Assembly (NCBI GenBank): GCA_022843405.1
Contig: JALHNQ010000020.1
Coordinates: 1 to 53,896 of the forward strand
Source of the DNA: Methylocystis sp.
GTDB lineage: Bacteria; Pseudomonadota; Alphaproteobacteria; Rhizobiales; Beijerinckiaceae
Reading direction: 5' to 3'
Length of the DNA stretch: 53,896 bases
Shown: piece by piece, positions 1 to 53,896 of the stretch
Position numbering within the stretch: the first letter of the stretch is position 1
How the letters are laid out: every line of letters begins with the position of its first letter
Translations under genes and position numbers: made by a program
The notes under the pieces: model-generated
Seen by the model: only the letters and a program-made list of their open reading frames with translations
Told to the model about the DNA's origin: nothing
Database searches by the model: none

Positions 1-249
1 CCGGACTATCTGTTGGCGGACCGCGGTCTGTCGACGGACCCGACGCCGATCGCGCCGGGCGAGACCAAGGAAGTCGCGGTGAAGGTGCAGGACGCGCGTT
101 GGGACATCGAGCGTCTGTCTGACCTGGCTTACGACACCGACAGCCAGATCGGCGGCCTGCTGCTGTTCTTCTCGCCGTCGGGACGCCGCTTCGCGGCCGA
201 AATCGGCGGTCCGGTGATTCCGAAGTTCGTCGCGGGCGACATGCCCTAA
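1..249 (+). CDS. pmoB: Particulate methane monooxygenase subunit B, C-terminal part
   Basis: This is the 3' end of a gene that starts outside the window; 82 codons are visible, reading from base 1 (PDYLLADRG) to a TAA stop. The residues match the C-terminal cupredoxin-like domain of PmoB from Methylocystis/Methylosinus, including the end PVIPKFVAGDMP. PmoB is the largely periplasmic subunit of the membrane-bound methane monooxygenase, which oxidises methane to methanol and carries copper sites. In type II methanotrophs it is the last gene of pmoCAB, and the strong terminator directly downstream agrees with that. The copper-binding N-terminal domain is not in view. Identification rests on recognising the C-terminal sequence. 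Confidence 0.93.
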   Translation, partial: PDYLLADRGLSTDPTPIAPGETKEVAVKVQDARWDIERLSDLAYDTDSQIGGLLLFFSPSGRRFAAEIGGPVIPKFVAGDMP

Positions 250-273
250 GCGAGACTGACGAATTATAAAAAA

Positions 274-302
274 GCCCCCGGCCCATAAAGCCGGGGTTTT
301 TT
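274..302 (+). terminator. Rho-independent terminator after pmoB
   Basis: A perfect 7-bp stem, CCCCGGC (276-282) and GCCGGGG (290-296), encloses a 7-nt loop and is followed by six T residues (297-302). It lies about 25 bases after the pmoB stop and should end the pmoCAB transcript. Confidence 0.93.
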
Positions 303-605
303 GTTGGCAAACGTGCCGAGGCTCGACATGAAGCCGACGCGCCGCCCATCGATGATGGCGTCCGTCCGCGCGATCTCCGACCCATGAGTTTGGCGCGCGC
401 TCTACGCATTCTGGAGCCGTTCTAGGTTCTTCTCGGCGCTGCGGCTCTCCTGTGTTCGCGCCGCCACTGCGCTTGTTTCGTCGAGCCGCGCTTACTATAA
501 AACGGCGGAGCTCCCTTAGGATCGGCGGAGCCGTCGACGCCGTAAAGCCGGTCTCCGCTCGCTTATCACCTTTGACACCGCGCCCGAGGAGCCCGCGCCG
601 CCGCA
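303..605. other. Intergenic region between pmoB terminator and rcnA
   Basis: About 300 bases with no convincing gene. The overlapping reading frames here look like shadows of rcnA or chance frames. The promoter of rcnA must lie here, but I see no clear -35/-10 pair. A GGAG about 15 bases before the ATG at 606 is the best ribosome binding site candidate. Confidence 0.5.
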
Positions 606-1505
606 ATGTCCGATCTTTCCGAAGTCTTCCGCGCCGGCGCGGAGAACGCCTGGATTTTCGCGCCGAGCGCCGTGGCTTTGGGCGCGCTGCACGGGCTCGA
701 ACCCGGCCATTCAAAAACGATGATGGCGGCGTTCATCGTCGCGATTCGCGGCACGGTCGCGCAGGCAATTCTACTTGGCCTTGCGGCGACCATCTCGCAC
801 ACGGCGATTGTTTGGGCGATCGCGCTGACGGGACTCTATTTCGGCGCGAAACTCAACGTCGAAGCGAACGAACCCTATCTGCAGATCATTTCAGGCGCGC
901 TGATCATCGCCGTCGCTCTCTGGATGATCTGGCGAAGCTGGCGCGATATCGCGGCCGGCAGACCCGCTTCGGCGCCCGCGCAGGAGAGCGGGCGCGTTCC
1001 GGCAGTCGTCGCAGCGCATGGGCATACGCACGACGGCGCGCACATTCATGCGCATGAGGCGGGCCTACCGCATAGCCATGAGGAAGAGGAATTCGAAAGC
1101 GAGCTGCTCGACGTCGATCCGACCGTCTATGCCGACTCGCATGAGCGCGAACATGCGTTGGATATTGAGCGACGCTTCGCCAATCGCCGGGTGACCACCG
1201 GACAGATCATTCTGTTCGGTCTGACCGGAGGGCTCATTCCCTGTCCGGCGTCGATCACCGTGCTGCTCCTTTGCCTACAGGTCGGACGCATCGGACTGGG
1301 CGCGCTGCTCGTGCTGTGCTTCAGCGTCGGTCTGGCGCTGACCCTCGTGCTGGTCGGGGTGGCGGCGGCGCTTGGCCTACGGCACGCGGCTTCGCGCTGG
1401 CCGGGGTTCGAAGCCCTCGCGGCGCGCGCGCCCTATCTCTCCGGCGCGATCGTCGCCGCAATCGGCGCCTATACGATCGCGGCGGGCGTAGCCGCATTGG
1501 CGTAA
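606..1505 (+). CDS. rcnA: Nickel/cobalt exporter, RcnA (NicO) family
   Basis: A 299-residue polytopic membrane protein. The first helix region holds LGALHGLEPGHSKTMMAAF, the H-x4-GH-type metal motif of NicO/RcnA exporters. A cytoplasmic loop from about residue 138 is very rich in His and acid (HGHTHDGAHIHAHEAG, then HSHEEEE), as in RcnA. A second conserved stretch, GLIPCPASITVLLL, opens the C-terminal helices. The family pumps Ni(II) and Co(II) out of the cytoplasm. The start at 606 fits the family's usual N-terminus. The stop abuts the stop of the convergent SDR gene with no spacer. No RcnR-like regulator is adjacent. It could export another divalent metal; substrate is inferred from family. 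Confidence 0.86.
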   Translation: MSDLSEVFRAGAENAWIFAPSAVALGALHGLEPGHSKTMMAAFIVAIRGTVAQAILLGLAATISHTAIVWAIALTGLYFGAKLNVEANEPYLQIISGALIIAVALWMIWRSWRDIAAGRPASAPAQESGRVPAVVAAHGHTHDGAHIHAHEAGLPHSHEEEEFESELLDVDPTVYADSHEREHALDIERRFANRRVTTGQIILFGLTGGLIPCPASITVLLLCLQVGRIGLGALLVLCFSVGLALTLVLVGVAAALGLRHAASRWPGFEALAARAPYLSGAIVAAIGAYTIAAGVAALA

Positions 1506-2393
1506 TTATTTGTCGGCGTGAAACGCCAATTTCGTCACCCTGGCGGTGATCGGCGCATCGAGGAAAAAATCGAGCGCCGCATCGACCCGGGGATCGACCG
1601 CGTAGGTCGAGAAGTCGGTCATGCCTTCTTCCTTCAGGACCTCTACGTCGATGAAGAAATTGCTGCTGCAGTTCTTTGCCGGACGAACGAGAATGGCGTG
1701 CGCGGCGTCGGCGACGATCTCGGGCTTACGCGACCGGCGCAGCAGTTCCTCGCCGCCGAGCAGATTGCCGATCGCCGCGGTCGCGATCGCGGTCTCAGGC
1801 CACAGCGAATTGACGGCGACGCCGTCGCCTTCGACATCCCGCGCAAGCCCCAGCGTCACCAAGCTCATCCCATATTTCGACATTGTGTAGGCGAGGTTGG
1901 GCGAGAACCATTTGGGGTTCAAATCCATCGGCGGCGAGAGCGTCAATATGTGCGGATTGGCGGATTTGCGCAGATGCGGCAGCGCCGCCTTGCAGCAAAG
2001 ATAGGTTCCGCGCGCATTGATCTGATGCATGAGATCGAAGCGTTTCATCTCGAGCGCGTCGATGCCGCGCAGATCAATGGCGCTCGCATTGTTGACGAGA
2101 ACATCGATCGCGCCAAAGCAGGATGCGGCCTGACTAACCGCCGCCTCGACCTGATCCTCGAAGCGAATGTCGCACGGCACGGCGAGCGCCTGTCCGCCCG
2201 CTGCTTCGATTTCCGCCGCGGCGGTATAGATCGTGCCTGGAATTCTCGGATTTTCGGTCACGCTCTTCGCCGCGATGACGATATTCGCGCCGTCGCGCGC
2301 CGCGCGCAGGGCGATGGCGAGGCCGATGCCGCGGCTCGCGCCGGTGATGAAGAGCGTCTTGCCGGCGAGCGAGCGAGTCGTCATGGGCGCCAT
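1506..2393 (-). CDS. SDR family oxidoreductase, HSDL2-like
   Basis: A 295-residue short-chain dehydrogenase/reductase. The cofactor motif TGASRGIG is at residues 17-24, NNAS follows in the central strand, and the active-site Y-x3-K appears as YTMSK. The extra length past the usual 250 residues, and the sequence around LTLSPPMDLNPKWF, resemble the hydroxysteroid dehydrogenase-like 2 (HSDL2) group, whose physiological substrate is unclear. Met-4 (2384) is an alternative start; neither start has a clear Shine-Dalgarno. It lies 40 bases downstream of copA on the same strand, so it may be co-transcribed, but nothing ties it to copper. NAD(P) preference cannot be settled here. Confidence 0.82.
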   Translation of the reverse strand: MAPMTTRSLAGKTLFITGASRGIGLAIALRAARDGANIVIAAKSVTENPRIPGTIYTAAAEIEAAGGQALAVPCDIRFEDQVEAAVSQAASCFGAIDVLVNNASAIDLRGIDALEMKRFDLMHQINARGTYLCCKAALPHLRKSANPHILTLSPPMDLNPKWFSPNLAYTMSKYGMSLVTLGLARDVEGDGVAVNSLWPETAIATAAIGNLLGGEELLRRSRKPEIVADAAHAILVRPAKNCSSNFFIDVEVLKEEGMTDFSTYAVDPRVDAALDFFLDAPITARVTKLAFHADK

Positions 2394-2433
2394 GGCGCGC
2401 TCGCGCTCATCGTTCCAAGAAAAGCGCGGGGCT

Positions 2434-2637
2434 TCACGCGGCGACCTGCGCCGGATAGCCCGCTTCGGTGATCGCGTCGGCGAGCGCCTGCGCGTTTTTC
2501 GGCGCCGGGGTGACGTCGACCTTGCCGGTCGCGAGATCGACCTTGACGTCGGCGTTCGGCTCGACCGCTTGCACCGCCTTGGTGACGTGTTTCACGCACA
2601 TGCCACAGGTCATGTCCTTGACGTTGAATGTCGTCAT
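2434..2637 (-). other. Possible internally initiated CopZ-like copper chaperone
   Basis: Within and in frame with copA, the Met codon at 2637-2635 opens a 67-residue unit that is a complete heavy-metal-associated domain ([14 protein letters not shown], ending GYPAQVAA). This is the size and layout of free CopZ chaperones, which hand Cu(I) to CopA. A strong Shine-Dalgarno precedes it (separate entry). Translation from here would give free CopZ alongside the long CopA form. The motif and ribosome site are seen; independent translation is inferred. The arrangement could also be a relic of a fused copA-copZ pair. Confidence 0.5.
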
Positions 2638-5187
2638 CGCTTCCTCCTTGATTTGTTTTTCAGCCGCTTCCGTTTCGATTGGCGACGCTTGTTCGTCGAC
2701 CTCGGCGCTCGCGACGACCGGCGGCTGGAAACGGCGCAAGCGCAGCGCATTGGTGAGAACGAAGACGCTGGACAGCGCCATCGCCGCCGCGCCGAACATC
2801 GGCGAGAGCAACATGCCGTTTATAGGATAGAGCGCGCCAGCGGCGACGGGGATGAGCAGCACATTATAGCCGAAGGCCCAGAATAAATTCTGTTGGATGT
2901 TGCGCATCGTCGCATGCGAAATCGCCAGCGCCGCCGGAACTTTGGCGAGATCGCCCGACATCAGCACGACGTCGGCGGCTTCGATCGCAATGTCGGTTCC
3001 CGTGCCGATGGCGATCCCGGCGTCGGCGGCGGCAAGCGCCGGCGCGTCGTTCACGCCGTCGCCGACAAAGGCGATCTTGTTGGATTCCCGCAGACGTTCG
3101 AGCGTCGCGACCTTCCCGTCAGGAAGGACGCCGGCGACGACTTCGTCGATTCCAAGCCTTCTGGCGATGGCTTTCGCTGTACGTTCGTCGTCTCCGGTGA
3201 TCATCGCGGTCTTCACGCCGATCGAATGAATCGCGTCGATCGCCGCGCGGCTCGTCGGCTTCAGATCGTCGGCGACGCAGAGCATCGCGCCGAGCTTGCC
3301 GTCGACCGCGATGTAAAGCGGCGTCTTGCCTTCTTCAGAGAGTTTCTGGGCGTCCTGGGCGAAGGGGGCGGCGTCGACGCCGAGCGTCGTCATGAAGCGC
3401 TCGGCGCCGATGGCGACTTTCTTGCGGTCGACGATTCCCGTAACCCCCATGCCCGCCACGGATTTGAAGTCGGCGCAAGGCGAAAGCGAAAGGTCCGCGG
3501 CCTTGGCCGCGGCGACCAGCGCCGCGCCTACCGGATGTTCCGACTGCGCCTCGACACTGGCGGCGAGACGCAGCAATTCCTTGTCCTTCTTGCCGGGCAT
3601 AGCGACGAGATCGGTCAGGCGCGGCTTGCCATAGGTGAGCGTGCCGGTCTTGTCGAAGGCGATCAGCGTCACGTCGCGCAGCGTCTGCAGGGCCTCGCCC
3701 TTGCGGAACAATACGCCGAGCTCTGCTGCGCGCCCGGTGCCGGTCATGATCGCAGCAGGCGTCGCCAGTCCCATGGCGCAGGGGCAGGCGATAATGAGCA
3801 CGGCGACGGCGTTGACGAGCGCATACGTCAGACGCGGCTCCGGCCCGATCAGCATCCAGATGACGAAGGTCAGCGCCGCGACAGCAAAGACGGCGGGGAC
3901 GAAGACGGCGGTGACGCGATCGACCATCGCCTGAATCGGCAGCTTGGCGCCCTGCGCCTGCTCGACCATGCGGATGATGCCGGCGAGAGTCGTATCCGCG
4001 CCGACGCGGGTCGCGCGAAACGAGAAGGCGCCGGAGCCGTTGACGGTCGCCCCGGTGACCGCGGCGCCCGGCCGCTTGGCGACGGGCGCCGGTTCGCCGG
4101 TGACCATCGATTCATCGACATGCGACGCGCCTTGCGTCACCACGCCGTCGGTCGGAATGCGCTCTCCCGGCCGCACCAGAACGATGTCGCCGACGCGCAC
4201 GTCGTCGATATCGACGTCGACGGTCGCGCCGTCGCGCTCAATGCGGGCGGTCTTCGGTTGAAGCTTCGCCAGCGCGCGGATCGCTTCCGACGTGCGGCCC
4301 TTGGCCCGCGCTTCGAGATAGCGGCCGAACAGGATAAGGGTGACGATGACGACGGCCGCCTCGTAATAGACATGCACTGAACCGGCCGGCAGGACGTTCG
4401 GCGCAAAAGTCGCAACCACGGAATAGAGATAGGCGCTGAGCGTGCCCGTGGCGACGAGCGCGTTCATATCGGGCTGGCGTCGCAACAGCGACGGAATTCC
4501 CTTAAGGAAAAAAACCAGGCCGGGACCGAACAGCACGACGCTGGCGAGCAGGAAGGAAATCTCGCGAATCCTCGCTTCGCCGATCACGCCCATCGACCAG
4601 TGATGAATGGCGGGGATGAGATGTCCGCCCATTTCGACCGCGAAGATCGGCGCCGTCAAAGTAGCGGCGACGATGAGGCGGAAGCGCAGCGCGCGCATTT
4701 CCTCCTCGCGGCGCGCCCGTTCGCGATCGGCGCCGCCCGAATCGGTCTCGATCTGGCGCGGCTCATAGCCGGCTTGTGAAATGGCGCGGCGCAGGCGATC
4801 GGTGAGGCCGGGGCCGGTGAGCGCGCGCACGGATGCGCGTTCGGTGGCGAGATTGACTTTCGCCTCGATCACGCCCGGAACGGCGCTCAGCGCCTTTTCG
4901 ACATGCGAAACGCAGGAGGCGCAAGTCATGCCGCCGACGCCGATCTCGATCGTCTCGACGACCGCCTCGTAGCCCGCGTCCGAGACCGACTTTACGAGTT
5001 GGGTGAGACTCGCCCCCGGCGCGAGCGAAACCTCCGCCCGTTCGGTGGCGAGATTGACGCTGGCGGCCTTTACGCCCGGCGTATGGGCAAGCGCCTTCTC
5101 GACATGCGACACGCAGGAGGCGCAGGTCATGCCCCGGACGGAGAAGTCAAGGCGTTCGCCGCCCGGTAAAGGAGTTTGAGCGTTCAT
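2434..5187 (-). CDS. copA: Copper-transporting P1B-type ATPase with C-terminal CopZ-like domain
   Basis: A 917-residue CopA that exports Cu(I) from the cytoplasm using ATP. Two N-terminal heavy-metal domains carry MTCASC at residues 20-25 and 87-92. They are followed by the membrane domain, the transport motif CPC at about 468-470, the phosphorylation site DKTGT with Asp512, SEHPVG in the nucleotide domain, and the GDGVNDAP hinge. Unusually, a third heavy-metal domain with MTCGMC (about 859-864) is attached at the C-terminus after an acidic linker. I chose ATG 5187 because GAGG lies about 8 bases upstream; the frame is open to 5283, and Met at 5220 lacks a ribosome site. The upstream methyltransferase ends 38 bases before this start, so the two form an operon. 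Confidence 0.93.
2638..2649 (-). promoter_or_regulatory. Strong internal Shine-Dalgarno inside copA
   Basis: On the minus strand the bases read AAGGAGG, five bases (AAGCG), then ATG. This is a near-perfect anti-16S match at optimal spacing, placed in the linker exactly before the C-terminal heavy-metal domain of copA. Confidence 0.6.
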
Positions 5188-5224
5188 AGCGGCCGCCTCA
5201 TTCACAACGCCCTCGCGCATCAGT

Positions 5225-5710
5225 TTAAAGCCAGCGCCGCGTGCGCGCCATATAGGACCGGTAGTCGTCGCCAAATTTCGCAAGAAGATGCCGCTCTTCC
5301 GGCTCGATCGCGAGCTTTGTCAGCCCATAGGCGAGCGCCGGCGTCAACAGCAGCGTGAAGGGCGAGCCAAGGAACAGACCCAGTCCAAAGATCAAGGCGA
5401 CATGCGACACATAGATCGGATTGCGCGAAAAGCGAAACGGTCCCTCTGTGACGAGAAAAGACGCCGCGCGATGCGGCATGACCGTCGTCTGATGGCGCGA
5501 GAGAATGCGAAAGCAGCAGACATCGTTGACGAGCGCGAGCACGACAATGGCGGCCCCGGCGAGATGCGGGAGCGAAGAGGAGGCGCGATCGATGAGCGAA
5601 ACCAGCGTCGCGGCGTCGAGCGCCAACCCGGCGGCGAGCGTCAACGCCATCAAAATCGGCGGCCAAGGTATCGGGGAAGGCGGCCCGTCGACGCATATCG
5701 GCGCGTTCAT
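5225..5710 (-). CDS. Small membrane methyltransferase-like protein (ICMT/PEMT type)
   Basis: A 161-residue protein with several hydrophobic segments and the C-terminal signature of the isoprenylcysteine carboxyl methyltransferase/phospholipid methyltransferase superfamily: [13 protein letters not shown], then [19 protein letters not shown]. These residues bind S-adenosylmethionine in characterised relatives. The start at 5710 has GGAG eight bases upstream; the frame extends to 5743. It is the first gene of the transcript leading into copA. Such small methyltransferase-like genes are often found beside metal ATPases, but substrate and role are unknown. It may act on a lipid, a protein or a small molecule. 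Confidence 0.72.
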
Positions 5711-5787
5711 TGCGGCGACTCCATGAAACACTCGAAGAAACACCCATTATCTAAATCGCGTTTCGGCGCGACGGTTTCAAGTAGCTC

Positions 5788-5840
5788 GTCAAGGCAGGCT
5801 TGACAAGCGCAGCGCCTTTTGTCAAGGTTATCTTGACAAA
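5788..5840. promoter_or_regulatory. Twin palindromic operator between copper and biotin operons
   Basis: Two inverted repeats with the same core and spacer lie in the divergent intergenic region. The first is GTCAAG-N5-CTTGAC at 5788-5804. The second is TTTGTCAAG-N5-CTTGACAAA at 5818-5840, with perfect 9-bp arms. Their centres are 33 bases apart, about three helical turns, suggesting two dimers on one DNA face. The second ends 12 bases before the ATG of the zinc finger/HTH gene (5853); the first is about 78 bases from the methyltransferase-copA start. CTTGACAA also contains a possible -35 hexamer TTGACA. Autoregulation by the adjacent HTH protein is the simplest reading. Binding is inferred. 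Confidence 0.72.
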
Positions 5841-5852
5841 TCTGGATCTGCG

Positions 5853-6197
5853 ATGCTGGCCCTGCCCAAACGTAAACTGCGCTGCTCGTTTTGCAGAAAG
5901 ACGGAGACCCAGGTCTCCCGGCTCGTCGGCGGCGCCGCCGGCGGCTATATTTGCGAAGACTGCGTCGGCGTGTGCAACAAAATCCTCGACGCTGCGCCTT
6001 CGTCATTCAAAAGCTGGGACGATCTCACCGAGGAGCAGCTGTTGTCGTCGATCAAGGCGAGCGAGGCCAGCATCACCGCGCTGCATTCGCTCATCCATGT
6101 GCAGGTCGAGGCGCTTCGCAAACGCGAGGTGAGCTGGACGGCGATCGGCAAGGCGCTCGGCGTCTCCCGCCAAGCGGCCTGGGAGCGGTTCTCCTGA
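5853..6197 (+). CDS. ClpX-type C4 zinc finger / helix-turn-helix protein
   Basis: A 114-residue protein. Residues 9-45 match the zinc-binding domain of ClpX: Cys11, Cys14, Cys34 and Cys37 in C-x2-C-x19-C-x2-C spacing, with YICEDCVGVCNKIL closely like ClpX. The AAA+ ATPase part is absent. A helical middle (about 60-90) leads to a C-terminal helix-turn-helix, SWTAIGKALGVSRQAAWERF. The protein is therefore probably a small zinc-dimerised DNA-binding regulator, not a protease subunit. Twin palindromes sit directly upstream. bioF starts 17 bases after the stop, so it probably heads the bioFDA transcript. The ribosome site is weak. Function is inferred; a ClpP adaptor role is an alternative. Confidence 0.75.
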   Translation: MLALPKRKLRCSFCRKTETQVSRLVGGAAGGYICEDCVGVCNKILDAAPSSFKSWDDLTEEQLLSSIKASEASITALHSLIHVQVEALRKREVSWTAIGKALGVSRQAAWERFS

Positions 6198-6214
6198 TCC
6201 AGGATCGATCCGAC

Positions 6215-7348
6215 ATGCTTGATCGCTACGCGCAGGATCTCGCCGGCCTCGCCGTGCGCGGCAGATTGCGCAAGCTGGCGCCACGAGTCGGGATGGATTT
6301 CGCATCCAACGACTATTTGGCGCTCGCAGAATCGCCGGAACTCGCCGCGGCGGCGCGCGCGGCGCTCGCGCGCGGCGTTCCCATAGGGGCCGGCGGCTCG
6401 AGGCTTCTGCGCGGCAATCATTCGGAGCATGAGGCGCTCGAAGAAGACGCGGCGCGCTTTTTCGGCGCTGAAAGCGCGCTTTTTTTCAGCGCCGGCTTTA
6501 CCGCCAATGAGGCGCTGCTTTCCACCGCGCCTCAGCGCGAAGATCTCATCCTCTATGATGCGCTCGCGCACGCCAGCGCCCATGAGGGCATGCGATTGGC
6601 GCGCGCGCCAAATGCGCGATTTGCGCATAATGACGTCGGCGCCGCCGAGGGCGCGATCCGCGCCTGGCGCGAAAAGGGCGGGCGCGGGCGCGTCTGGATC
6701 GTGGTCGAGAGCCTCTACAGCATGGATGGCGATAGAGCGCCGCTCGACGATCTGTGCGCGCTCGCCGAGCAAAACGAAGCCTTTCTGCTGATCGACGAGG
6801 CCCATGCGACCGGCGTCTATGGTCCGGGCGGCCGCGGACTCGCGGCGCGTTTCGAAGGCAAGGACAATGTCATTACCCTGCATACCTGTGGCAAGGCGAT
6901 GGGCGTCGCGGGCGGTCTGCTCTGTCTGCCGCGCGTCTTGCGCGACTTCATGATCAACCGTTGCCGGCCGTTCATCTTCGCGACCGCGCCTTCGCCCATG
7001 ATCGCCGCTTGCGTGCGCGCGGCGCTCAAGATCATCGAGGCGGCTGACAACCGGCGCGCCGAGCTGATGTCGCGCATCGAGCTCGCTGGCGCCGAGCTGC
7101 GGCGCCTCTGTGCGATCGAGCCGTCGGGCAGCCAGATTCAACCCATCATTGTCGGCGACGATGTCCGCGCCACAACTCTTGCGTCGCGCCTGCAGGCGCT
7201 GGGCTACGACATTCGCGCCATTCGTCCGCCGACGGTGCCGGAGGGCTCCGCTCGGCTGCGCATCGCCCTGACGCTCAATACGCGAAAGGAAGAGGTCGCG
7301 CAGATGATCGCGCATCTTCGCGAAGAGCTGGCGAGGCTCGAACCATGA
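6215..7348 (+). CDS. bioF: 8-amino-7-oxononanoate synthase
   Basis: A 377-residue PLP enzyme that condenses pimeloyl-ACP/CoA with alanine to 8-amino-7-oxononanoate, the first ring-building step of biotin synthesis. Family motifs include GSRLLRGNHSEHEALE, the PLP-binding IDEAHATGVYGPGGRG, and HTCGKAMG with the Schiff-base lysine at Lys227. The ATG at 6215 gives the usual family length; AGGA lies about 11 bases upstream. The gene follows the zinc finger/HTH gene by 17 bases and overlaps bioD by ATGA, so translation is probably coupled. Confidence 0.93.
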   Translation: MLDRYAQDLAGLAVRGRLRKLAPRVGMDFASNDYLALAESPELAAAARAALARGVPIGAGGSRLLRGNHSEHEALEEDAARFFGAESALFFSAGFTANEALLSTAPQREDLILYDALAHASAHEGMRLARAPNARFAHNDVGAAEGAIRAWREKGGRGRVWIVVESLYSMDGDRAPLDDLCALAEQNEAFLLIDEAHATGVYGPGGRGLAARFEGKDNVITLHTCGKAMGVAGGLLCLPRVLRDFMINRCRPFIFATAPSPMIAACVRAALKIIEAADNRRAELMSRIELAGAELRRLCAIEPSGSQIQPIIVGDDVRATTLASRLQALGYDIRAIRPPTVPEGSARLRIALTLNTRKEEVAQMIAHLREELARLEP

Positions 7349-7980
7349 ACCGCCGCTTCGTCATCGTCGGCACGGATACGGATGTTGGCAAAACTGTCGT
7401 CTCCGCCGCGATCGTTGGAGCGCTCGACGCCTATTATTGGAAGCCGGTGCAGTCGGGGCTCGATGGCGAGACGGACTCGCAGACCGTTGCGCGGCTTTCG
7501 GGGACGCGGTCCGACCACATCGTCCCAGAAGCATGGCGGCTGCGTCGGCCGGCCTCGCCGCATCTCGCCGCGCGCGACGAAGGCGTCGACATCGACGTCG
7601 CCGCGCTGAACCCGCCGCAATGTGATGGTCCTCTGGTAATCGAGACGGCGGGCGGCGTGATGACGCCGCTCAGCGACCGCGCGCTGACGATCGATGTGCT
7701 GGAGCGGTGGCGGCTTCCCGTCATTGTCGTCGCGCGCACGAGCCTCGGCACGATCAATCACAGCCTGCTCACGCTCGAAGCGTTGCGCAGACGCGGCGTT
7801 TCAATAACGGGAATGATTTTCGTCGGCGACGCCGACGCCGACGCGCAACGCTCGATCGAGACGATCGGCGGCGTGCGTATTCTCGGCCGACTGCCCAAAC
7901 TCAATCCCTTGAACCAGAAGACGCTCGGCGCCGCGTTCAACGCCGCGATCGCGCGCGACGCCTTCGGGAGCAGCGCGTGA
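7345..7980 (+). CDS. bioD: ATP-dependent dethiobiotin synthetase
   Basis: A 211-residue enzyme that carboxylates 7,8-diaminopelargonate to dethiobiotin with ATP and CO2. The N-terminal P-loop GTDTDVGKTVVSAA and the WKPVQSG segment are diagnostic, and ETAGGVMTPL is the conserved second motif. It overlaps bioF at its start (ATGA) and bioA at its end (GTGA), so three biotin enzymes are made from one tightly packed message. Length is slightly short of E. coli BioD (about 225) but complete. Confidence 0.93.
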   Translation: MNRRFVIVGTDTDVGKTVVSAAIVGALDAYYWKPVQSGLDGETDSQTVARLSGTRSDHIVPEAWRLRRPASPHLAARDEGVDIDVAALNPPQCDGPLVIETAGGVMTPLSDRALTIDVLERWRLPVIVVARTSLGTINHSLLTLEALRRRGVSITGMIFVGDADADAQRSIETIGGVRILGRLPKLNPLNQKTLGAAFNAAIARDAFGSSA

Positions 7981-9245
7981 GCCTCGTCACAGACTCTGCG
8001 GTCTGGCGGCCGTTCACCCAGCATGCCCTGCAGCCCGGCGCCTTCAAGATCGCGCGCGCCGAAGGCGCCTGGCTCGAAGCCGAGGACGGCACACGGTTTC
8101 TCGACGCCATCTCGTCCTGGTGGGTGATTACGCATGGCCATCGCCATCCGGCGATCATGCAGGCGATCCGCGAAGAAACCGAACGGCTCGATCAGATCAT
8201 CTTCGCCGGCTTCACCCATGAGCCGGCGGAGGCGCTTGCGCGGCGCCTCGTCACGCTGACGCCGCCGGGGCTCGACTATGTGTTTTATTCCGACAGCGGT
8301 TCGACCTGCGTCGAAGTGGCGATCAAAATGGCGCTCGGCTTCTGGCGCAATCGCAATGACGCGCGCTCGCGCGTCATTGCGCTCGAATACGGCTATCATG
8401 GCGACACGATCGGAACGATGTCAGCCGGCGCGCGCTCGCCTTTCAATGCGCCTTATGAGCCGTTGCTCTATGAGGTGACGCGCATACCTTTCCCGATGCG
8501 CGGACGCGAGCAGCAAACGCTCGACGCGCTGGCGCGCGCCTGTCGCGACAAGCCCGCCGCCCTGCTCGTGGAGCCGCTCATCTTGGGCGCCGGCGGCATG
8601 CTGATGTACGGCGCCGATACGCTCGCGGAGATGAGGCGCATATGCGCCCATTACGGCGTGCTGTTTATCGCCGACGAAGTGATGACAGGCTTCGGACGCA
8701 CCGGAACGCTCTTCGCCTGCGAGCAGGCGGACGTCATTCCGGACATCGCCTGCTACGCCAAAGGTCTGACCGGCGGCGCGCTGCCGCTCGCCGTCACAAT
8801 GTGCAAGAGCGAGATTTTCGAGGCGCATCTGTCGCAGGATCGCGCGCGCGCGTTTTTTCACTCGAGCTCTTACACCGCCAATCCGATCGCTTGCGCCGCG
8901 GCGCTCGCCAATCTCGACGTGTGGGCGACGGGCGAACCCGCCGCCCGCGTCGCGGCGCTCTGCGACATGCAGGCGACGCGCATTGCGCGCTTTGCCGATG
9001 ACGCGCGCTTCTCGAACGCCCGCCGGCTCGGCATCATCACGGCGCTTGATCTCAATGTCGCGCAGAGCGGCTATCTGGCGAGCGTTTCGCTAGATCTCAT
9101 GCGCTTCTTCAACGAACGTGGACTGCTGCTGCGCCCGCTCGGCCCGACGATCTACGTGTTTCCGCCTTACTGCGTCGAGGACGCCGAACTCGATCTCGCC
9201 TATGAGGCGATCGGCGATGCGGCGGACCGTTTCGGCCGCGGTTAG
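7977..9245 (+). CDS. bioA: Adenosylmethionine-8-amino-7-oxononanoate aminotransferase
   Basis: A 422-residue class III aminotransferase that uses S-adenosylmethionine as amino donor to make 7,8-diaminopelargonate. Conserved segments include VWRPFTQH near the N-terminus, the substrate region ISSWWVITHGH, DEVMTGFGRTGT, and ACYAKGLTGGALPLA with the PLP lysine at Lys262. Start is GTG at 7977, overlapping the bioD stop as GTGA; later Met codons would remove the conserved N-terminus. The stop overlaps the convergent fadD stop by four bases. bioB, bioC and bioH are not in this window and must lie elsewhere. Confidence 0.92.
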   Translation: MSLVTDSAVWRPFTQHALQPGAFKIARAEGAWLEAEDGTRFLDAISSWWVITHGHRHPAIMQAIREETERLDQIIFAGFTHEPAEALARRLVTLTPPGLDYVFYSDSGSTCVEVAIKMALGFWRNRNDARSRVIALEYGYHGDTIGTMSAGARSPFNAPYEPLLYEVTRIPFPMRGREQQTLDALARACRDKPAALLVEPLILGAGGMLMYGADTLAEMRRICAHYGVLFIADEVMTGFGRTGTLFACEQADVIPDIACYAKGLTGGALPLAVTMCKSEIFEAHLSQDRARAFFHSSSYTANPIACAAALANLDVWATGEPAARVAALCDMQATRIARFADDARFSNARRLGIITALDLNVAQSGYLASVSLDLMRFFNERGLLLRPLGPTIYVFPPYCVEDAELDLAYEAIGDAADRFGRG

Positions 9246-11008
9246 CGTTCGAGCTCCGTGCGCACGTTGTTGCCGCGTCCCTCGTTGGGGACAACGTTCT
9301 TACGCGCGAGAAATTCTTCCTTCAGCGCGCGCCGCAGGATTTTTCCGACATTGCTCTTGGGCAGGCTCTCGCGAAATTCGAAATAGCGCGGAATTTTGTA
9401 GCTTGTCAGCTGCTCATGCGCGAAGGCGCGCAACTCCTCGCGCGTGAGGCTTGGATCGCGCGCCACGACAAACGCCATCGGCGCTTCACCGGAATGTTCG
9501 TGCGGCACGCCGATGACCGCCACCTCCTTGACTTTGGGGTGTTCGATCAGCACGGATTCAACTTCGTTCGGATAGACGTTGAATCCCGAAACAAGGATCA
9601 TGTCCTTCAGCCGATCGACGATTTTGATCAGCCCGTCCGGCGCCATGACGGCGATGTCGCCGGTCTTGAGAAATCCGTCGGCCGTCAGCGCATTCGCGGT
9701 TTCGTCCGGCCTGCGCCAATATCCCCCCATCAATTGCGGCCCCTTGACGCAGAGTTCGCCCCGCTCGCCCAAAGGAACGGGTTCGCCTTCGGGCGAGCGC
9801 ACCGAGATTTCGGTCGACGGCACGGGATAGCCGATACCGCCCGTAAATTCGGCGATTGTCGGCTTGTTGATCGTGACGATCGGCGACGTCTCGGTCAGTC
9901 CATAGCCCTCGACGATCGGCCTGCCGGTCAAAGCCTTCCATTTCTGCGCCACGACTTCCTGGGTCGACATGCCGCCCGAAATGGTGAGAAGAAGACTGGA
10001 ATAGTCCACCGACTTGGCCGCAGAATGATCGGCGATCGCCGCATAAAGCGTGTTGACGCCGGAAAATAGCGTGAACGGCGATTTGCGCAGCGTCGCGATC
10101 AGGCCCTTAATGTCGCGCGGATTGGCGATGAGCAGGCAACTGCCGCCGGTCTTCACCACGAGCATCAGGCAGGCGGTCAGACCGAATATGTGATAGAGCG
10201 GCAGCGCCGTCACCATGATCAACGGCTTATCCGCAAGATAGGGTTTCAACCAGGCCCACGACTGCTCGACATTCGCGGCGACGTTGCGATGGAGCAGCAT
10301 CGCGCCCTTGGCGACGCCGGTTGTGCCGCCGGTATATTGCAGAAAGGCGATGTCGTCAGGCCCGATCGGCGGCGGCTTGAACGGCTCCTCGGCGCCCGCT
10401 TGCAACACATGCGCGAAGCCGACGCAGCCGGGCAGCCGATAGGCGGGGACCATGCGTTTGACCCAGCGCGAGACCAAATTGACGATCAGTCCGCGCAGCC
10501 CCATCAGATCTCCGGGCTTCACAATCACCGCACGTTCGACTTTCATTTGCGGCCACGCGGCCGCGGCGGTATGCGCGAAATTTTCGAAGACGAACAAGAA
10601 CCGCGCGCCGGAGTCGTTCATCTGGTGTTCGAGCTCGTGCGGCGTATAGAGCGGATTGACGTTCACCACGACGCCGCCCGCGAGCAGGACGCCGAAGAGG
10701 ATCGTGGGATAGGCGAGGACGTTGGGCGACATGATCGCGACCCGATCGCCCTTCCTCAGCCCCCGGGTCTGCAGCCAAGCGGCGACAGCGACGGCGGCGC
10801 GGCCGAACTCCTCGAAGGTGAGCGTCGCGCCGAAGCTCTCCATCGCGGTTCGGTCGGCGAAGTCCACGACGCTCGCGTTGAACATATCGACCAGCGTCGA
10901 ATAGGACGATTGATCGATCTCCGCCGGAACGCCGGCGGGGTAGGACGACAGCCAGGGACGCTTCGCGTAAGGGTCCTCTCGGTTTTCCGCGCTCGTCATT
11001 GTCGTCAT
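9242..11008 (-). CDS. fadD: Long-chain fatty acid-CoA ligase
   Basis: A 588-residue AMP-forming acyl-CoA synthetase. The AMP-binding P-loop is seen as LQYTGGTTGVAKGAMLLHRN, followed by GYGLTETSP, the TGD motif (KTGDIAVM), and the FACS hinge RLKDMILVSGFNVYPNEVE. The catalytic lysine region is near the end (LPKSNVGKILRRAL). It activates fatty acids at the inner membrane for beta-oxidation or lipid remodelling. Two starts are possible: ATG 11008, only three bases after GGAGG, and ATG 10999, twelve bases after it; neither spacing is ideal. It is not obviously operonic with its neighbours. Chain-length preference cannot be read from sequence. Confidence 0.88.
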   Translation of the reverse strand: MTTMTSAENREDPYAKRPWLSSYPAGVPAEIDQSSYSTLVDMFNASVVDFADRTAMESFGATLTFEEFGRAAVAVAAWLQTRGLRKGDRVAIMSPNVLAYPTILFGVLLAGGVVVNVNPLYTPHELEHQMNDSGARFLFVFENFAHTAAAAWPQMKVERAVIVKPGDLMGLRGLIVNLVSRWVKRMVPAYRLPGCVGFAHVLQAGAEEPFKPPPIGPDDIAFLQYTGGTTGVAKGAMLLHRNVAANVEQSWAWLKPYLADKPLIMVTALPLYHIFGLTACLMLVVKTGGSCLLIANPRDIKGLIATLRKSPFTLFSGVNTLYAAIADHSAAKSVDYSSLLLTISGGMSTQEVVAQKWKALTGRPIVEGYGLTETSPIVTINKPTIAEFTGGIGYPVPSTEISVRSPEGEPVPLGERGELCVKGPQLMGGYWRRPDETANALTADGFLKTGDIAVMAPDGLIKIVDRLKDMILVSGFNVYPNEVESVLIEHPKVKEVAVIGVPHEHSGEAPMAFVVARDPSLTREELRAFAHEQLTSYKIPRYFEFRESLPKSNVGKILRRALKEEFLARKNVVPNEGRGNNVRTELER

Positions 11009-11142
11009 GGACCTCCGCGAGTCGACATGGTCGCGGATCGCGAATCGTCCGCTCCGCCAATTTGCTTGTGTTCAAGATAGCGCGCAAATGGCCGGATGAG
11101 GCCATGCCCGCCGGCAATCCTTATGCTGCGCCGCGAGCGGCG

Positions 11143-12144
11143 TCACGCCGAGCCTGTGGACATCGGCGCGAGGCCGAAGAGCAGCGCAACGCCGAGCGCC
11201 AGAACCAGGATTGCGGCGATGAACTCGCCGCCGCGCGCGATGATGATCGTGCGGCGCGAATCCTTCGCCCCAAGCCGCATCGCGGCGCCCTTGGCGTAGA
11301 CCGCGGTCGCGGCGAGCGCGCCTGTCGTTATCGCGGTCCCGGCCGACATGGCGATGACCGCTCCGGCGCCGGCGGCGAAAAGACCCTGCGATAGGGTGAA
11401 CGCCAGGACGAGAATCGCTCCCGAACAGGGACGCAGGCCGGCGGCGATGACGGTGGCTGCGGCGTCGGCGAGGCGAAACTTTGACCCTGTCAAAGTCGAC
11501 GGGTCCGGCGCATGGCGGCAGTTTTCGTCATGCACATGGGTCGGATCGTCGATCGCCTCACAGACGAAGCCGCGCGTCGAGGAGGCGATTGCGGGCGCCC
11601 TGAGCGCGGACGACAGCGCGCAGCCCTTGACCCAGGCGAGACGCGCTCCGACCGCGGCGACCGCCGCATAACTGACAAGCTCGATCATACGCGTCGCTGC
11701 GCTCATCTGAGTGGCGGTTGCGCGGAAAATCGCCGCGGCGGCGCCGACGACGGCGATCGCGACCAGCCCCTGCAGGAGGGCGGCGAGCGCCGCGAGCAGC
11801 AGTCCGCGTCTCAGCGCCGTTTCATTGGCGAGCATGTAAGATGCAAGCACCGCCTTGCCGTGGCCGGGACCGGCGGCGTGAAAAGCGCCATAGGCGAAGC
11901 TCGCCGCGGCGAGGGCGAAAAATGCGGAAGGATCGGTCTTGAGCGCCCGCACCGCGGCTTGCAGTTCAGCCTGGAACTTGCTTTGCCAAGCGAGAATGAG
12001 TCCCGCAAAGCCCGTCGCCGATCCAACGGACTCTTGCGCCCCGACGGCGAATGGATGACGTGGCGCGCACCACGCCGAAGAGGCCACGATCGCGACGACC
12101 GCCGCAGCCGCTACGCCGATCCAGAAGGCCTTTCGCCCAAGCAT
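11143..12144 (-). CDS. NicO family nickel/cobalt transporter
   Basis: A 333-residue integral membrane protein. It has the NicO signature in FAYGAFHAAGPGHGKAVLASY, a moderately His-rich loop (DDPTHVHDENCRHAP) and a second motif at GLRPCSGAILVLAF. The start was set at ATG 12144 because it overlaps the DUF1007 stop as TGATG; the frame is open upstream but those residues lie inside the neighbouring gene. The DUF1007-NicO pairing is known in proteobacteria as a metal transport unit, often predicted for Ni, Co or Zn. Uptake or efflux cannot be decided from sequence. It is clearly distinct from the RcnA-type copy at 606-1505. Confidence 0.82.
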   Translation of the reverse strand: MLGRKAFWIGVAAAAVVAIVASSAWCAPRHPFAVGAQESVGSATGFAGLILAWQSKFQAELQAAVRALKTDPSAFFALAAASFAYGAFHAAGPGHGKAVLASYMLANETALRRGLLLAALAALLQGLVAIAVVGAAAAIFRATATQMSAATRMIELVSYAAVAAVGARLAWVKGCALSSALRAPAIASSTRGFVCEAIDDPTHVHDENCRHAPDPSTLTGSKFRLADAAATVIAAGLRPCSGAILVLAFTLSQGLFAAGAGAVIAMSAGTAITTGALAATAVYAKGAAMRLGAKDSRRTIIIARGGEFIAAILVLALGVALLFGLAPMSTGSA

Positions 12145-12788
12145 CACGGACAGGCCACGATCGCGCGGGTCGCCAGTTTCACGCCGAAATCGGAGCCCGG
12201 CGACATGTTCTGAAAGAACGCCTCGCCCAGTTTCTGATTGTCGGTCGCCAACAGCGGCGCGGGCTCGACCAGACTGAGCGAACATCCCGCCGGCGCGCCC
12301 GCGAGAGTGACGGCGTTTTGCTTCTCCAATCCGAAGGACACGAAATAAGTGGGGTCATAGACCTGAAAGGAGAACGGCTTTTTCACCGCCACGGGCGTCT
12401 CCAGCGGCAGGAAAAAGCGCATGGTGACGAGCTTTTTGTCGTTCGCTTCAAGCTTGACGTTTTCCGGCGGCTTGAACGCGAGCTTGGCCCCGTTTTGCTT
12501 GGCGAAGGTGAAAAAGTCGAATTCGGCCAGCGATTCGACATTCGTCTTGGCGAGCGGCGCAAGTTCTTCGCTGGTCGGCGGCTTTCCGTCCTTGCCGAGC
12601 CCCTGCACGGCATAGGCCGAATATAGTTCGTCGAACTCCCAGGCGTGTCGAACGCCTGCGATCTTGCCGTCCGGCGCGAACACCACTTCGCTTCGCACCA
12701 CGACCCATACGTGAGGGTGCGCGGACGCGGCTCCAATTGGCGTCATTGTCGCGATAAGGATAAGAATCGAGTTGATTTTCAGCTTCAT
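12144..12788 (-). CDS. DUF1007 periplasmic protein, metal transport partner
   Basis: A 214-residue exported protein. A signal peptide (MKLKINSILILIATM...ASA) precedes a mature N-terminus of HPHVWV, the hallmark of DUF1007. Met at 12788 is chosen since it begins a proper signal peptide; the frame extends to 12857. The gene is translationally coupled to the NicO transporter, so it is likely to deliver or bind the metal on the periplasmic side. The exposed His-x-His at the mature start is a plausible metal ligand set, which is inference. The 275 bases upstream (12789-13063) hold promoters for this gene and for the divergent gene, but I found no riboswitch there. Confidence 0.83.
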   Translation of the reverse strand: MKLKINSILILIATMTPIGAASAHPHVWVVVRSEVVFAPDGKIAGVRHAWEFDELYSAYAVQGLGKDGKPPTSEELAPLAKTNVESLAEFDFFTFAKQNGAKLAFKPPENVKLEANDKKLVTMRFFLPLETPVAVKKPFSFQVYDPTYFVSFGLEKQNAVTLAGAPAGCSLSLVEPAPLLATDNQKLGEAFFQNMSPGSDFGVKLATRAIVACP

Positions 12789-13063
12789 GCGAGTCTCGCG
12801 CTTAGGCGGCGAAGGCGGCGAAAACGCGGCGCGGCCTCCCGCTTCGAGCCTGTGCACGCCAGGAGATATGTCCTTGAAAAGGCGCTTTCCTGTGTCATAA
12901 GGTGGCAGGCGTAGAGTCGGCGCCGGCGGGGCGCTGAGCGTCGGGACGCCGCGACCGGCTGGGTCGTTAAGTCGGATTCGTTCACGGGTTGATCCTTGTC
13001 ATTTAGCGTGTGAGCGCATGAGTCCCAGGCGCGCTTCGCCGAATTCGCGCAGGAGAGCAATAA

Positions 13064-16000
13064 ATGGCGGAAATTGCCGCCGGCGACGCACTGACCGGCT
13101 CCGCCTTCGCCGAGGCGTCGCTCTCAGATCGATTTGACCTCCACAAATCGCGCGTGCTGATCACCGGCACTCAGGCGATCGTGCGTCTGCTCCTTATGCA
13201 GAAGGAGGCGGACCGCCGCGCCGGACTGAACACTGCGGGCTTCGTCACCGGCTACCGTGGCTCGCCCCTGGGCGGCGTCGATGCGCAAATGCATAAGGCC
13301 AAGGCGCTGTTCGACGCCAATGATATTCTATACATGCCGGGACTCAACGAGGATCTCGCGGCGACCGCGATCTGGGGCGCGCAGCAGGCCGAGATGCGCG
13401 GCGAAGGCAAATATGACGGCGTCTTTTCGCTCTGGTACGGCAAAGGTCCCGGCATTGACCGGAGCGGCGACGCCTTCAGACACGTCAACCTCGCCGGCAC
13501 GGCGCGCTACGGCGGCGCGCTGGCGCTCATGGGCGACGATCACACGGCGGAATCTTCAACCACCGCGCATCAGTCCGACTATCATTTCGTCGACGTGATG
13601 ATTCCGATCCTGTCGCCGGCCGGCGTGCAGGAAATCCTCGACTATGGGCTTTATGCCTTCGCGCTGTCGCGCTACGCGGGCGTCTGGGTCGGGCTGAAGC
13701 TTCTCAAGGATACGGTCGAATCGACGGCCTCGATCGACAGTTCGCTCGATCGCGTTCGTCCAATCGCGCCGGCTGACTTCATCATGCCGCCCGGCGGGCT
13801 CAATATCCGTCCCGGCGATCCGGTTCTCGCTCAGGAAGAGCGGCTGCAGGAGATGAAGCGCGATGCGATGCTCGCCTTCATTCGCGCCAACCGGTTGAAT
13901 CGGTTCATCACCTCCGGCGGCGCCAATCCGAAAGTCGGCGTCATCACTGTCGGCAAGTCCTATCTCGACGTGCGTCAGGCGATGGACGATCTCGGCCTGG
14001 ACGAAGTCAAGGCGAACGATCTTGGTCTGCGGCTCTATAAGATCGCTGCGCCTTGGCCGATCGAGCCGCAAGGTCTGCGCGAATTCGCGCGCGGCCTCGA
14101 TCTCATCATCGTCGTCGAAGAGAAGCGCTCGCTGATCGAAGTGCAGTTGCGCGAGGAATTATACGCCGCGCCGCATCAGCCGCTCTGCATCGGCAAGAAG
14201 GACGAGCGCGGCGCATGGCTGTTTCCGGTCAAGGGCGCGCTGGACGCCAATGACATCGCCATCGCCATCGGCCGTCGTCTGTTGAAATATCATCCGCTTG
14301 AGGATCTCGAGGGGCGCGTGCGCCGTCTCGAAAGACTGCAGGAACGCCGCCGGACGATGACTGACGTTACCGTTCGAGTCCCGCATTTCTGCGCTGGCTG
14401 TCCGCATTCGACCTCGACCCATGTGCCTGAAGGTTCGCGCGCCTACACGGGCATTGGCTGCCATTATATGGCGCAATGGATGGACCGCTCGACCGAAGGC
14501 TACACCCATATGGGCGGCGAAGGCGCGAACTGGATCGGCGAGGCGCCGTTCTCGACGCGCACGCATATGTTCCAAAATCTCGGCGACGGCACCTATAATC
14601 ATTCGGGATCGCTCGCCATCCGCTTCGCTGTCGCGACCAACACCAACATCACCTTCAAAATTCTCTTCAACGGCGTCGTCGCCATGACCGGCGGCCAACA
14701 GCACGAAGGCGATTTGACCGTCGAAACGATCGCGCGACAGGTCGCGGCCGAAGGCGTGAACAAGATCGCGCTGGTCACTGACGAGCCCAGCAAATATGCG
14801 CCGACGATCGGCTGGCCGCCGGGCCTGACGATTCATCATCGCAACGTCTTGAACGAAGTGCAGCGGGAGCTGGCGCAGACGGAAGGCGTCACGGTGCTGA
14901 TCTACGATCAGACCTGCGCCACCGAAAAGCGTCGTTTGCGCAAGCGCGGGCTGATGCCCGACCCCGATTCGCGCGTCATCATCAATGAACTCGTGTGCGA
15001 AGGCTGCGGCGACTGCGGCACGGCGTCGAACTGCGTCGCGGTGCAGCCGGTCGAAACCGAGTTCGGCCGCAAGCGGCGGATCGATCAATCTTCCTGCAAC
15101 AAGGATTTTTCCTGCCTCGAGGGCTTCTGCCCAAGCTTCGTCACCGTCCATGGCGGTAGGATGAAAAAGGCGCCGCTGCCCTCGAAGGAAGCCGCCATCG
15201 GACAGCCTGAACTGCCGCAGCCGCGCATCGCCGAAATCGGCGCCTTGCCATATGGCGTCCTCGTCGCAGGGCTCGGCGGGACGGGCGTCGTCACGGTTTC
15301 GGCCATTCTCGGCATGGCCGCGCATCTTGAGGGCAAAGGCGTCGGCGTCATCGACATGGCCGGCCTCGCGCAGAAAGGCGGGGCGGTTTATTGCCATGTG
15401 AAGATCGGACGGACGCCGGCGGATGTGCACGCCATCCGCATTGCCGCGGGCGAAGCGGATCTGATGTTGGGCTGCGACCTCGTCGTCGCCGGGGCCAAGC
15501 AGGTGCTCGCCGCCGTCGAGCAGGGCAAGACGGCGGTGCTCGTCAATTGCGCCGAGGTGTTTCCTGGCGACATTGAGCGCAATCCCGACTTCGTCCTGCC
15601 GTCGGAGGAAATCAAGCAGGCGATCCGTCGCGCCGGCGGCCCGGAGTCGACCTTCATCGATACGACGGCGCTCGCCCAGGCGCTGCTCGGCGACTCGATC
15701 GCCGCGAATATTTTCATCCTCGGCTACGCCTGGCAGAAGGGCTATTTGCCGCTGTCGGAAGCCGCGCTCCTGCGCGCCATCGAATTAAACGGCGAATCCG
15801 TGCCGATGAATCATTCGGCGTTTCGTTGGGGTCGCCGCGCCGCGCATGATCTCAACAGCGTGCTCGCCGTCGTCAAGTCGCTGCGCCAGCCCAACGGCAT
15901 TCACGAGAAATCGAAGAAGCTTGACGACGTGATCGAACGTCGCGTGGCGTTTCTGACGGATTACCAGGACAAGGCTTACGCCGCACGCTATTGCGCCCGC

Positions 16001-16579
16001 GTCGAGAAAATCGCCAGGCTCGAAGCGCAGCGCGCGCCGGGTTCGCACGAATTGACGGAAGCGGTCGCGCACTATCTCTTCAAGCTGATGGCGACGAAAG
16101 ACTATTACGAAGTCGCGCGACTTTACACGAACGGCGCCTTTCGGCGTCAGCTCGCGGAGACCTTCGACGGCGACTTGAGGCTCGAACTGCATCTTGCGCC
16201 CAACTTCCCCTCGCTTCAGCGTAAGACGGACTTTGGCGGCTCGCGCAAAATCACATTCGGTCCGTGGATGTTCAAACTGCTGCGCGTGCTGGCGAAGATG
16301 AAAGGCTTGCGCAACACATGGATCGATGTCTTCCGCTTTGACCATGACCGCGTGGTCGAGCGAGGGCTGCTTGCGGATTATGAAGCGCTGCTCGATGAGT
16401 TTTCCGTTTCGCTCGCGCGGGAAAACCATGCAACCGCCGTCGCGCTTGCGCGCCTGCCGGAGCACATTCGCGGCTTCGGCCATGTCAAGGCGCGCCATAT
16501 CGCCGCCGTCGACGCCGAGCGCGAGCGCTTGATCGCCGAATACCGCCAGCCGGCTGCGGTGAAACTCGCCGCTGAGTGA
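13064..16579 (+). CDS. Indolepyruvate ferredoxin oxidoreductase, fused alpha/beta subunits
   Basis: A 1171-residue fusion of both subunits of a 2-oxoacid:ferredoxin oxidoreductase. The N-terminal part contains the pyruvate-domain sequence TGYRGSPLGGVD and a thiamine diphosphate domain with CAGCPHSTST and GIGCHYMAQW. An iron-sulfur motif C-x2-C-x2-C-x5-C begins at about residue 645 (CEGCGDCGTASNC), with more cysteines in CNKDFSCLEGFCPS. The gamma-type domain follows (VAGLGGTGVVTVSAILG, about 730 onward), then a C-terminal extension typical of the long proteobacterial form. It should oxidatively decarboxylate aryl or branched 2-oxoacids to acyl-CoA and reduced ferredoxin. AGGAG lies nine bases before the ATG. 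Substrate is inferred. Confidence 0.9.
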   Translation: MAEIAAGDALTGSAFAEASLSDRFDLHKSRVLITGTQAIVRLLLMQKEADRRAGLNTAGFVTGYRGSPLGGVDAQMHKAKALFDANDILYMPGLNEDLAATAIWGAQQAEMRGEGKYDGVFSLWYGKGPGIDRSGDAFRHVNLAGTARYGGALALMGDDHTAESSTTAHQSDYHFVDVMIPILSPAGVQEILDYGLYAFALSRYAGVWVGLKLLKDTVESTASIDSSLDRVRPIAPADFIMPPGGLNIRPGDPVLAQEERLQEMKRDAMLAFIRANRLNRFITSGGANPKVGVITVGKSYLDVRQAMDDLGLDEVKANDLGLRLYKIAAPWPIEPQGLREFARGLDLIIVVEEKRSLIEVQLREELYAAPHQPLCIGKKDERGAWLFPVKGALDANDIAIAIGRRLLKYHPLEDLEGRVRRLERLQERRRTMTDVTVRVPHFCAGCPHSTSTHVPEGSRAYTGIGCHYMAQWMDRSTEGYTHMGGEGANWIGEAPFSTRTHMFQNLGDGTYNHSGSLAIRFAVATNTNITFKILFNGVVAMTGGQQHEGDLTVETIARQVAAEGVNKIALVTDEPSKYAPTIGWPPGLTIHHRNVLNEVQRELAQTEGVTVLIYDQTCATEKRRLRKRGLMPDPDSRVIINELVCEGCGDCGTASNCVAVQPVETEFGRKRRIDQSSCNKDFSCLEGFCPSFVTVHGGRMKKAPLPSKEAAIGQPELPQPRIAEIGALPYGVLVAGLGGTGVVTVSAILGMAAHLEGKGVGVIDMAGLAQKGGAVYCHVKIGRTPADVHAIRIAAGEADLMLGCDLVVAGAKQVLAAVEQGKTAVLVNCAEVFPGDIERNPDFVLPSEEIKQAIRRAGGPESTFIDTTALAQALLGDSIAANIFILGYAWQKGYLPLSEAALLRAIELNGESVPMNHSAFRWGRRAAHDLNSVLAVVKSLRQPNGIHEKSKKLDDVIERRVAFLTDYQDKAYAARYCARVEKIARLEAQRAPGSHELTEAVAHYLFKLMATKDYYEVARLYTNGAFRRQLAETFDGDLRLELHLAPNFPSLQRKTDFGGSRKITFGPWMFKLLRVLAKMKGLRNTWIDVFRFDHDRVVERGLLADYEALLDEFSVSLARENHATAVALARLPEHIRGFGHVKARHIAAVDAERERLIAEYRQPAAVKLAAE

Positions 16580-16632
16580 GTCCGCTCTGGACGATGTCAT
16601 GATATAAGCCCAAGAGCGAGCGTTTGAGGGCC

Positions 16633-16670
16633 GTCATTCCCGGTCGCGCGCGTTGCGCGTCGGAAATGAC
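16633..16670. repeat. REP-like palindrome upstream of cobK
   Basis: An imperfect hairpin begins GTCATTCCCGG and ends CGGAAATGAC, with GCGC runs in the inner stem. It has no T tract, so it is not a classic terminator. Its form (GTCATTcCCG... inverted) is like the short extragenic palindromes common in alphaproteobacterial genomes. It falls inside the open frame upstream of cobK and argues that the real start is downstream. Confidence 0.6.
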
Positions 16671-16731
16671 TTTCTCGAAAACTGCGACTGGACCTATTGT
16701 GACGCGCGCGAGCGGATTGACGGAAATTGGC

Positions 16732-17511
16732 GTGAGGGACGCGCTTTCGGCCTCGGTTTTTTCAAGCGCCGCGCCCTGCCGCCGCGCGCTCGTGCTCGGC
16801 GGCTCCAGCGAAGCGCGCCTTCTTGCGACGCGCATCGCCGCCGATCCGCGTCTGCAAGGCGTCATTTCGCTTGCCGGGCGCACCAGCGCGCCGCTCGCGC
16901 ATGATCTGCCGACTCGCATCGGCGGCTTCAACGGCGTTGAAGGTCTGACGCGCTATCTCCTCGACGAACGCATTTCTCATGTCGTCGACGCGACGCATCC
17001 CTTTGCGGCGCGTATTTCCGCGAATGCGCGCGCCGCCTGCGCCGCCGCCTGCGCGCCGCTGCTGGTGCTGACGCGCCCGCCATGGGTCATGGCGCCGGGC
17101 GATCGCTGGATCGAGGTCGTCGACAACGCCGCCGCGGCGCGCGCGCTCGGCGACAGTCCCCGCCGTGTCTTTCTTGCGATCGGCCGTCAGGGCGTCGCAG
17201 ATTTTCGCTGCGCGCCGCAACATGACTATGTGCTGCGGGTCATCGAACCGCCGAACGCCGGCGAACTGCCGCCCCGCTGCGAGGTGATTTTCGGTCGAGG
17301 CCCTTTCGCGCTCAATGACGAGATCGCGCTGATGCGCGACAGAGGCATCGAGACCGTCGTCACCAAGAACAGCGGCGGCGCGCTCGCCTACGCCAAGATC
17401 GAGGCGGCGCGGGCGCTGGGGCTCGAGGTCGTCATGATCGCGCGCCCGGCGAGCGGCGACGCTGCGACGACGCATGATATCGATGCGGCGATGGCTTTCC
17501 TCGCTTCATGA
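16732..17511 (+). CDS. cobK: Precorrin-6A reductase
   Basis: About 259 residues. The Rossmann-like opening [16 protein letters not shown], the [14 protein letters not shown] segment and the C-terminal TKNSGG are typical of CobK/CbiJ, which reduces precorrin-6A to precorrin-6B during corrin ring synthesis. Start choice is uncertain: the frame is open from 16624, but a REP-like palindrome occupies 16633-16670, so I prefer the GTG at 16732, which gives normal family length. ATG 16666 is the main alternative. The stop overlaps the cobQ start as ATGA. It opens a four-gene cobalamin run. Confidence 0.85.
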
Positions 17512-18965
17512 GCCGCACGCTGATGATCCAGGGCACGGGCTCCGACGTCGGCAAATCGCTCCTTGTCGCCGGACTGGCGCGCGCTTTCGCCAATCGCGGC
17601 GTCAGGGTCGCGCCCTTTAAGCCGCAAAACATGTCGAATAACGCCGCGGTGACTGTCGACGGCGGCGAGATCGGTCGCGCCCAGGCCTTGCAAGCGCGCG
17701 CCGCGCGGCTTACGCCTCGCATTGATATGAATCCGGTGCTGCTCAAACCGCAAGGCGCCTCGGGGGCGCAAATCATCGTGCAGGGACGGGTCGTCGGCCA
17801 GGCGCAGGCGCGCGACTATCAGGAGTTGAAGCCGCGCCTGATGCAATCCGTGCTTGACAGCTATGCGCGACTGAAAGCGGAAGCGGACATGGTCATCGTC
17901 GAGGGCGCCGGCAGCGCCGCCGAGGTCAATCTGCGCAGAAACGACATCGCCAATATGGGCTTCGCCCGCGAAGTCGGCGCGCCGGTCGCGCTTGTCGGCG
18001 ACATCGACCGCGGCGGCGTCATCGCGCAACTCATCGGCTGCAAGGCGGCGCTCGACGATGATGACGCGGCGATGATCGAAGGCTTCATCGTCAACAAATT
18101 TCGCGGCGACGCTTCGCTTTTTGACGACGGCCTGCGCTTCATTGCGGAACGCACGGGCTGGCGCTCGCTCGGGCTCGTCCCATTCTTCGCCGCCGCCGCG
18201 CGGCTGCCCGCTGAAGACGCCTTCGGATTGCGCGGACAACGCCATCATCATGGCGACGGCGTCGTGATCGCGGTTCCGCTCCTGCCGCATATCGCCAATT
18301 TTGACGATCTTGATCCGTTGAAGGCGGAGCAGGGCGTTCGCGTGATCTTTCTCAAGGATAGAGAACCGCTGCCGCTGGAAACGCAATTCGTCATTCTGCC
18401 GGGCTCGAAGGCGACGATCGCCGATCTCGCGGCGCTGCGCGCCAATGGCTGGGACATCGACATTCTCGCGCATGTGCGTCGCGGCGGCCGTGTCTTCGGC
18501 GTCTGTGGCGGCTATCAGATGCTCGGCCGCGTCATACGCGACCCGTTCGGCGTCGAGGGGATCGCCGGCGAAGCACGGGGGTTGGGTCTTCTCGATATTG
18601 AGACCTCGCTGACCGGCGAAAAGACGCTCACCCCCGTCAGCGGCCATGCGCCGATGTTCGACGCGTCTTTTCGCGGCTATGAGATGCATGTCGGCGAAAC
18701 TTCCGGCCGAGATCGTGAGCGGCCCGTGTTGCGGCTTGCGGACGGACGCGCGGATGGCGCGATCTCGCGTGACGGCCTTGTCGCGGGCGCCTATGCGCAT
18801 GGGCTATTCGCCGATGACGACTTGCGCGCGTCGCTGCTGCGCATGCTCGGCGCGCCGCCGTCGCCGCTGCGTTATGAGGAGTCGGTCGAAGAAACGCTCG
18901 ACGCGCTCGCGGCGCATTGCGCGCGGCATATCGATCTCGACGCGCTGTGGGAGATGGCGCGATGA
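17508..18965 (+). CDS. cobQ: Cobyric acid synthase
   Basis: A 485-residue glutamine-dependent amidotransferase that amidates positions b, d, e and g of adenosylcobyrinate a,c-diamide. The N-terminal P-loop [20 protein letters not shown] and [12 protein letters not shown] are hallmark motifs. The C-terminal glutaminase domain carries the Cys nucleophile in [10 protein letters not shown] and a late His in YAHGLF. Full family length. Coupled to cobK (ATGA at 17508) and to cobC (ATGA at 18962). Confidence 0.95.
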
Positions 18966-19990
18966 CGGCGCATTCTACAATCGGCGCGCCGCCGACCGTC
19001 GCGCATGGCGGGCGGTTAGACGCCGCGCGGCGTCTCTATCCCGATGCGCCGCAGCCTTGGATCGATCTGTCGACGGGCGTCAATCCGCACGCTTATCCAT
19101 TGCCGCAGCTTGCCGACGAGGTCTTTACGCGGCTTCCCGACGATGACGCCTTCGCCGCGCTCGAGAGCGCCGCACGCCGGAACTATGGCGTTCCGGCCGG
19201 CGCGGACATCGTCGCGGGCGCCGGGACGCAAGCCTTCATTCAATTGCTGCCTCGCGTCTTTCCGGCGAAACGAGTCGCGGCGCTTGGCTTCACCTATGCG
19301 GAGCACGCCGCCTGTTGGGCGGCCTCGGGCGCTAAGGTCGAGGTCGTTGAAACCATGGAAGCGCTTGCGGACGCCGATGTCGGCGTGATCGTCAATCCGA
19401 ATAACCCGGATGGACGCTTAGTCGAACCCGACGAGATCCTGTCCGTTGCCAGTCCGATGTCGCAACGCGACCGCCTGTTGATCGTCGATGAATCATTCAT
19501 GGACTTCACGCCGGAACGCAGCGTGGCGCGTTTCGCCAACGATACGGCCCTCGTCGTGCTGCGGTCCTTCGGCAAGGCCTATGGCCTCCCTGGCGTGCGG
19601 CTTGGCTTCGCCCTCTGCTCGCGGGCGCGGGGCGCGAGACTTCGCGCCACGCTCGGGCCGTGGGCCGTATCTGGACCAGCGCTCGCCATCGGGGCCCGCG
19701 CGCTTGCGGACGACGCATGGCGCGCCAGCGCGGCGCAAGAGCGAGCGCGAGACGCCGCGCGCCTCGACAGGTTTCTGATCCAGGCGGGTTTTCAAGTCGC
19801 AGGCGGAACGACGCTGTTTCGGCTGGCGTCGCATTCGCAAGCCGCGCGCTGGTTCACGAGTCTCGCATCGCGCGGGGTGTTGACGCGCGCTTTCGCCGAA
19901 AAGCCGGACTGGCTGCGATTTGGTCTGCCGGGGAATGACGCCGCCTGGTCGCGTCTCGCCGAAGCGCTGGAGAGCGTCGATGGCGGCTGA
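18962..19990 (+). CDS. cobC: Threonine-phosphate decarboxylase (CobC/CobD type)
   Basis: A 342-residue PLP enzyme of the aspartate aminotransferase fold. It should produce (R)-1-amino-2-propanol phosphate, the linker of the nucleotide loop. Visible motifs are [12 protein letters not shown] near the N-terminus, NPNNPDG, and the PLP lysine in [19 protein letters not shown] 18962 overlaps the cobQ stop; the frame is open upstream but that would run into cobQ. The next gene, bluB, starts before this one ends. Confidence 0.87.
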
Positions 19991-20708
19991 CGCGCCTGAA
20001 ACGACGAACCAGCCGCAAGCCGCGCAACTCGCGCCAGCCGAGGCGTTCAGCGAGGCCGAGCGCGCCGCGATCTATCGCGTCATCCACTCGCGCCGCGACG
20101 TGCGTGATGAATTCCTTGCCGACGACGTGCCGCGCGAAGTGTTGCTGCGAATCCTCGACGCCGCGCATCACGCACCGTCCGTCGGCTTCATGCAGCCGTG
20201 GAACTTTATTGTCGTCAGGGACATCGACAAGCGACGCGCCGCTCATGAGGCGTTTATGCGCGCCTGTGAGGCCGAAGAACAGACGTTGGAGCCCGAGCGG
20301 CGACCGCTCTATCGGAGCCTTAAGCTGCAAGGGATCATGAAGGCGCCGCTCAATATTTGCGTTACCTGCGACCGCGCCCGCTTTGGGGCGACAGGGCTCG
20401 GACGCAGCCAGCAGCCTGACACGGACATTCTCAGCACCGCCTGCGCGGTGCAAAATCTATGGCTTGCGGCGCGCGCCGAAGGCGTCGGCGTCGGGTGGGT
20501 GAGTATTCTGAAGGAAGCCGATCTTAGGCATATATTAAATATTCCCAATGAGATAGCGATCATTGCCTATCTCTGTGTCGGCTATGTCGCCAAGGCCTAT
20601 GCGTCGCCGGAACTCGAGGTCAAGCGCTGGGCGTCGCGTCTTCCTTTGGAGAATCTGATCTTCGAGGACAGCTGGGGAAAGCTGGCCGCTTCCACAAACC
20701 CGCCTTAA
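19980..20708 (+). CDS. bluB: 5,6-dimethylbenzimidazole synthase
   Basis: A 242-residue nitroreductase-like flavoenzyme that cannibalises FMNH2 with oxygen to make 5,6-dimethylbenzimidazole, the lower ligand of B12. Diagnostic stretches are YRVIHSRRDVRDEF, HHAPSVGFMQPWNF, the GVGVGWVSIL region and LCVGYV. ATG 19980 lies inside the last codons of cobC, so translation is coupled; the frame upstream is not preferred because it sits within cobC. Its presence shows the organism should make complete cobalamin aerobically rather than rely on salvaged base. About 20 residues before the nitroreductase core are low-complexity. Confidence 0.94.
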   Translation: MAADAPETTNQPQAAQLAPAEAFSEAERAAIYRVIHSRRDVRDEFLADDVPREVLLRILDAAHHAPSVGFMQPWNFIVVRDIDKRRAAHEAFMRACEAEEQTLEPERRPLYRSLKLQGIMKAPLNICVTCDRARFGATGLGRSQQPDTDILSTACAVQNLWLAARAEGVGVGWVSILKEADLRHILNIPNEIAIIAYLCVGYVAKAYASPELEVKRWASRLPLENLIFEDSWGKLAASTNPP

Positions 20709-20859
20709 ATAGCTGAAAGGCTGAGCCCAGCTTTCCTGTGGACGACTTGAATCAACCCGTGAGCGAAGCTGGCTTTTTCAGCACGACGCGTAAATGGTTG
20801 GAGCAGCGAGAACCGCCGGATAGTCGAAGCTCCAATTCGGGGGCGTCGGAGACGCGAAC

Positions 20860-21147
20860 ATGGCGCCGGTTAACTTGGAACAGCTGTTCGAAAAGACTTT
20901 CCCCCTCGCCAACAACACGATCCTGACCGTCACGGAAGTGCCGGACTGCGAAGAGCAACTGCTGAGACTGTTTGAACGCGCCATGCTGCGCGGTTTCGAC
21001 AATCACGCGCCGCTGACGCAGATCCAGTTGCCGATGGAGCGCTTTCCCGATCTCGATTCGAAGTTCTGGCATGTGCCGATCGAGGATTGCGGCGCCGCCC
21101 AGGTGTTGCGCTTCTTCTTCGAGACGCCGCAGGCTCAGGCCCAGTAG
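20860..21147 (+). CDS. Hypothetical protein, 95 residues
   Basis: A short protein of unknown function with no signal peptide or membrane segment. It is acidic and soluble-looking, with MAPVNLEQLFEKTFPLANN at the start and an aromatic stretch RFFFETPQAQAQ at the end. GGAGACGCGAAC directly before the ATG gives a good ribosome site, supporting a real gene. It follows bluB by 151 bases, with a weak hairpin in between, and is convergent with the RND operon. I do not recognise a family. It could be a small accessory to a neighbour, but nothing shows which. Confidence 0.6.
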   Translation: MAPVNLEQLFEKTFPLANNTILTVTEVPDCEEQLLRLFERAMLRGFDNHAPLTQIQLPMERFPDLDSKFWHVPIEDCGAAQVLRFFFETPQAQAQ

Positions 21148-21253
21148 ATCATCCCGTCTTTGGGCGCAATCGCCCGAATGTAGCGATCGATGCTAGAGCG
21201 CTCGCTTTGCGCGAAAATTCGTCGGCCATTTTTTCGCGAGCCGCGCTCCAACC

Positions 21254-24200
21254 TCAAGCGCCGTGGGCTTTGAGCGGCGTGACGCGCTCATGCGCCGGCG
21301 CAGCTGGCCGCTTACGCCGAAGCTTGCTCATCAGCAGATAGATCACCGGGGTCGTGTAGAGCGTCAGCGCCTGGCTGAGCAGCAATCCGCCGACGATGGT
21401 GATGCCGAGCGGACGCCGAAGTTCGGCGCCGATCCCCGTCGCGAAGGCGAGCGGCAGCGCCCCGAAAATCGCTGCGAGCGTCGTCATCAGAATGGGACGG
21501 AATCTTTCGCGCGCCGCTGCGAGCGCGGCGTCGCGCACGGACATGCCGCTTTCGCGCTCCGCCTGCAGGGCGAAGTCGACCAGCATGATGCCGTTCTTCT
21601 TGACGATGCCGATCAGCAGTAGAATGCCGATGAAGGCGATGATGGTGAATTCGACGCCGAACAATTCGAGCGACAGCAGCGCCCCGAGACCGGCGGACGG
21701 CAGCGTCGAGATGATCGTAATCGGATGGATCAGGCTCTCGTAAAGAATGCCGAGAATAATGTAGACCGAGAGGAGGGCGGCGAGGATCAGCGAGGCCATC
21801 CCGGCCGCGACTTTCTGGAAATCCGCCACCTCGCCGGCGAATTCGGCGCGAAGGCCGCCCGGCGGATTGAGTTCCGCGATCGCTGCTTCGATTGCAGCGA
21901 CGGTCGCGTCGAGACTATAGCCGGGCGCGACATTGTAAGAAATCGTCGTCGCCGGCACCACGCCCTGATGATTGACGACGAGAGGCGCCGAGCTGCGTTC
22001 GATATGGGCGAGCGCGGTCAGGGGAATCTGGTCGCCGGTGGCTGACGAGACATAAACTCCCGCAAGATCGCGAATGTCTCGCTGCCGTTCGAGCGGCGTT
22101 TCATAGATCACGCGATATTGGTTGCGCTGCGTATAGATGATTGCGTCTTGCCGTTGGCCGAACGCGCTGTTCAGCGCGGCGTCGATGGCGGCGATCTGCA
22201 CATTCATGCGCGAGGCGGCGTTGCGATCGATGACGACCTTGGCGCGCAGCCCGCCGCGCTCCTGGTCGGTGGCCACGTCGGCGAGTTCGGGCGCTTGTTT
22301 CAGGCGCGCCAACACCTTGTCGCGCCACGCCTCGAGGATTTCGACCGACGGGCTCGACAGCGTGAACTGATATTGCGCCTTGCTGAGCCGGCCGCCCGCC
22401 CTTAAGTCCTGGGAAGGCACCATATAAACGGCCAGGCCGGGAATCTTGGCGAATTGGCCGCGCAGGCGCGCGATGACCTCCTTGCTTGAGGCGCGCCGCT
22501 CGTCCGCCGACTTCAAGGCGACGAACAGCCGGCCCTGATTCATCGAGGCGGTCAGATTCGTGGCGCCGATGAACGAGCCGACATTGACCACATCCGGATC
22601 AGCGAGCAGCGTTTCCGACGCGAGCCTTTGCAACCGCACCATCTCGGAGAAAGACACGTCCCCCGCCGCCTCGGTCGTTCCATTGATCAGGCCGATATCG
22701 TCTTGCGGCAGCGTGCCCTTGGGGATCGTCTGGTAGAGGCGGACGGTCCAGGCGATCGAAACGATCACCACAATAAGGGTGGCCCACGGATGATCGATCA
22801 CCGGCCGCAGGGTGCGCCCGTATAAATCTATGATCCTGTCGAGAGCGCCTTCGACGATCCGATCGAAGCGCGATGGCGGCTTCTCGGGCGGCGTGGGCAG
22901 GCGCGCGCAGATCATCGGCGTCACCGTCAGCGAAATGACGGTCGAAATCGCTATGGCGAAAGTCAGCGTCCAGGCGAATTCGCGCATTAGCCGACCCATC
23001 ACGCCTTCCATGAAGAGCAGCGGAATAAAGACGGCAACGAGCGAGAGGCTGATCGATAGGACAGTGAAGCCGATCTGCTTGGCGCCCACCAGCGCCGCCT
23101 CGATACGGTTCAGACCGCGCTCGGCGTTGCTCTGGATGTTTTCGATCATGACGATCGCGTCGTCGACGACGAAGCCGACCGAGACCGTCAGGGCCATCAG
23201 CGATAGATTATCGAGCGAGAAACCGGCGGCCCACATCGCCGCGCAAGTGCCGACCAGAGAAAGCGGCACGGTGACGCCGGCGGCGATGACCGGCGTCGAA
23301 CGGCGCAGAAAAACATAAACGACGATCATCACCAGCAGAACGGAGATCGCCAGCGTCCGCTGAATGTCATGAATGCTGGCGCGAATCGTTTGCGTTCGGT
23401 CGCTGAGCACATCGATCTTGACGCCGCTTGGGATCCATTCCTGAAGCCGCGGCAGCAGCGACTTAATCTTATCGACCGTTTCGATCACATTGGCGTTGGG
23501 CTGTTTGGTGACGATAAGGAGCACGGCGGGCTTGCCGTTGAACCAGCCGGCGGCGTTGCGGTTTTTTACGCTGCGCTCGATCGTGGCGACGTCGCCAAGC
23601 TTGACCACCGCCCCGTTGCGCGATGCGATGACGATATTGCGATAATCATCGGGGGTCGATAGCTGATCGGTCGTCGCAAGCGTGATCTCGCGAGAATCGC
23701 CGCCGAGCGCGCCAACCGAGGAATGGGCGTTGGCGGCGTTGAGCGCATTGGCGACGGCGTCGACGCCGAGTCCCATGGCGGCGAGCCGCGCGCTGTCGAC
23801 CTGGACGCGGATCGCCGGCTGTTCGGCGCCGGCGAGGCGCGCCTCGGCGACGCCTGGAACCTGCGAAACGCGCTGCACGATCACGGAGTCGGCCGCATCG
23901 AAAATTGCGCTCGTCGGCAGAGTGTCTGAGGTCATCGCCAACACGAGCACGGGCATGCCGGACTGGCTCGCCTTTCGATAGGTCGGCTTCGTCGGCAGAT
24001 CGGCCGGCAGGTCGGTGAGCGCGGCGTTGAGCGCCGCCTGCACGTCGCGCGCGGCGGCGTCGATGTTTTTCGTAAGATCGAACTGAGCGATGATTTGCGT
24101 CGAACCGAGCGAATTGGTTGAAGTCAATTCGTTCAGGCCGGAGATGGTGGATAGACGCCGCTCGAGCGGCGCTGCGACCGACGCCGCCATGGTCTGAGGA

Positions 24201-24364
24201 TCAGCGCCGGGCCGCAGCGCGGCAATGCCGACGACCGGGAAATCGACCTCCGGGAGGCTCGCGACGGGCAGGAAAAAGTAGGCGACGGCTCCGACGAGAA
24301 ACAACGCGCCCGCAAGCAGCGTCGTCGCGACCGGCCGCTTGATGAAAGGCGCCGAGACGTTCAC
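21254..24364 (-). CDS. mdtC: RND multidrug efflux permease, MdtC-like
   Basis: A 1036-residue inner membrane permease of the HAE1 RND family. It starts MNVSAPFIKRPVATTLLAGA, like MdtB/MdtC. It has the two large periplasmic loops and the helix 4 stretch GFVVDDAIVMIENIQ containing the DD proton-relay pair. It uses the proton gradient to extrude amphipathic compounds through an adaptor and an outer membrane channel. It overlaps the preceding permease by ATGA-type overlap (24361-24364). In E. coli MdtB and MdtC form a 2:1 heterotrimer; the tandem pair here suggests the same. Assignment as the C subunit rests on gene order and sequence style. Confidence 0.88.
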   Translation of the reverse strand: MNVSAPFIKRPVATTLLAGALFLVGAVAYFFLPVASLPEVDFPVVGIAALRPGADPQTMAASVAAPLERRLSTISGLNELTSTNSLGSTQIIAQFDLTKNIDAAARDVQAALNAALTDLPADLPTKPTYRKASQSGMPVLVLAMTSDTLPTSAIFDAADSVIVQRVSQVPGVAEARLAGAEQPAIRVQVDSARLAAMGLGVDAVANALNAANAHSSVGALGGDSREITLATTDQLSTPDDYRNIVIASRNGAVVKLGDVATIERSVKNRNAAGWFNGKPAVLLIVTKQPNANVIETVDKIKSLLPRLQEWIPSGVKIDVLSDRTQTIRASIHDIQRTLAISVLLVMIVVYVFLRRSTPVIAAGVTVPLSLVGTCAAMWAAGFSLDNLSLMALTVSVGFVVDDAIVMIENIQSNAERGLNRIEAALVGAKQIGFTVLSISLSLVAVFIPLLFMEGVMGRLMREFAWTLTFAIAISTVISLTVTPMICARLPTPPEKPPSRFDRIVEGALDRIIDLYGRTLRPVIDHPWATLIVVIVSIAWTVRLYQTIPKGTLPQDDIGLINGTTEAAGDVSFSEMVRLQRLASETLLADPDVVNVGSFIGATNLTASMNQGRLFVALKSADERRASSKEVIARLRGQFAKIPGLAVYMVPSQDLRAGGRLSKAQYQFTLSSPSVEILEAWRDKVLARLKQAPELADVATDQERGGLRAKVVIDRNAASRMNVQIAAIDAALNSAFGQRQDAIIYTQRNQYRVIYETPLERQRDIRDLAGVYVSSATGDQIPLTALAHIERSSAPLVVNHQGVVPATTISYNVAPGYSLDATVAAIEAAIAELNPPGGLRAEFAGEVADFQKVAAGMASLILAALLSVYIILGILYESLIHPITIISTLPSAGLGALLSLELFGVEFTIIAFIGILLLIGIVKKNGIMLVDFALQAERESGMSVRDAALAAARERFRPILMTTLAAIFGALPLAFATGIGAELRRPLGITIVGGLLLSQALTLYTTPVIYLLMSKLRRKRPAAPAHERVTPLKAHGA

Positions 24365-27300
24365 TCGGCGGCCTCGCGCGTTGGCGGCTTGGGCAGCTCG
24401 ACGACTCCGCTCTCCCCAGCGAACCGAGGCTCGGCCGGCGGCGACAGCCGAACCCGCAGACGTTCCACGGCGAGATAGATGACAGGCGTCGTATAAAGCG
24501 TCAGCGCCTGCGAGAGCAGCAAGCCGCCGATGATCGCCACGCCGAGCGGAATGCGCAGCTCGCTCCCCGGCCCATGCGACAGCGCAAGCGGCAGAGCGCC
24601 GAAAAGCGCCGCAAGCGTCGTCATCATGATGGGGCGGAAGCGCTGATGGCAGGCGCGCACGATTGCGTCACGCGCCGAGAGTCCGTCATCGCGTTCGGCG
24701 TCCAGAGCGAAGTCGATCATCATGATCGCATTCTTCTTGACGATGCCCATCAGCAGAACGATGCCGATCAGCGCGACAATCGACATTTCGATGTGGAAGG
24801 CGAGCAGCGCGAGCAGCGCGCCGACGCCCGCCGACGGTAGAGTCGTCAACACGGTGAAGGGATGGGCGAAACTCTCGTAAAGAACGCCGAGCACTACATA
24901 GATCGACACGATCGCCGCGAGAATAAGCCAGGGTTCGGTCGCCAGCGACTTGTTGAACTCGGCGGCGTCCGCGTTGAAGACGCCGAGGATTGACGACGGC
25001 ATGCCGATAGCGGCTTCCGCTTCGGCGATCATTTTCACCGCGTCGCCTAGCGCATAACCCTCGGCAAGATCGAAACTGATGGTCGAGGCGGGAAACTGAT
25101 CCTGATGGGCGACGGAAAGCGGCGCGGAAAGATCTTCCATACGCACAAAAGTCGCAAGCGGGGTCTGCGGTCCGCCGCCAAGCGGCGCGACGTAAAGTTT
25201 CTGCAAAGCCGACGCATCGCGCAGATATTGCGGCGCCGCTTCGAGAATCACGCGATATTGATTCGACTGCGTGTAAATCGTCGAAATCTGCCGTTGCCCA
25301 AAGGCGTCGTTCAGCGCGTCGTCGACGTCTTGCGCGGTAATGCCGAGCCGCCCCATTTTCTCGCGGTCGATCCGCATGAGCGTGCGCAAGCCGCCTTCCT
25401 GCGTTTCGGCGGCGACGTTGCGCAAGCCTGGCGTCATGCGCAGACGGTCGAGCAGACGGTTGGACCAAGTCAGCAATTCGCCGCCGTCAGCAGAAGTCAG
25501 CGTATATTGATATTGGGATCGGCTCTGCCGGGTCGTGATCTGGATGTCTTGGACCGGCTGAACATAGAGGGTGACTCCCGGGGTTTTCTCGCCTGCCGCC
25601 TTCAGACGGTCGGCGATCCTTTCGGCGTTTTCCTGGCGTTCGCCATGCGGACGCAGCGTCACGGCGAGCCGCGCGACATTGATCGTCGCGTTGAGGGGGC
25701 CAACGCCCAGCACCGACGTTACGCCGTTCACGTCGGGATCCTGGCGAAACGCTTCGGCGACCTTCGCCTGCAGCTCGGTCATCTTGTCGAAGGATGCGTC
25801 CGGCGACGCTTCCATCACCGCTGACAGCACGCTGGTGTCCTGCCGCGGCAGGAAGCCCTTGGGAATGATGGCGTAGAGCGCGACGGTAAGCGCCAGCGTC
25901 GCGACGGTGAGCGCAAGCATGAATGTCTCGCGCTTGAGCGCCCAATCGAGCGATACGTGATATGCGCGGTCGAGCGCCAGCGAAAGCGTCTCCAATCGCG
26001 ACGTTCGCCCCGGCGGCGGCGCAAACCGCAGCAGCGCCGCGCAAAGCATCGGCGTCAGGGTGAGCGAGATCGCCGCCGAGACGACAACGGCCATTGTCAG
26101 CGTCAGCGCGAATTCGCGGAACATCCGTCCGACGATGCCGGTCATGAATAAGAGCGGTATGAACACCGCGATGAGCGAGACGGTAAGAGATACGACCGTG
26201 AAGCTGATCTGGCGCGCGCCGTCGAGCGCGGCTTGACGCGGCGCTTTGCCCTCTTCGATGTTGCGCACGATGTTTTCGATCATCACGATCGCATCGTCGA
26301 CGATGAAGCCCGTGCCGATGGTCAGCGCCATCAACGACAGATTGTCGAGCGAGAACCCCGCCGCCCACATGGTGGCGAATGTGGCGATGATCGAGAGCGG
26401 CAGGCTGACGCCGGCGATGACGGTCGCACGCCAGCTCCGCAAAAACATCAGCACGACAAGCACGACGAGGGCCGCGGCGATGACAAGCGTCAACTGAACC
26501 TCGAAAATTGAGGCGCGGATCGTTACGGTGCGGTCATTGACGATTTCGAGAGTCATGCCGGCGGGAAGCGCCCGTTGAATCTGCGGCAGCTCGCTCTTCA
26601 CCAATTCGACAGTGTTGATGATGTTGGCGCCGGGCTGGCGCAACACGTCGAGAACCACCGTCTGCTCGCCGTTGTGCCAGCCGCCGACGCGCGCGTTCTC
26701 CAGCCCGTCGAGGACTTGCGCCACGTCACGAAGCATCACCGGCGCATTATTGCGCCAAGCGACGATGATGCCTCCGTACTGACTCGCGTGCAGAATCTGG
26801 TCGTTGGCGTCCAGCACGTATGACTGTCGCCTGCCGTCAAGCGAGCCCTTGGCGCCGGCGACATTCGCCGAAGCTATGGCGAGGCGCAAATCCTCCATAC
26901 TGATGCGATTGGCCGCGAGGCGCGCGAGATCGGCCTGAATGCGCACAGCCGGCCGGACGCCGCCCTGCACCGACACGCGGCCGACTCCCGTGACCTGCGA
27001 GAGCTGCGGCGCGATCAGCGTGTCGGCGCGATCGCTCAAATCGCGCAGAGTCGCGGTTTTCGAACGCAGCGTCAGCGTCAGGATTGGCGTGTCGGCGGGG
27101 TTAACCTTGGCGTAGACGGGCGGATACGGCAGGTTGCGCGGCAGCGTCGAGGCGGCGGCGTTGATCGCCGCCTGAATGTCTTGCGCGGCCGCGTCGATGT
27201 TGCGGTCGAGATCGAATTGCAGCGTGATCTGCGAAAGCCCGAAGGAGCTTTGCGACGACATGCTGGTCAGCGACGGAATCTGGCCGAACTGTCGTTCGAG

Positions 27301-27498
27301 CGACGCCGTCACCAGCGATGCGATCGTATCGGGATTAGCGCCGGGGAGCTGCGTCGTCACCTGAATGGTCGGAAAATCGACCTGCGGCAACGGCGAGACG
27401 GGAAGTCGCAAATACCCCATCACGCCAAACAGCAGCATGGCGAACGCCAAAAGCGACGTCGCCACCGGCCGGCGGATGAAGGGCGCGGATACGTTCAT
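24361..27498 (-). CDS. mdtB: RND multidrug efflux permease, MdtB-like
   Basis: A 1045-residue HAE1-type permease and partner of the next gene. It begins MNVSAPFIRRPVATSLLAFA and carries the helix 4 segment GFIVDDAIVMIENIV with the paired aspartates needed for proton coupling. The two permeases are clearly paralogous, sharing many short blocks (for example AAGFSLDNLSLMALT), but differ enough to be an old duplication rather than recent. It overlaps the adaptor gene upstream and the second permease downstream, so all are made from one message. Confidence 0.88.
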   Translation of the reverse strand: MNVSAPFIRRPVATSLLAFAMLLFGVMGYLRLPVSPLPQVDFPTIQVTTQLPGANPDTIASLVTASLERQFGQIPSLTSMSSQSSFGLSQITLQFDLDRNIDAAAQDIQAAINAAASTLPRNLPYPPVYAKVNPADTPILTLTLRSKTATLRDLSDRADTLIAPQLSQVTGVGRVSVQGGVRPAVRIQADLARLAANRISMEDLRLAIASANVAGAKGSLDGRRQSYVLDANDQILHASQYGGIIVAWRNNAPVMLRDVAQVLDGLENARVGGWHNGEQTVVLDVLRQPGANIINTVELVKSELPQIQRALPAGMTLEIVNDRTVTIRASIFEVQLTLVIAAALVVLVVLMFLRSWRATVIAGVSLPLSIIATFATMWAAGFSLDNLSLMALTIGTGFIVDDAIVMIENIVRNIEEGKAPRQAALDGARQISFTVVSLTVSLIAVFIPLLFMTGIVGRMFREFALTLTMAVVVSAAISLTLTPMLCAALLRFAPPPGRTSRLETLSLALDRAYHVSLDWALKRETFMLALTVATLALTVALYAIIPKGFLPRQDTSVLSAVMEASPDASFDKMTELQAKVAEAFRQDPDVNGVTSVLGVGPLNATINVARLAVTLRPHGERQENAERIADRLKAAGEKTPGVTLYVQPVQDIQITTRQSRSQYQYTLTSADGGELLTWSNRLLDRLRMTPGLRNVAAETQEGGLRTLMRIDREKMGRLGITAQDVDDALNDAFGQRQISTIYTQSNQYRVILEAAPQYLRDASALQKLYVAPLGGGPQTPLATFVRMEDLSAPLSVAHQDQFPASTISFDLAEGYALGDAVKMIAEAEAAIGMPSSILGVFNADAAEFNKSLATEPWLILAAIVSIYVVLGVLYESFAHPFTVLTTLPSAGVGALLALLAFHIEMSIVALIGIVLLMGIVKKNAIMMIDFALDAERDDGLSARDAIVRACHQRFRPIMMTTLAALFGALPLALSHGPGSELRIPLGVAIIGGLLLSQALTLYTTPVIYLAVERLRVRLSPPAEPRFAGESGVVELPKPPTREAAE

Positions 27499-28763
27499 TT
27501 TTTCATTCGATTGCCTTGCGCGCGCGGCGGCGCTCCGCGCGCTGGCTTTGCGCGCTCGTCTTCGCCGCTGCCCTCGGCGCTGTCGCCGTCTGCGGCCGAA
27601 GTCGCGTGCACGATCTGAACTTTTGCGCCGTCCGACAGCCGGGAGAAGCCGCTCGTCAGGACGACCTCGCCAGGCTGAAGCCCCGAAGTGATGACGGCGA
27701 TTTTCTCATCCTGTCGGCCTGTCGTCACCTCGCGGATTGTCGCGATATCATCGGGGCCCAGCACATAGACGAAAGCGCCGCTCGGACCGCGTTGCACCGC
27801 GTGGCTCGGGGCCACGACCACCTTCTTCAGCGTGTCGAGCGTCAGGCGCACATTAACGAATTGGCCAGGCCAGAGCGCCAGCGATTGATTCACAAAAATC
27901 GCTTTGATACGCACCGTTCCCGTCATCTGGTCGATCTGGTTATCGATGACGCTTAGCTCTCCGATTTCGATCGGCGTCGCGTTGTCGGGAGCGAGCGCCG
28001 AGACCTTGGCCGCTCCGTCGGCCTGCGCTTTCTGCACCGCCGGCAACGTCTGCTGCGGCACGGTGAACACAACATAAATCGGTTTCAGTTGCGTGATGAC
28101 GACAATGCCGGTCGCATCTGAGGCGTGCAGAATGTTGCCCACGTCGACGAGACGGATGCCGGCGCGGCCGTCGATCGGCGAGCGGATCGTCGCATAGTCC
28201 AGCGTCGTCTTTGTATTATCGATCGCAGCCTTATCAGCCCGCACCAGCGCTTCAAGCTGAGCGACCGTCGCCTTTTGGGTAGCGTGCTGCTGCTTGGAGG
28301 CAAAATTGCCGACGACGAGTTTTTCGTAGCGGGCCATATCGACGCGGGCGTTGGCGAGATTGGCCTCGTCCTGCGCCTTCTTGGCGACGGCCTGATCATA
28401 TTGCGCCTGATAGAGCGCCGGATCGATTTCGGCCAGGATGTCGCCTTTGCGGACGTCCTGTCCCTCGGTGAAGGCGAGACGCAGCAGCCGCCCATCGACC
28501 TGCGTGCGGATCGTCACCGTGTTGAGCGCCTGAACGGTGCCGACCGCATCGATGGTCACCGGCACGTCGTCGAGGCGGGTCTTCGCCGCTGTCGCCGTAA
28601 CGACACCACCCCCCGGGCCGCGGGAACGCGCTGCGCCGGGACCCTGGTCCTTGGCGGCGAAGCCAGGGAGCTTTCCCGACTGATAGGCCCAGGCCAAGGC
28701 GCCTGCGAGCGCGAGCGCGCCGATCGCAAGCAGCGCTTTTCGGCTGACGCGGCTCATGGCCAT
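27495..28763 (-). CDS. mdtA: RND efflux periplasmic adaptor, MdtA-like
   Basis: A 422-residue membrane fusion protein. A single N-terminal hydrophobic segment (about residues 9-26) anchors or exports it. A Gly-rich linker leads to the lipoyl half-motif VDGRLLRLAFTEGQDVRKGD, a long coiled hairpin (KAQDEANLANARVDMARYE), the second lipoyl half (IRSPIDGRAGIRLVDVGN), and beta-barrel domains. It links the permeases to the outer membrane channel. ATG 28757, which overlaps the upstream stop as ATGA and sits nearly ten bases after AGGGG, may be the true start. The C-terminus is charged (GSGEDERAKPARGA). Confidence 0.88.
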   Translation of the reverse strand: MAMSRVSRKALLAIGALALAGALAWAYQSGKLPGFAAKDQGPGAARSRGPGGGVVTATAAKTRLDDVPVTIDAVGTVQALNTVTIRTQVDGRLLRLAFTEGQDVRKGDILAEIDPALYQAQYDQAVAKKAQDEANLANARVDMARYEKLVVGNFASKQQHATQKATVAQLEALVRADKAAIDNTKTTLDYATIRSPIDGRAGIRLVDVGNILHASDATGIVVITQLKPIYVVFTVPQQTLPAVQKAQADGAAKVSALAPDNATPIEIGELSVIDNQIDQMTGTVRIKAIFVNQSLALWPGQFVNVRLTLDTLKKVVVAPSHAVQRGPSGAFVYVLGPDDIATIREVTTGRQDEKIAVITSGLQPGEVVLTSGFSRLSDGAKVQIVHATSAADGDSAEGSGEDERAKPARGAPPRAQGNRMKK

Positions 28764-30301
28764 GGTCCCCTGTCTGCTTCATAGGCCGCGTTCGAGCGGG
28801 CGATCTCGATTTCGCGAGTCGTGGGCGACCAGCCGCCGCCGAGCGCCTGGTACAGGCTCGTCGCCGCCTGAAAATGGGAAAGCCGCGCGATGGCCAGCTG
28901 GTCCTGTGTTTGGAAATAGCTCGTTTGCGTTTGCGCCAGCGTCACGATGTCGATTGTTCCTTCCCGCAGAGTCATCTCCGCTGCGTCCAGTGCGCGGCGT
29001 GCGGCAGACACCGCGACGCTCAGAAACTTCATCTGGCGGTCCGTTTCGCGTATTGCAATCAGCGCGTTCTCGGTTTCGGACAACGCGGTTAGAATTTGCT
29101 TGCGGTAAAGCGCCGCGAGTTCCGAGTAGCGGCCTTTCTGGAAGTCATATTGCCCCTGCAGATTCCATCCGTCGAACAGCGGCTGCGTAAGCGTGCCCGC
29201 GAGCTGCAAGCCGATGGCGTCTGGCCGCAGCAGCAGCGTCGAGAGAAGCGCGCTCTGAAATCCATAAAGGCTGGTCAGGCTTAGAGACGGGAAAAAGGCG
29301 GCCCGCGCCTGCAACACCGAAAACTCCTGGGAGGCGAGCCGCGCTTCCGCCTCGGCCACGTCGGGGCGGCGCAAGAGCACTTCCGACGGCAGACCCGGCG
29401 CAATGCGCGGAAAGGCCAGCTGAGTCAGCGAGCCGCCCTTGATGGTCATGCTTTCGGGCGTCTGTCCTAGCAGCACCGAAAGATTGTTGCGGGTCTGGCG
29501 CAGGGTCTGTTCGAGCGGCGGAATGGTCGCCTGCTGCTGCGCCAGGATCGTTTGCTGCTGCGAAATGTCGAGCACAGTCGCCACGCCCACCTCGAGCCTT
29601 GCGTTAATGGCGTCCATGACCTGCTGCGCAATCGTGACGTTCTGGCGGGCAATGCGCAGACGGTCCTGGGCCGTGAGCACCTGGAAATAGGCGTTCAGCA
29701 CGGCGGCGACGGTCGAGATTTCGACGACGTTACGGTCGAAGCGCGAAACATTGGCGAGGATGCGCGCGGCCATGGAGGCGTCCTCGTTCTTGCCCCAGAA
29801 GTCCACTTCATAGCTCGCGGTCAGGCCGAGCTGGAAAAAGCCGAAGTTGCGCGCGCGCGCAGTCGTAGTTGTGCTGGTGCTGGTGCTGGACGTCGCTGGA
29901 TTAAATCCCGAGCTCGCCGAGCCGACGTTGATCGTCGTGCCGGGAGTCCGCGTCGTGCGGGCGATATCCGTCATGGAGACCGACGGCCATAGCGCGGCGC
30001 TTGAAATGCGCGCCTGGGCGTCGGCTTCAGCGATGCGGGCGATCGCCGCCGCGATGTCGAGGTTGTCGTCGAGCGCGCGCTCGACGAGCTGGGTCAATTC
30101 CTTGGAGCCGAATTTAACGGCGAAATCCCGTCCCCCGGAGATCGACGGCGCCGGATGCGGCTTTGCTTCCACGAAACGCGCCGGCGGCGGCGCCGACAAT
30201 TTGGGCTTGTCCCACTCCAGATCGCAGCCGGCGAGCGCCGCCGCGAGCGTCGCGGCCGCTAGCGCCAGGCGAGTAGAGCGAGACAGAGCGGACGCGGTCA
30301 A
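28754..30301 (-). CDS. Outer membrane efflux lipoprotein, NodT family
   Basis: A 515-residue TolC-like outer membrane factor. The N-terminus has a lipoprotein signal ending in LAGC, so Cys26 should be lipidated. Two OEP repeats follow, with typical alternating coiled-coil stretches such as RQNVTIAQQVMDAINARLEVG and RRALDAAEMTLREGTIDIVT. It gives the pump its own outlet channel. The best start is TTG at 30301; GGAG lies about a dozen bases upstream. It is the first gene of the pump operon, and the 288 bases upstream (30302-30589) carry its promoter, with no clear regulator gene nearby. A Thr/Ser-rich stretch (TSSTSTSTTTTAR) around residues 137-149 is unusual. Confidence 0.87.
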   Translation of the reverse strand: MTASALSRSTRLALAAATLAAALAGCDLEWDKPKLSAPPPARFVEAKPHPAPSISGGRDFAVKFGSKELTQLVERALDDNLDIAAAIARIAEADAQARISSAALWPSVSMTDIARTTRTPGTTINVGSASSGFNPATSSTSTSTTTTARARNFGFFQLGLTASYEVDFWGKNEDASMAARILANVSRFDRNVVEISTVAAVLNAYFQVLTAQDRLRIARQNVTIAQQVMDAINARLEVGVATVLDISQQQTILAQQQATIPPLEQTLRQTRNNLSVLLGQTPESMTIKGGSLTQLAFPRIAPGLPSEVLLRRPDVAEAEARLASQEFSVLQARAAFFPSLSLTSLYGFQSALLSTLLLRPDAIGLQLAGTLTQPLFDGWNLQGQYDFQKGRYSELAALYRKQILTALSETENALIAIRETDRQMKFLSVAVSAARRALDAAEMTLREGTIDIVTLAQTQTSYFQTQDQLAIARLSHFQAATSLYQALGGGWSPTTREIEIARSNAAYEADRGPWP

Positions 30302-30589
30302 GGAGCAGACGTCTCCGGGAAGGGACGGCGGGAACGGCCTGAGCGTCCCCTTCCTTAAGCGCCAGTGGAGGCGTGGGGAAGACCCGCGCCTCAGGGTCCT
30401 GTGGCTCCTTTTCGCTCGCCCAGAGCGGACGAGCGGCGGATCGCAAGCCTTCCCATGTGGCGGCGAGGAGGCGCGCGTTGGCCGTCAACGCGCGAAAAGC
30501 TGTGAATTGCAAGCTCGCGCGGGGCAGCGCCAGGGTCAAGTTACGTATCGGTAAGGACCGGCTCGGCCGCGCGCCAGACCCTCTCGTCG

Positions 30590-31189
30590 CTATTCCGTAT
30601 CGGCGGCGGGAGCTGGCGTCTTGCTCTTCGCCGGCTTTGCCGGTTTCGCGGCCGGCTTCGGCGCCTCCTTGGCCGCTGGCTTTGGCGTCTCCTTGGCTGC
30701 CGGCTCCTTCGCGACAGGCTCCTTCGCGGCGGGCTCCTTGGCTTCTGACGCGGGCGCGGCCGTTTTTGCGGCAGGCTCCTGTCCAGAGGGCTTGGCGTCG
30801 GCCGCCGGCTTGGTGGGGCCGGAAACCTTGGTCCAGGTCTCGCTCTGGCACAGGAACGCGACGAGGCAGCCCGTCATCGTCAGCGAGGTCGGCGAATCGA
30901 GCGCGATCTTGCCGATATAGGTCTTGCCGCTTTCGGGATCATTGATATCGCCCTCCCAATGGTTGGGCGTCGTCTTGGCGGCGTTCTTCAAAACGACCGG
31001 TGGCGGCGAGCCGTCGGGCATGGGCTCAATCCCCTTGGCGCAAAGCTTGCCTGTGCAGTCGTAAAACTCCAGCTTGTCGTCCGGATGGCCTTCGCGAACC
31101 CAAACCCCGTAAATGGCGTCGACGGCGTTCGCCGCCGTCGGGGCGCAGAGGGCTATCGCCATAGCAACGCGTAGACATGCTTTTCTCAT
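30590..31189 (-). CDS. Secreted DUF2147 protein with Ala/Lys/Pro-rich tail
   Basis: A 199-residue exported protein. A signal peptide (MRKACLRVAMAIALCA...ANA) is followed by a DUF2147-type domain, recognisable from IYGVWVREGHPDDKLEFYDC, LCAKG and GKTYIGKI, spanning about residues 24-120. Three or four cysteines in it could form disulfides. From about residue 125 the chain becomes a low-complexity tail of repeated AAKEP and PKPAAKE units, rich in Ala, Lys, Glu and Pro, which may contact peptidoglycan or LPS. It lies 72 bases downstream of hpnN on the same strand. DUF2147 function is unknown. Confidence 0.8.
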   Translation of the reverse strand: MRKACLRVAMAIALCAPTAANAVDAIYGVWVREGHPDDKLEFYDCTGKLCAKGIEPMPDGSPPPVVLKNAAKTTPNHWEGDINDPESGKTYIGKIALDSPTSLTMTGCLVAFLCQSETWTKVSGPTKPAADAKPSGQEPAAKTAAPASEAKEPAAKEPVAKEPAAKETPKPAAKEAPKPAAKPAKPAKSKTPAPAADTE

Positions 31190-31260
31190 GACGCCGGACC
31201 TCTGTTTGTTGCGATGAATGCGATTCGCTCAAGCTAGCGAACGCTGGAACGCCGACTCGG

Positions 31261-33855
31261 TCAAGCCGAGTCCGCCGCATCCTTTATCGGTTCGCGCGGC
31301 GGGCCAAGAAACGCCGGCACGATAATAAACGCGGCGAGCAATGTGAAGAACAGCGAGATGGCGAGAAGTTGACCCATGCTCGCAGTTCCGGGATGGCTCG
31401 ACAAAATCAGGCTGCCAAAGGCGGTGCCCGTCGTCAACGAACTGAAGAAAATGGCGCGGGTGAGGCTAGACGCCAACATGTCGACGACGCCCTTTCGCCA
31501 GGCGATGACATAATAAATATGAAAGGCGACGCCGACGCCGAACATCAGCGGCAGTGCGATGACGTTGGCGAAATTCAGCGACATGCCGAGCAGATCGGCG
31601 GCCTGGAGACTCATGATGCCTGCGAGCACCAGCGGGCCCAACGTCAAGGCGACGTCGATTGGATTGCGCAGCGCAACCGCCAAAATGATGAAGATGGCGA
31701 TGAAGGCGTAGAGACCAGCTTCAAGGAAAGCGCGCGTGATGGTTTTTTGCGCTTCCGACACGATCACCGGGGGACCGCTCGCCTCTGGCGCGATCGCCTG
31801 GATCGCCTCGGCGAAGGTGGTCATGACGACGCGGTCGTTGCTGTCGCCCTTCGGCGTCGCCTCGACTCGCACGACACCCGCGTCGGAAATCCAGTCGCGA
31901 CGCAAATCCGCCGGCAGCGTGTCGATCGTGACGCGTTGCGCTTGCAGCGCCTGTCGAATTTCGCCCAGCATTTTGTCGAAGCCGCCGAACACTGCCTCTC
32001 GCGCCTTGGCGCGCGTCTCCGGGCTTGCTTTCGCAAGAGCGTCGAGGTCGTCGGCAAAGCGTGTCACGGCCGGTATGGGCTTCTTGGCGGTCGCCTTGCG
32101 CAACGCCTTGGCGGCGCCGATCAAGGCTTTGACGGTCTCGGCGTCGCTTGGCGGCGATTTCAGCTTCGGAGACAGCGCGCCGCGCAATTGCGACACCGCC
32201 ATGTCGACGAGGGCGAGCTTGTCGTCCTGTTCCTTCGGGATCAGGGAATCGATCGAATCGATGTGATCGACTTCAGGCAGCGCGGCGATCTTCTTTTCCA
32301 ATTCGCGCGCGGCTTCAAGCGACGGCGCCAGCACCTCGATCTTGTTGGGCGCGGTTTTCGGATCCTTCGAAAGATCGAGGAAGGTCGCGACCGATTCGAC
32401 CCTTTGATCGCGCAGATTCATCGGATTGGAATCGAAGGTGAGATGCATGAGGGCAGGCATGCCGGCGAGCACCACGACCGCCGTGCCGATCAGCACGAAG
32501 GCGCGGTGATGCGCGATCCAATGGTCGACGGCGGCGAGCGACGTCGTCGCGATCGGCACATGTTCGGCGCGCGGGCGCAGCAGCTTGATCGCCGCCGGCA
32601 GAAAAGTGAGCGTTGCGACATAGGCGACGATCATGCCGACGCCGGCGATCAGTCCGAGCTCGGACACGCCGCTGAACGACGTCGGCAAAAAGCAGAAGAA
32701 ACCGGCAAGCAGCGACACGGCGGCGAGGGTGAGCGAGCTTCCGATGCCGCGGGTCGCCGAGAGTAGCGAGCGTTCGAGATCGTCGTCATTGTGCCGTTCT
32801 TCGCGATAGCGGGTCGCGAATTGGATGCCGAAGTCCACGCCCAGCCCGATGAACAGCGCCGCGAAGGCCACCGAGATGAGATTGAAGCGGCCGATCATCA
32901 AAATGCCGAGCCCCGACGTCATGGCGAGACCGGCGATCAGAGTGATGAGCACCGCGAGGATGAGCTTTGGCGAACGCAGCGCCGCGAAGAGAATGAGCGT
33001 CACAACGGCGAGCGTGCCGGTTGTGTTCAAGGCCATGTTTTCCGAAATGGTGGCGAATTCGTCGGCGGCGAGCGGGATCTGACCTGTCAGGCGAAGCTTG
33101 ATTCCGTGTTCTTCGTCGAGATGCAGATCCGCAGCCGTCTTTCGCACGAATTTGATCGCCTCGCCTCCCGGCTCCAGGTCGGTGTAGTCAACGATCGGCT
33201 TGGCGATGACGATCCGTCGCTTGTCCATTTCCGGCAAGGTCGGCGCGCTTGCGCCGGACGCCAACAGCTTGCCCCAGTCGACCTCCGTCTGTTTTCCGGC
33301 GAGCGCTGATTCAATGGCGGCGGAAAACTCCTCGACGCCGCCGACATAGAGTTTCAACGCGCGTTCGCTGCCGGAAGCGGACTTGAAATTGCCGACGAGG
33401 ACATTCGACAGCCCGCGCAGACTCGGGTCTTCAGCAAGCGGCTGCAGAACGTCGCGCTGGCCGATCATGAAGCCGATATTTTTTTCGATTTCGGCGAGAG
33501 GCAGGAACAGCAGGCCGTTCTTGCGGAAATATTCGTGCTCGTCGGGACGCCATACCCGCGAGAAGAGCGGACTTCCCTGCAGGGCGCCGTTGAGGCGCTT
33601 CGCTGCGTCGTCGGCCTCTTCGCCCGTCTTGGCGTCGATGACGACGACGATGACGTCGAGAAGATCAGGAAAGGCCTTGTAAAGCGCCGCTTCGTTCTTC
33701 CGCCAGGCGACGTCCGGCGAAAAAAGATTGGCGGTCTCGGTGTCGATCGCAAATCGTTCGACGGTGACATAAACGCCGCCCGCCGTCAGACCGAAAGTGA
33801 GCAGAACCACTGTCCATGGCCAGCGGAGGCAAAAGGCGACCAACTTTTCGAGCAT
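31261..33855 (-). CDS. hpnN: Hopanoid transporter HpnN, RND/MMPL family
   Basis: An 864-residue RND-superfamily protein with two repeats of one helix, a large periplasmic loop and five helices. The opening MLEKLVAFCLRWPWTVVLL, the FIGLGVDFGIQFATRYREE block in helix 4 and the later GVGVAFHIYYVIAWRKG match the hopanoid biosynthesis-associated HpnN group. HpnN moves hopanoids from the inner to the outer membrane. Hopanoids are abundant in methanotrophs, where they stabilise intracytoplasmic membranes. Other hpn/shc genes are not in the window, so this copy stands apart from the biosynthesis cluster. AGAGGCGGG precedes the ATG. Family assignment is good; hopanoid substrate is inferred from it. 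Confidence 0.83.
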   Translation of the reverse strand: MLEKLVAFCLRWPWTVVLLTFGLTAGGVYVTVERFAIDTETANLFSPDVAWRKNEAALYKAFPDLLDVIVVVIDAKTGEEADDAAKRLNGALQGSPLFSRVWRPDEHEYFRKNGLLFLPLAEIEKNIGFMIGQRDVLQPLAEDPSLRGLSNVLVGNFKSASGSERALKLYVGGVEEFSAAIESALAGKQTEVDWGKLLASGASAPTLPEMDKRRIVIAKPIVDYTDLEPGGEAIKFVRKTAADLHLDEEHGIKLRLTGQIPLAADEFATISENMALNTTGTLAVVTLILFAALRSPKLILAVLITLIAGLAMTSGLGILMIGRFNLISVAFAALFIGLGVDFGIQFATRYREERHNDDDLERSLLSATRGIGSSLTLAAVSLLAGFFCFLPTSFSGVSELGLIAGVGMIVAYVATLTFLPAAIKLLRPRAEHVPIATTSLAAVDHWIAHHRAFVLIGTAVVVLAGMPALMHLTFDSNPMNLRDQRVESVATFLDLSKDPKTAPNKIEVLAPSLEAARELEKKIAALPEVDHIDSIDSLIPKEQDDKLALVDMAVSQLRGALSPKLKSPPSDAETVKALIGAAKALRKATAKKPIPAVTRFADDLDALAKASPETRAKAREAVFGGFDKMLGEIRQALQAQRVTIDTLPADLRRDWISDAGVVRVEATPKGDSNDRVVMTTFAEAIQAIAPEASGPPVIVSEAQKTITRAFLEAGLYAFIAIFIILAVALRNPIDVALTLGPLVLAGIMSLQAADLLGMSLNFANVIALPLMFGVGVAFHIYYVIAWRKGVVDMLASSLTRAIFFSSLTTGTAFGSLILSSHPGTASMGQLLAISLFFTLLAAFIIVPAFLGPPREPIKDAADSA

Positions 33856-34010
33856 TCTGTTTTTCCCGCCTCTTGGCGACTAGACCTCATTGGCGCGGGG
33901 GTCGGCGCTCTTCGGTCGCGCTTCTCTATACAAGCGCGCGGCGCGACCACCAAGGCGACTTGCGCCAAAACCTTAATTGCGACTCCATGCGTCAATATGA
34001 CGCGATCTCG

Positions 34011-35228
34011 TCACAAATAGGTCAGCCACCAAAGATCGCGGCGCCGGCGCTTCACCTCCGCAAACCAGCGGCAAAGCGGGTAAAGCGCCAAAACAACGAG
34101 TATCCACGCGAGGTAAGCGCCCGCGAGGCCCGCGCCCAATTCCGGCGGAGGCCCTCCGGCTTTCGCCCAGCCGGCGATTTCCGTCAGCGAATAGCCTTCC
34201 GCCACGACGAAGGCCAGCGCCGCGGCGACCCCTACGTAAAGATGCAGGACGTAAAAAAAGAGCGGCGTGCGGCCAAAGACGGTCAGCGCCGCGCCGATGC
34301 GTCCGCCTGCGCGCGCCAACGCGGGCAGCGCCAGCGCCGCGCCGCCAAGCGTCACCAAAAGATAGAGAAGCGAGGGCGGATATTTCGTGACGTTAAGGAA
34401 GGAGAGCAGGGTGAAAACAAGGTCGCGCTGTGCGCTCCAGGGGCGTGGATCGCCGTAGAGATTCGAGAATCGCAGCGCGACGAAGAGCGCGAGCGCCGCG
34501 CCGCCGGCGACTAAGAGCGCGCGGTCGCGCAGTTTTGCGGACTGAAGGAACAGCGGACCGATTCCGTAACCGAGCGCGGCGACGCCGATCCAGGGAAGCG
34601 CGGGATAGATGACGCCGCCGGGCGCATCGAGCGGCAGCTTGCCCTGTTCATGCAGCAGACGCCACCAAGGTCCGAACGCGCCAAGGTCGGCGGCGTGAAT
34701 GCCATCGAGGAGGTTATGGCCGAAGATGATTGCGACGCCCAGGAGCAGCACTTGTCGCGGCGAAAGTCGCGAGAGCGCGGCGAGCGCCAGCAGGCCGCAA
34801 CCGATCGCCCAGAGCGTTCCGAGTTCGATGCGTCCCGAACCCATACTCCAGATCGGACTGATGACAACGACCTCAAGAAGAATGAGCCACAGGCCGCGCG
34901 CCGCGAGAAATCTCGAAAGCGCCGTGGGGTCTTTGACCTTGGCGCCATAGAGATATGCGCTAACGCCGGCGAGCACGGTAAAGGTCGGCGCGCAGAAATG
35001 CGTGATGAAGCGGGTAAAGAACAAAAACGGATAGGTGCGATCCAGGTCCGTCGGCGAGAAGCGCATCGCGTCTGCGTCGAAGAAGTCGCGCATATGATCG
35101 AGCGCCATGAGCACCATGACGAGCCCGCGCAGCCGGTCGATTTCCGGCAGGCGATGTTCGTCGTAGAGCGGATTTTGCGTTTCGCTTATCCGAGCCTGGC
35201 GAGGCCCGGAAACAGCTCGAGTAACCAA
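34011..35228 (-). CDS. DUF1624/HGSNAT-like multipass membrane protein
   Basis: A 405-residue protein with about ten membrane segments. The N-terminal RLPEIDRLRGLVMVLMALDHMRDFF is the signature of the heparan-alpha-glucosaminide acetyltransferase/DUF1624 family, with the DH pair in helix 1. Such proteins are thought to move acyl groups across the membrane onto sugars or other acceptors; the acceptor here is unknown. TTG at 35228 is preferred because AGGAG lies about eight bases upstream; this start lies within the end of ccdA, giving a 43-base overlap and likely coupling. YeiB-like function is an alternative. Confidence 0.75.
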   Translation of the reverse strand: MVTRAVSGPRQARISETQNPLYDEHRLPEIDRLRGLVMVLMALDHMRDFFDADAMRFSPTDLDRTYPFLFFTRFITHFCAPTFTVLAGVSAYLYGAKVKDPTALSRFLAARGLWLILLEVVVISPIWSMGSGRIELGTLWAIGCGLLALAALSRLSPRQVLLLGVAIIFGHNLLDGIHAADLGAFGPWWRLLHEQGKLPLDAPGGVIYPALPWIGVAALGYGIGPLFLQSAKLRDRALLVAGGAALALFVALRFSNLYGDPRPWSAQRDLVFTLLSFLNVTKYPPSLLYLLVTLGGAALALPALARAGGRIGAALTVFGRTPLFFYVLHLYVGVAAALAFVVAEGYSLTEIAGWAKAGGPPPELGAGLAGAYLAWILVVLALYPLCRWFAEVKRRRRDLWWLTYL

Positions 35229-35914
35229 TAGGACATCTCCTGCACGCCGCCCGTCAGGAAGGCGACGCCGGTGAAGACAAGCAGGGCGCCGACGATTTTT
35301 TCGACCTTGCCGAAATGGCGCCGGAATCGCGCGACGAAGGCGAGGAACCGGCCGAGCGCCAGTCCGGCGCCGATGAAGGGCAGGCCCAGTCCCAGCGAAT
35401 AGGTCGCGAGTAAAGCGGCGCCGAGCGTTACTGTCTCCTGCGTTCCGGCGACCGCGAGGATGGCGGCGAGGATCGGCCCGATGCAGGGCGTCCAGCCGAA
35501 GGCGAATGCGAGGCCCATGACATAGGAGCCGAATAGTCCCATCGGCTTTGTGATCTCGGCGCGCTTTTCGCGGTAGAGCAGGCTGACTTTCAACACGCCT
35601 AGAAAGTGCAGGCCCATCAGAATGATAATCGCCCCGGCGACCCAGGAAAGAATATGCAGATTGGCGCGCAGCACGCCGCCGAAGGCGCTGGCTGTGGCGC
35701 CGAGCAGAACGAAGATCGTGGTGAAGCCGAGAACGAACAGGATCGAGGACAATAGAATGTCGCGTCGCGCCGCGGAGCGCGTTTCGATTTCGAGGTCCTC
35801 CATGCTGACGCCGGCGAGATAGGTAAGATAGGGCGGCACGAGCGGCAGCACGCAGGGAGACAGGAAAGACAATAGTCCCGCCGCCGCGGCCGCCGGGAAT
35901 GTGACATTCGTCAT
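35186..35914 (-). CDS. ccdA: Cytochrome c biogenesis protein CcdA (thiol reductant carrier)
   Basis: A 242-residue inner membrane protein with six predicted helices. The two redox-active cysteines lie in FLSPCVLPLVPPYLTYLAG and FGWTPCIGPILAAIL, which are the defining CcdA/DsbD-beta motifs. It carries reducing equivalents from cytoplasmic thioredoxin to periplasmic thiol proteins needed for haem attachment to cytochrome c. Cytochrome c is essential in methanotrophs for methanol oxidation. GAGGG lies just before the ATG. The last 43 bases overlap the DUF1624 gene. Confidence 0.9.
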   Translation of the reverse strand: MTNVTFPAAAAAGLLSFLSPCVLPLVPPYLTYLAGVSMEDLEIETRSAARRDILLSSILFVLGFTTIFVLLGATASAFGGVLRANLHILSWVAGAIIILMGLHFLGVLKVSLLYREKRAEITKPMGLFGSYVMGLAFAFGWTPCIGPILAAILAVAGTQETVTLGAALLATYSLGLGLPFIGAGLALGRFLAFVARFRRHFGKVEKIVGALLVFTGVAFLTGGVQEMSYWLLELFPGLARLG

Positions 35915-35984
35915 TCAGCGCCCTCAGCTCGATCGCCTGGAGCCTTCTGCCACAAGCGCGCCTGCGCGCAAAGCGTCGCGGGCA

Positions 35985-36010
35985 AGAAAAAGCCCCGCCG
36001 AAGCGGGGCC
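35985..36010 (-). terminator. Rho-independent terminator after the Bax-inhibitor gene
   Basis: On the minus strand, CCCCGC, loop TTCG, GCGGGG is followed by CTTTTTCT. The stem (35993-36008) has the very stable UUCG tetraloop. It lies 20 bases after the stop of the Bax-inhibitor-1 family gene and separates it from ccdA. Confidence 0.9.
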
Positions 36011-36030
36011 TTTATCAGAGTCGCTCATCG

Positions 36031-36798
36031 TCAGTTGTTGCGCTGACCGAACAGGAACAGCAGCGACTGGAACATGTTGATGAAGTCCAGATAGAGCGAG
36101 AGCGCGCCAAATACGCTCTTCTTCTGGGCGACTTCATAGCTGTCGCTTGCGTAATACATGTCCTTGATGTTCTGCGTGTCCCAGGCGGTCAGTCCGGCGA
36201 AAACCAGAACCGCGATAATCGACAGGGCGAACTGCAGGCCGGTCGATTGCAGGAACAGATTGACAAGGCCGGCGATCACGAGACCCCAGACGCCCATCAC
36301 CAGGAACGAGCCAAAGGCGGAAAGATCGCGCTGGGTCATGTAGCCGTAAATGCTGAGACCGCCGAACGCCGCCGCGGTGATAAAGAAGATGCGCGCGACC
36401 GAGACGCCGGTGAAGACCAGCAGCAGCGACGACATCGACAATCCCATCACCGCCGCAAAGGCGAGGAAAAGATTGCGGGCCGTCGCCGCCGAAATCTTGT
36501 TCGCGCGAGCGCCGATGAAAAAGACGAATGCAAGCGGCGACAGAATCACCACCCAGCGCAGCGGCGTCGTGTAGAGCATCTGGCCGAAGGGCGTCAGCGC
36601 GAGGGCGCCCGGCGCCGTCTTGGCCACGGCCAGCATGTAAGTGCCGAGCGCGACGAGCCCCGTCACGCCCAGGCCGAGCGTCATATAGTTGTAAACGCCA
36701 AGCATATAAGCGCGCAGGCCCTGGTCGATCTCAGCCGTGGTCGGCCGCGCGACCCCGCGCCCGTAGCCGAAGCTGGTGTTGCGGTCGAAGTTGGACAT
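36031..36798 (-). CDS. Bax inhibitor-1/YccA family membrane protein
   Basis: A 255-residue protein with seven predicted helices. It starts MSNFDRNTSFGYGRG with a short polar N-terminus, then IDQGLRAYMLGVYNYMTLG, a typical alphaproteobacterial BI-1 sequence. The C-terminal GLTAWDTQNIKDMYY and DFINMFQSLLFLFG hold the conserved Asp pair thought to form the pH-sensitive calcium-leak site in the bacterial homologue BsYetJ. Bacterial members (YccA, YbhL) affect membrane protein quality control through FtsH. AAGAGG lies six bases before the ATG. Expressed alone, with its own terminator. Confidence 0.9.
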   Translation of the reverse strand: MSNFDRNTSFGYGRGVARPTTAEIDQGLRAYMLGVYNYMTLGLGVTGLVALGTYMLAVAKTAPGALALTPFGQMLYTTPLRWVVILSPLAFVFFIGARANKISAATARNLFLAFAAVMGLSMSSLLLVFTGVSVARIFFITAAAFGGLSIYGYMTQRDLSAFGSFLVMGVWGLVIAGLVNLFLQSTGLQFALSIIAVLVFAGLTAWDTQNIKDMYYASDSYEVAQKKSVFGALSLYLDFINMFQSLLFLFGQRNN

Positions 36799-37269
36799 GT
36801 GATCCTCTTGGTCTGGTGGCTGGTCCGCGCCTCGCGTCAGGGAAAGCGCTCCCCAGCCTCGCGCTGAATATGGCTCCGCCTCAATTGAGTAGCAAGCCGG
36901 CGACGAATGAACTCTTGTTAAGGTGGTTGCGAATTAAGGCGCCTTCACGAAAGCCGACGCGTCCTGAACGTTTTTCTGATTCTTGTCAATTAATGTTGCG
37001 CCGCACACGCCAGCGCACCGCGAATCGCGCCTTTGGGAGTCTAGCGGTCTCAAGACCGGCTCGCGCCGGACTGGCGAGCGCATTCCGCAGCGCAGGATGG
37101 CGGCCGATCGTCACACCCTTGCTGATAGCCGGGAATCCGCTAACATCAAGTCTCAGGCGTCCTTGCGACGTTGTCTTAAGCGTAAGCTTGACGGAACTGC
37201 TTTGTGCGGCGCAAAGCGGTATTTCTGAGAGTCCCGTGTTCTTGCACACGAAGACCCCAGGAGGTCATC
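36799..37269. other. Divergent intergenic region
   Basis: About 470 bases between two divergent genes. It should hold promoters for the Bax-inhibitor gene (leftward) and the secreted protein at 37270 (rightward). The reading frames here have no convincing start or family. I see no clear sigma-70 pair. AGGAGG at 37257-37263 is the ribosome site of the rightward gene. Confidence 0.5.
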
Positions 37270-38016
37270 ATGCGTGAAGGTGGAAATCCGGACGCGCCTC
37301 CCGCGCCGCAGGGGAGCGAGAATCACTTCGCTCCCAGTGGCTTTTGCCGTTTCGCTAGGGGCGTTCGCCTTGCTCTTCTCCCGGTCGCAGCGGTCCTTGC
37401 GGCCGCCGTCGCCGGGGCGCCGGATCCGGCCGAAGCGCATGGGCGCCTAGGCGCGGCGGAAGGCCGATGCCGGCTGTTCATCGGCCCCGACATCATGAAT
37501 TTCACCGGCTATCTGCCCGAAGCCTCCAAGAACGAGTTCTGCGAGGACATTCCGGCGACCGGCCCGATGATCATGGTGCTGGACGCCGAGCAGGACGAAT
37601 TGCGCGACATGAAAATCGAACTGCGCATCGTCAAGGACGTTGGCGGCGAGGCGAAGGAAAACGAAGATCTTCAGGCCGTGACGGTCGCTTATCGAGAACC
37701 GAAGAGCTACCCGACCGGCACGGTCAATTTCGAACATACGTTCGACGATCCGGGTTATTTTGTCGGCATCGTCACGGTGACGGGCGATCACGGCGAGCGA
37801 TGGGTGTCGCGCTTCCCCTTCTCGGTGGGGAAGAGTTTCATGCGCGATCTCCCCGTCTATCTTACCCTCGGGCTCGGCACGCTCGCCGCCTTCGTGATCT
37901 ATCTCGTCCATCGCCGTCGCGAAACGGCGGCGACCAAAGCCCACAAGCCGCCGCCCGCGCCGCCCCCGACGACGCCGGATGAGGATCACGGCCCGGAGGC
38001 GACTCCGGCGGAGTGA
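37270..38016 (+). CDS. Secreted, C-terminally anchored protein with predicted N-terminal His
   Basis: A 248-residue protein I cannot assign to a named family. Residues 1-30 are polar and basic, 32-50 form a hydrophobic export signal, and PDPAEA-HGRLG suggests cleavage just before His57, so the mature chain would begin with histidine. The periplasmic domain (about 57-185) looks beta-rich (NFEHTFDDPGYFVGIVTVTG) and has Cys67 and Cys91. One transmembrane helix follows (VYLTLGLGTLAAFVIYLVH), then a short tail rich in Lys, Pro and Glu. A free N-terminal His is a copper ligand in PmoB, CopC and LPMO-type proteins, so a copper role is possible but unproved. Strong AGGAGG before the ATG; clear terminator after the gene. 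Confidence 0.75.
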   Translation: MREGGNPDAPPAPQGSENHFAPSGFCRFARGVRLALLPVAAVLAAAVAGAPDPAEAHGRLGAAEGRCRLFIGPDIMNFTGYLPEASKNEFCEDIPATGPMIMVLDAEQDELRDMKIELRIVKDVGGEAKENEDLQAVTVAYREPKSYPTGTVNFEHTFDDPGYFVGIVTVTGDHGERWVSRFPFSVGKSFMRDLPVYLTLGLGTLAAFVIYLVHRRRETAATKAHKPPPAPPPTTPDEDHGPEATPAE

Positions 38017-38046
38017 ATGGCCGTTCGCTTTGGCGTTGGATTTCGC

Positions 38047-38074
38047 GCCGGCGCCAAGGCGCCGGCATTTTTTT
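38047..38074 (+). terminator. Rho-independent terminator
   Basis: GCCGGCGCC (38047-38055), loop AA plus flanking bases, GGCGCCGGC (38058-38066), then A and seven T residues. The 9-bp stem is perfect. It ends the transcript of the secreted protein gene at 37270 and lies between two convergent genes. Confidence 0.88.
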
Positions 38075-38095
38075 GGCGTCGCGCACAGACTGATT

Positions 38096-38899
38096 TCACT
38101 GTTCGGGCGACGCCCCGCCGCCATCGATCTGACGGCCGATCTGCGCAATCGCCCGCTGATAGACGGTGGCGGCGTTCCACGCCTGAATCGCGGCGAAATT
38201 GCTTTCGCCCGGCTGATAGCCGCCGCCGGCGCGCCAGCCATGGGCGTGAAGGAAGTTCGCCGTGGCGTTTAGCGCCGCGGCGGCGTTGTCGAGATTGCCC
38301 CCCCCGCCATAATTCAGGATGTTTTTCGGCAGGAACTGCGTATGGCCGATCTCGCCATGCATCGACCCGCGCGCGTTCGGCGCCAGCGCGCCGCGATCGA
38401 CCAAAGTCAGCGCGGCGTAAAGCTGATCAGTGAAATAGTCGGAGCGGCGGCAGTCATAGGCGAGCGTCGCCACCGCAGACAGCGCATGCTGATTGCCGTG
38501 CACGGCGCCAAACCCCGTCTCCATCCCCCAAATGGCGAGAAGAGGTCCGGGCGGCACGCCATAGCGCTGCTCGATTTGCGAGAAGAGCCCGCCGTAGGAC
38601 CGCTTGAGGGCGCGCCCGCGCGCCACAATCGCCGGGCCGCCGCGTTTCGCCAGGAATTGGTCGAGGGACAGGCGGAAGCTTTTTTGGCCGCGATCAGCCG
38701 AAATCGTGGCCGTATTGTAATGCGTCCCCATCAAGGCGCTGATGCCGGCCTGACCTATGCCTTGACCGCGCGCCTCCTGGGCGAATTCCTGCTTCCAATT
38801 CTCGAAGCCCGCTCCCGAATTTCCGCATTGGGCCGCCGCCGCCGGATGAATCATCGCGCCAAAAGCGAGCGCAGTGGCAATTCTGAGGACAGTCCGCAT
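38096..38899 (-). CDS. Lytic murein transglycosylase, MltB-like (SLT_2)
   Basis: A 267-residue exported enzyme that cleaves the MurNAc-GlcNAc bond of peptidoglycan to form anhydromuropeptides. The catalytic glutamate is Glu127 in LAIWGMETGFGAVHG. Conserved GEIGHTQFLPKNILNYG and a C-terminal region around NFLHAHGWRAGGGY follow. ATG 38899 begins a normal signal peptide (cut near AAA-QCGN) and has AAGGGG nine bases upstream; the frame continues to 38956. Cys25 near the mature start does not sit in a good lipobox, so it is probably soluble periplasmic. No peptidoglycan-binding domain is attached. Confidence 0.88.
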   Translation of the reverse strand: MRTVLRIATALAFGAMIHPAAAAQCGNSGAGFENWKQEFAQEARGQGIGQAGISALMGTHYNTATISADRGQKSFRLSLDQFLAKRGGPAIVARGRALKRSYGGLFSQIEQRYGVPPGPLLAIWGMETGFGAVHGNQHALSAVATLAYDCRRSDYFTDQLYAALTLVDRGALAPNARGSMHGEIGHTQFLPKNILNYGGGGNLDNAAAALNATANFLHAHGWRAGGGYQPGESNFAAIQAWNAATVYQRAIAQIGRQIDGGGASPEQ

Positions 38900-39275
38900 A
38901 GCTGTTTTCCCCTTTGTCACAATAGCTTTGAACGAGCTTTTTTCGAGCTTCAACATCGGGCGTTTGCGTTCGCTCGGTTCGGCGCAGCCTATCCGCTTCT
39001 CTTTGTTCTTTCATCCTGCTTTCAAAGGAAGCTTACCCTGAATGGACATTTTTGCGCCACCGTCGCGTATCTATCGTAAGCTTGACTTGAGACGATCCGC
39101 GCGCGCCAGAGCCGCCCAATGAGCGGCGCGGCGTTCGGATCGGTTCGATCGCAAGATTGCGCCCGCTTCCAGTGCGGCCCGCAGAAGGACGCCATCATTG
39201 ACGAACGGCGTCAGTCGGCTAGCATCCTTCGTTCTTTACGCCTCATGCGTTCCCGGATGACTGTCGCTGCAGCCC

Positions 39276-40547
39276 ATGCGCGCGGGAGACAGGCCGGTAA
39301 AATGGGGATGCGTCTTGCAAGACATTCTCGAAAGCGATTGGACGCTCGCCGCCGTTAAGCGTCGCGAAGAGGAGCGGCTAAAGAGCGAGCGCGCTGCGCG
39401 CCAAGCCGACGCCGAGACGGTCGAAGCGCCCCACGCCCTCGACATGACGGGCGACCACTGGGTCGCCGAAGCATTCAGGCGCCGACAGAAGGAAGAACGC
39501 GCCAGAGCGGAGAGCCGTCAGCCCTCCAGCGGCGATCGCGCGGATGCGGCAAGCGGGGAAGTTCCCGTCGATCATTGGCTCATCGAAGGCTTCAAGCGTC
39601 ATCAGGAAGAAGAGCGGCGCCTTGAAATCATCGCCAGATCGGACGAAGCCGTTGCCTCGGCCGCGGGCGACGACGATTCAACGTCCTCGCCGATGCGCGC
39701 CCTCGTCGTCGTCGACGAGATCGGCAAGTCGGAGCAGGGTGCTACCGCGGGCCGCGAGGCGGGCGCCGACGATCAAGCTTCGTCTGGTGATTTTGGCGCG
39801 CTCGTCGCTCGACGCAGCGGAACGGCGCTCGTTACGAGGCGGAGAGGGGCCGCTCGTCTGATCGCCATCGCCGGCGTCATCGTCGTCGGCCTGGTTTCCG
39901 TCTTCGGCCTCAAGACGGCGCTGTGGAGTTTGGGCGAGTCGCCGCGCGGCTTCGATCAAGGCGCGCCAAACGTCGCGCCGCCGCCAAAAGCAAACCCGGC
40001 GCCGCCAAAAACCAGCGTGGCGCCGCCGCCAAAGCAGACTCGCACTCCGGCCGATGGCGGCGATCCGCCAGCGCGTCCGGCCGACGCCGCGCCCGCAAAG
40101 GCCGGCGACGCCGCCCCAGCGCCCCCGAAGCCGCAAACTTCAACGCTGAATCCGGCTGCGCCGAGTCCCCAGCCGCAGCCGCAAGCGCCGTCTCCTGCTG
40201 CCCAGCAGGGCGACAAGCCTGCCCAAGACAATCGGGCTGCGCCAGTTCCGCCAGGTCCAAAAGACGCGGCGTCGCCTGCAACGCTCGACACGAATTCAAC
40301 TGCGAAGCCCGCATCCGTCGGCTCTGAAAAATCGCGTGACGGCGGCGGCGCCGAACAGGATCAAAATGCTTCTGAGCCGCAACGCAATGCGCCAAACGCC
40401 AACAGCGACTCCAAGCCGAAGCAGCAGGCCAAGGGCAAAAGCGGCGCGCGTCATGCTTCAGGAAGGTCCGACGGCTTTTCGGCCTTTCTGAAGCGCACCG
40501 CCAATTCGGTTCGCAGATTTTTCGGGCGGCTCGGCGTGCGCCAGTAA
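39276..40547 (+). CDS. Single-pass membrane protein with three Trp-containing repeats
   Basis: A 423-residue protein of unknown function. The N-terminal third has three related units beginning at a tryptophan: DWTLAAVKRREEERLKSER (Trp22), DHWVAEAFRRRQKEERARAE (Trp62) and DHWLIEGFKRHQEEERRLE (Trp101), spaced 39-40 residues. RRRGA then leads to one transmembrane helix (about 195-217). The rest is a Pro/Ala/Gln/Lys-rich tail ending in a basic amphipathic segment (FLKRTANSVRRFFGRLG). Positive charges before the helix put the repeats in the cytoplasm and the tail in the periplasm. TTG at 39315, after GGGGA, may be the real start. No neighbour suggests its job. Confidence 0.68.
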   Translation: MRAGDRPVKWGCVLQDILESDWTLAAVKRREEERLKSERAARQADAETVEAPHALDMTGDHWVAEAFRRRQKEERARAESRQPSSGDRADAASGEVPVDHWLIEGFKRHQEEERRLEIIARSDEAVASAAGDDDSTSSPMRALVVVDEIGKSEQGATAGREAGADDQASSGDFGALVARRSGTALVTRRRGAARLIAIAGVIVVGLVSVFGLKTALWSLGESPRGFDQGAPNVAPPPKANPAPPKTSVAPPPKQTRTPADGGDPPARPADAAPAKAGDAAPAPPKPQTSTLNPAAPSPQPQPQAPSPAAQQGDKPAQDNRAAPVPPGPKDAASPATLDTNSTAKPASVGSEKSRDGGGAEQDQNASEPQRNAPNANSDSKPKQQAKGKSGARHASGRSDGFSAFLKRTANSVRRFFGRLGVRQ

Positions 40548-40675
40548 ATTTCGCCAGTCCGCGGCGCAAGAGCTTATTGGACCCGGCGCGCGACGATGCC
40601 CATTTGAAGATCACGCGACACGCTGGTCGAAAGAGCCGTGTCGGTCTCTGCATTCCATGAGACGCGAGCAATCCC

Positions 40676-41569
40676 GTGAGAACGATTATCGAGCCGTTTC
40701 GCATCAAGATGACCGAAGCGCTGCCGATCACGACGCGCGGCGCGCGCGAAGGCCATCTGGCCAAGGCCTTCAATAATGTCTTCCTCTTGGACGCGGACCA
40801 CGTCACCATCGACCTGCTGACCGACAGCGGCACGGGCGCGATGTCCGATCGCCAATGGTCGGCGTTGATGCTGGGCGACGAAAGCTATGCGGGCAGCCGC
40901 TCCTGGCGGCGGTTCGAGCAAACCGTACGCGACATTACCGGCTTCAAACATATTTTCCCGACGCATCAGGGGCGTGCGGCGGAGCGCATTCTCGCCGCGA
41001 CTCGTCTGAAAGCCGGGAACGTCATTCCCAACAACGGTCATTTCGACACGACCCGGGCGAATATCGAATATGTCGGCGCTGTCGCGACGGATTTGCAGTC
41101 GGCTGCAGCGCGCGATCTCCAGTCCGAGAAGCTGTTCAAGGGGAATATGGACCTCGACCGACTTGCGCAAGCGATCGAGGCCGAAGGCGCGAACATTCCC
41201 TTTTGCATGATCACCGTGACCAACAACGCCGGAGGCGGCCAGCCGGTCTCCATGGAGAATATCCGGCGCGTCAAGGAATTGCTGGAGACGCATAATATCC
41301 CGCTGATCCTCGACGCTTGCCGTTTCGCCGAAAACGCATTCTTCATCAAGGAACGCGAGCAGGGCTTCGTGGACCGAAGCCTTCTCAAAGCGCCGTCGAA
41401 TCGAATGGCTTGGGACATGCCGCGTCTCCCAACTTCTGCTGATGATGTTCATGTAGCGCCGGCCGCTTGCGTGGCGATCCTTGCCGGCTTTGCGCACGGC
41501 GCGGGCTTTCGAATTCCGCCTATGCCGCTTATACCTACGAACTGCGCGAAGCAGGGAGAAACATCATGA
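40676..41569 (+). pseudogene. Truncated tyrosine phenol-lyase/tryptophanase remnant
   Basis: An open frame of 297 codons from GTG 40676. Residues 1 to about 235 match the N-terminal half of the beta-eliminating lyase family: EPFRIKMTE, DLLTDSGTGAMSDRQW, GDESYAGSRS, PTHQGRAAE, GGGQPVSMEN and DACRFAENAFFIKEREQGF. Full members have about 460 residues. After VDRS (near 41380) homology stops, so the C-terminal half, including the SAKKD-type PLP lysine, is missing. The last 60 codons resemble nothing and run into the antitoxin start. It cannot be an active lyase. A deletion or insertion at about 41380 is inferred. Confidence 0.78.
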
Positions 41570-41790
41570 CACGCTTGCTTGACGAGGCGGTGGCGAAGGC
41601 GCGACGCTTGCCGGACGCGGCGCAGGACGAGATCGCCCAAGTTCTCATGCAGCTTGCGGGAGACGAGGCGGCGCCCATCCACTTGACCCCCGAGGAGGAG
41701 CGTGATCTTGCCGAGGCTTTGGCCGAGGCGGAGCGCGGCGAGTTCGCCTCGGACGAGGCCATACGCGCGCTTTGGTCGAAATATGCGTGA
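41566..41790 (+). CDS. Antitoxin of a ParE/RelE-type toxin-antitoxin pair
   Basis: A 74-residue acidic protein, MTRLLDEAVAKARRLPDAAQ at the start and RALWSKYA at the end. The helical, Glu-rich sequence, QDEIAQVLM motif and position directly before a ParE-like toxin fit the short antitoxins common in Rhizobiales. It should bind the toxin and repress the operon. GGGAG precedes the ATG by seven bases. The stop overlaps the toxin start as TGATG, so the two are made together. It begins at the end of the truncated lyase frame. Confidence 0.78.
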   Translation: MTRLLDEAVAKARRLPDAAQDEIAQVLMQLAGDEAAPIHLTPEEERDLAEALAEAERGEFASDEAIRALWSKYA

Positions 41791-42068
41791 TGCGGCTCCG
41801 CTACACGACGCGGGCGGCCGCGCAAATCGACGCGGCGCTTGTTTACGTCGCGGCGCGATCGCCGCAAGGAGCGCGGCGCCTTCGCGCGCGCGTCGAAACG
41901 ATAACAGAGCTTTTGCGGAGACATCCGCTGGCGGGGCGCGAGACGAGCAATCCCCTCGTGCGGCGTATCGTCGTGACGCCTTACCCCTATCTTATTGATT
42001 ATCACCTGACCGCGAGCGAAATTATCATCCTGCGCTTTCGTCACGCGGCCCGCGCGCCCGTGAATTGA
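41790..42068 (+). CDS. ParE/RelE superfamily toxin
   Basis: A 92-residue basic protein, MRLRYTTRAAAQIDAALVYV at the start. Typical features are the N-terminal strand and helix pair, AARSPQGARRLRARVETI, LLRRHPLAGRETSNP, RRIVVTPYPYLIDYHL and the terminal strand IILRFRHAARAP. RelE members cut mRNA on the ribosome; ParE members poison gyrase. This sequence is closer to the ParE-like group by eye. ATG 41790 overlaps the antitoxin stop. The pair sits between a damaged lyase gene and murB. Confidence 0.85.
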   Translation: MRLRYTTRAAAQIDAALVYVAARSPQGARRLRARVETITELLRRHPLAGRETSNPLVRRIVVTPYPYLIDYHLTASEIIILRFRHAARAPVN

Positions 42069-42280
42069 TTGCTTTGAACTCGACGTCGTCTTGTCTCTGT
42101 CGGCCCGCTTATGCGTGAGATTTCCTTGGCGCGCTCAACGGACTTGGCATAATTCTTAAGGCTTTCACATCTAGGAACGCGCAGGCGACGTTTCCATCTT
42201 TCCCCGCTTATGGGAGAAGGACGCGCGCGAGATGACGCCAAATGGCCGCCGTGCGATCTCAATCAAGCTGCTGGGCGCAT

Positions 42281-43201
42281 ATGACTTTCCCCGACATTTC
42301 CGCCGACATAGCCGCCGCCATGCCGCAATTGCGCGGGCGCGTAACCGCAAATGAGCCGCTCGCGCCCTTAACCTGGTTTCGCGTCGGCGGGCCGGCGCAG
42401 ATTCTCTTCATGCCGGCCGACGAAGCCGATCTCGCCTATTTCCTCGCTCATGCGCCGCGTGAAATTCCGGTGACTGTCGTTGGGCTCGGCTCCAATCTCA
42501 TCGTGCGCGACGGCGGCGTCGAAGGCGTGGTCATTCGGCTTTCGGCGAAGGGCTTCGGCGAAATCGTCGTCGAAGAGGGCTGTCGATTGCGGGTCGGCGC
42601 CGCGGTTCCCGACGTGAAGGCGGCGCGCGCCGCCGCCGAAGCGGGGATCGACGGCCTCGCCTTCTATCGCGGCATTCCCGGCGCCATCGGCGGCGCGCTG
42701 CGGATGAACGCCGGCGCCCATGGCGGCGAGACGAAGGACGCGCTGATCGAAGCGCGCGGCGTCGATCGCGCCGGCCGCATCCATGTCTTTTCCAACGCCG
42801 ATCTCGGCTATTCCTATCGCCATTGTTCGGCGCCCGACGATATGATCTTTACCCAGGCGCTCTATCAAGGTCGGCCTGGCGATCCGGCGACGATCCTCGC
42901 CGAGATGGAGCGCATCACCGCGGCGCGCGAAGCCTCGCAGCCGATCAGGGAAAAAACCGGCGGCTCGACCTTCAAGAATCCGGAAGGCCATAAGGCTTGG
43001 CAGTTGATCGACGCGGCCGGCTGCCGCGGCCTCGTCGTCGGCGACGCCCAGGTGAGCGAAATGCATTGCAATTTTCTCATCAACCGCGGGCGCGCGACCG
43101 CCGCCGACATCGAGGCGCTCGGCGAAGAAGTGCGCCGGCGCGTGCGCGAGACGAGCGGCGTCGACCTGCATTGGGAGATAAAGCGGATCGGCGTCGCTTG
43201 A
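42281..43201 (+). CDS. murB: UDP-N-acetylenolpyruvoylglucosamine reductase
   Basis: A 306-residue FAD enzyme that reduces UDP-GlcNAc-enolpyruvate to UDP-MurNAc in peptidoglycan precursor synthesis. Conserved parts are [51 protein letters not shown], the YSYRHC type I region, and [12 protein letters not shown] near the C-terminus. ATG 42281 fits the family N-terminus; the frame is open from 42242. In most Rhizobiales murC precedes murB; here a toxin-antitoxin pair does. The 212 bases upstream should contain a promoter. Confidence 0.93.
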
Positions 43202-43269
43202 GGCGAAGGGCCAAGGCGAAATTGCATGGTCGGCGCCGAGAGCTTAGCGTGGACGTTTGGGAGACGAGA

Positions 43270-43485
43270 ATGATGCCGCCGCGCAAAAAATCGCCTATCG
43301 GGTCGGGCGCCGCTGAACAGGCGGCGAGATCGAAACGCCGTAATGCTCGAAGCGCCAAGGAGCAGGCTTCGCTCGAGGATCGAGACCTCGCGACGTCCGA
43401 CGATTTCAGCAAGGTCGTCTGCCCTTTCGCCACATTCACCGAATGGGCATTGGAAGCTGACGCCGCCGCCTACCGCGATCTTTAG
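43270..43485 (+). CDS. Small basic protein between murB and ddl
   Basis: A 71-residue protein of unknown function. It begins MMPPRKKSPIGSG and has a strongly basic, Ala-rich first half and an acidic C-terminal half, CPFATFTEWALEADAAAYRDL. The ending FTEW-x-EAD-x-AY-x-DL is like the C-termini of some MazE/PrlF-type antitoxins, but no DNA-binding fold or toxin is visible. GGGAG lies 6 bases before the ATG. It sits inside the murB-ddl interval with short gaps either side (68 and 26 bases), so it should be co-expressed with cell wall genes. Confidence 0.62.
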   Translation: MMPPRKKSPIGSGAAEQAARSKRRNARSAKEQASLEDRDLATSDDFSKVVCPFATFTEWALEADAAAYRDL

Positions 43486-43511
43486 TTCGCTCTTTTCAAT
43501 CTGAGATCAAC

Positions 43512-44435
43512 ATGACCAAACATGTCGCCGTGCTGATGGGCGGGCTCTCCGCCGAACGCGAAATTTCTTTGCGATCGGGCGAGGCCTGCGCGACGGCTCT
43601 CGAAGAGCAGGGATTTAAGGTTACGCGCGTCGACGTCGGACATGACGTGGCGAATGTCCTTGCGGCGCTCAAACCGGATGTCGCCTTCAATGCGCTGCAC
43701 GGCAAGTTCGGCGAGGACGGCTGCATTCAGGGCGTGCTGGAGCTTCTGGGCATCCCCTATACGCATTCCGGCGTGCTCGCTTCGGCAGCGGCGATGAAAA
43801 AGGACGTGGCCAAGACGGTCATGGCGGCCGCCGGCGTTCCCGTTCCGAAGGGACGCGTCCTGCACAGGCTGGAGGCCGCCAAGGCGCATGCGCTGCCGCT
43901 TCCCTATGTGCTTAAGCCCATATCCGAAGGCTCTTCCTTTGGGGTGTTCATCGTCAATGAGGGGCAGGAGCATCCGCCGCAGGAGTTATGGCGCGAGGAT
44001 TGGACGCATGGCGACATGATGCTGGCCGAGCAGTTCGTCGCCGGGCGCGAACTCACCTGCGCCGTCATGAACGACAAGGCTCTGGACGTGATCGAAATTC
44101 TCGCTGCCGACGGCGGCTGGTACGACTATCACGCGAAATACGCCAAGGGCGGCTCGAAACACGTACTTCCGGCGAATCTTAAACTGAATATTTACCAAGA
44201 GGTCCAACATTTGGCCCTTGAGGCTCATCGAGCTCTCGGCTGTCGCGGCGTGAGCCGCGCGGACTTTCGATACGACGACCGCCCCGGAGGTACGGGCGAG
44301 CTCGTCGTATTGGAAGTGAACACGCAGCCGGGAATGACGGAGACCTCGCTCGTGCCAGAAATGGCGGCATACGCAGGTTTTTCGTTCGGCGAGCTGGTCA
44401 AATGGATGGTGGAAGACGCTTCCTGCGATCGTTGA
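43512..44435 (+). CDS. ddl: D-alanine-D-alanine ligase
   Basis: A 307-residue ATP-grasp ligase that makes the D-Ala-D-Ala dipeptide for the pentapeptide stem. The opening VAVLMGGLSAEREISLRSG, ALHGKFGEDGCIQGVLELLG, the ATP-grasp core YVLKPISEGSSFGV, and LEVNTQPGMTETSLVPEMA are diagnostic. Standard length for DdlB. Its end overlaps the ftsQ start by 34 bases, a gene order (ddl-ftsQ-ftsA-ftsZ) shared with most proteobacterial division clusters. Confidence 0.95.
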   Translation: MTKHVAVLMGGLSAEREISLRSGEACATALEEQGFKVTRVDVGHDVANVLAALKPDVAFNALHGKFGEDGCIQGVLELLGIPYTHSGVLASAAAMKKDVAKTVMAAAGVPVPKGRVLHRLEAAKAHALPLPYVLKPISEGSSFGVFIVNEGQEHPPQELWREDWTHGDMMLAEQFVAGRELTCAVMNDKALDVIEILAADGGWYDYHAKYAKGGSKHVLPANLKLNIYQEVQHLALEAHRALGCRGVSRADFRYDDRPGGTGELVVLEVNTQPGMTETSLVPEMAAYAGFSFGELVKWMVEDASCDR

Positions 44436-45421
44436 AAGAGTCGTTTTCGGCTCGGCATTCGCTCGTCCCGATCGTTTCCACGGAAGCTCCTTACGCCTTT
44501 GCGACAGCGGCGGCCGTCGCGTCCGTCCAGCCGGCTGGCGCCGCCGCCCCCGCCGCAGTGGTCGCGCCGCGCGCGCCGGCGCGCAAAAGCCGCAACAAAC
44601 GCCTTGTGTCGCACTTGGCGCTTCTCGGCCGTCCTGGCGTCGGAACGCTGGCGGTTCTCGCGCTGTTTGGCCTTGTTGGCGCGGCGGGCTTTGTCGAGAA
44701 CGGCGGCTACGCCGCTCTCGTCCAAAGCGAAGGCCAACTCTACGACATCGCGGCGCGCGCCGCGGGCTTTCCGATTTCGGCGGTCACCATCACCGGCCAG
44801 TCGCGCTTGCGCGAACGCGAGTTGCTCGACGCGGCGGGCGTCGGACCGCGAAACTCCTTGCCCTTCCTCGACGCGACGGCGGTGCGGGAGCGCCTGATGC
44901 AGGCGCCCCTCGTCAAATCCGCGCGGGTTATGAAGCTCTATCCGGATCGTCTGGTCATTGCGATCGAAGAGCGGCAGCCGAGCGCTCTCTGGCAGCGCGA
45001 CGGACGCGTGGCCGTCATTTCCGAAGACGGGGTGCCGATCGATGAACTGCGCGATCAGCGCTATCTCGGCCTTCCTTTCGTCGTCGGCGAGGGCGCGCAG
45101 AAGCGCTTGCTCGAATATCACATGCTGATTGCGAGGGCGGGCGATCTTGCGCATCGGATCAAGGCGGGCGTGCTCGTCGCCGGCCGCCGCTGGAACTTCG
45201 AGATGACCAATGGCGTCACCGTGAAGCTGCCGGAGATGGATCCGTTCGGCGCGCTGGACACGCTCGCGCGTCTGCAGCGAGAGGCGCGGATTCTCGACAA
45301 GGACGTGATGTCGATCGACCTGCGCATTCCCGATCGGGTCGCCGTTCGGCTGACGGAAGAGGCCGCTGCGGCGCGCGAAGCCCAGCTAGCGCCGCGCAAA
45401 TCGTCAAAGAGTGGTGGTTAG
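44402..45421 (+). CDS. ftsQ: Cell division protein FtsQ
   Basis: A 339-residue divisome protein. An Ala/Pro-rich cytoplasmic N-terminus of about 75 residues, longer than in E. coli, precedes one membrane helix (TLAVLALFGLVGAAGF). The periplasmic POTRA domain follows (FPISAVTITGQSRLRERELLDAAG), then the beta domain VMKLYPDRLVIAIEERQPSALWQ. The C-terminus is basic (APRKSSKSGG). FtsQ links FtsK to FtsL/FtsB at the septum. The N-terminus starts in ddl; the end overlaps the possible ftsA GTG start. Confidence 0.9.
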   Translation: MDGGRRFLRSLKESFSARHSLVPIVSTEAPYAFATAAAVASVQPAGAAAPAAVVAPRAPARKSRNKRLVSHLALLGRPGVGTLAVLALFGLVGAAGFVENGGYAALVQSEGQLYDIAARAAGFPISAVTITGQSRLRERELLDAAGVGPRNSLPFLDATAVRERLMQAPLVKSARVMKLYPDRLVIAIEERQPSALWQRDGRVAVISEDGVPIDELRDQRYLGLPFVVGEGAQKRLLEYHMLIARAGDLAHRIKAGVLVAGRRWNFEMTNGVTVKLPEMDPFGALDTLARLQREARILDKDVMSIDLRIPDRVAVRLTEEAAAAREAQLAPRKSSKSGG

Positions 45422-45425
45422 CAGC

Positions 45426-46736
45426 ATGATATCGCCCATCGTCCCACCACGAATGAAGCCGCTGTCGCCGCGTCGCTCGGCGACTTTCGTCGCGCTTGAC
45501 GTCGGCACCTCGAAGATCGCCTGCCTCATCGCGCGGCTGACGCCGCTTGGCGCGGTTGCGCCCGGCGACTGGCGCACGCATCGCGTTCGCGTCGTCGGCA
45601 TCGGCCACCAGCGCTCTCTCGGCGTGAAGAACGGCCTCGTTGTGGACATGGACGCCGCCGACGCCGCGATCCGACAGACTGTCGACGCCGCCGAGCGCAT
45701 GGCCGGCATTCAGGCGGACCGCGTCATCGTCACCGCCGCCGGCGGACGATTGTCGTCGCAGCATTTCCAGGCGAAGCGCGTGATCGGCGGCCGCGAGGTC
45801 GCCGAACACGACATCCATCGCGTTCTCGAAGCTTCGGCGGCGCATCATCTCAATCGCGGCCGCATCGCCGTGCACTCGCTGCCGATGGGCTTTTCGCTCG
45901 ATGGCGTGTCCGGAATCCGCGAACCCAAGAACATGATCGGCGAGGAGCTGGGAGTCGATCTGCATGTTGCGACCTGCGATCAGGCGGCGGCCCGCAATCT
46001 GATTCTCGCGGTGGAGCGCACGCACCTCAGCGTCGAGGCCATGGCCGCCGCGCCCTATGTCGCCGGTCTCTCGACGCTCGAACCCGACGAGGCCGAGATG
46101 GGCGTCGTCGTCATCGACATGGGCGCGGGGTCAACGTCAGTCGCCGTCTTCGAAAGAGGCGAAATGATTCATCTCGACGCCGTCGCGCTCGGCGGCTCTC
46201 ACGTCACGATGGACATCGCGCGCGGTCTCGACGCGCGGCTTTCGGACGCCGAGCGGCTCAAGACCTTTCACGGCTCTGCGATCGCTTCCACGTCCGATGA
46301 GCACGAAACCATCTCCTTCGAGCACGTCGGCGAGAGCGATCACAAGTCGCATGCGCCAAAATCGCATCTCGTGCGCATCATCCGCCCGCGCGTTGAGGAA
46401 ACGCTCGAATTTTTGCGTGACCGTCTGGCCAAGGCCGGCCATCCGAGCGGTCCTGGCCGCCGCATCGTGCTGACGGGCGGCGGCAGTCAGCTCACAGGCG
46501 TCGCCGAAGCGGCGCGCCGCATTCTCGGCGGCCAGGTGAGGGTCGGACGTCCGATCGGCGTCGAAGGCCTGCCCAAGTCTGCAAAGAGTCCCGCCTTCGC
46601 CGCCGCCGCTGGACTGCTCGTCTATCCGCAGGTTGCAGGCCATGAATATTTCGAGCCGCGACGGATCGAGCGCGCGGCGACGGGAACGGACGGATACATC
46701 TCGCGCGTAGGGAGATGGTTAAGAGAAAGCTTCTAG
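45426..46736 (+). CDS. ftsA: Cell division protein FtsA
   Basis: A 436-residue actin-like protein that anchors FtsZ to the membrane. The nucleotide-binding phosphate 1 motif is FVALDVGTSKIACLI, and VVVIDMGAGSTSVAVF and VLTGGGSQLTGV are the later ATPase motifs. The C-terminal amphipathic membrane-targeting helix is SRVGRWLRESF. I use ATG 45426; GTG 45411, inside the end of ftsQ, is an alternative and would add five residues. The 151 bases before ftsZ hold no gene and may contain a ftsZ promoter. Confidence 0.92.
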   Translation: MISPIVPPRMKPLSPRRSATFVALDVGTSKIACLIARLTPLGAVAPGDWRTHRVRVVGIGHQRSLGVKNGLVVDMDAADAAIRQTVDAAERMAGIQADRVIVTAAGGRLSSQHFQAKRVIGGREVAEHDIHRVLEASAAHHLNRGRIAVHSLPMGFSLDGVSGIREPKNMIGEELGVDLHVATCDQAAARNLILAVERTHLSVEAMAAAPYVAGLSTLEPDEAEMGVVVIDMGAGSTSVAVFERGEMIHLDAVALGGSHVTMDIARGLDARLSDAERLKTFHGSAIASTSDEHETISFEHVGESDHKSHAPKSHLVRIIRPRVEETLEFLRDRLAKAGHPSGPGRRIVLTGGGSQLTGVAEAARRILGGQVRVGRPIGVEGLPKSAKSPAFAAAAGLLVYPQVAGHEYFEPRRIERAATGTDGYISRVGRWLRESF

Positions 46737-46887
46737 TGTCGCGTGGAACTGATTCTTTCGATCCGGCGCCGTTCGACAGCCAAGCGCCGGGAATGATTGC
46801 CGAGGACGACGCGTTCGGCGACCGGGCGTCCACTGGCGAAGGACAACTGGCGCCGAGTTGTGAATGCAATGGTGAGAGGCCTGGCAA

Positions 46888-48522
46888 ATGACGATTAATC
46901 TTAAAGCCCCCGAACTTCGGGAATTGAAGCCCCGCATCATGGTCTGCGGCGTCGGCGGAGGCGGCTGCAACGCCGTCAACAACATGATTTCCTCCGGCCT
47001 GTCGGGCGTCGATTTCCTTGTCGCCAATACTGACGCCCAGGCGCTTGCTTCGTCGCAGGCCGAGCGAATCATTCAGATGGGACTGCAGGTGACGGAAGGA
47101 CTCGGCGCCGGCGCTCAGCCAGAGGTCGGCCGCGCCGCCGCGGAGGAAGCGCGCGAAGAAATCCGCGAGCATCTTTCCGGCGCGCATATGTGCTTCGTGA
47201 CCGCCGGCATGGGCGGCGGCACCGGCACGGGCGCCGCGCCGGTGATTGCGCAAATCGCGCGCGAGATGGGCATTCTCACCGTCGGCGTCGTCACCAAGCC
47301 GTTTCATTTCGAAGGCCAGCGCCGCCTGCGCATCGCAGAATCGGGCATTTCCGAACTGCAAAAATGCGTCGACACGCTGATCGTCATCCCGAACCAGAAT
47401 CTCTTCCGCATCGCGACGGAAAAGACAACCTTCGCCGACGCCTTCGCCATGGCTGACCAGGTTCTCTATTCGGGAGTCGCGTCGGTCACCGATCTGATGG
47501 TCAAGGAAGGGCTCATCAACCTCGATTTCGCCGACGTCCGCTCGATCATGCGCGGCATGGGCAAGGCGATGATGGGCACCGGCGAAGCCACGGGCGAAAA
47601 TCGCGCGAATCTCGCGGCGGAAGCGGCGATCGCCAATCCGCTGCTTGACGAAGTGTCGATGAAGGGCGCCCGCGGCCTGCTGATCTCGATCACCGGCGGC
47701 CATGATCTGACGCTTTATGAGGTCGATGAAGCGGCGAGCCGGATTCGTCAGGAGGTCGACGAGGACGCCAACATCATTCTCGGCGCGACATTTGATTCGT
47801 CGCTCGAGGGCGTGGTGCGCGTCTCCGTCGTCGCGACCGGCATCGATCTCGCCGCGATCACAGCCGACGATCCGATGAGCGAATCGCGCCTCGCCGAGGC
47901 CGCCGAGCGCCTGCGCGCGCAATTGCAGCAGGCGCGCGCCCAGCAGTCCGCGTCTGCGCTTCAGCCGGCGCCGCTCGTGCGGCATTCGGAGGAACAGCAG
48001 ACCGCTGCCGGCTATTACGCCGAACAGACGCCCGCCCACGGCGTCTACCTCGAGGCGGCGCCGCCGCGCCTCGCCTATGGCGAGCCGCAGTACGACGCCG
48101 GGGGACATGAAGCGCCGGCCGGCGCCTATGTGCCGCCCGCGCCGGAGCAGCCGCGCGCGCCCCGCATGCCTCAGATCGAGGATTTTCCCCAGCCGATCCA
48201 GGACCAGCTGCGCCAGCAGATGGGCGGCGGCGACCATCGTCGCAAATCGCTCTTTGAGCGTCTCGCCTCCTTCGGCGCGAGCCGTCAGGAAGACGCGCTG
48301 TATGGCGCTCCTGCGGCGCCCGCGCCTCGCCCGCATGTTGCGCCGTCGGGCGGCCAGCCTTCGTCGACGCACGCCGAATATGGCAAGCGTCCGGCCGCCC
48401 CAGTGGGACAAGGCGGACATGCGACGCTCGATCCGCATGGCCGTCGCGCCCTGCAGCAGCGTTCGGCCGAGGAGGATCATCTGGAAATCCCGGCCTTCCT
48501 GCGCCGGCAGGCCAACCACTGA
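46888..48522 (+). CDS. ftsZ: Cell division protein FtsZ
   Basis: A 544-residue tubulin-like GTPase that forms the division ring. The nucleotide site [13 protein letters not shown] and the signature [12 protein letters not shown] are intact, and the synergy-loop region is present. After about residue 320 there is a long disordered linker, rich in Ala, Pro and Gln, more than 200 residues long as is common in Alphaproteobacteria. The C-terminal peptide [15 protein letters not shown] binds FtsA and other partners. GAGAGG sits about ten bases before the ATG. Terminated by a strong hairpin. Confidence 0.97.
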
Positions 48523-48539
48523 GCTTCGCGACAGTTTGA

Positions 48540-48570
48540 AAGGGCCCGCCGCGCGCGGGCCTTTTCTTTT
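48540..48570 (+). terminator. Rho-independent terminator after ftsZ
   Basis: GGCCCGC (48543-48549) pairs with GCGGGCC (48555-48561) and is followed by TTTTCTTTTT. It lies about 20 bases after the ftsZ stop, so lpxC probably has its own promoter. Confidence 0.88.
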
Positions 48571-48604
48571 TGGCGGGTTCCTTTGTAACAAACTGTAAGA
48601 AACC

Positions 48605-49624
48605 GTGACTGGAGCGCCGACGCTCGGATTTGCTATCTTTTGTCCGGGCTTTAGGGAGGGTTGCGTCATTCGCTCGGAATTACGCCGACACGCGCCGCGC
48701 ACGCGCCGCGCTGCGCTTGCTTTGAGCGCCGCCGCGCCAGCTGTTCAGCAGACCATCGGCCGCAGCGTGACGCTCGTCGGACAAGGCGTGCACGGGGGCC
48801 GTCGCGCCAGCCTGACCATCGCCCCGGCCGGCGCCGACGCCGGCGTCGTCTTTAATGTCGGCGGCGCCGAAATCGAGGCGCATTGGTCGCGCGTCGACGC
48901 ATCGAAATTGCGCACGCGACTTGCGGGAGGCGGCGCCAGCGCCTCGACGGTGGAACATCTGATGGCCGCTCTGGCGGCGCTTCACGTCGACAATGCGCTC
49001 GTTTTACTCGACGGCGACGAGGTGCCGGCGATGGACGGTTCGGCCCGTGACTTTGTCTCGGCGATCGACGAGGCCGGCGTCGCTCCGCTCGCTGCGCCCC
49101 GGCGCTGCTGGCGCGTCGTGAAATCGACGCGGGTCTCCGACGGCGCCGGCTGGGCGGAGCTGCGACCCGCCAAGGCCGGCCTGCATCTCGATGTGGAAAT
49201 CGCTTTCCCAAGCCCTGTCGGGCGGCAGCGGCTGTCGCTCGAGCTCACGCCGGAAAATTTCCGGCGGGATTTGGCCGACGCCCGCAGTTTCGGCTTCCTC
49301 AATGACGCGGAGCGACTCTGGCGCGAGCGCCTCGCCCTCGGCGCCAATCTCGACAATACGCTTGTCTTCGACAAGCACGGGCCGATCCATCCGCAAGGAC
49401 TGCGATTCGCCGATGAATGCGTTCGCCATAAGATGCTTGACGTCGTTGGCGATCTGGCGCTGGCCGGGGCGCCGATCATTGGCGCCTTCCGCTCCTATCG
49501 CGGCGGACATGGCCTCAATATCGCGCTGCTCGAAGCCGCGGCGCGCGACGGGGCCCTGGCGCCGGAGTTCGAGCGCGCGCGCATGGAATACCCGATGGAC
49601 GCCGGCAGAAGCCTGTCGCCATAA
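48605..49624 (+). CDS. lpxC: UDP-3-O-acyl-N-acetylglucosamine deacetylase
   Basis: The zinc deacetylase that commits UDP-acyl-GlcNAc to lipid A. Family motifs are QQTIGRSVTLVGQGVHGG, the zinc histidine in TVEHLMAALAAL, DGDEVPAMDGSA, and CVRHKMLDVVGDLALAG, which holds the second zinc His and Asp, and GHGLNIALL with a catalytic His. The GTG at 48605 gives 339 residues with about 45 more at the N-terminus than usual. That GTG has a poor ribosome site. A very good one (GGGAGGG, 48654-48660) lies seven bases before an in-frame ATT at 48668, so the true start may be ATT; TTG 48722 is another choice. Confidence 0.93.
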   Translation: MTGAPTLGFAIFCPGFREGCVIRSELRRHAPRTRRAALALSAAAPAVQQTIGRSVTLVGQGVHGGRRASLTIAPAGADAGVVFNVGGAEIEAHWSRVDASKLRTRLAGGGASASTVEHLMAALAALHVDNALVLLDGDEVPAMDGSARDFVSAIDEAGVAPLAAPRRCWRVVKSTRVSDGAGWAELRPAKAGLHLDVEIAFPSPVGRQRLSLELTPENFRRDLADARSFGFLNDAERLWRERLALGANLDNTLVFDKHGPIHPQGLRFADECVRHKMLDVVGDLALAGAPIIGAFRSYRGGHGLNIALLEAAARDGALAPEFERARMEYPMDAGRSLSP

Positions 49625-49785
49625 TCTCGCCAGATGAAGGTTATTTTTTCAGGCGACCGCAAAGGCGGGGCGCGGAGTCGCGCCTTTGGCGCAGGACAGG
49701 GGCGTCTTGCGCCGCGATTTCGTTGATCGAGCTTGGAAGGCGTCGGGACGCGAGGGCGTCGCGCGGCGCCGCAACGGGGCAACAA

Positions 49786-50670
49786 ATGTCGATTTTCGCT
49801 CGTTCATTCAGTGTGTTGGCTTTGGCGTCGGCCTTGTCGATCGGCGCCGCGCCGGCGCGCGCCGACCTCATGGATTCGATCACCAGCGGCTTTGGCCTCT
49901 TTGGCGGCGGCGGGAGCAAATATCAAACCGAGATCACGCCGGACATTCCGGCCGACGATCTCTACAACGCTGGTCTGGCGCGGTTGAAGGTGAAGGATTT
50001 CGAGGGCGCGGCCAAAAAATTCGGCGAGTTGGAGAAGCAGCACCCGTCGTCGGACTGGGCGCGCAAAGGCCTTCTGATGACGACCTTCGCTCAGTTCGAG
50101 CAGCCCAAATATGACGACGCCGTGCAGTCGGCGCAGCGCTATATCGGCCTTTATCCCAATTCGCCCGACACGCCCTACGTCTATTATCTCGCCGGCATGT
50201 CCTTCTATAATCAGGTACCCGACGTGTTGCGCGATCAGCAGACGGCTGAAAAGGCGCTGGACGTCTTCACGCAGCTCATCCAGAAATTCCCGAAATCTGA
50301 ATATGTGAACGACGCGAAATATAAAATTCAGGTGACGCGCGACCAGCTCGCCGCCAAGGAGATGAACGTCGGGCGCTTCTATCTCATTCGCAAGAATTAC
50401 CCTGCGGCGATCAATCGCTTTCACGACGTGCTCGGGAAATATCAAATGACGCGTCACACTGAAGAGGCGCTCTATCGCCTCACCGAAGCCTATCTCGCCA
50501 TGGGCGTGACCAATGAGGCGCAGACGGCCGCCGCCATCCTCGCGCATAATTACCCCGACTCGCAGTGGTATAAGGACGCCCACGCCTTGCTAAAGAGCGA
50601 CGGTCTGGAGCCGCACGAATACACCGACTCCTGGATCTCCAAGATCGGCAAGACGCTGCACGCGATTTAG
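49786..50670 (+). CDS. bamD: Outer membrane assembly factor BamD-like protein
   Basis: A 294-residue TPR protein of the BAM complex, which inserts beta-barrel proteins in the outer membrane. An N-terminal signal peptide (MSIFARSFSVLALASALS) is followed by a Gly-rich segment and YQTEITPDIPADDLYNAGL; tetratricopeptide units include KVKDFEGAAKKFGELEKQHPSS and DQQTAEKALDVFTQLIQKFP. Most BamD proteins are lipoproteins, but this reading frame contains no cysteine anywhere, including the signal peptide, so lipidation is not possible. ATG 49786 has GGGGC upstream; the frame extends to 49723. Position between lpxC and recN fits bamD in Rhizobiales. Confidence 0.87.
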   Translation: MSIFARSFSVLALASALSIGAAPARADLMDSITSGFGLFGGGGSKYQTEITPDIPADDLYNAGLARLKVKDFEGAAKKFGELEKQHPSSDWARKGLLMTTFAQFEQPKYDDAVQSAQRYIGLYPNSPDTPYVYYLAGMSFYNQVPDVLRDQQTAEKALDVFTQLIQKFPKSEYVNDAKYKIQVTRDQLAAKEMNVGRFYLIRKNYPAAINRFHDVLGKYQMTRHTEEALYRLTEAYLAMGVTNEAQTAAAILAHNYPDSQWYKDAHALLKSDGLEPHEYTDSWISKIGKTLHAI

Positions 50671-51575
50671 CTGTCCTTTGCAAAGCGCGCCTGCATAAAG
50701 GCGCCGGCATGCGCCAGGGCGCGCCGGCCCTCTTCGAGCCGCGCGTTCCATAAGGGCCATGCGTGAATCATCCGCGGCCAAATCTCCAATGTCACCGAGA
50801 CGTCGGCGGCGCCGGCCGCCGCGGCGAGGCGCGTCGAATCGGAGAGCAGCGTTTCGTCGGAGCCAACCTGAATCAGGAGCGGCGGCAGGCCGGCGAGATC
50901 GCCGAAGAGCGGCGAAAGGCGCGGGTCGCGGCGATCGATTGCCGCCGGGACATATGCCTGCGCAAGCTCCTCGAGATAGGGCTTGTGCAGCAGCGGATCG
51001 ACGCCATCCTTGGTCGCCAGCGTGTCGCCCGACAGCGTGAGATCGGTCCAGGGCGATGCGAGCCAGGCGCAGGCGGGCAGCGCCTCGCCAAGATCGCGCA
51101 GGCGCATGATGAGGGCGAGCGTCAGCCCGCCGCCGGCGCTGTCGCCGCCGACTGCGATCCGATCGGCGGAAAACCCCTGTTCGCGCAGAAATCGCCAGGC
51201 CTTGAGCGCATCGTCATAGGCGGCGGGAAAGGGATGTTCCGGCGCCAGTCTGAATGCGACGGCGAGCGCGCTTGCGCCCGCGGCGCGTCCGGCTTCGCTG
51301 GCCATCCGGCGATGGCTGACGATCGAACCTGAGCAATAGCCGCCGCCGTGAAAGAAGAGGAGCGCGCGCGAGGGGTCGCTCGTCGGCGCGCGCGACCATT
51401 CGGCGCCCATGCCGTCGATCGAAATCGGCTCAAACGAAATATCGGACGCCGCCGGCCAGGCCGCGCCCACTTCCTCGATGCGGGCGCGCCGCGCCGGCCA
51501 GCCGACCGGTCTCGGCTTTGCGCCGAGCAGGGCTCGGATGTCGTTTATGCCGAGATCGGCCAAGAAATTCTCCAT
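50667..51575 (-). CDS. Alpha/beta hydrolase, hormone-sensitive lipase (HSL) family
   Basis: A 302-residue esterase/lipase-like enzyme. The oxyanion-hole motif HGGGY is at residues 76-80 and the nucleophile elbow GDSAG at 144-148 (Ser146). SDETLLSDS supplies the Asp, and MIHAWPLW the His of the triad. HSL-type esterases usually act on short acyl or aryl esters; its substrate is not known. It is oriented against bamD, whose stop it overlaps by four bases, and against recN, so it stands alone in the middle of a division/repair gene run. Confidence 0.88.
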   Translation of the reverse strand: MENFLADLGINDIRALLGAKPRPVGWPARRARIEEVGAAWPAASDISFEPISIDGMGAEWSRAPTSDPSRALLFFHGGGYCSGSIVSHRRMASEAGRAAGASALAVAFRLAPEHPFPAAYDDALKAWRFLREQGFSADRIAVGGDSAGGGLTLALIMRLRDLGEALPACAWLASPWTDLTLSGDTLATKDGVDPLLHKPYLEELAQAYVPAAIDRRDPRLSPLFGDLAGLPPLLIQVGSDETLLSDSTRLAAAAGAADVSVTLEIWPRMIHAWPLWNARLEEGRRALAHAGAFMQARFAKDS

Positions 51576-51665
51576 TTGGAAAAGGTCGCTCGCGACTATA
51601 ATCCCGGCGCGTTCCCGCGTCGCGGCGGCTGAGTCGCCGCGACGCCGGGACTTGTGCAGGGCCTT

Positions 51666-53345
51666 ATGCTGGTTCGTCTTTCCATCCGCGACATTGTGCT
51701 GATCGACGCGCTCGACCTCGAGTTCGCGCCGGGTCTCACGACGCTGACCGGCGAGACCGGCGCGGGAAAGTCGATCCTGCTCGACGCTTTCGTTTTGGCG
51801 CTTGGCGGCCGCGGCGACGCGTCGCTCGTGCGCGCCGACTGCGAGCAGGGACAGGTGACGGCGGTCTTCGACACGCCCTCAGACCATCCCGCGCATCTCG
51901 CGGCCCGCGAATTCGGCCTCGCGAGCGAAGACGAACTGGTGCTGCGCCGCGTGCAGGCGGCGGACGGCCGCACCCGCGCCTTCGTCAACGATCAGCCGGC
52001 GACGGCGCAGGCGCTGCGCGCGATCGGGCGCGAACTCGTCGAGATTCACTGTCAGCATGACGAGCGCGCGCTGGTCGATCCGAGCGCCCATCGCGCGCTG
52101 GTCGACGCGCATGGCGGGCTTGCCGCGCAAGCCAGCGACGTTCGCGCGCGCTACGGCGCCTGGCAGGCGGCGCGACGCGCGCTTGTCGAAGAAGAAGCGC
52201 GCATCGCCAAGGCGCGCGCCGACGCCGATTTTCTGCGCCACGCCCATGCCGAGCTGTCGGAACTCGCGCCGCAGGACGGCGAAGAAGACGCGCTCGCCGA
52301 GCGGCGGCTCTTCATGCAGCGCGCCGAGAAGGTCGCCGCGGATATTTCCGACGCGCTCTCGGCTTTCGCCAATGACGGGTCGCCGGCGCGCGAAATCGCG
52401 CAGGCCGCGCGCCGTCTCGAGCGGCGTCTCGCTCAGGCGCCGCAACTGCTGGACGCGCCCGCCCGCGCGCTGACGCAGGCGGTCGATGCGCTGGGCCTTG
52501 CCGAAGAGGCGCTGGAGCGCGCGCTCACTGAGACGAAATTCGATCCAGCCGAATTGGAGCGGGTCGAGGAGCGGCTGTTCGCGTTGCGCGGCGTCGCCCG
52601 CAAGCATCAGGTCGCGGTCGGCGATCTTGCCAAGCTCGCCGAGAAATTCGCCGACGATCTCGCGGCGCTCGACGCAAGCGAAGCGCGGCTCGTCGCGCTC
52701 ACGCGCGCGTTGTCTGACGCGAAGCGATCTTTTGACGAAGCGGCTTTGGCGCTCTCCGCCGCGCGCAAGGCGGCGGCAAAAAAACTCGATGCGCTCGTCG
52801 ACGCCGAATTGAAACCGCTACGGCTGGAGGGCGCGCATTTTTCGACGCAGGTGACGAGCGATCCGGACTCCGCCGGGCCGGAGGGGATCGATCGCGTCGA
52901 ATTCTGGGTGCAGACCAATCCGGGATCGCGCCCCGGTCCGCTGACCAAAGTCGCGTCGGGCGGCGAACTCGCGCGCTTCATGCTGGCGTTGAAGGTCGTG
53001 CTCGCCGATCGCGGCTCGGCGCCCACTCTCGTTTTCGACGAAATCGATACGGGCGTCGGCGGCGCCGTCGCCGACGCCATCGGGCAGAGATTGGGGCGTC
53101 TCACCAAACGCGCGCAGGTGCTCGCCGTCACCCATGCGCCGCAGGTCGCCGCCCGCGCCGGCCAGCATCTGCGCATCAGCAAAGGCGCGCCGGCGAAACC
53201 GGGCAAGGAGAAGCGTGTTTCGACCAGCGTCGCCGTGCTGGCGGAAGGCGAGCGGCGCGAGGAGATCGCCCGCATGCTCTCGGGCGCCGCGATCACCGAA
53301 GAAGCCCGCGCGGCGGCGGCGCGGCTGCTGGAAGGGGCGGGGTAG
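51666..53345 (+). CDS. recN: DNA repair protein RecN
   Basis: A 559-residue SMC-like ATPase that takes part in double-strand break repair. Walker A is GETGAGKS (residues 29-36), the signature motif is LTKVASGGELARFMLALK, and Walker B is LVFDEIDTGVGG near the C-terminus. The centre is a long coiled coil, here rich in Ala and Arg (KARADADFLRHAHAELSEL). ATG 51666 gives the canonical N-terminus MLVRLSIRDIVLID; GTG 51654 would add four residues. Follows bamD in many Rhizobiales, often with ligA next; ligA is absent here. Confidence 0.93.
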   Translation: MLVRLSIRDIVLIDALDLEFAPGLTTLTGETGAGKSILLDAFVLALGGRGDASLVRADCEQGQVTAVFDTPSDHPAHLAAREFGLASEDELVLRRVQAADGRTRAFVNDQPATAQALRAIGRELVEIHCQHDERALVDPSAHRALVDAHGGLAAQASDVRARYGAWQAARRALVEEEARIAKARADADFLRHAHAELSELAPQDGEEDALAERRLFMQRAEKVAADISDALSAFANDGSPAREIAQAARRLERRLAQAPQLLDAPARALTQAVDALGLAEEALERALTETKFDPAELERVEERLFALRGVARKHQVAVGDLAKLAEKFADDLAALDASEARLVALTRALSDAKRSFDEAALALSAARKAAAKKLDALVDAELKPLRLEGAHFSTQVTSDPDSAGPEGIDRVEFWVQTNPGSRPGPLTKVASGGELARFMLALKVVLADRGSAPTLVFDEIDTGVGGAVADAIGQRLGRLTKRAQVLAVTHAPQVAARAGQHLRISKGAPAKPGKEKRVSTSVAVLAEGERREEIARMLSGAAITEEARAAAARLLEGAG

Positions 53346-53578
53346 GGGAGGCGGCCTTGTCGGGTGTGTCTCCGTTTGCGCTCCGCCTTTGGTGGGAAGC
53401 GGAATTTTGGCTGGTGGCGGGAGGGCAATTCCCGACTCGCCCTGCAGCAAACAGGCACGATGTGTGGTTCTGGCTGGTTGAAGCTTCACCGATGCGGATA
53501 ACGCGTTGCGGTTGATTTTGCTTGACGGCAATTGGTTTCCCGAGATCAGAGCATCATCGCAACGCTAGAGGCTTCGCA

Positions 53579-53809
53579 ATGGCTCAGTTGAGGATACCAA
53601 AAGGGAGTCAAGCGAAGGCCAACTACCACCTAGGGCAGCTCCGAAGAATGTTCGCGCGAGCGAACGATTACGCTTTCCTTCAAATGGTATGGGCCGTCGA
53701 CGCGCTTCAGGATGATCGTGCGGACATCGCGGCTGGGTATCTGAGATACCCGAAAGAAGCAGCGCAATCGACGCTCACCGAGAGCTGGCCTCGCAAATTC
53801 GGACAGTAG
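53579..53809 (+). CDS. Hypothetical protein, 76 residues
   Basis: A short soluble-looking protein, [20 protein letters not shown] at the start, then [40 protein letters not shown] do not recognise its family. The base composition here is visibly lower in GC than the flanking genes, and it abuts the start of a probable insertion sequence, so it may be foreign. No strong ribosome site is visible. The 233 bases between recN and this ORF hold nothing else that I can support. Confidence 0.45.
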
Positions 53810-53834
53810 CTTGAGTGGATTTTCTGCCTGACGG

Positions 53835-53852
53835 CGGCGAGGATTCTCGCCG
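53835..53852. repeat. Hairpin upstream of probable transposase
   Basis: CGGCGAG (53835-53841), loop GATT, CTCGCCG (53846-53852), extended by one more GC pair. It lies 18 bases before the transposase ATG. Many insertion sequences keep hairpins near their ends to limit outside read-through; that role here is inferred. Confidence 0.5.
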
Positions 53853-53869
53853 CGAATCAGGAGCATTTG

Positions 53870-53896
53870 ATGACGAAGCGAAGCCGCCGGACGCAT
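53870..53896 (+). mobile_element. Start of probable IS3-family transposase OrfA (partial)
   Basis: AGGAG precedes an ATG at 53870 that opens MTKRSRRTH, running off the window. This opening is typical of the OrfA product of IS3-group elements ([17 protein letters not shown]-like). Only nine codons are visible, so the call rests on a short match. The element would begin somewhere around 53810-53835 and continue past the right edge. Confidence 0.55.

Follow-up and report, generated by a model that had tools for sequence, protein, structure and literature searches.

Which promoter does a small regulator gene serve when it stands between a divergent methyltransferase-copA pair and the biotin genes bioFDA, preceded by two palindromes with the same core? 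This question is raised by a locus of Methylocystis sp.; the window, that is, the whole stretch of DNA that was analysed, comprises 53,896 nucleotides. A sequence-only reading had proposed a zinc-dimerised autoregulator that also controls bioFDA and possibly copper export. Here we compare the gene, its palindromes and its neighbours across genomes, and we relate the protein to known regulators.

The locus and its 114-residue protein

The features are listed by their coordinates in the window.

5225-5743, minus strand: PEMT-family methyltransferase gene, divergent and followed by copA; start uncertain, GTG at 5743 or ATG at 5710
5775-5780, minus strand: TTGAAA, a candidate -35 for divergent transcription, 7 bp to the left of operator 1
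5788-5804, no strand: operator 1, GTCAAG-N5-CTTGAC, found by direct reading and repeat search
5818-5840, no strand: operator 2, two perfect arms of 9 bp flanking GTTAT, found by direct reading and repeat search
5853-6197, plus strand: 114-residue protein with a ClpX zinc finger (residues 10-46), a helix and a ClpC2-type HTH (about residues 95-113); proposed autorepressor
6215-7348, plus strand: bioF, probably co-transcribed with the 114-residue gene
7345-7980, plus strand: bioD
7977-9245, plus strand: bioA, GTG start

The two palindromes that the sequence-only reading had described, 33 bp apart and one of them with perfect 9-bp arms, were recovered by direct reading and a repeat search. Core 1 is GTCAAGgcaggCTTGAC (5788-5804) and core 2 is GTCAAGgttatCTTGAC (5821-5837), with the spacing counted from start to start. 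Core 2 widens to TTTGTCAAG-GTTAT-CTTGACAAA (5818-5840), and 12 bases lie between the end of operator 2 and the ATG at 5853. The description of the gene as a ClpX zinc finger with a C-terminal HTH, ahead of bioF and divergent from PEMT-copA, was likewise confirmed by the coordinates and by Pfam: the ATG of bioF (6215) follows 17 bases past the stop, and bioD and bioA come next.

A 21-bp pattern with at most three mismatches was found twice in the window compared to 0.05 expected, and two hits were reached in one of 100 shuffles; the 17-bp core with at most two mismatches was found five times compared to 1.2 expected. In the host genome, GTCARG-N5-CYTGAC occurs at six places, compared to two for a backward control. 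Two of these are the palindromes of the locus, two more precede another copy of the gene, and the remaining two are singletons, which were rejected as real targets as both lie inside coding frames. The second copy (G000 contig C67, 2779-3120; L002) is 89% identical and comes with twin operators, a bioF and a copA of its own. In a BioF tree, the BioF encoded beside it clusters with other species, and the copy may represent strain contamination of the assembly. Rfam gave no match at the gathering threshold in positions 1-12000 of the window.

Within the protein, Pfam zf-C4_ClpX (PF06689) covers residues 10-46 (E 7.9e-15), and the C-terminal HTH obtained sub-threshold Pfam matches only. No AAA+ domain was matched by Pfam or NCBIfam, and the NCBIfam ClpX models align to residues 5-77 only. 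The finger has the same cysteine pattern and fold as the zinc-binding domain of ClpX (PDB 2ds5-2ds8, 1ovx); in contrast to ClpX, it is fused to an HTH, the AAA+ motor is absent and the polar surface has diverged. A ClpX unfoldase was ruled out, as there is a finger but no motor. An AlphaFold2 model (mean pLDDT 87.4, pTM 0.48, the placement of the domains being unsure) contains the finger, which is followed by a long helix (60-90) and two further helices (95-102 and 106-113), and the top Foldseek entries are ClpX zinc-finger crystals, none with E < 0.001. The gene is under purifying selection, as seen from a low median omega of 0.075 (120 pairs among 16 Methylocystis-type copies). PADLOC gave no match, and PHROGs gave weak matches to finger-type and HTH families.

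Relatives and their operators

Scanning a genome collection for relatives, we found 138 and kept 80. These belong mostly to Alphaproteobacteria and Nocardioides, and also to Binatia and other Actinomycetota, with a single record each from Chloroflexi and Myxococcales. Most of them were retrieved by way of RQAAWERF as an exact peptide, and many of them are closely related to each other, so that the counts are not independent; due to this way of fetching, the apparent invariance of the recognition helix is biased. A profile search of 385 alphaproteobacterial genomes provides a less biased check and detected members (E<1e-20) in four genomes among the matches listed. Furthermore, a search at the level of the phylum detected members in 2 of 398 genomes (E 1e-21), both with twin operators and one of them a new genome. 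The family is thus sparse. In the open-access PMC literature, we found no paper that describes regulators combining a ClpX finger with this HTH.

The strict core GTCARG-N5-CYTGAC was found within 300 bp upstream of the gene in 43 of the 44 loci outside Methylocystis and Nocardioides, and 33 of these have two or more. It was also found upstream in all 13 Methylocystis loci whose upstream DNA is long enough and in 4/4 Methylocystis paralogues; the shuffled controls gave about 0.01 in total and the backward control 0. A lack of conserved palindromes upstream of orthologues had been named beforehand as a refuting outcome; among these 44 loci, the strict core is lacking only from L086, which carries twins with a 4-base spacer. 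The spacing between operators varies between 18 and 48, and 21 of 45 spacings fall at 26-28.

When the search was made blind to the protein, twin operators were detected in three of the 385 alphaproteobacterial genomes and in none with the backward control, each time before this gene (Fisher p 4e-7 for twin operators and gene presence). In the fourth of the four genomes with a member (G441, L162), the recognition helix is altered (GVSHQIAQERF), and we detected no operator. In a count over 44 genomes, the core was found 168 times, compared to 80 times with the control; 77 of the occurrences are located at the gene's own promoter, which suggests a regulon close to one promoter.

The genes around the relatives are not common between lineages, and BioF, BioD, PEMT and CopA were not detected near any of 66 loci outside Methylocystis (threshold 1e-8). 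Yet 43 of the 44 loci outside Methylocystis and Nocardioides carry the operator; it thus appears to belong to the protein and not to biotin. As shown by comparison of loci, the operator travels with the ClpX-finger-HTH protein, and the proposed autoregulation via twin palindromes gains strong comparative support from the upstream sites and from the twins found at the gene in the protein-blind search.

The positions of the operators relative to promoter elements point in the direction of repression. In 17 of the 44 loci, compared to 3.6 expected, an operator right arm TTGAC is followed by TAnnnT at 15-18 bp, and in 15 of the 17 this -10 lies inside another operator; the -35/-10 rule does not hold for the remaining 27 loci. 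Furthermore, CTTGAC is commoner in right arms than its mirror is in left arms (p 2.7e-4). Both observations suggest an overlap of operators and promoter elements, which is what a repressor would be expected to show. At the locus itself, the right arm of operator 1 (CTTGAC, 5799-5804) is likely the -35 of a rightward promoter with a weak -10, and operator 2 would lie over the expected -10/start region. We regard repression through the twin operators as highly likely.

The Nocardioides loci are arranged differently. The upstream operator is missing in 21 of 22 of them, and 13 have instead an operator within 150 bp after the stop, which occurs in 0 of the 44 other loci. In 11 of the 13, the palindrome follows the stop at 13-15 bp (L091, L092, L094, L096-L099, L101, L104, L105 and L112). 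By eye, the post-stop palindrome adjoins a hairpin with the loop TCACGGGGGTGAG. An Rfam scan of ten loci, seven of them from Nocardioides, yielded one tRNA only and no match for the hairpin in the scanned loci.

Several further occurrences were observed. Paralogues with 41% identity and the helix SRQTAWERF are present in the genus Methylocystis (L020-L023), where they sit in other surroundings according to a crude gene caller, and a similar one is present in the same family (L189); the paralogue operators are mainly GTCAGG/CCTGAC (5/6). In a Phenylobacterium MAG whose genome has the regulator, two operator-like sites 51 bp apart precede an MFS-type transporter gene (L156, 1530-1597), which is a possible second target. 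Among mobile elements, we found four plasmid records (two covering 80% of the query), 33 phage records (one covering 80% of the query) and five loci on viral contigs. One of the latter (L210) is a full-length relative with 50% identity and one operator 81 bp upstream, and three others (L211-L213) combine this HTH with a different N-terminal region, with no strict operator seen. In Microbacterium phage PensacolaC28 (L209, 1425-1782), the HTH gene 19 (GIRRQSAQERY) has GTCAGGTTGAGCCTGAC ahead of it; from this gene, the HTH-operator module may also serve phages.

ClpC2 and the possible role of the finger

What kind of regulator is the protein? When compared to six ClpC2-type N-termini, the C-terminal HTH matched with an hhalign probability of 97.9% (E 3.1e-13, 46% over 35 columns), and this profile comparison shows it as an HTH of the ClpC2 type. 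The link is missing from the sequence-only reading, and we judge it the better lead. With a profile of the C-terminal half, the closest solved HTH is RelI (9sdc, E 3.4e-11). The ClpC2 crystal fragment 8ada is matched as well (E 0.0058), up to the end of its chain, just before the recognition helix.

According to Taylor et al. (2023, PMC10030653), ClpC2 represses itself via CGTCAAC-n5-GTTGACG, an operator that is repeated upstream in many genomes and overlaps -35 and -10. Cyclomarin A releases this repression, and ClpC2 is described as an antibiotic sponge. ClpC2 dimerises by its HTH half and not by its Clp domain, and DNA binding is assigned to the C-terminal, ClpC-like domain (PMC10030653). 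Of seven ClpC2-type loci that we inspected, four have twins 28-29 bp apart, which in three cases match GTCAAC-N5-GTTGAC when up to one mismatch is allowed; in the other three loci, the pattern that we used gave no twins.

The ClpX-finger protein thus resembles ClpC2 of mycobacteria and other actinobacteria in three respects: the type of HTH, a Clp unfoldase docking domain without the motor and a duplicated palindrome with 6-7 bp half-sites and a 5-base spacer over -35/-10 at its own promoter. The two differ in that the former has a ClpX zinc finger at the N-terminus whereas ClpC2 has a ClpC domain at the C-terminus, and in the inner base of the half-site, which is GTCAAG in the window and GTCARG in the family compared to GTCAAC in ClpC2 (CGTCAAC as published). 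As the ClpC1-like N-domain is absent, the protein would work like ClpC2 without being a member of that group; by analogy, it may form a dimer, bind DNA and a ligand, and act as a sponge. We consider it rather probable that it is a small autorepressor built like ClpC2, with the ClpX docking domain replacing the ClpC N-domain.

The comparison also bears on ClpC2 itself. Its recognition helix, as predicted here, falls between the crystallised fragments 4-72 and 94-252 (PDB 8ada / 8ad9). Since the two groups have only the HTH in common and follow the same operator plan, we argue that the HTH reads the DNA; tentatively, this would hold for ClpC2 as well, in place of the ClpC-like domain.

A similarity between RelI and ClpC2 has already been noted in the paper on RelS-RelI (PMC13284704). 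Of the solved structures, RelI, an antitoxin, comes nearest to the HTH half; it differs from the ClpX-finger protein by lacking a zinc finger and by having a toxin partner. The paper on RelS-RelI reports no inverted repeats upstream, and the words ClpX and zinc are absent from it (PMC13284704).

In the mechanism that we propose, a dimer would use its C-terminal HTH to bind each of the GTCARG-N5-CYTGAC palindromes, and the bound sites would cover the -35 and the -10/start, by which the protein would shut its own promoter. The finger might act as the sensor: once a ligand is bound, repression would lift and more finger would be made, and the extra finger could compete with ClpX for the ligand.

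In ClpX, the zinc-binding domain docks adaptors and substrates, and the finger is a dimer. Two sets of observations are relevant to whether the finger of the 114-residue protein is a decoy. In all four Binatia loci (L059, positions 5903-6490; L061, L063 and L064), the twin operators are followed, after 23 bp, by a free finger-only reading frame of 62 residues and then, overlapping it, by the full gene. This short finger fits a sponge or a modulator and hints at a decoy. What the relatives keep of the ClpX finger is chiefly its cysteines and its hydrophobic or glycine positions (36 of 50 rows comparable), and the polar positions of ClpX are poorly kept (for instance, Q in 5, H in 4, R in 2 and T in 3 of 36). 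As the polar surface of ClpX is not kept, we slightly lowered our estimate for a ClpX decoy, and by analogy with ClpC2 we suggest a decoy role of the finger as a tentative possibility.

It is conceivable, though less than probable, that several phyla have a ClpX counterpart of ClpC2: a self-repressing decoy that uses a ClpX docking finger to sense natural products, or proteins of phage or host, by which ClpX is attacked or overloaded, and that then floods the cell with free fingers, in Binatia also with a stand-alone finger. Alternatively, the protein could simply be an autorepressor whose ClpX finger serves for dimerisation only and neither senses a ligand nor acts as a decoy. This would agree with the dimeric finger of ClpX and with the kind of positions that were kept from it. 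However, it would leave the finger-only frame of Binatia (4/4) without a purpose, unless that is a modulator, and ClpC2 dimerises via its HTH half and not its Clp domain (PMC10030653). We consider a finger that only dimerises doubtful.

Biotin and copper neighbours in Methylocystis

If the protein is a ClpC2-like autorepressor, how did it come to stand before bioF? A search in the genus found bioF in 36 of 39 genomes, and 30 loci were examined. The gene is located between PEMT-copA and bioF in 17 of the 30; both palindromes are present in 16, and one locus is cut by the contig end. In all 13 gene-less loci, PEMT-copA diverges from bioF, the strict palindrome is absent and, by eye, bioF has a plain TTGAC-type promoter. 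In the BioF tree, 18 gene-bearing rows form one clade (100/100) and L046, on a long branch, is placed elsewhere, which suggests one or two gains. Most likely, the gene and its operators were inserted as a unit; a loss elsewhere is less likely. The biotin link is thereby shown, by comparison of loci, as lineage-specific. We expect with good confidence that bioFDA is co-transcribed with the 114-residue gene; in the Methylocystis clade, bioFDA would then be read from the autoregulated promoter of the inserted gene.

Alphaproteobacterial biotin genes are often controlled by BioR (GntR) or BirA, whose sites look different. The BioR box is TTATMKATAA, and the window contains only two BioR boxes with one mismatch, at 27940 and 37689. 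The genes for BioR or BirA are likewise found next to biotin genes, but these regulators have other domains and other sites, and the biotin link of the ClpX-finger protein is confined to Methylocystis among the loci examined. The protein could still be a dedicated biotin regulator that senses biotin status and controls bioFDA, with self-control being secondary, as the gene lies 17 bp before bioF in 17/17 gene-bearing loci of the genus. However, none of the 66 loci outside Methylocystis is near BioF or BioD, bioFDA runs without the gene in the 13 gene-less loci, the host genome has no other real site, and no biotin-binding, GntR or biotin-ligase domain was matched in the protein. We thus consider a dedicated biotin regulator improbable, and biotin sensing unlikely. 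Control of bioFDA, as the sequence-only reading had it, is plausible as a side effect specific to Methylocystis; it does not extend to the other lineages, and the co-occurrence with bioF that had been suggested as a check was absent at those 66 loci.

Control of copper export is not supported, apart from the position of operator 1. Operator 1 is only 7 bp from the candidate divergent -35, and a protein bound there could reach that promoter and also, or mainly, control the methyltransferase-copA pair. However, the pair diverges in the same way in the 13 gene-less loci, and copA and PEMT are absent near the 66 relatives; we regard such control as quite improbable. By eye, the TTTCAA of the candidate -35 is present in gene-less genomes, too. 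As a function of the family, biotin or copper regulation was rejected on this neighbourhood evidence. That the protein is an antitoxin similar to RelI, working with a toxin partner, is very improbable: RelI is the closest solved HTH, but the neighbours in Methylocystis are bioF and PEMT-copA, and those of other relatives vary between lineages.

With the ClpC2-like autorepressor as the preferred reading, a group of regulators is described here together with its operator. Because of the link to ClpC2, the mechanism can be tested directly; the link also suggests that decoy regulators may exist for ClpX, too, and it re-opens the question of which part of ClpC2 reads the DNA. In one clade of methanotrophs, a vitamin operon is now probably under the autoregulated switch of another gene. 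If the decoy reading is true, one HTH-operator module has been combined with two different Clp docking domains, which would represent a general design for guarding proteases.
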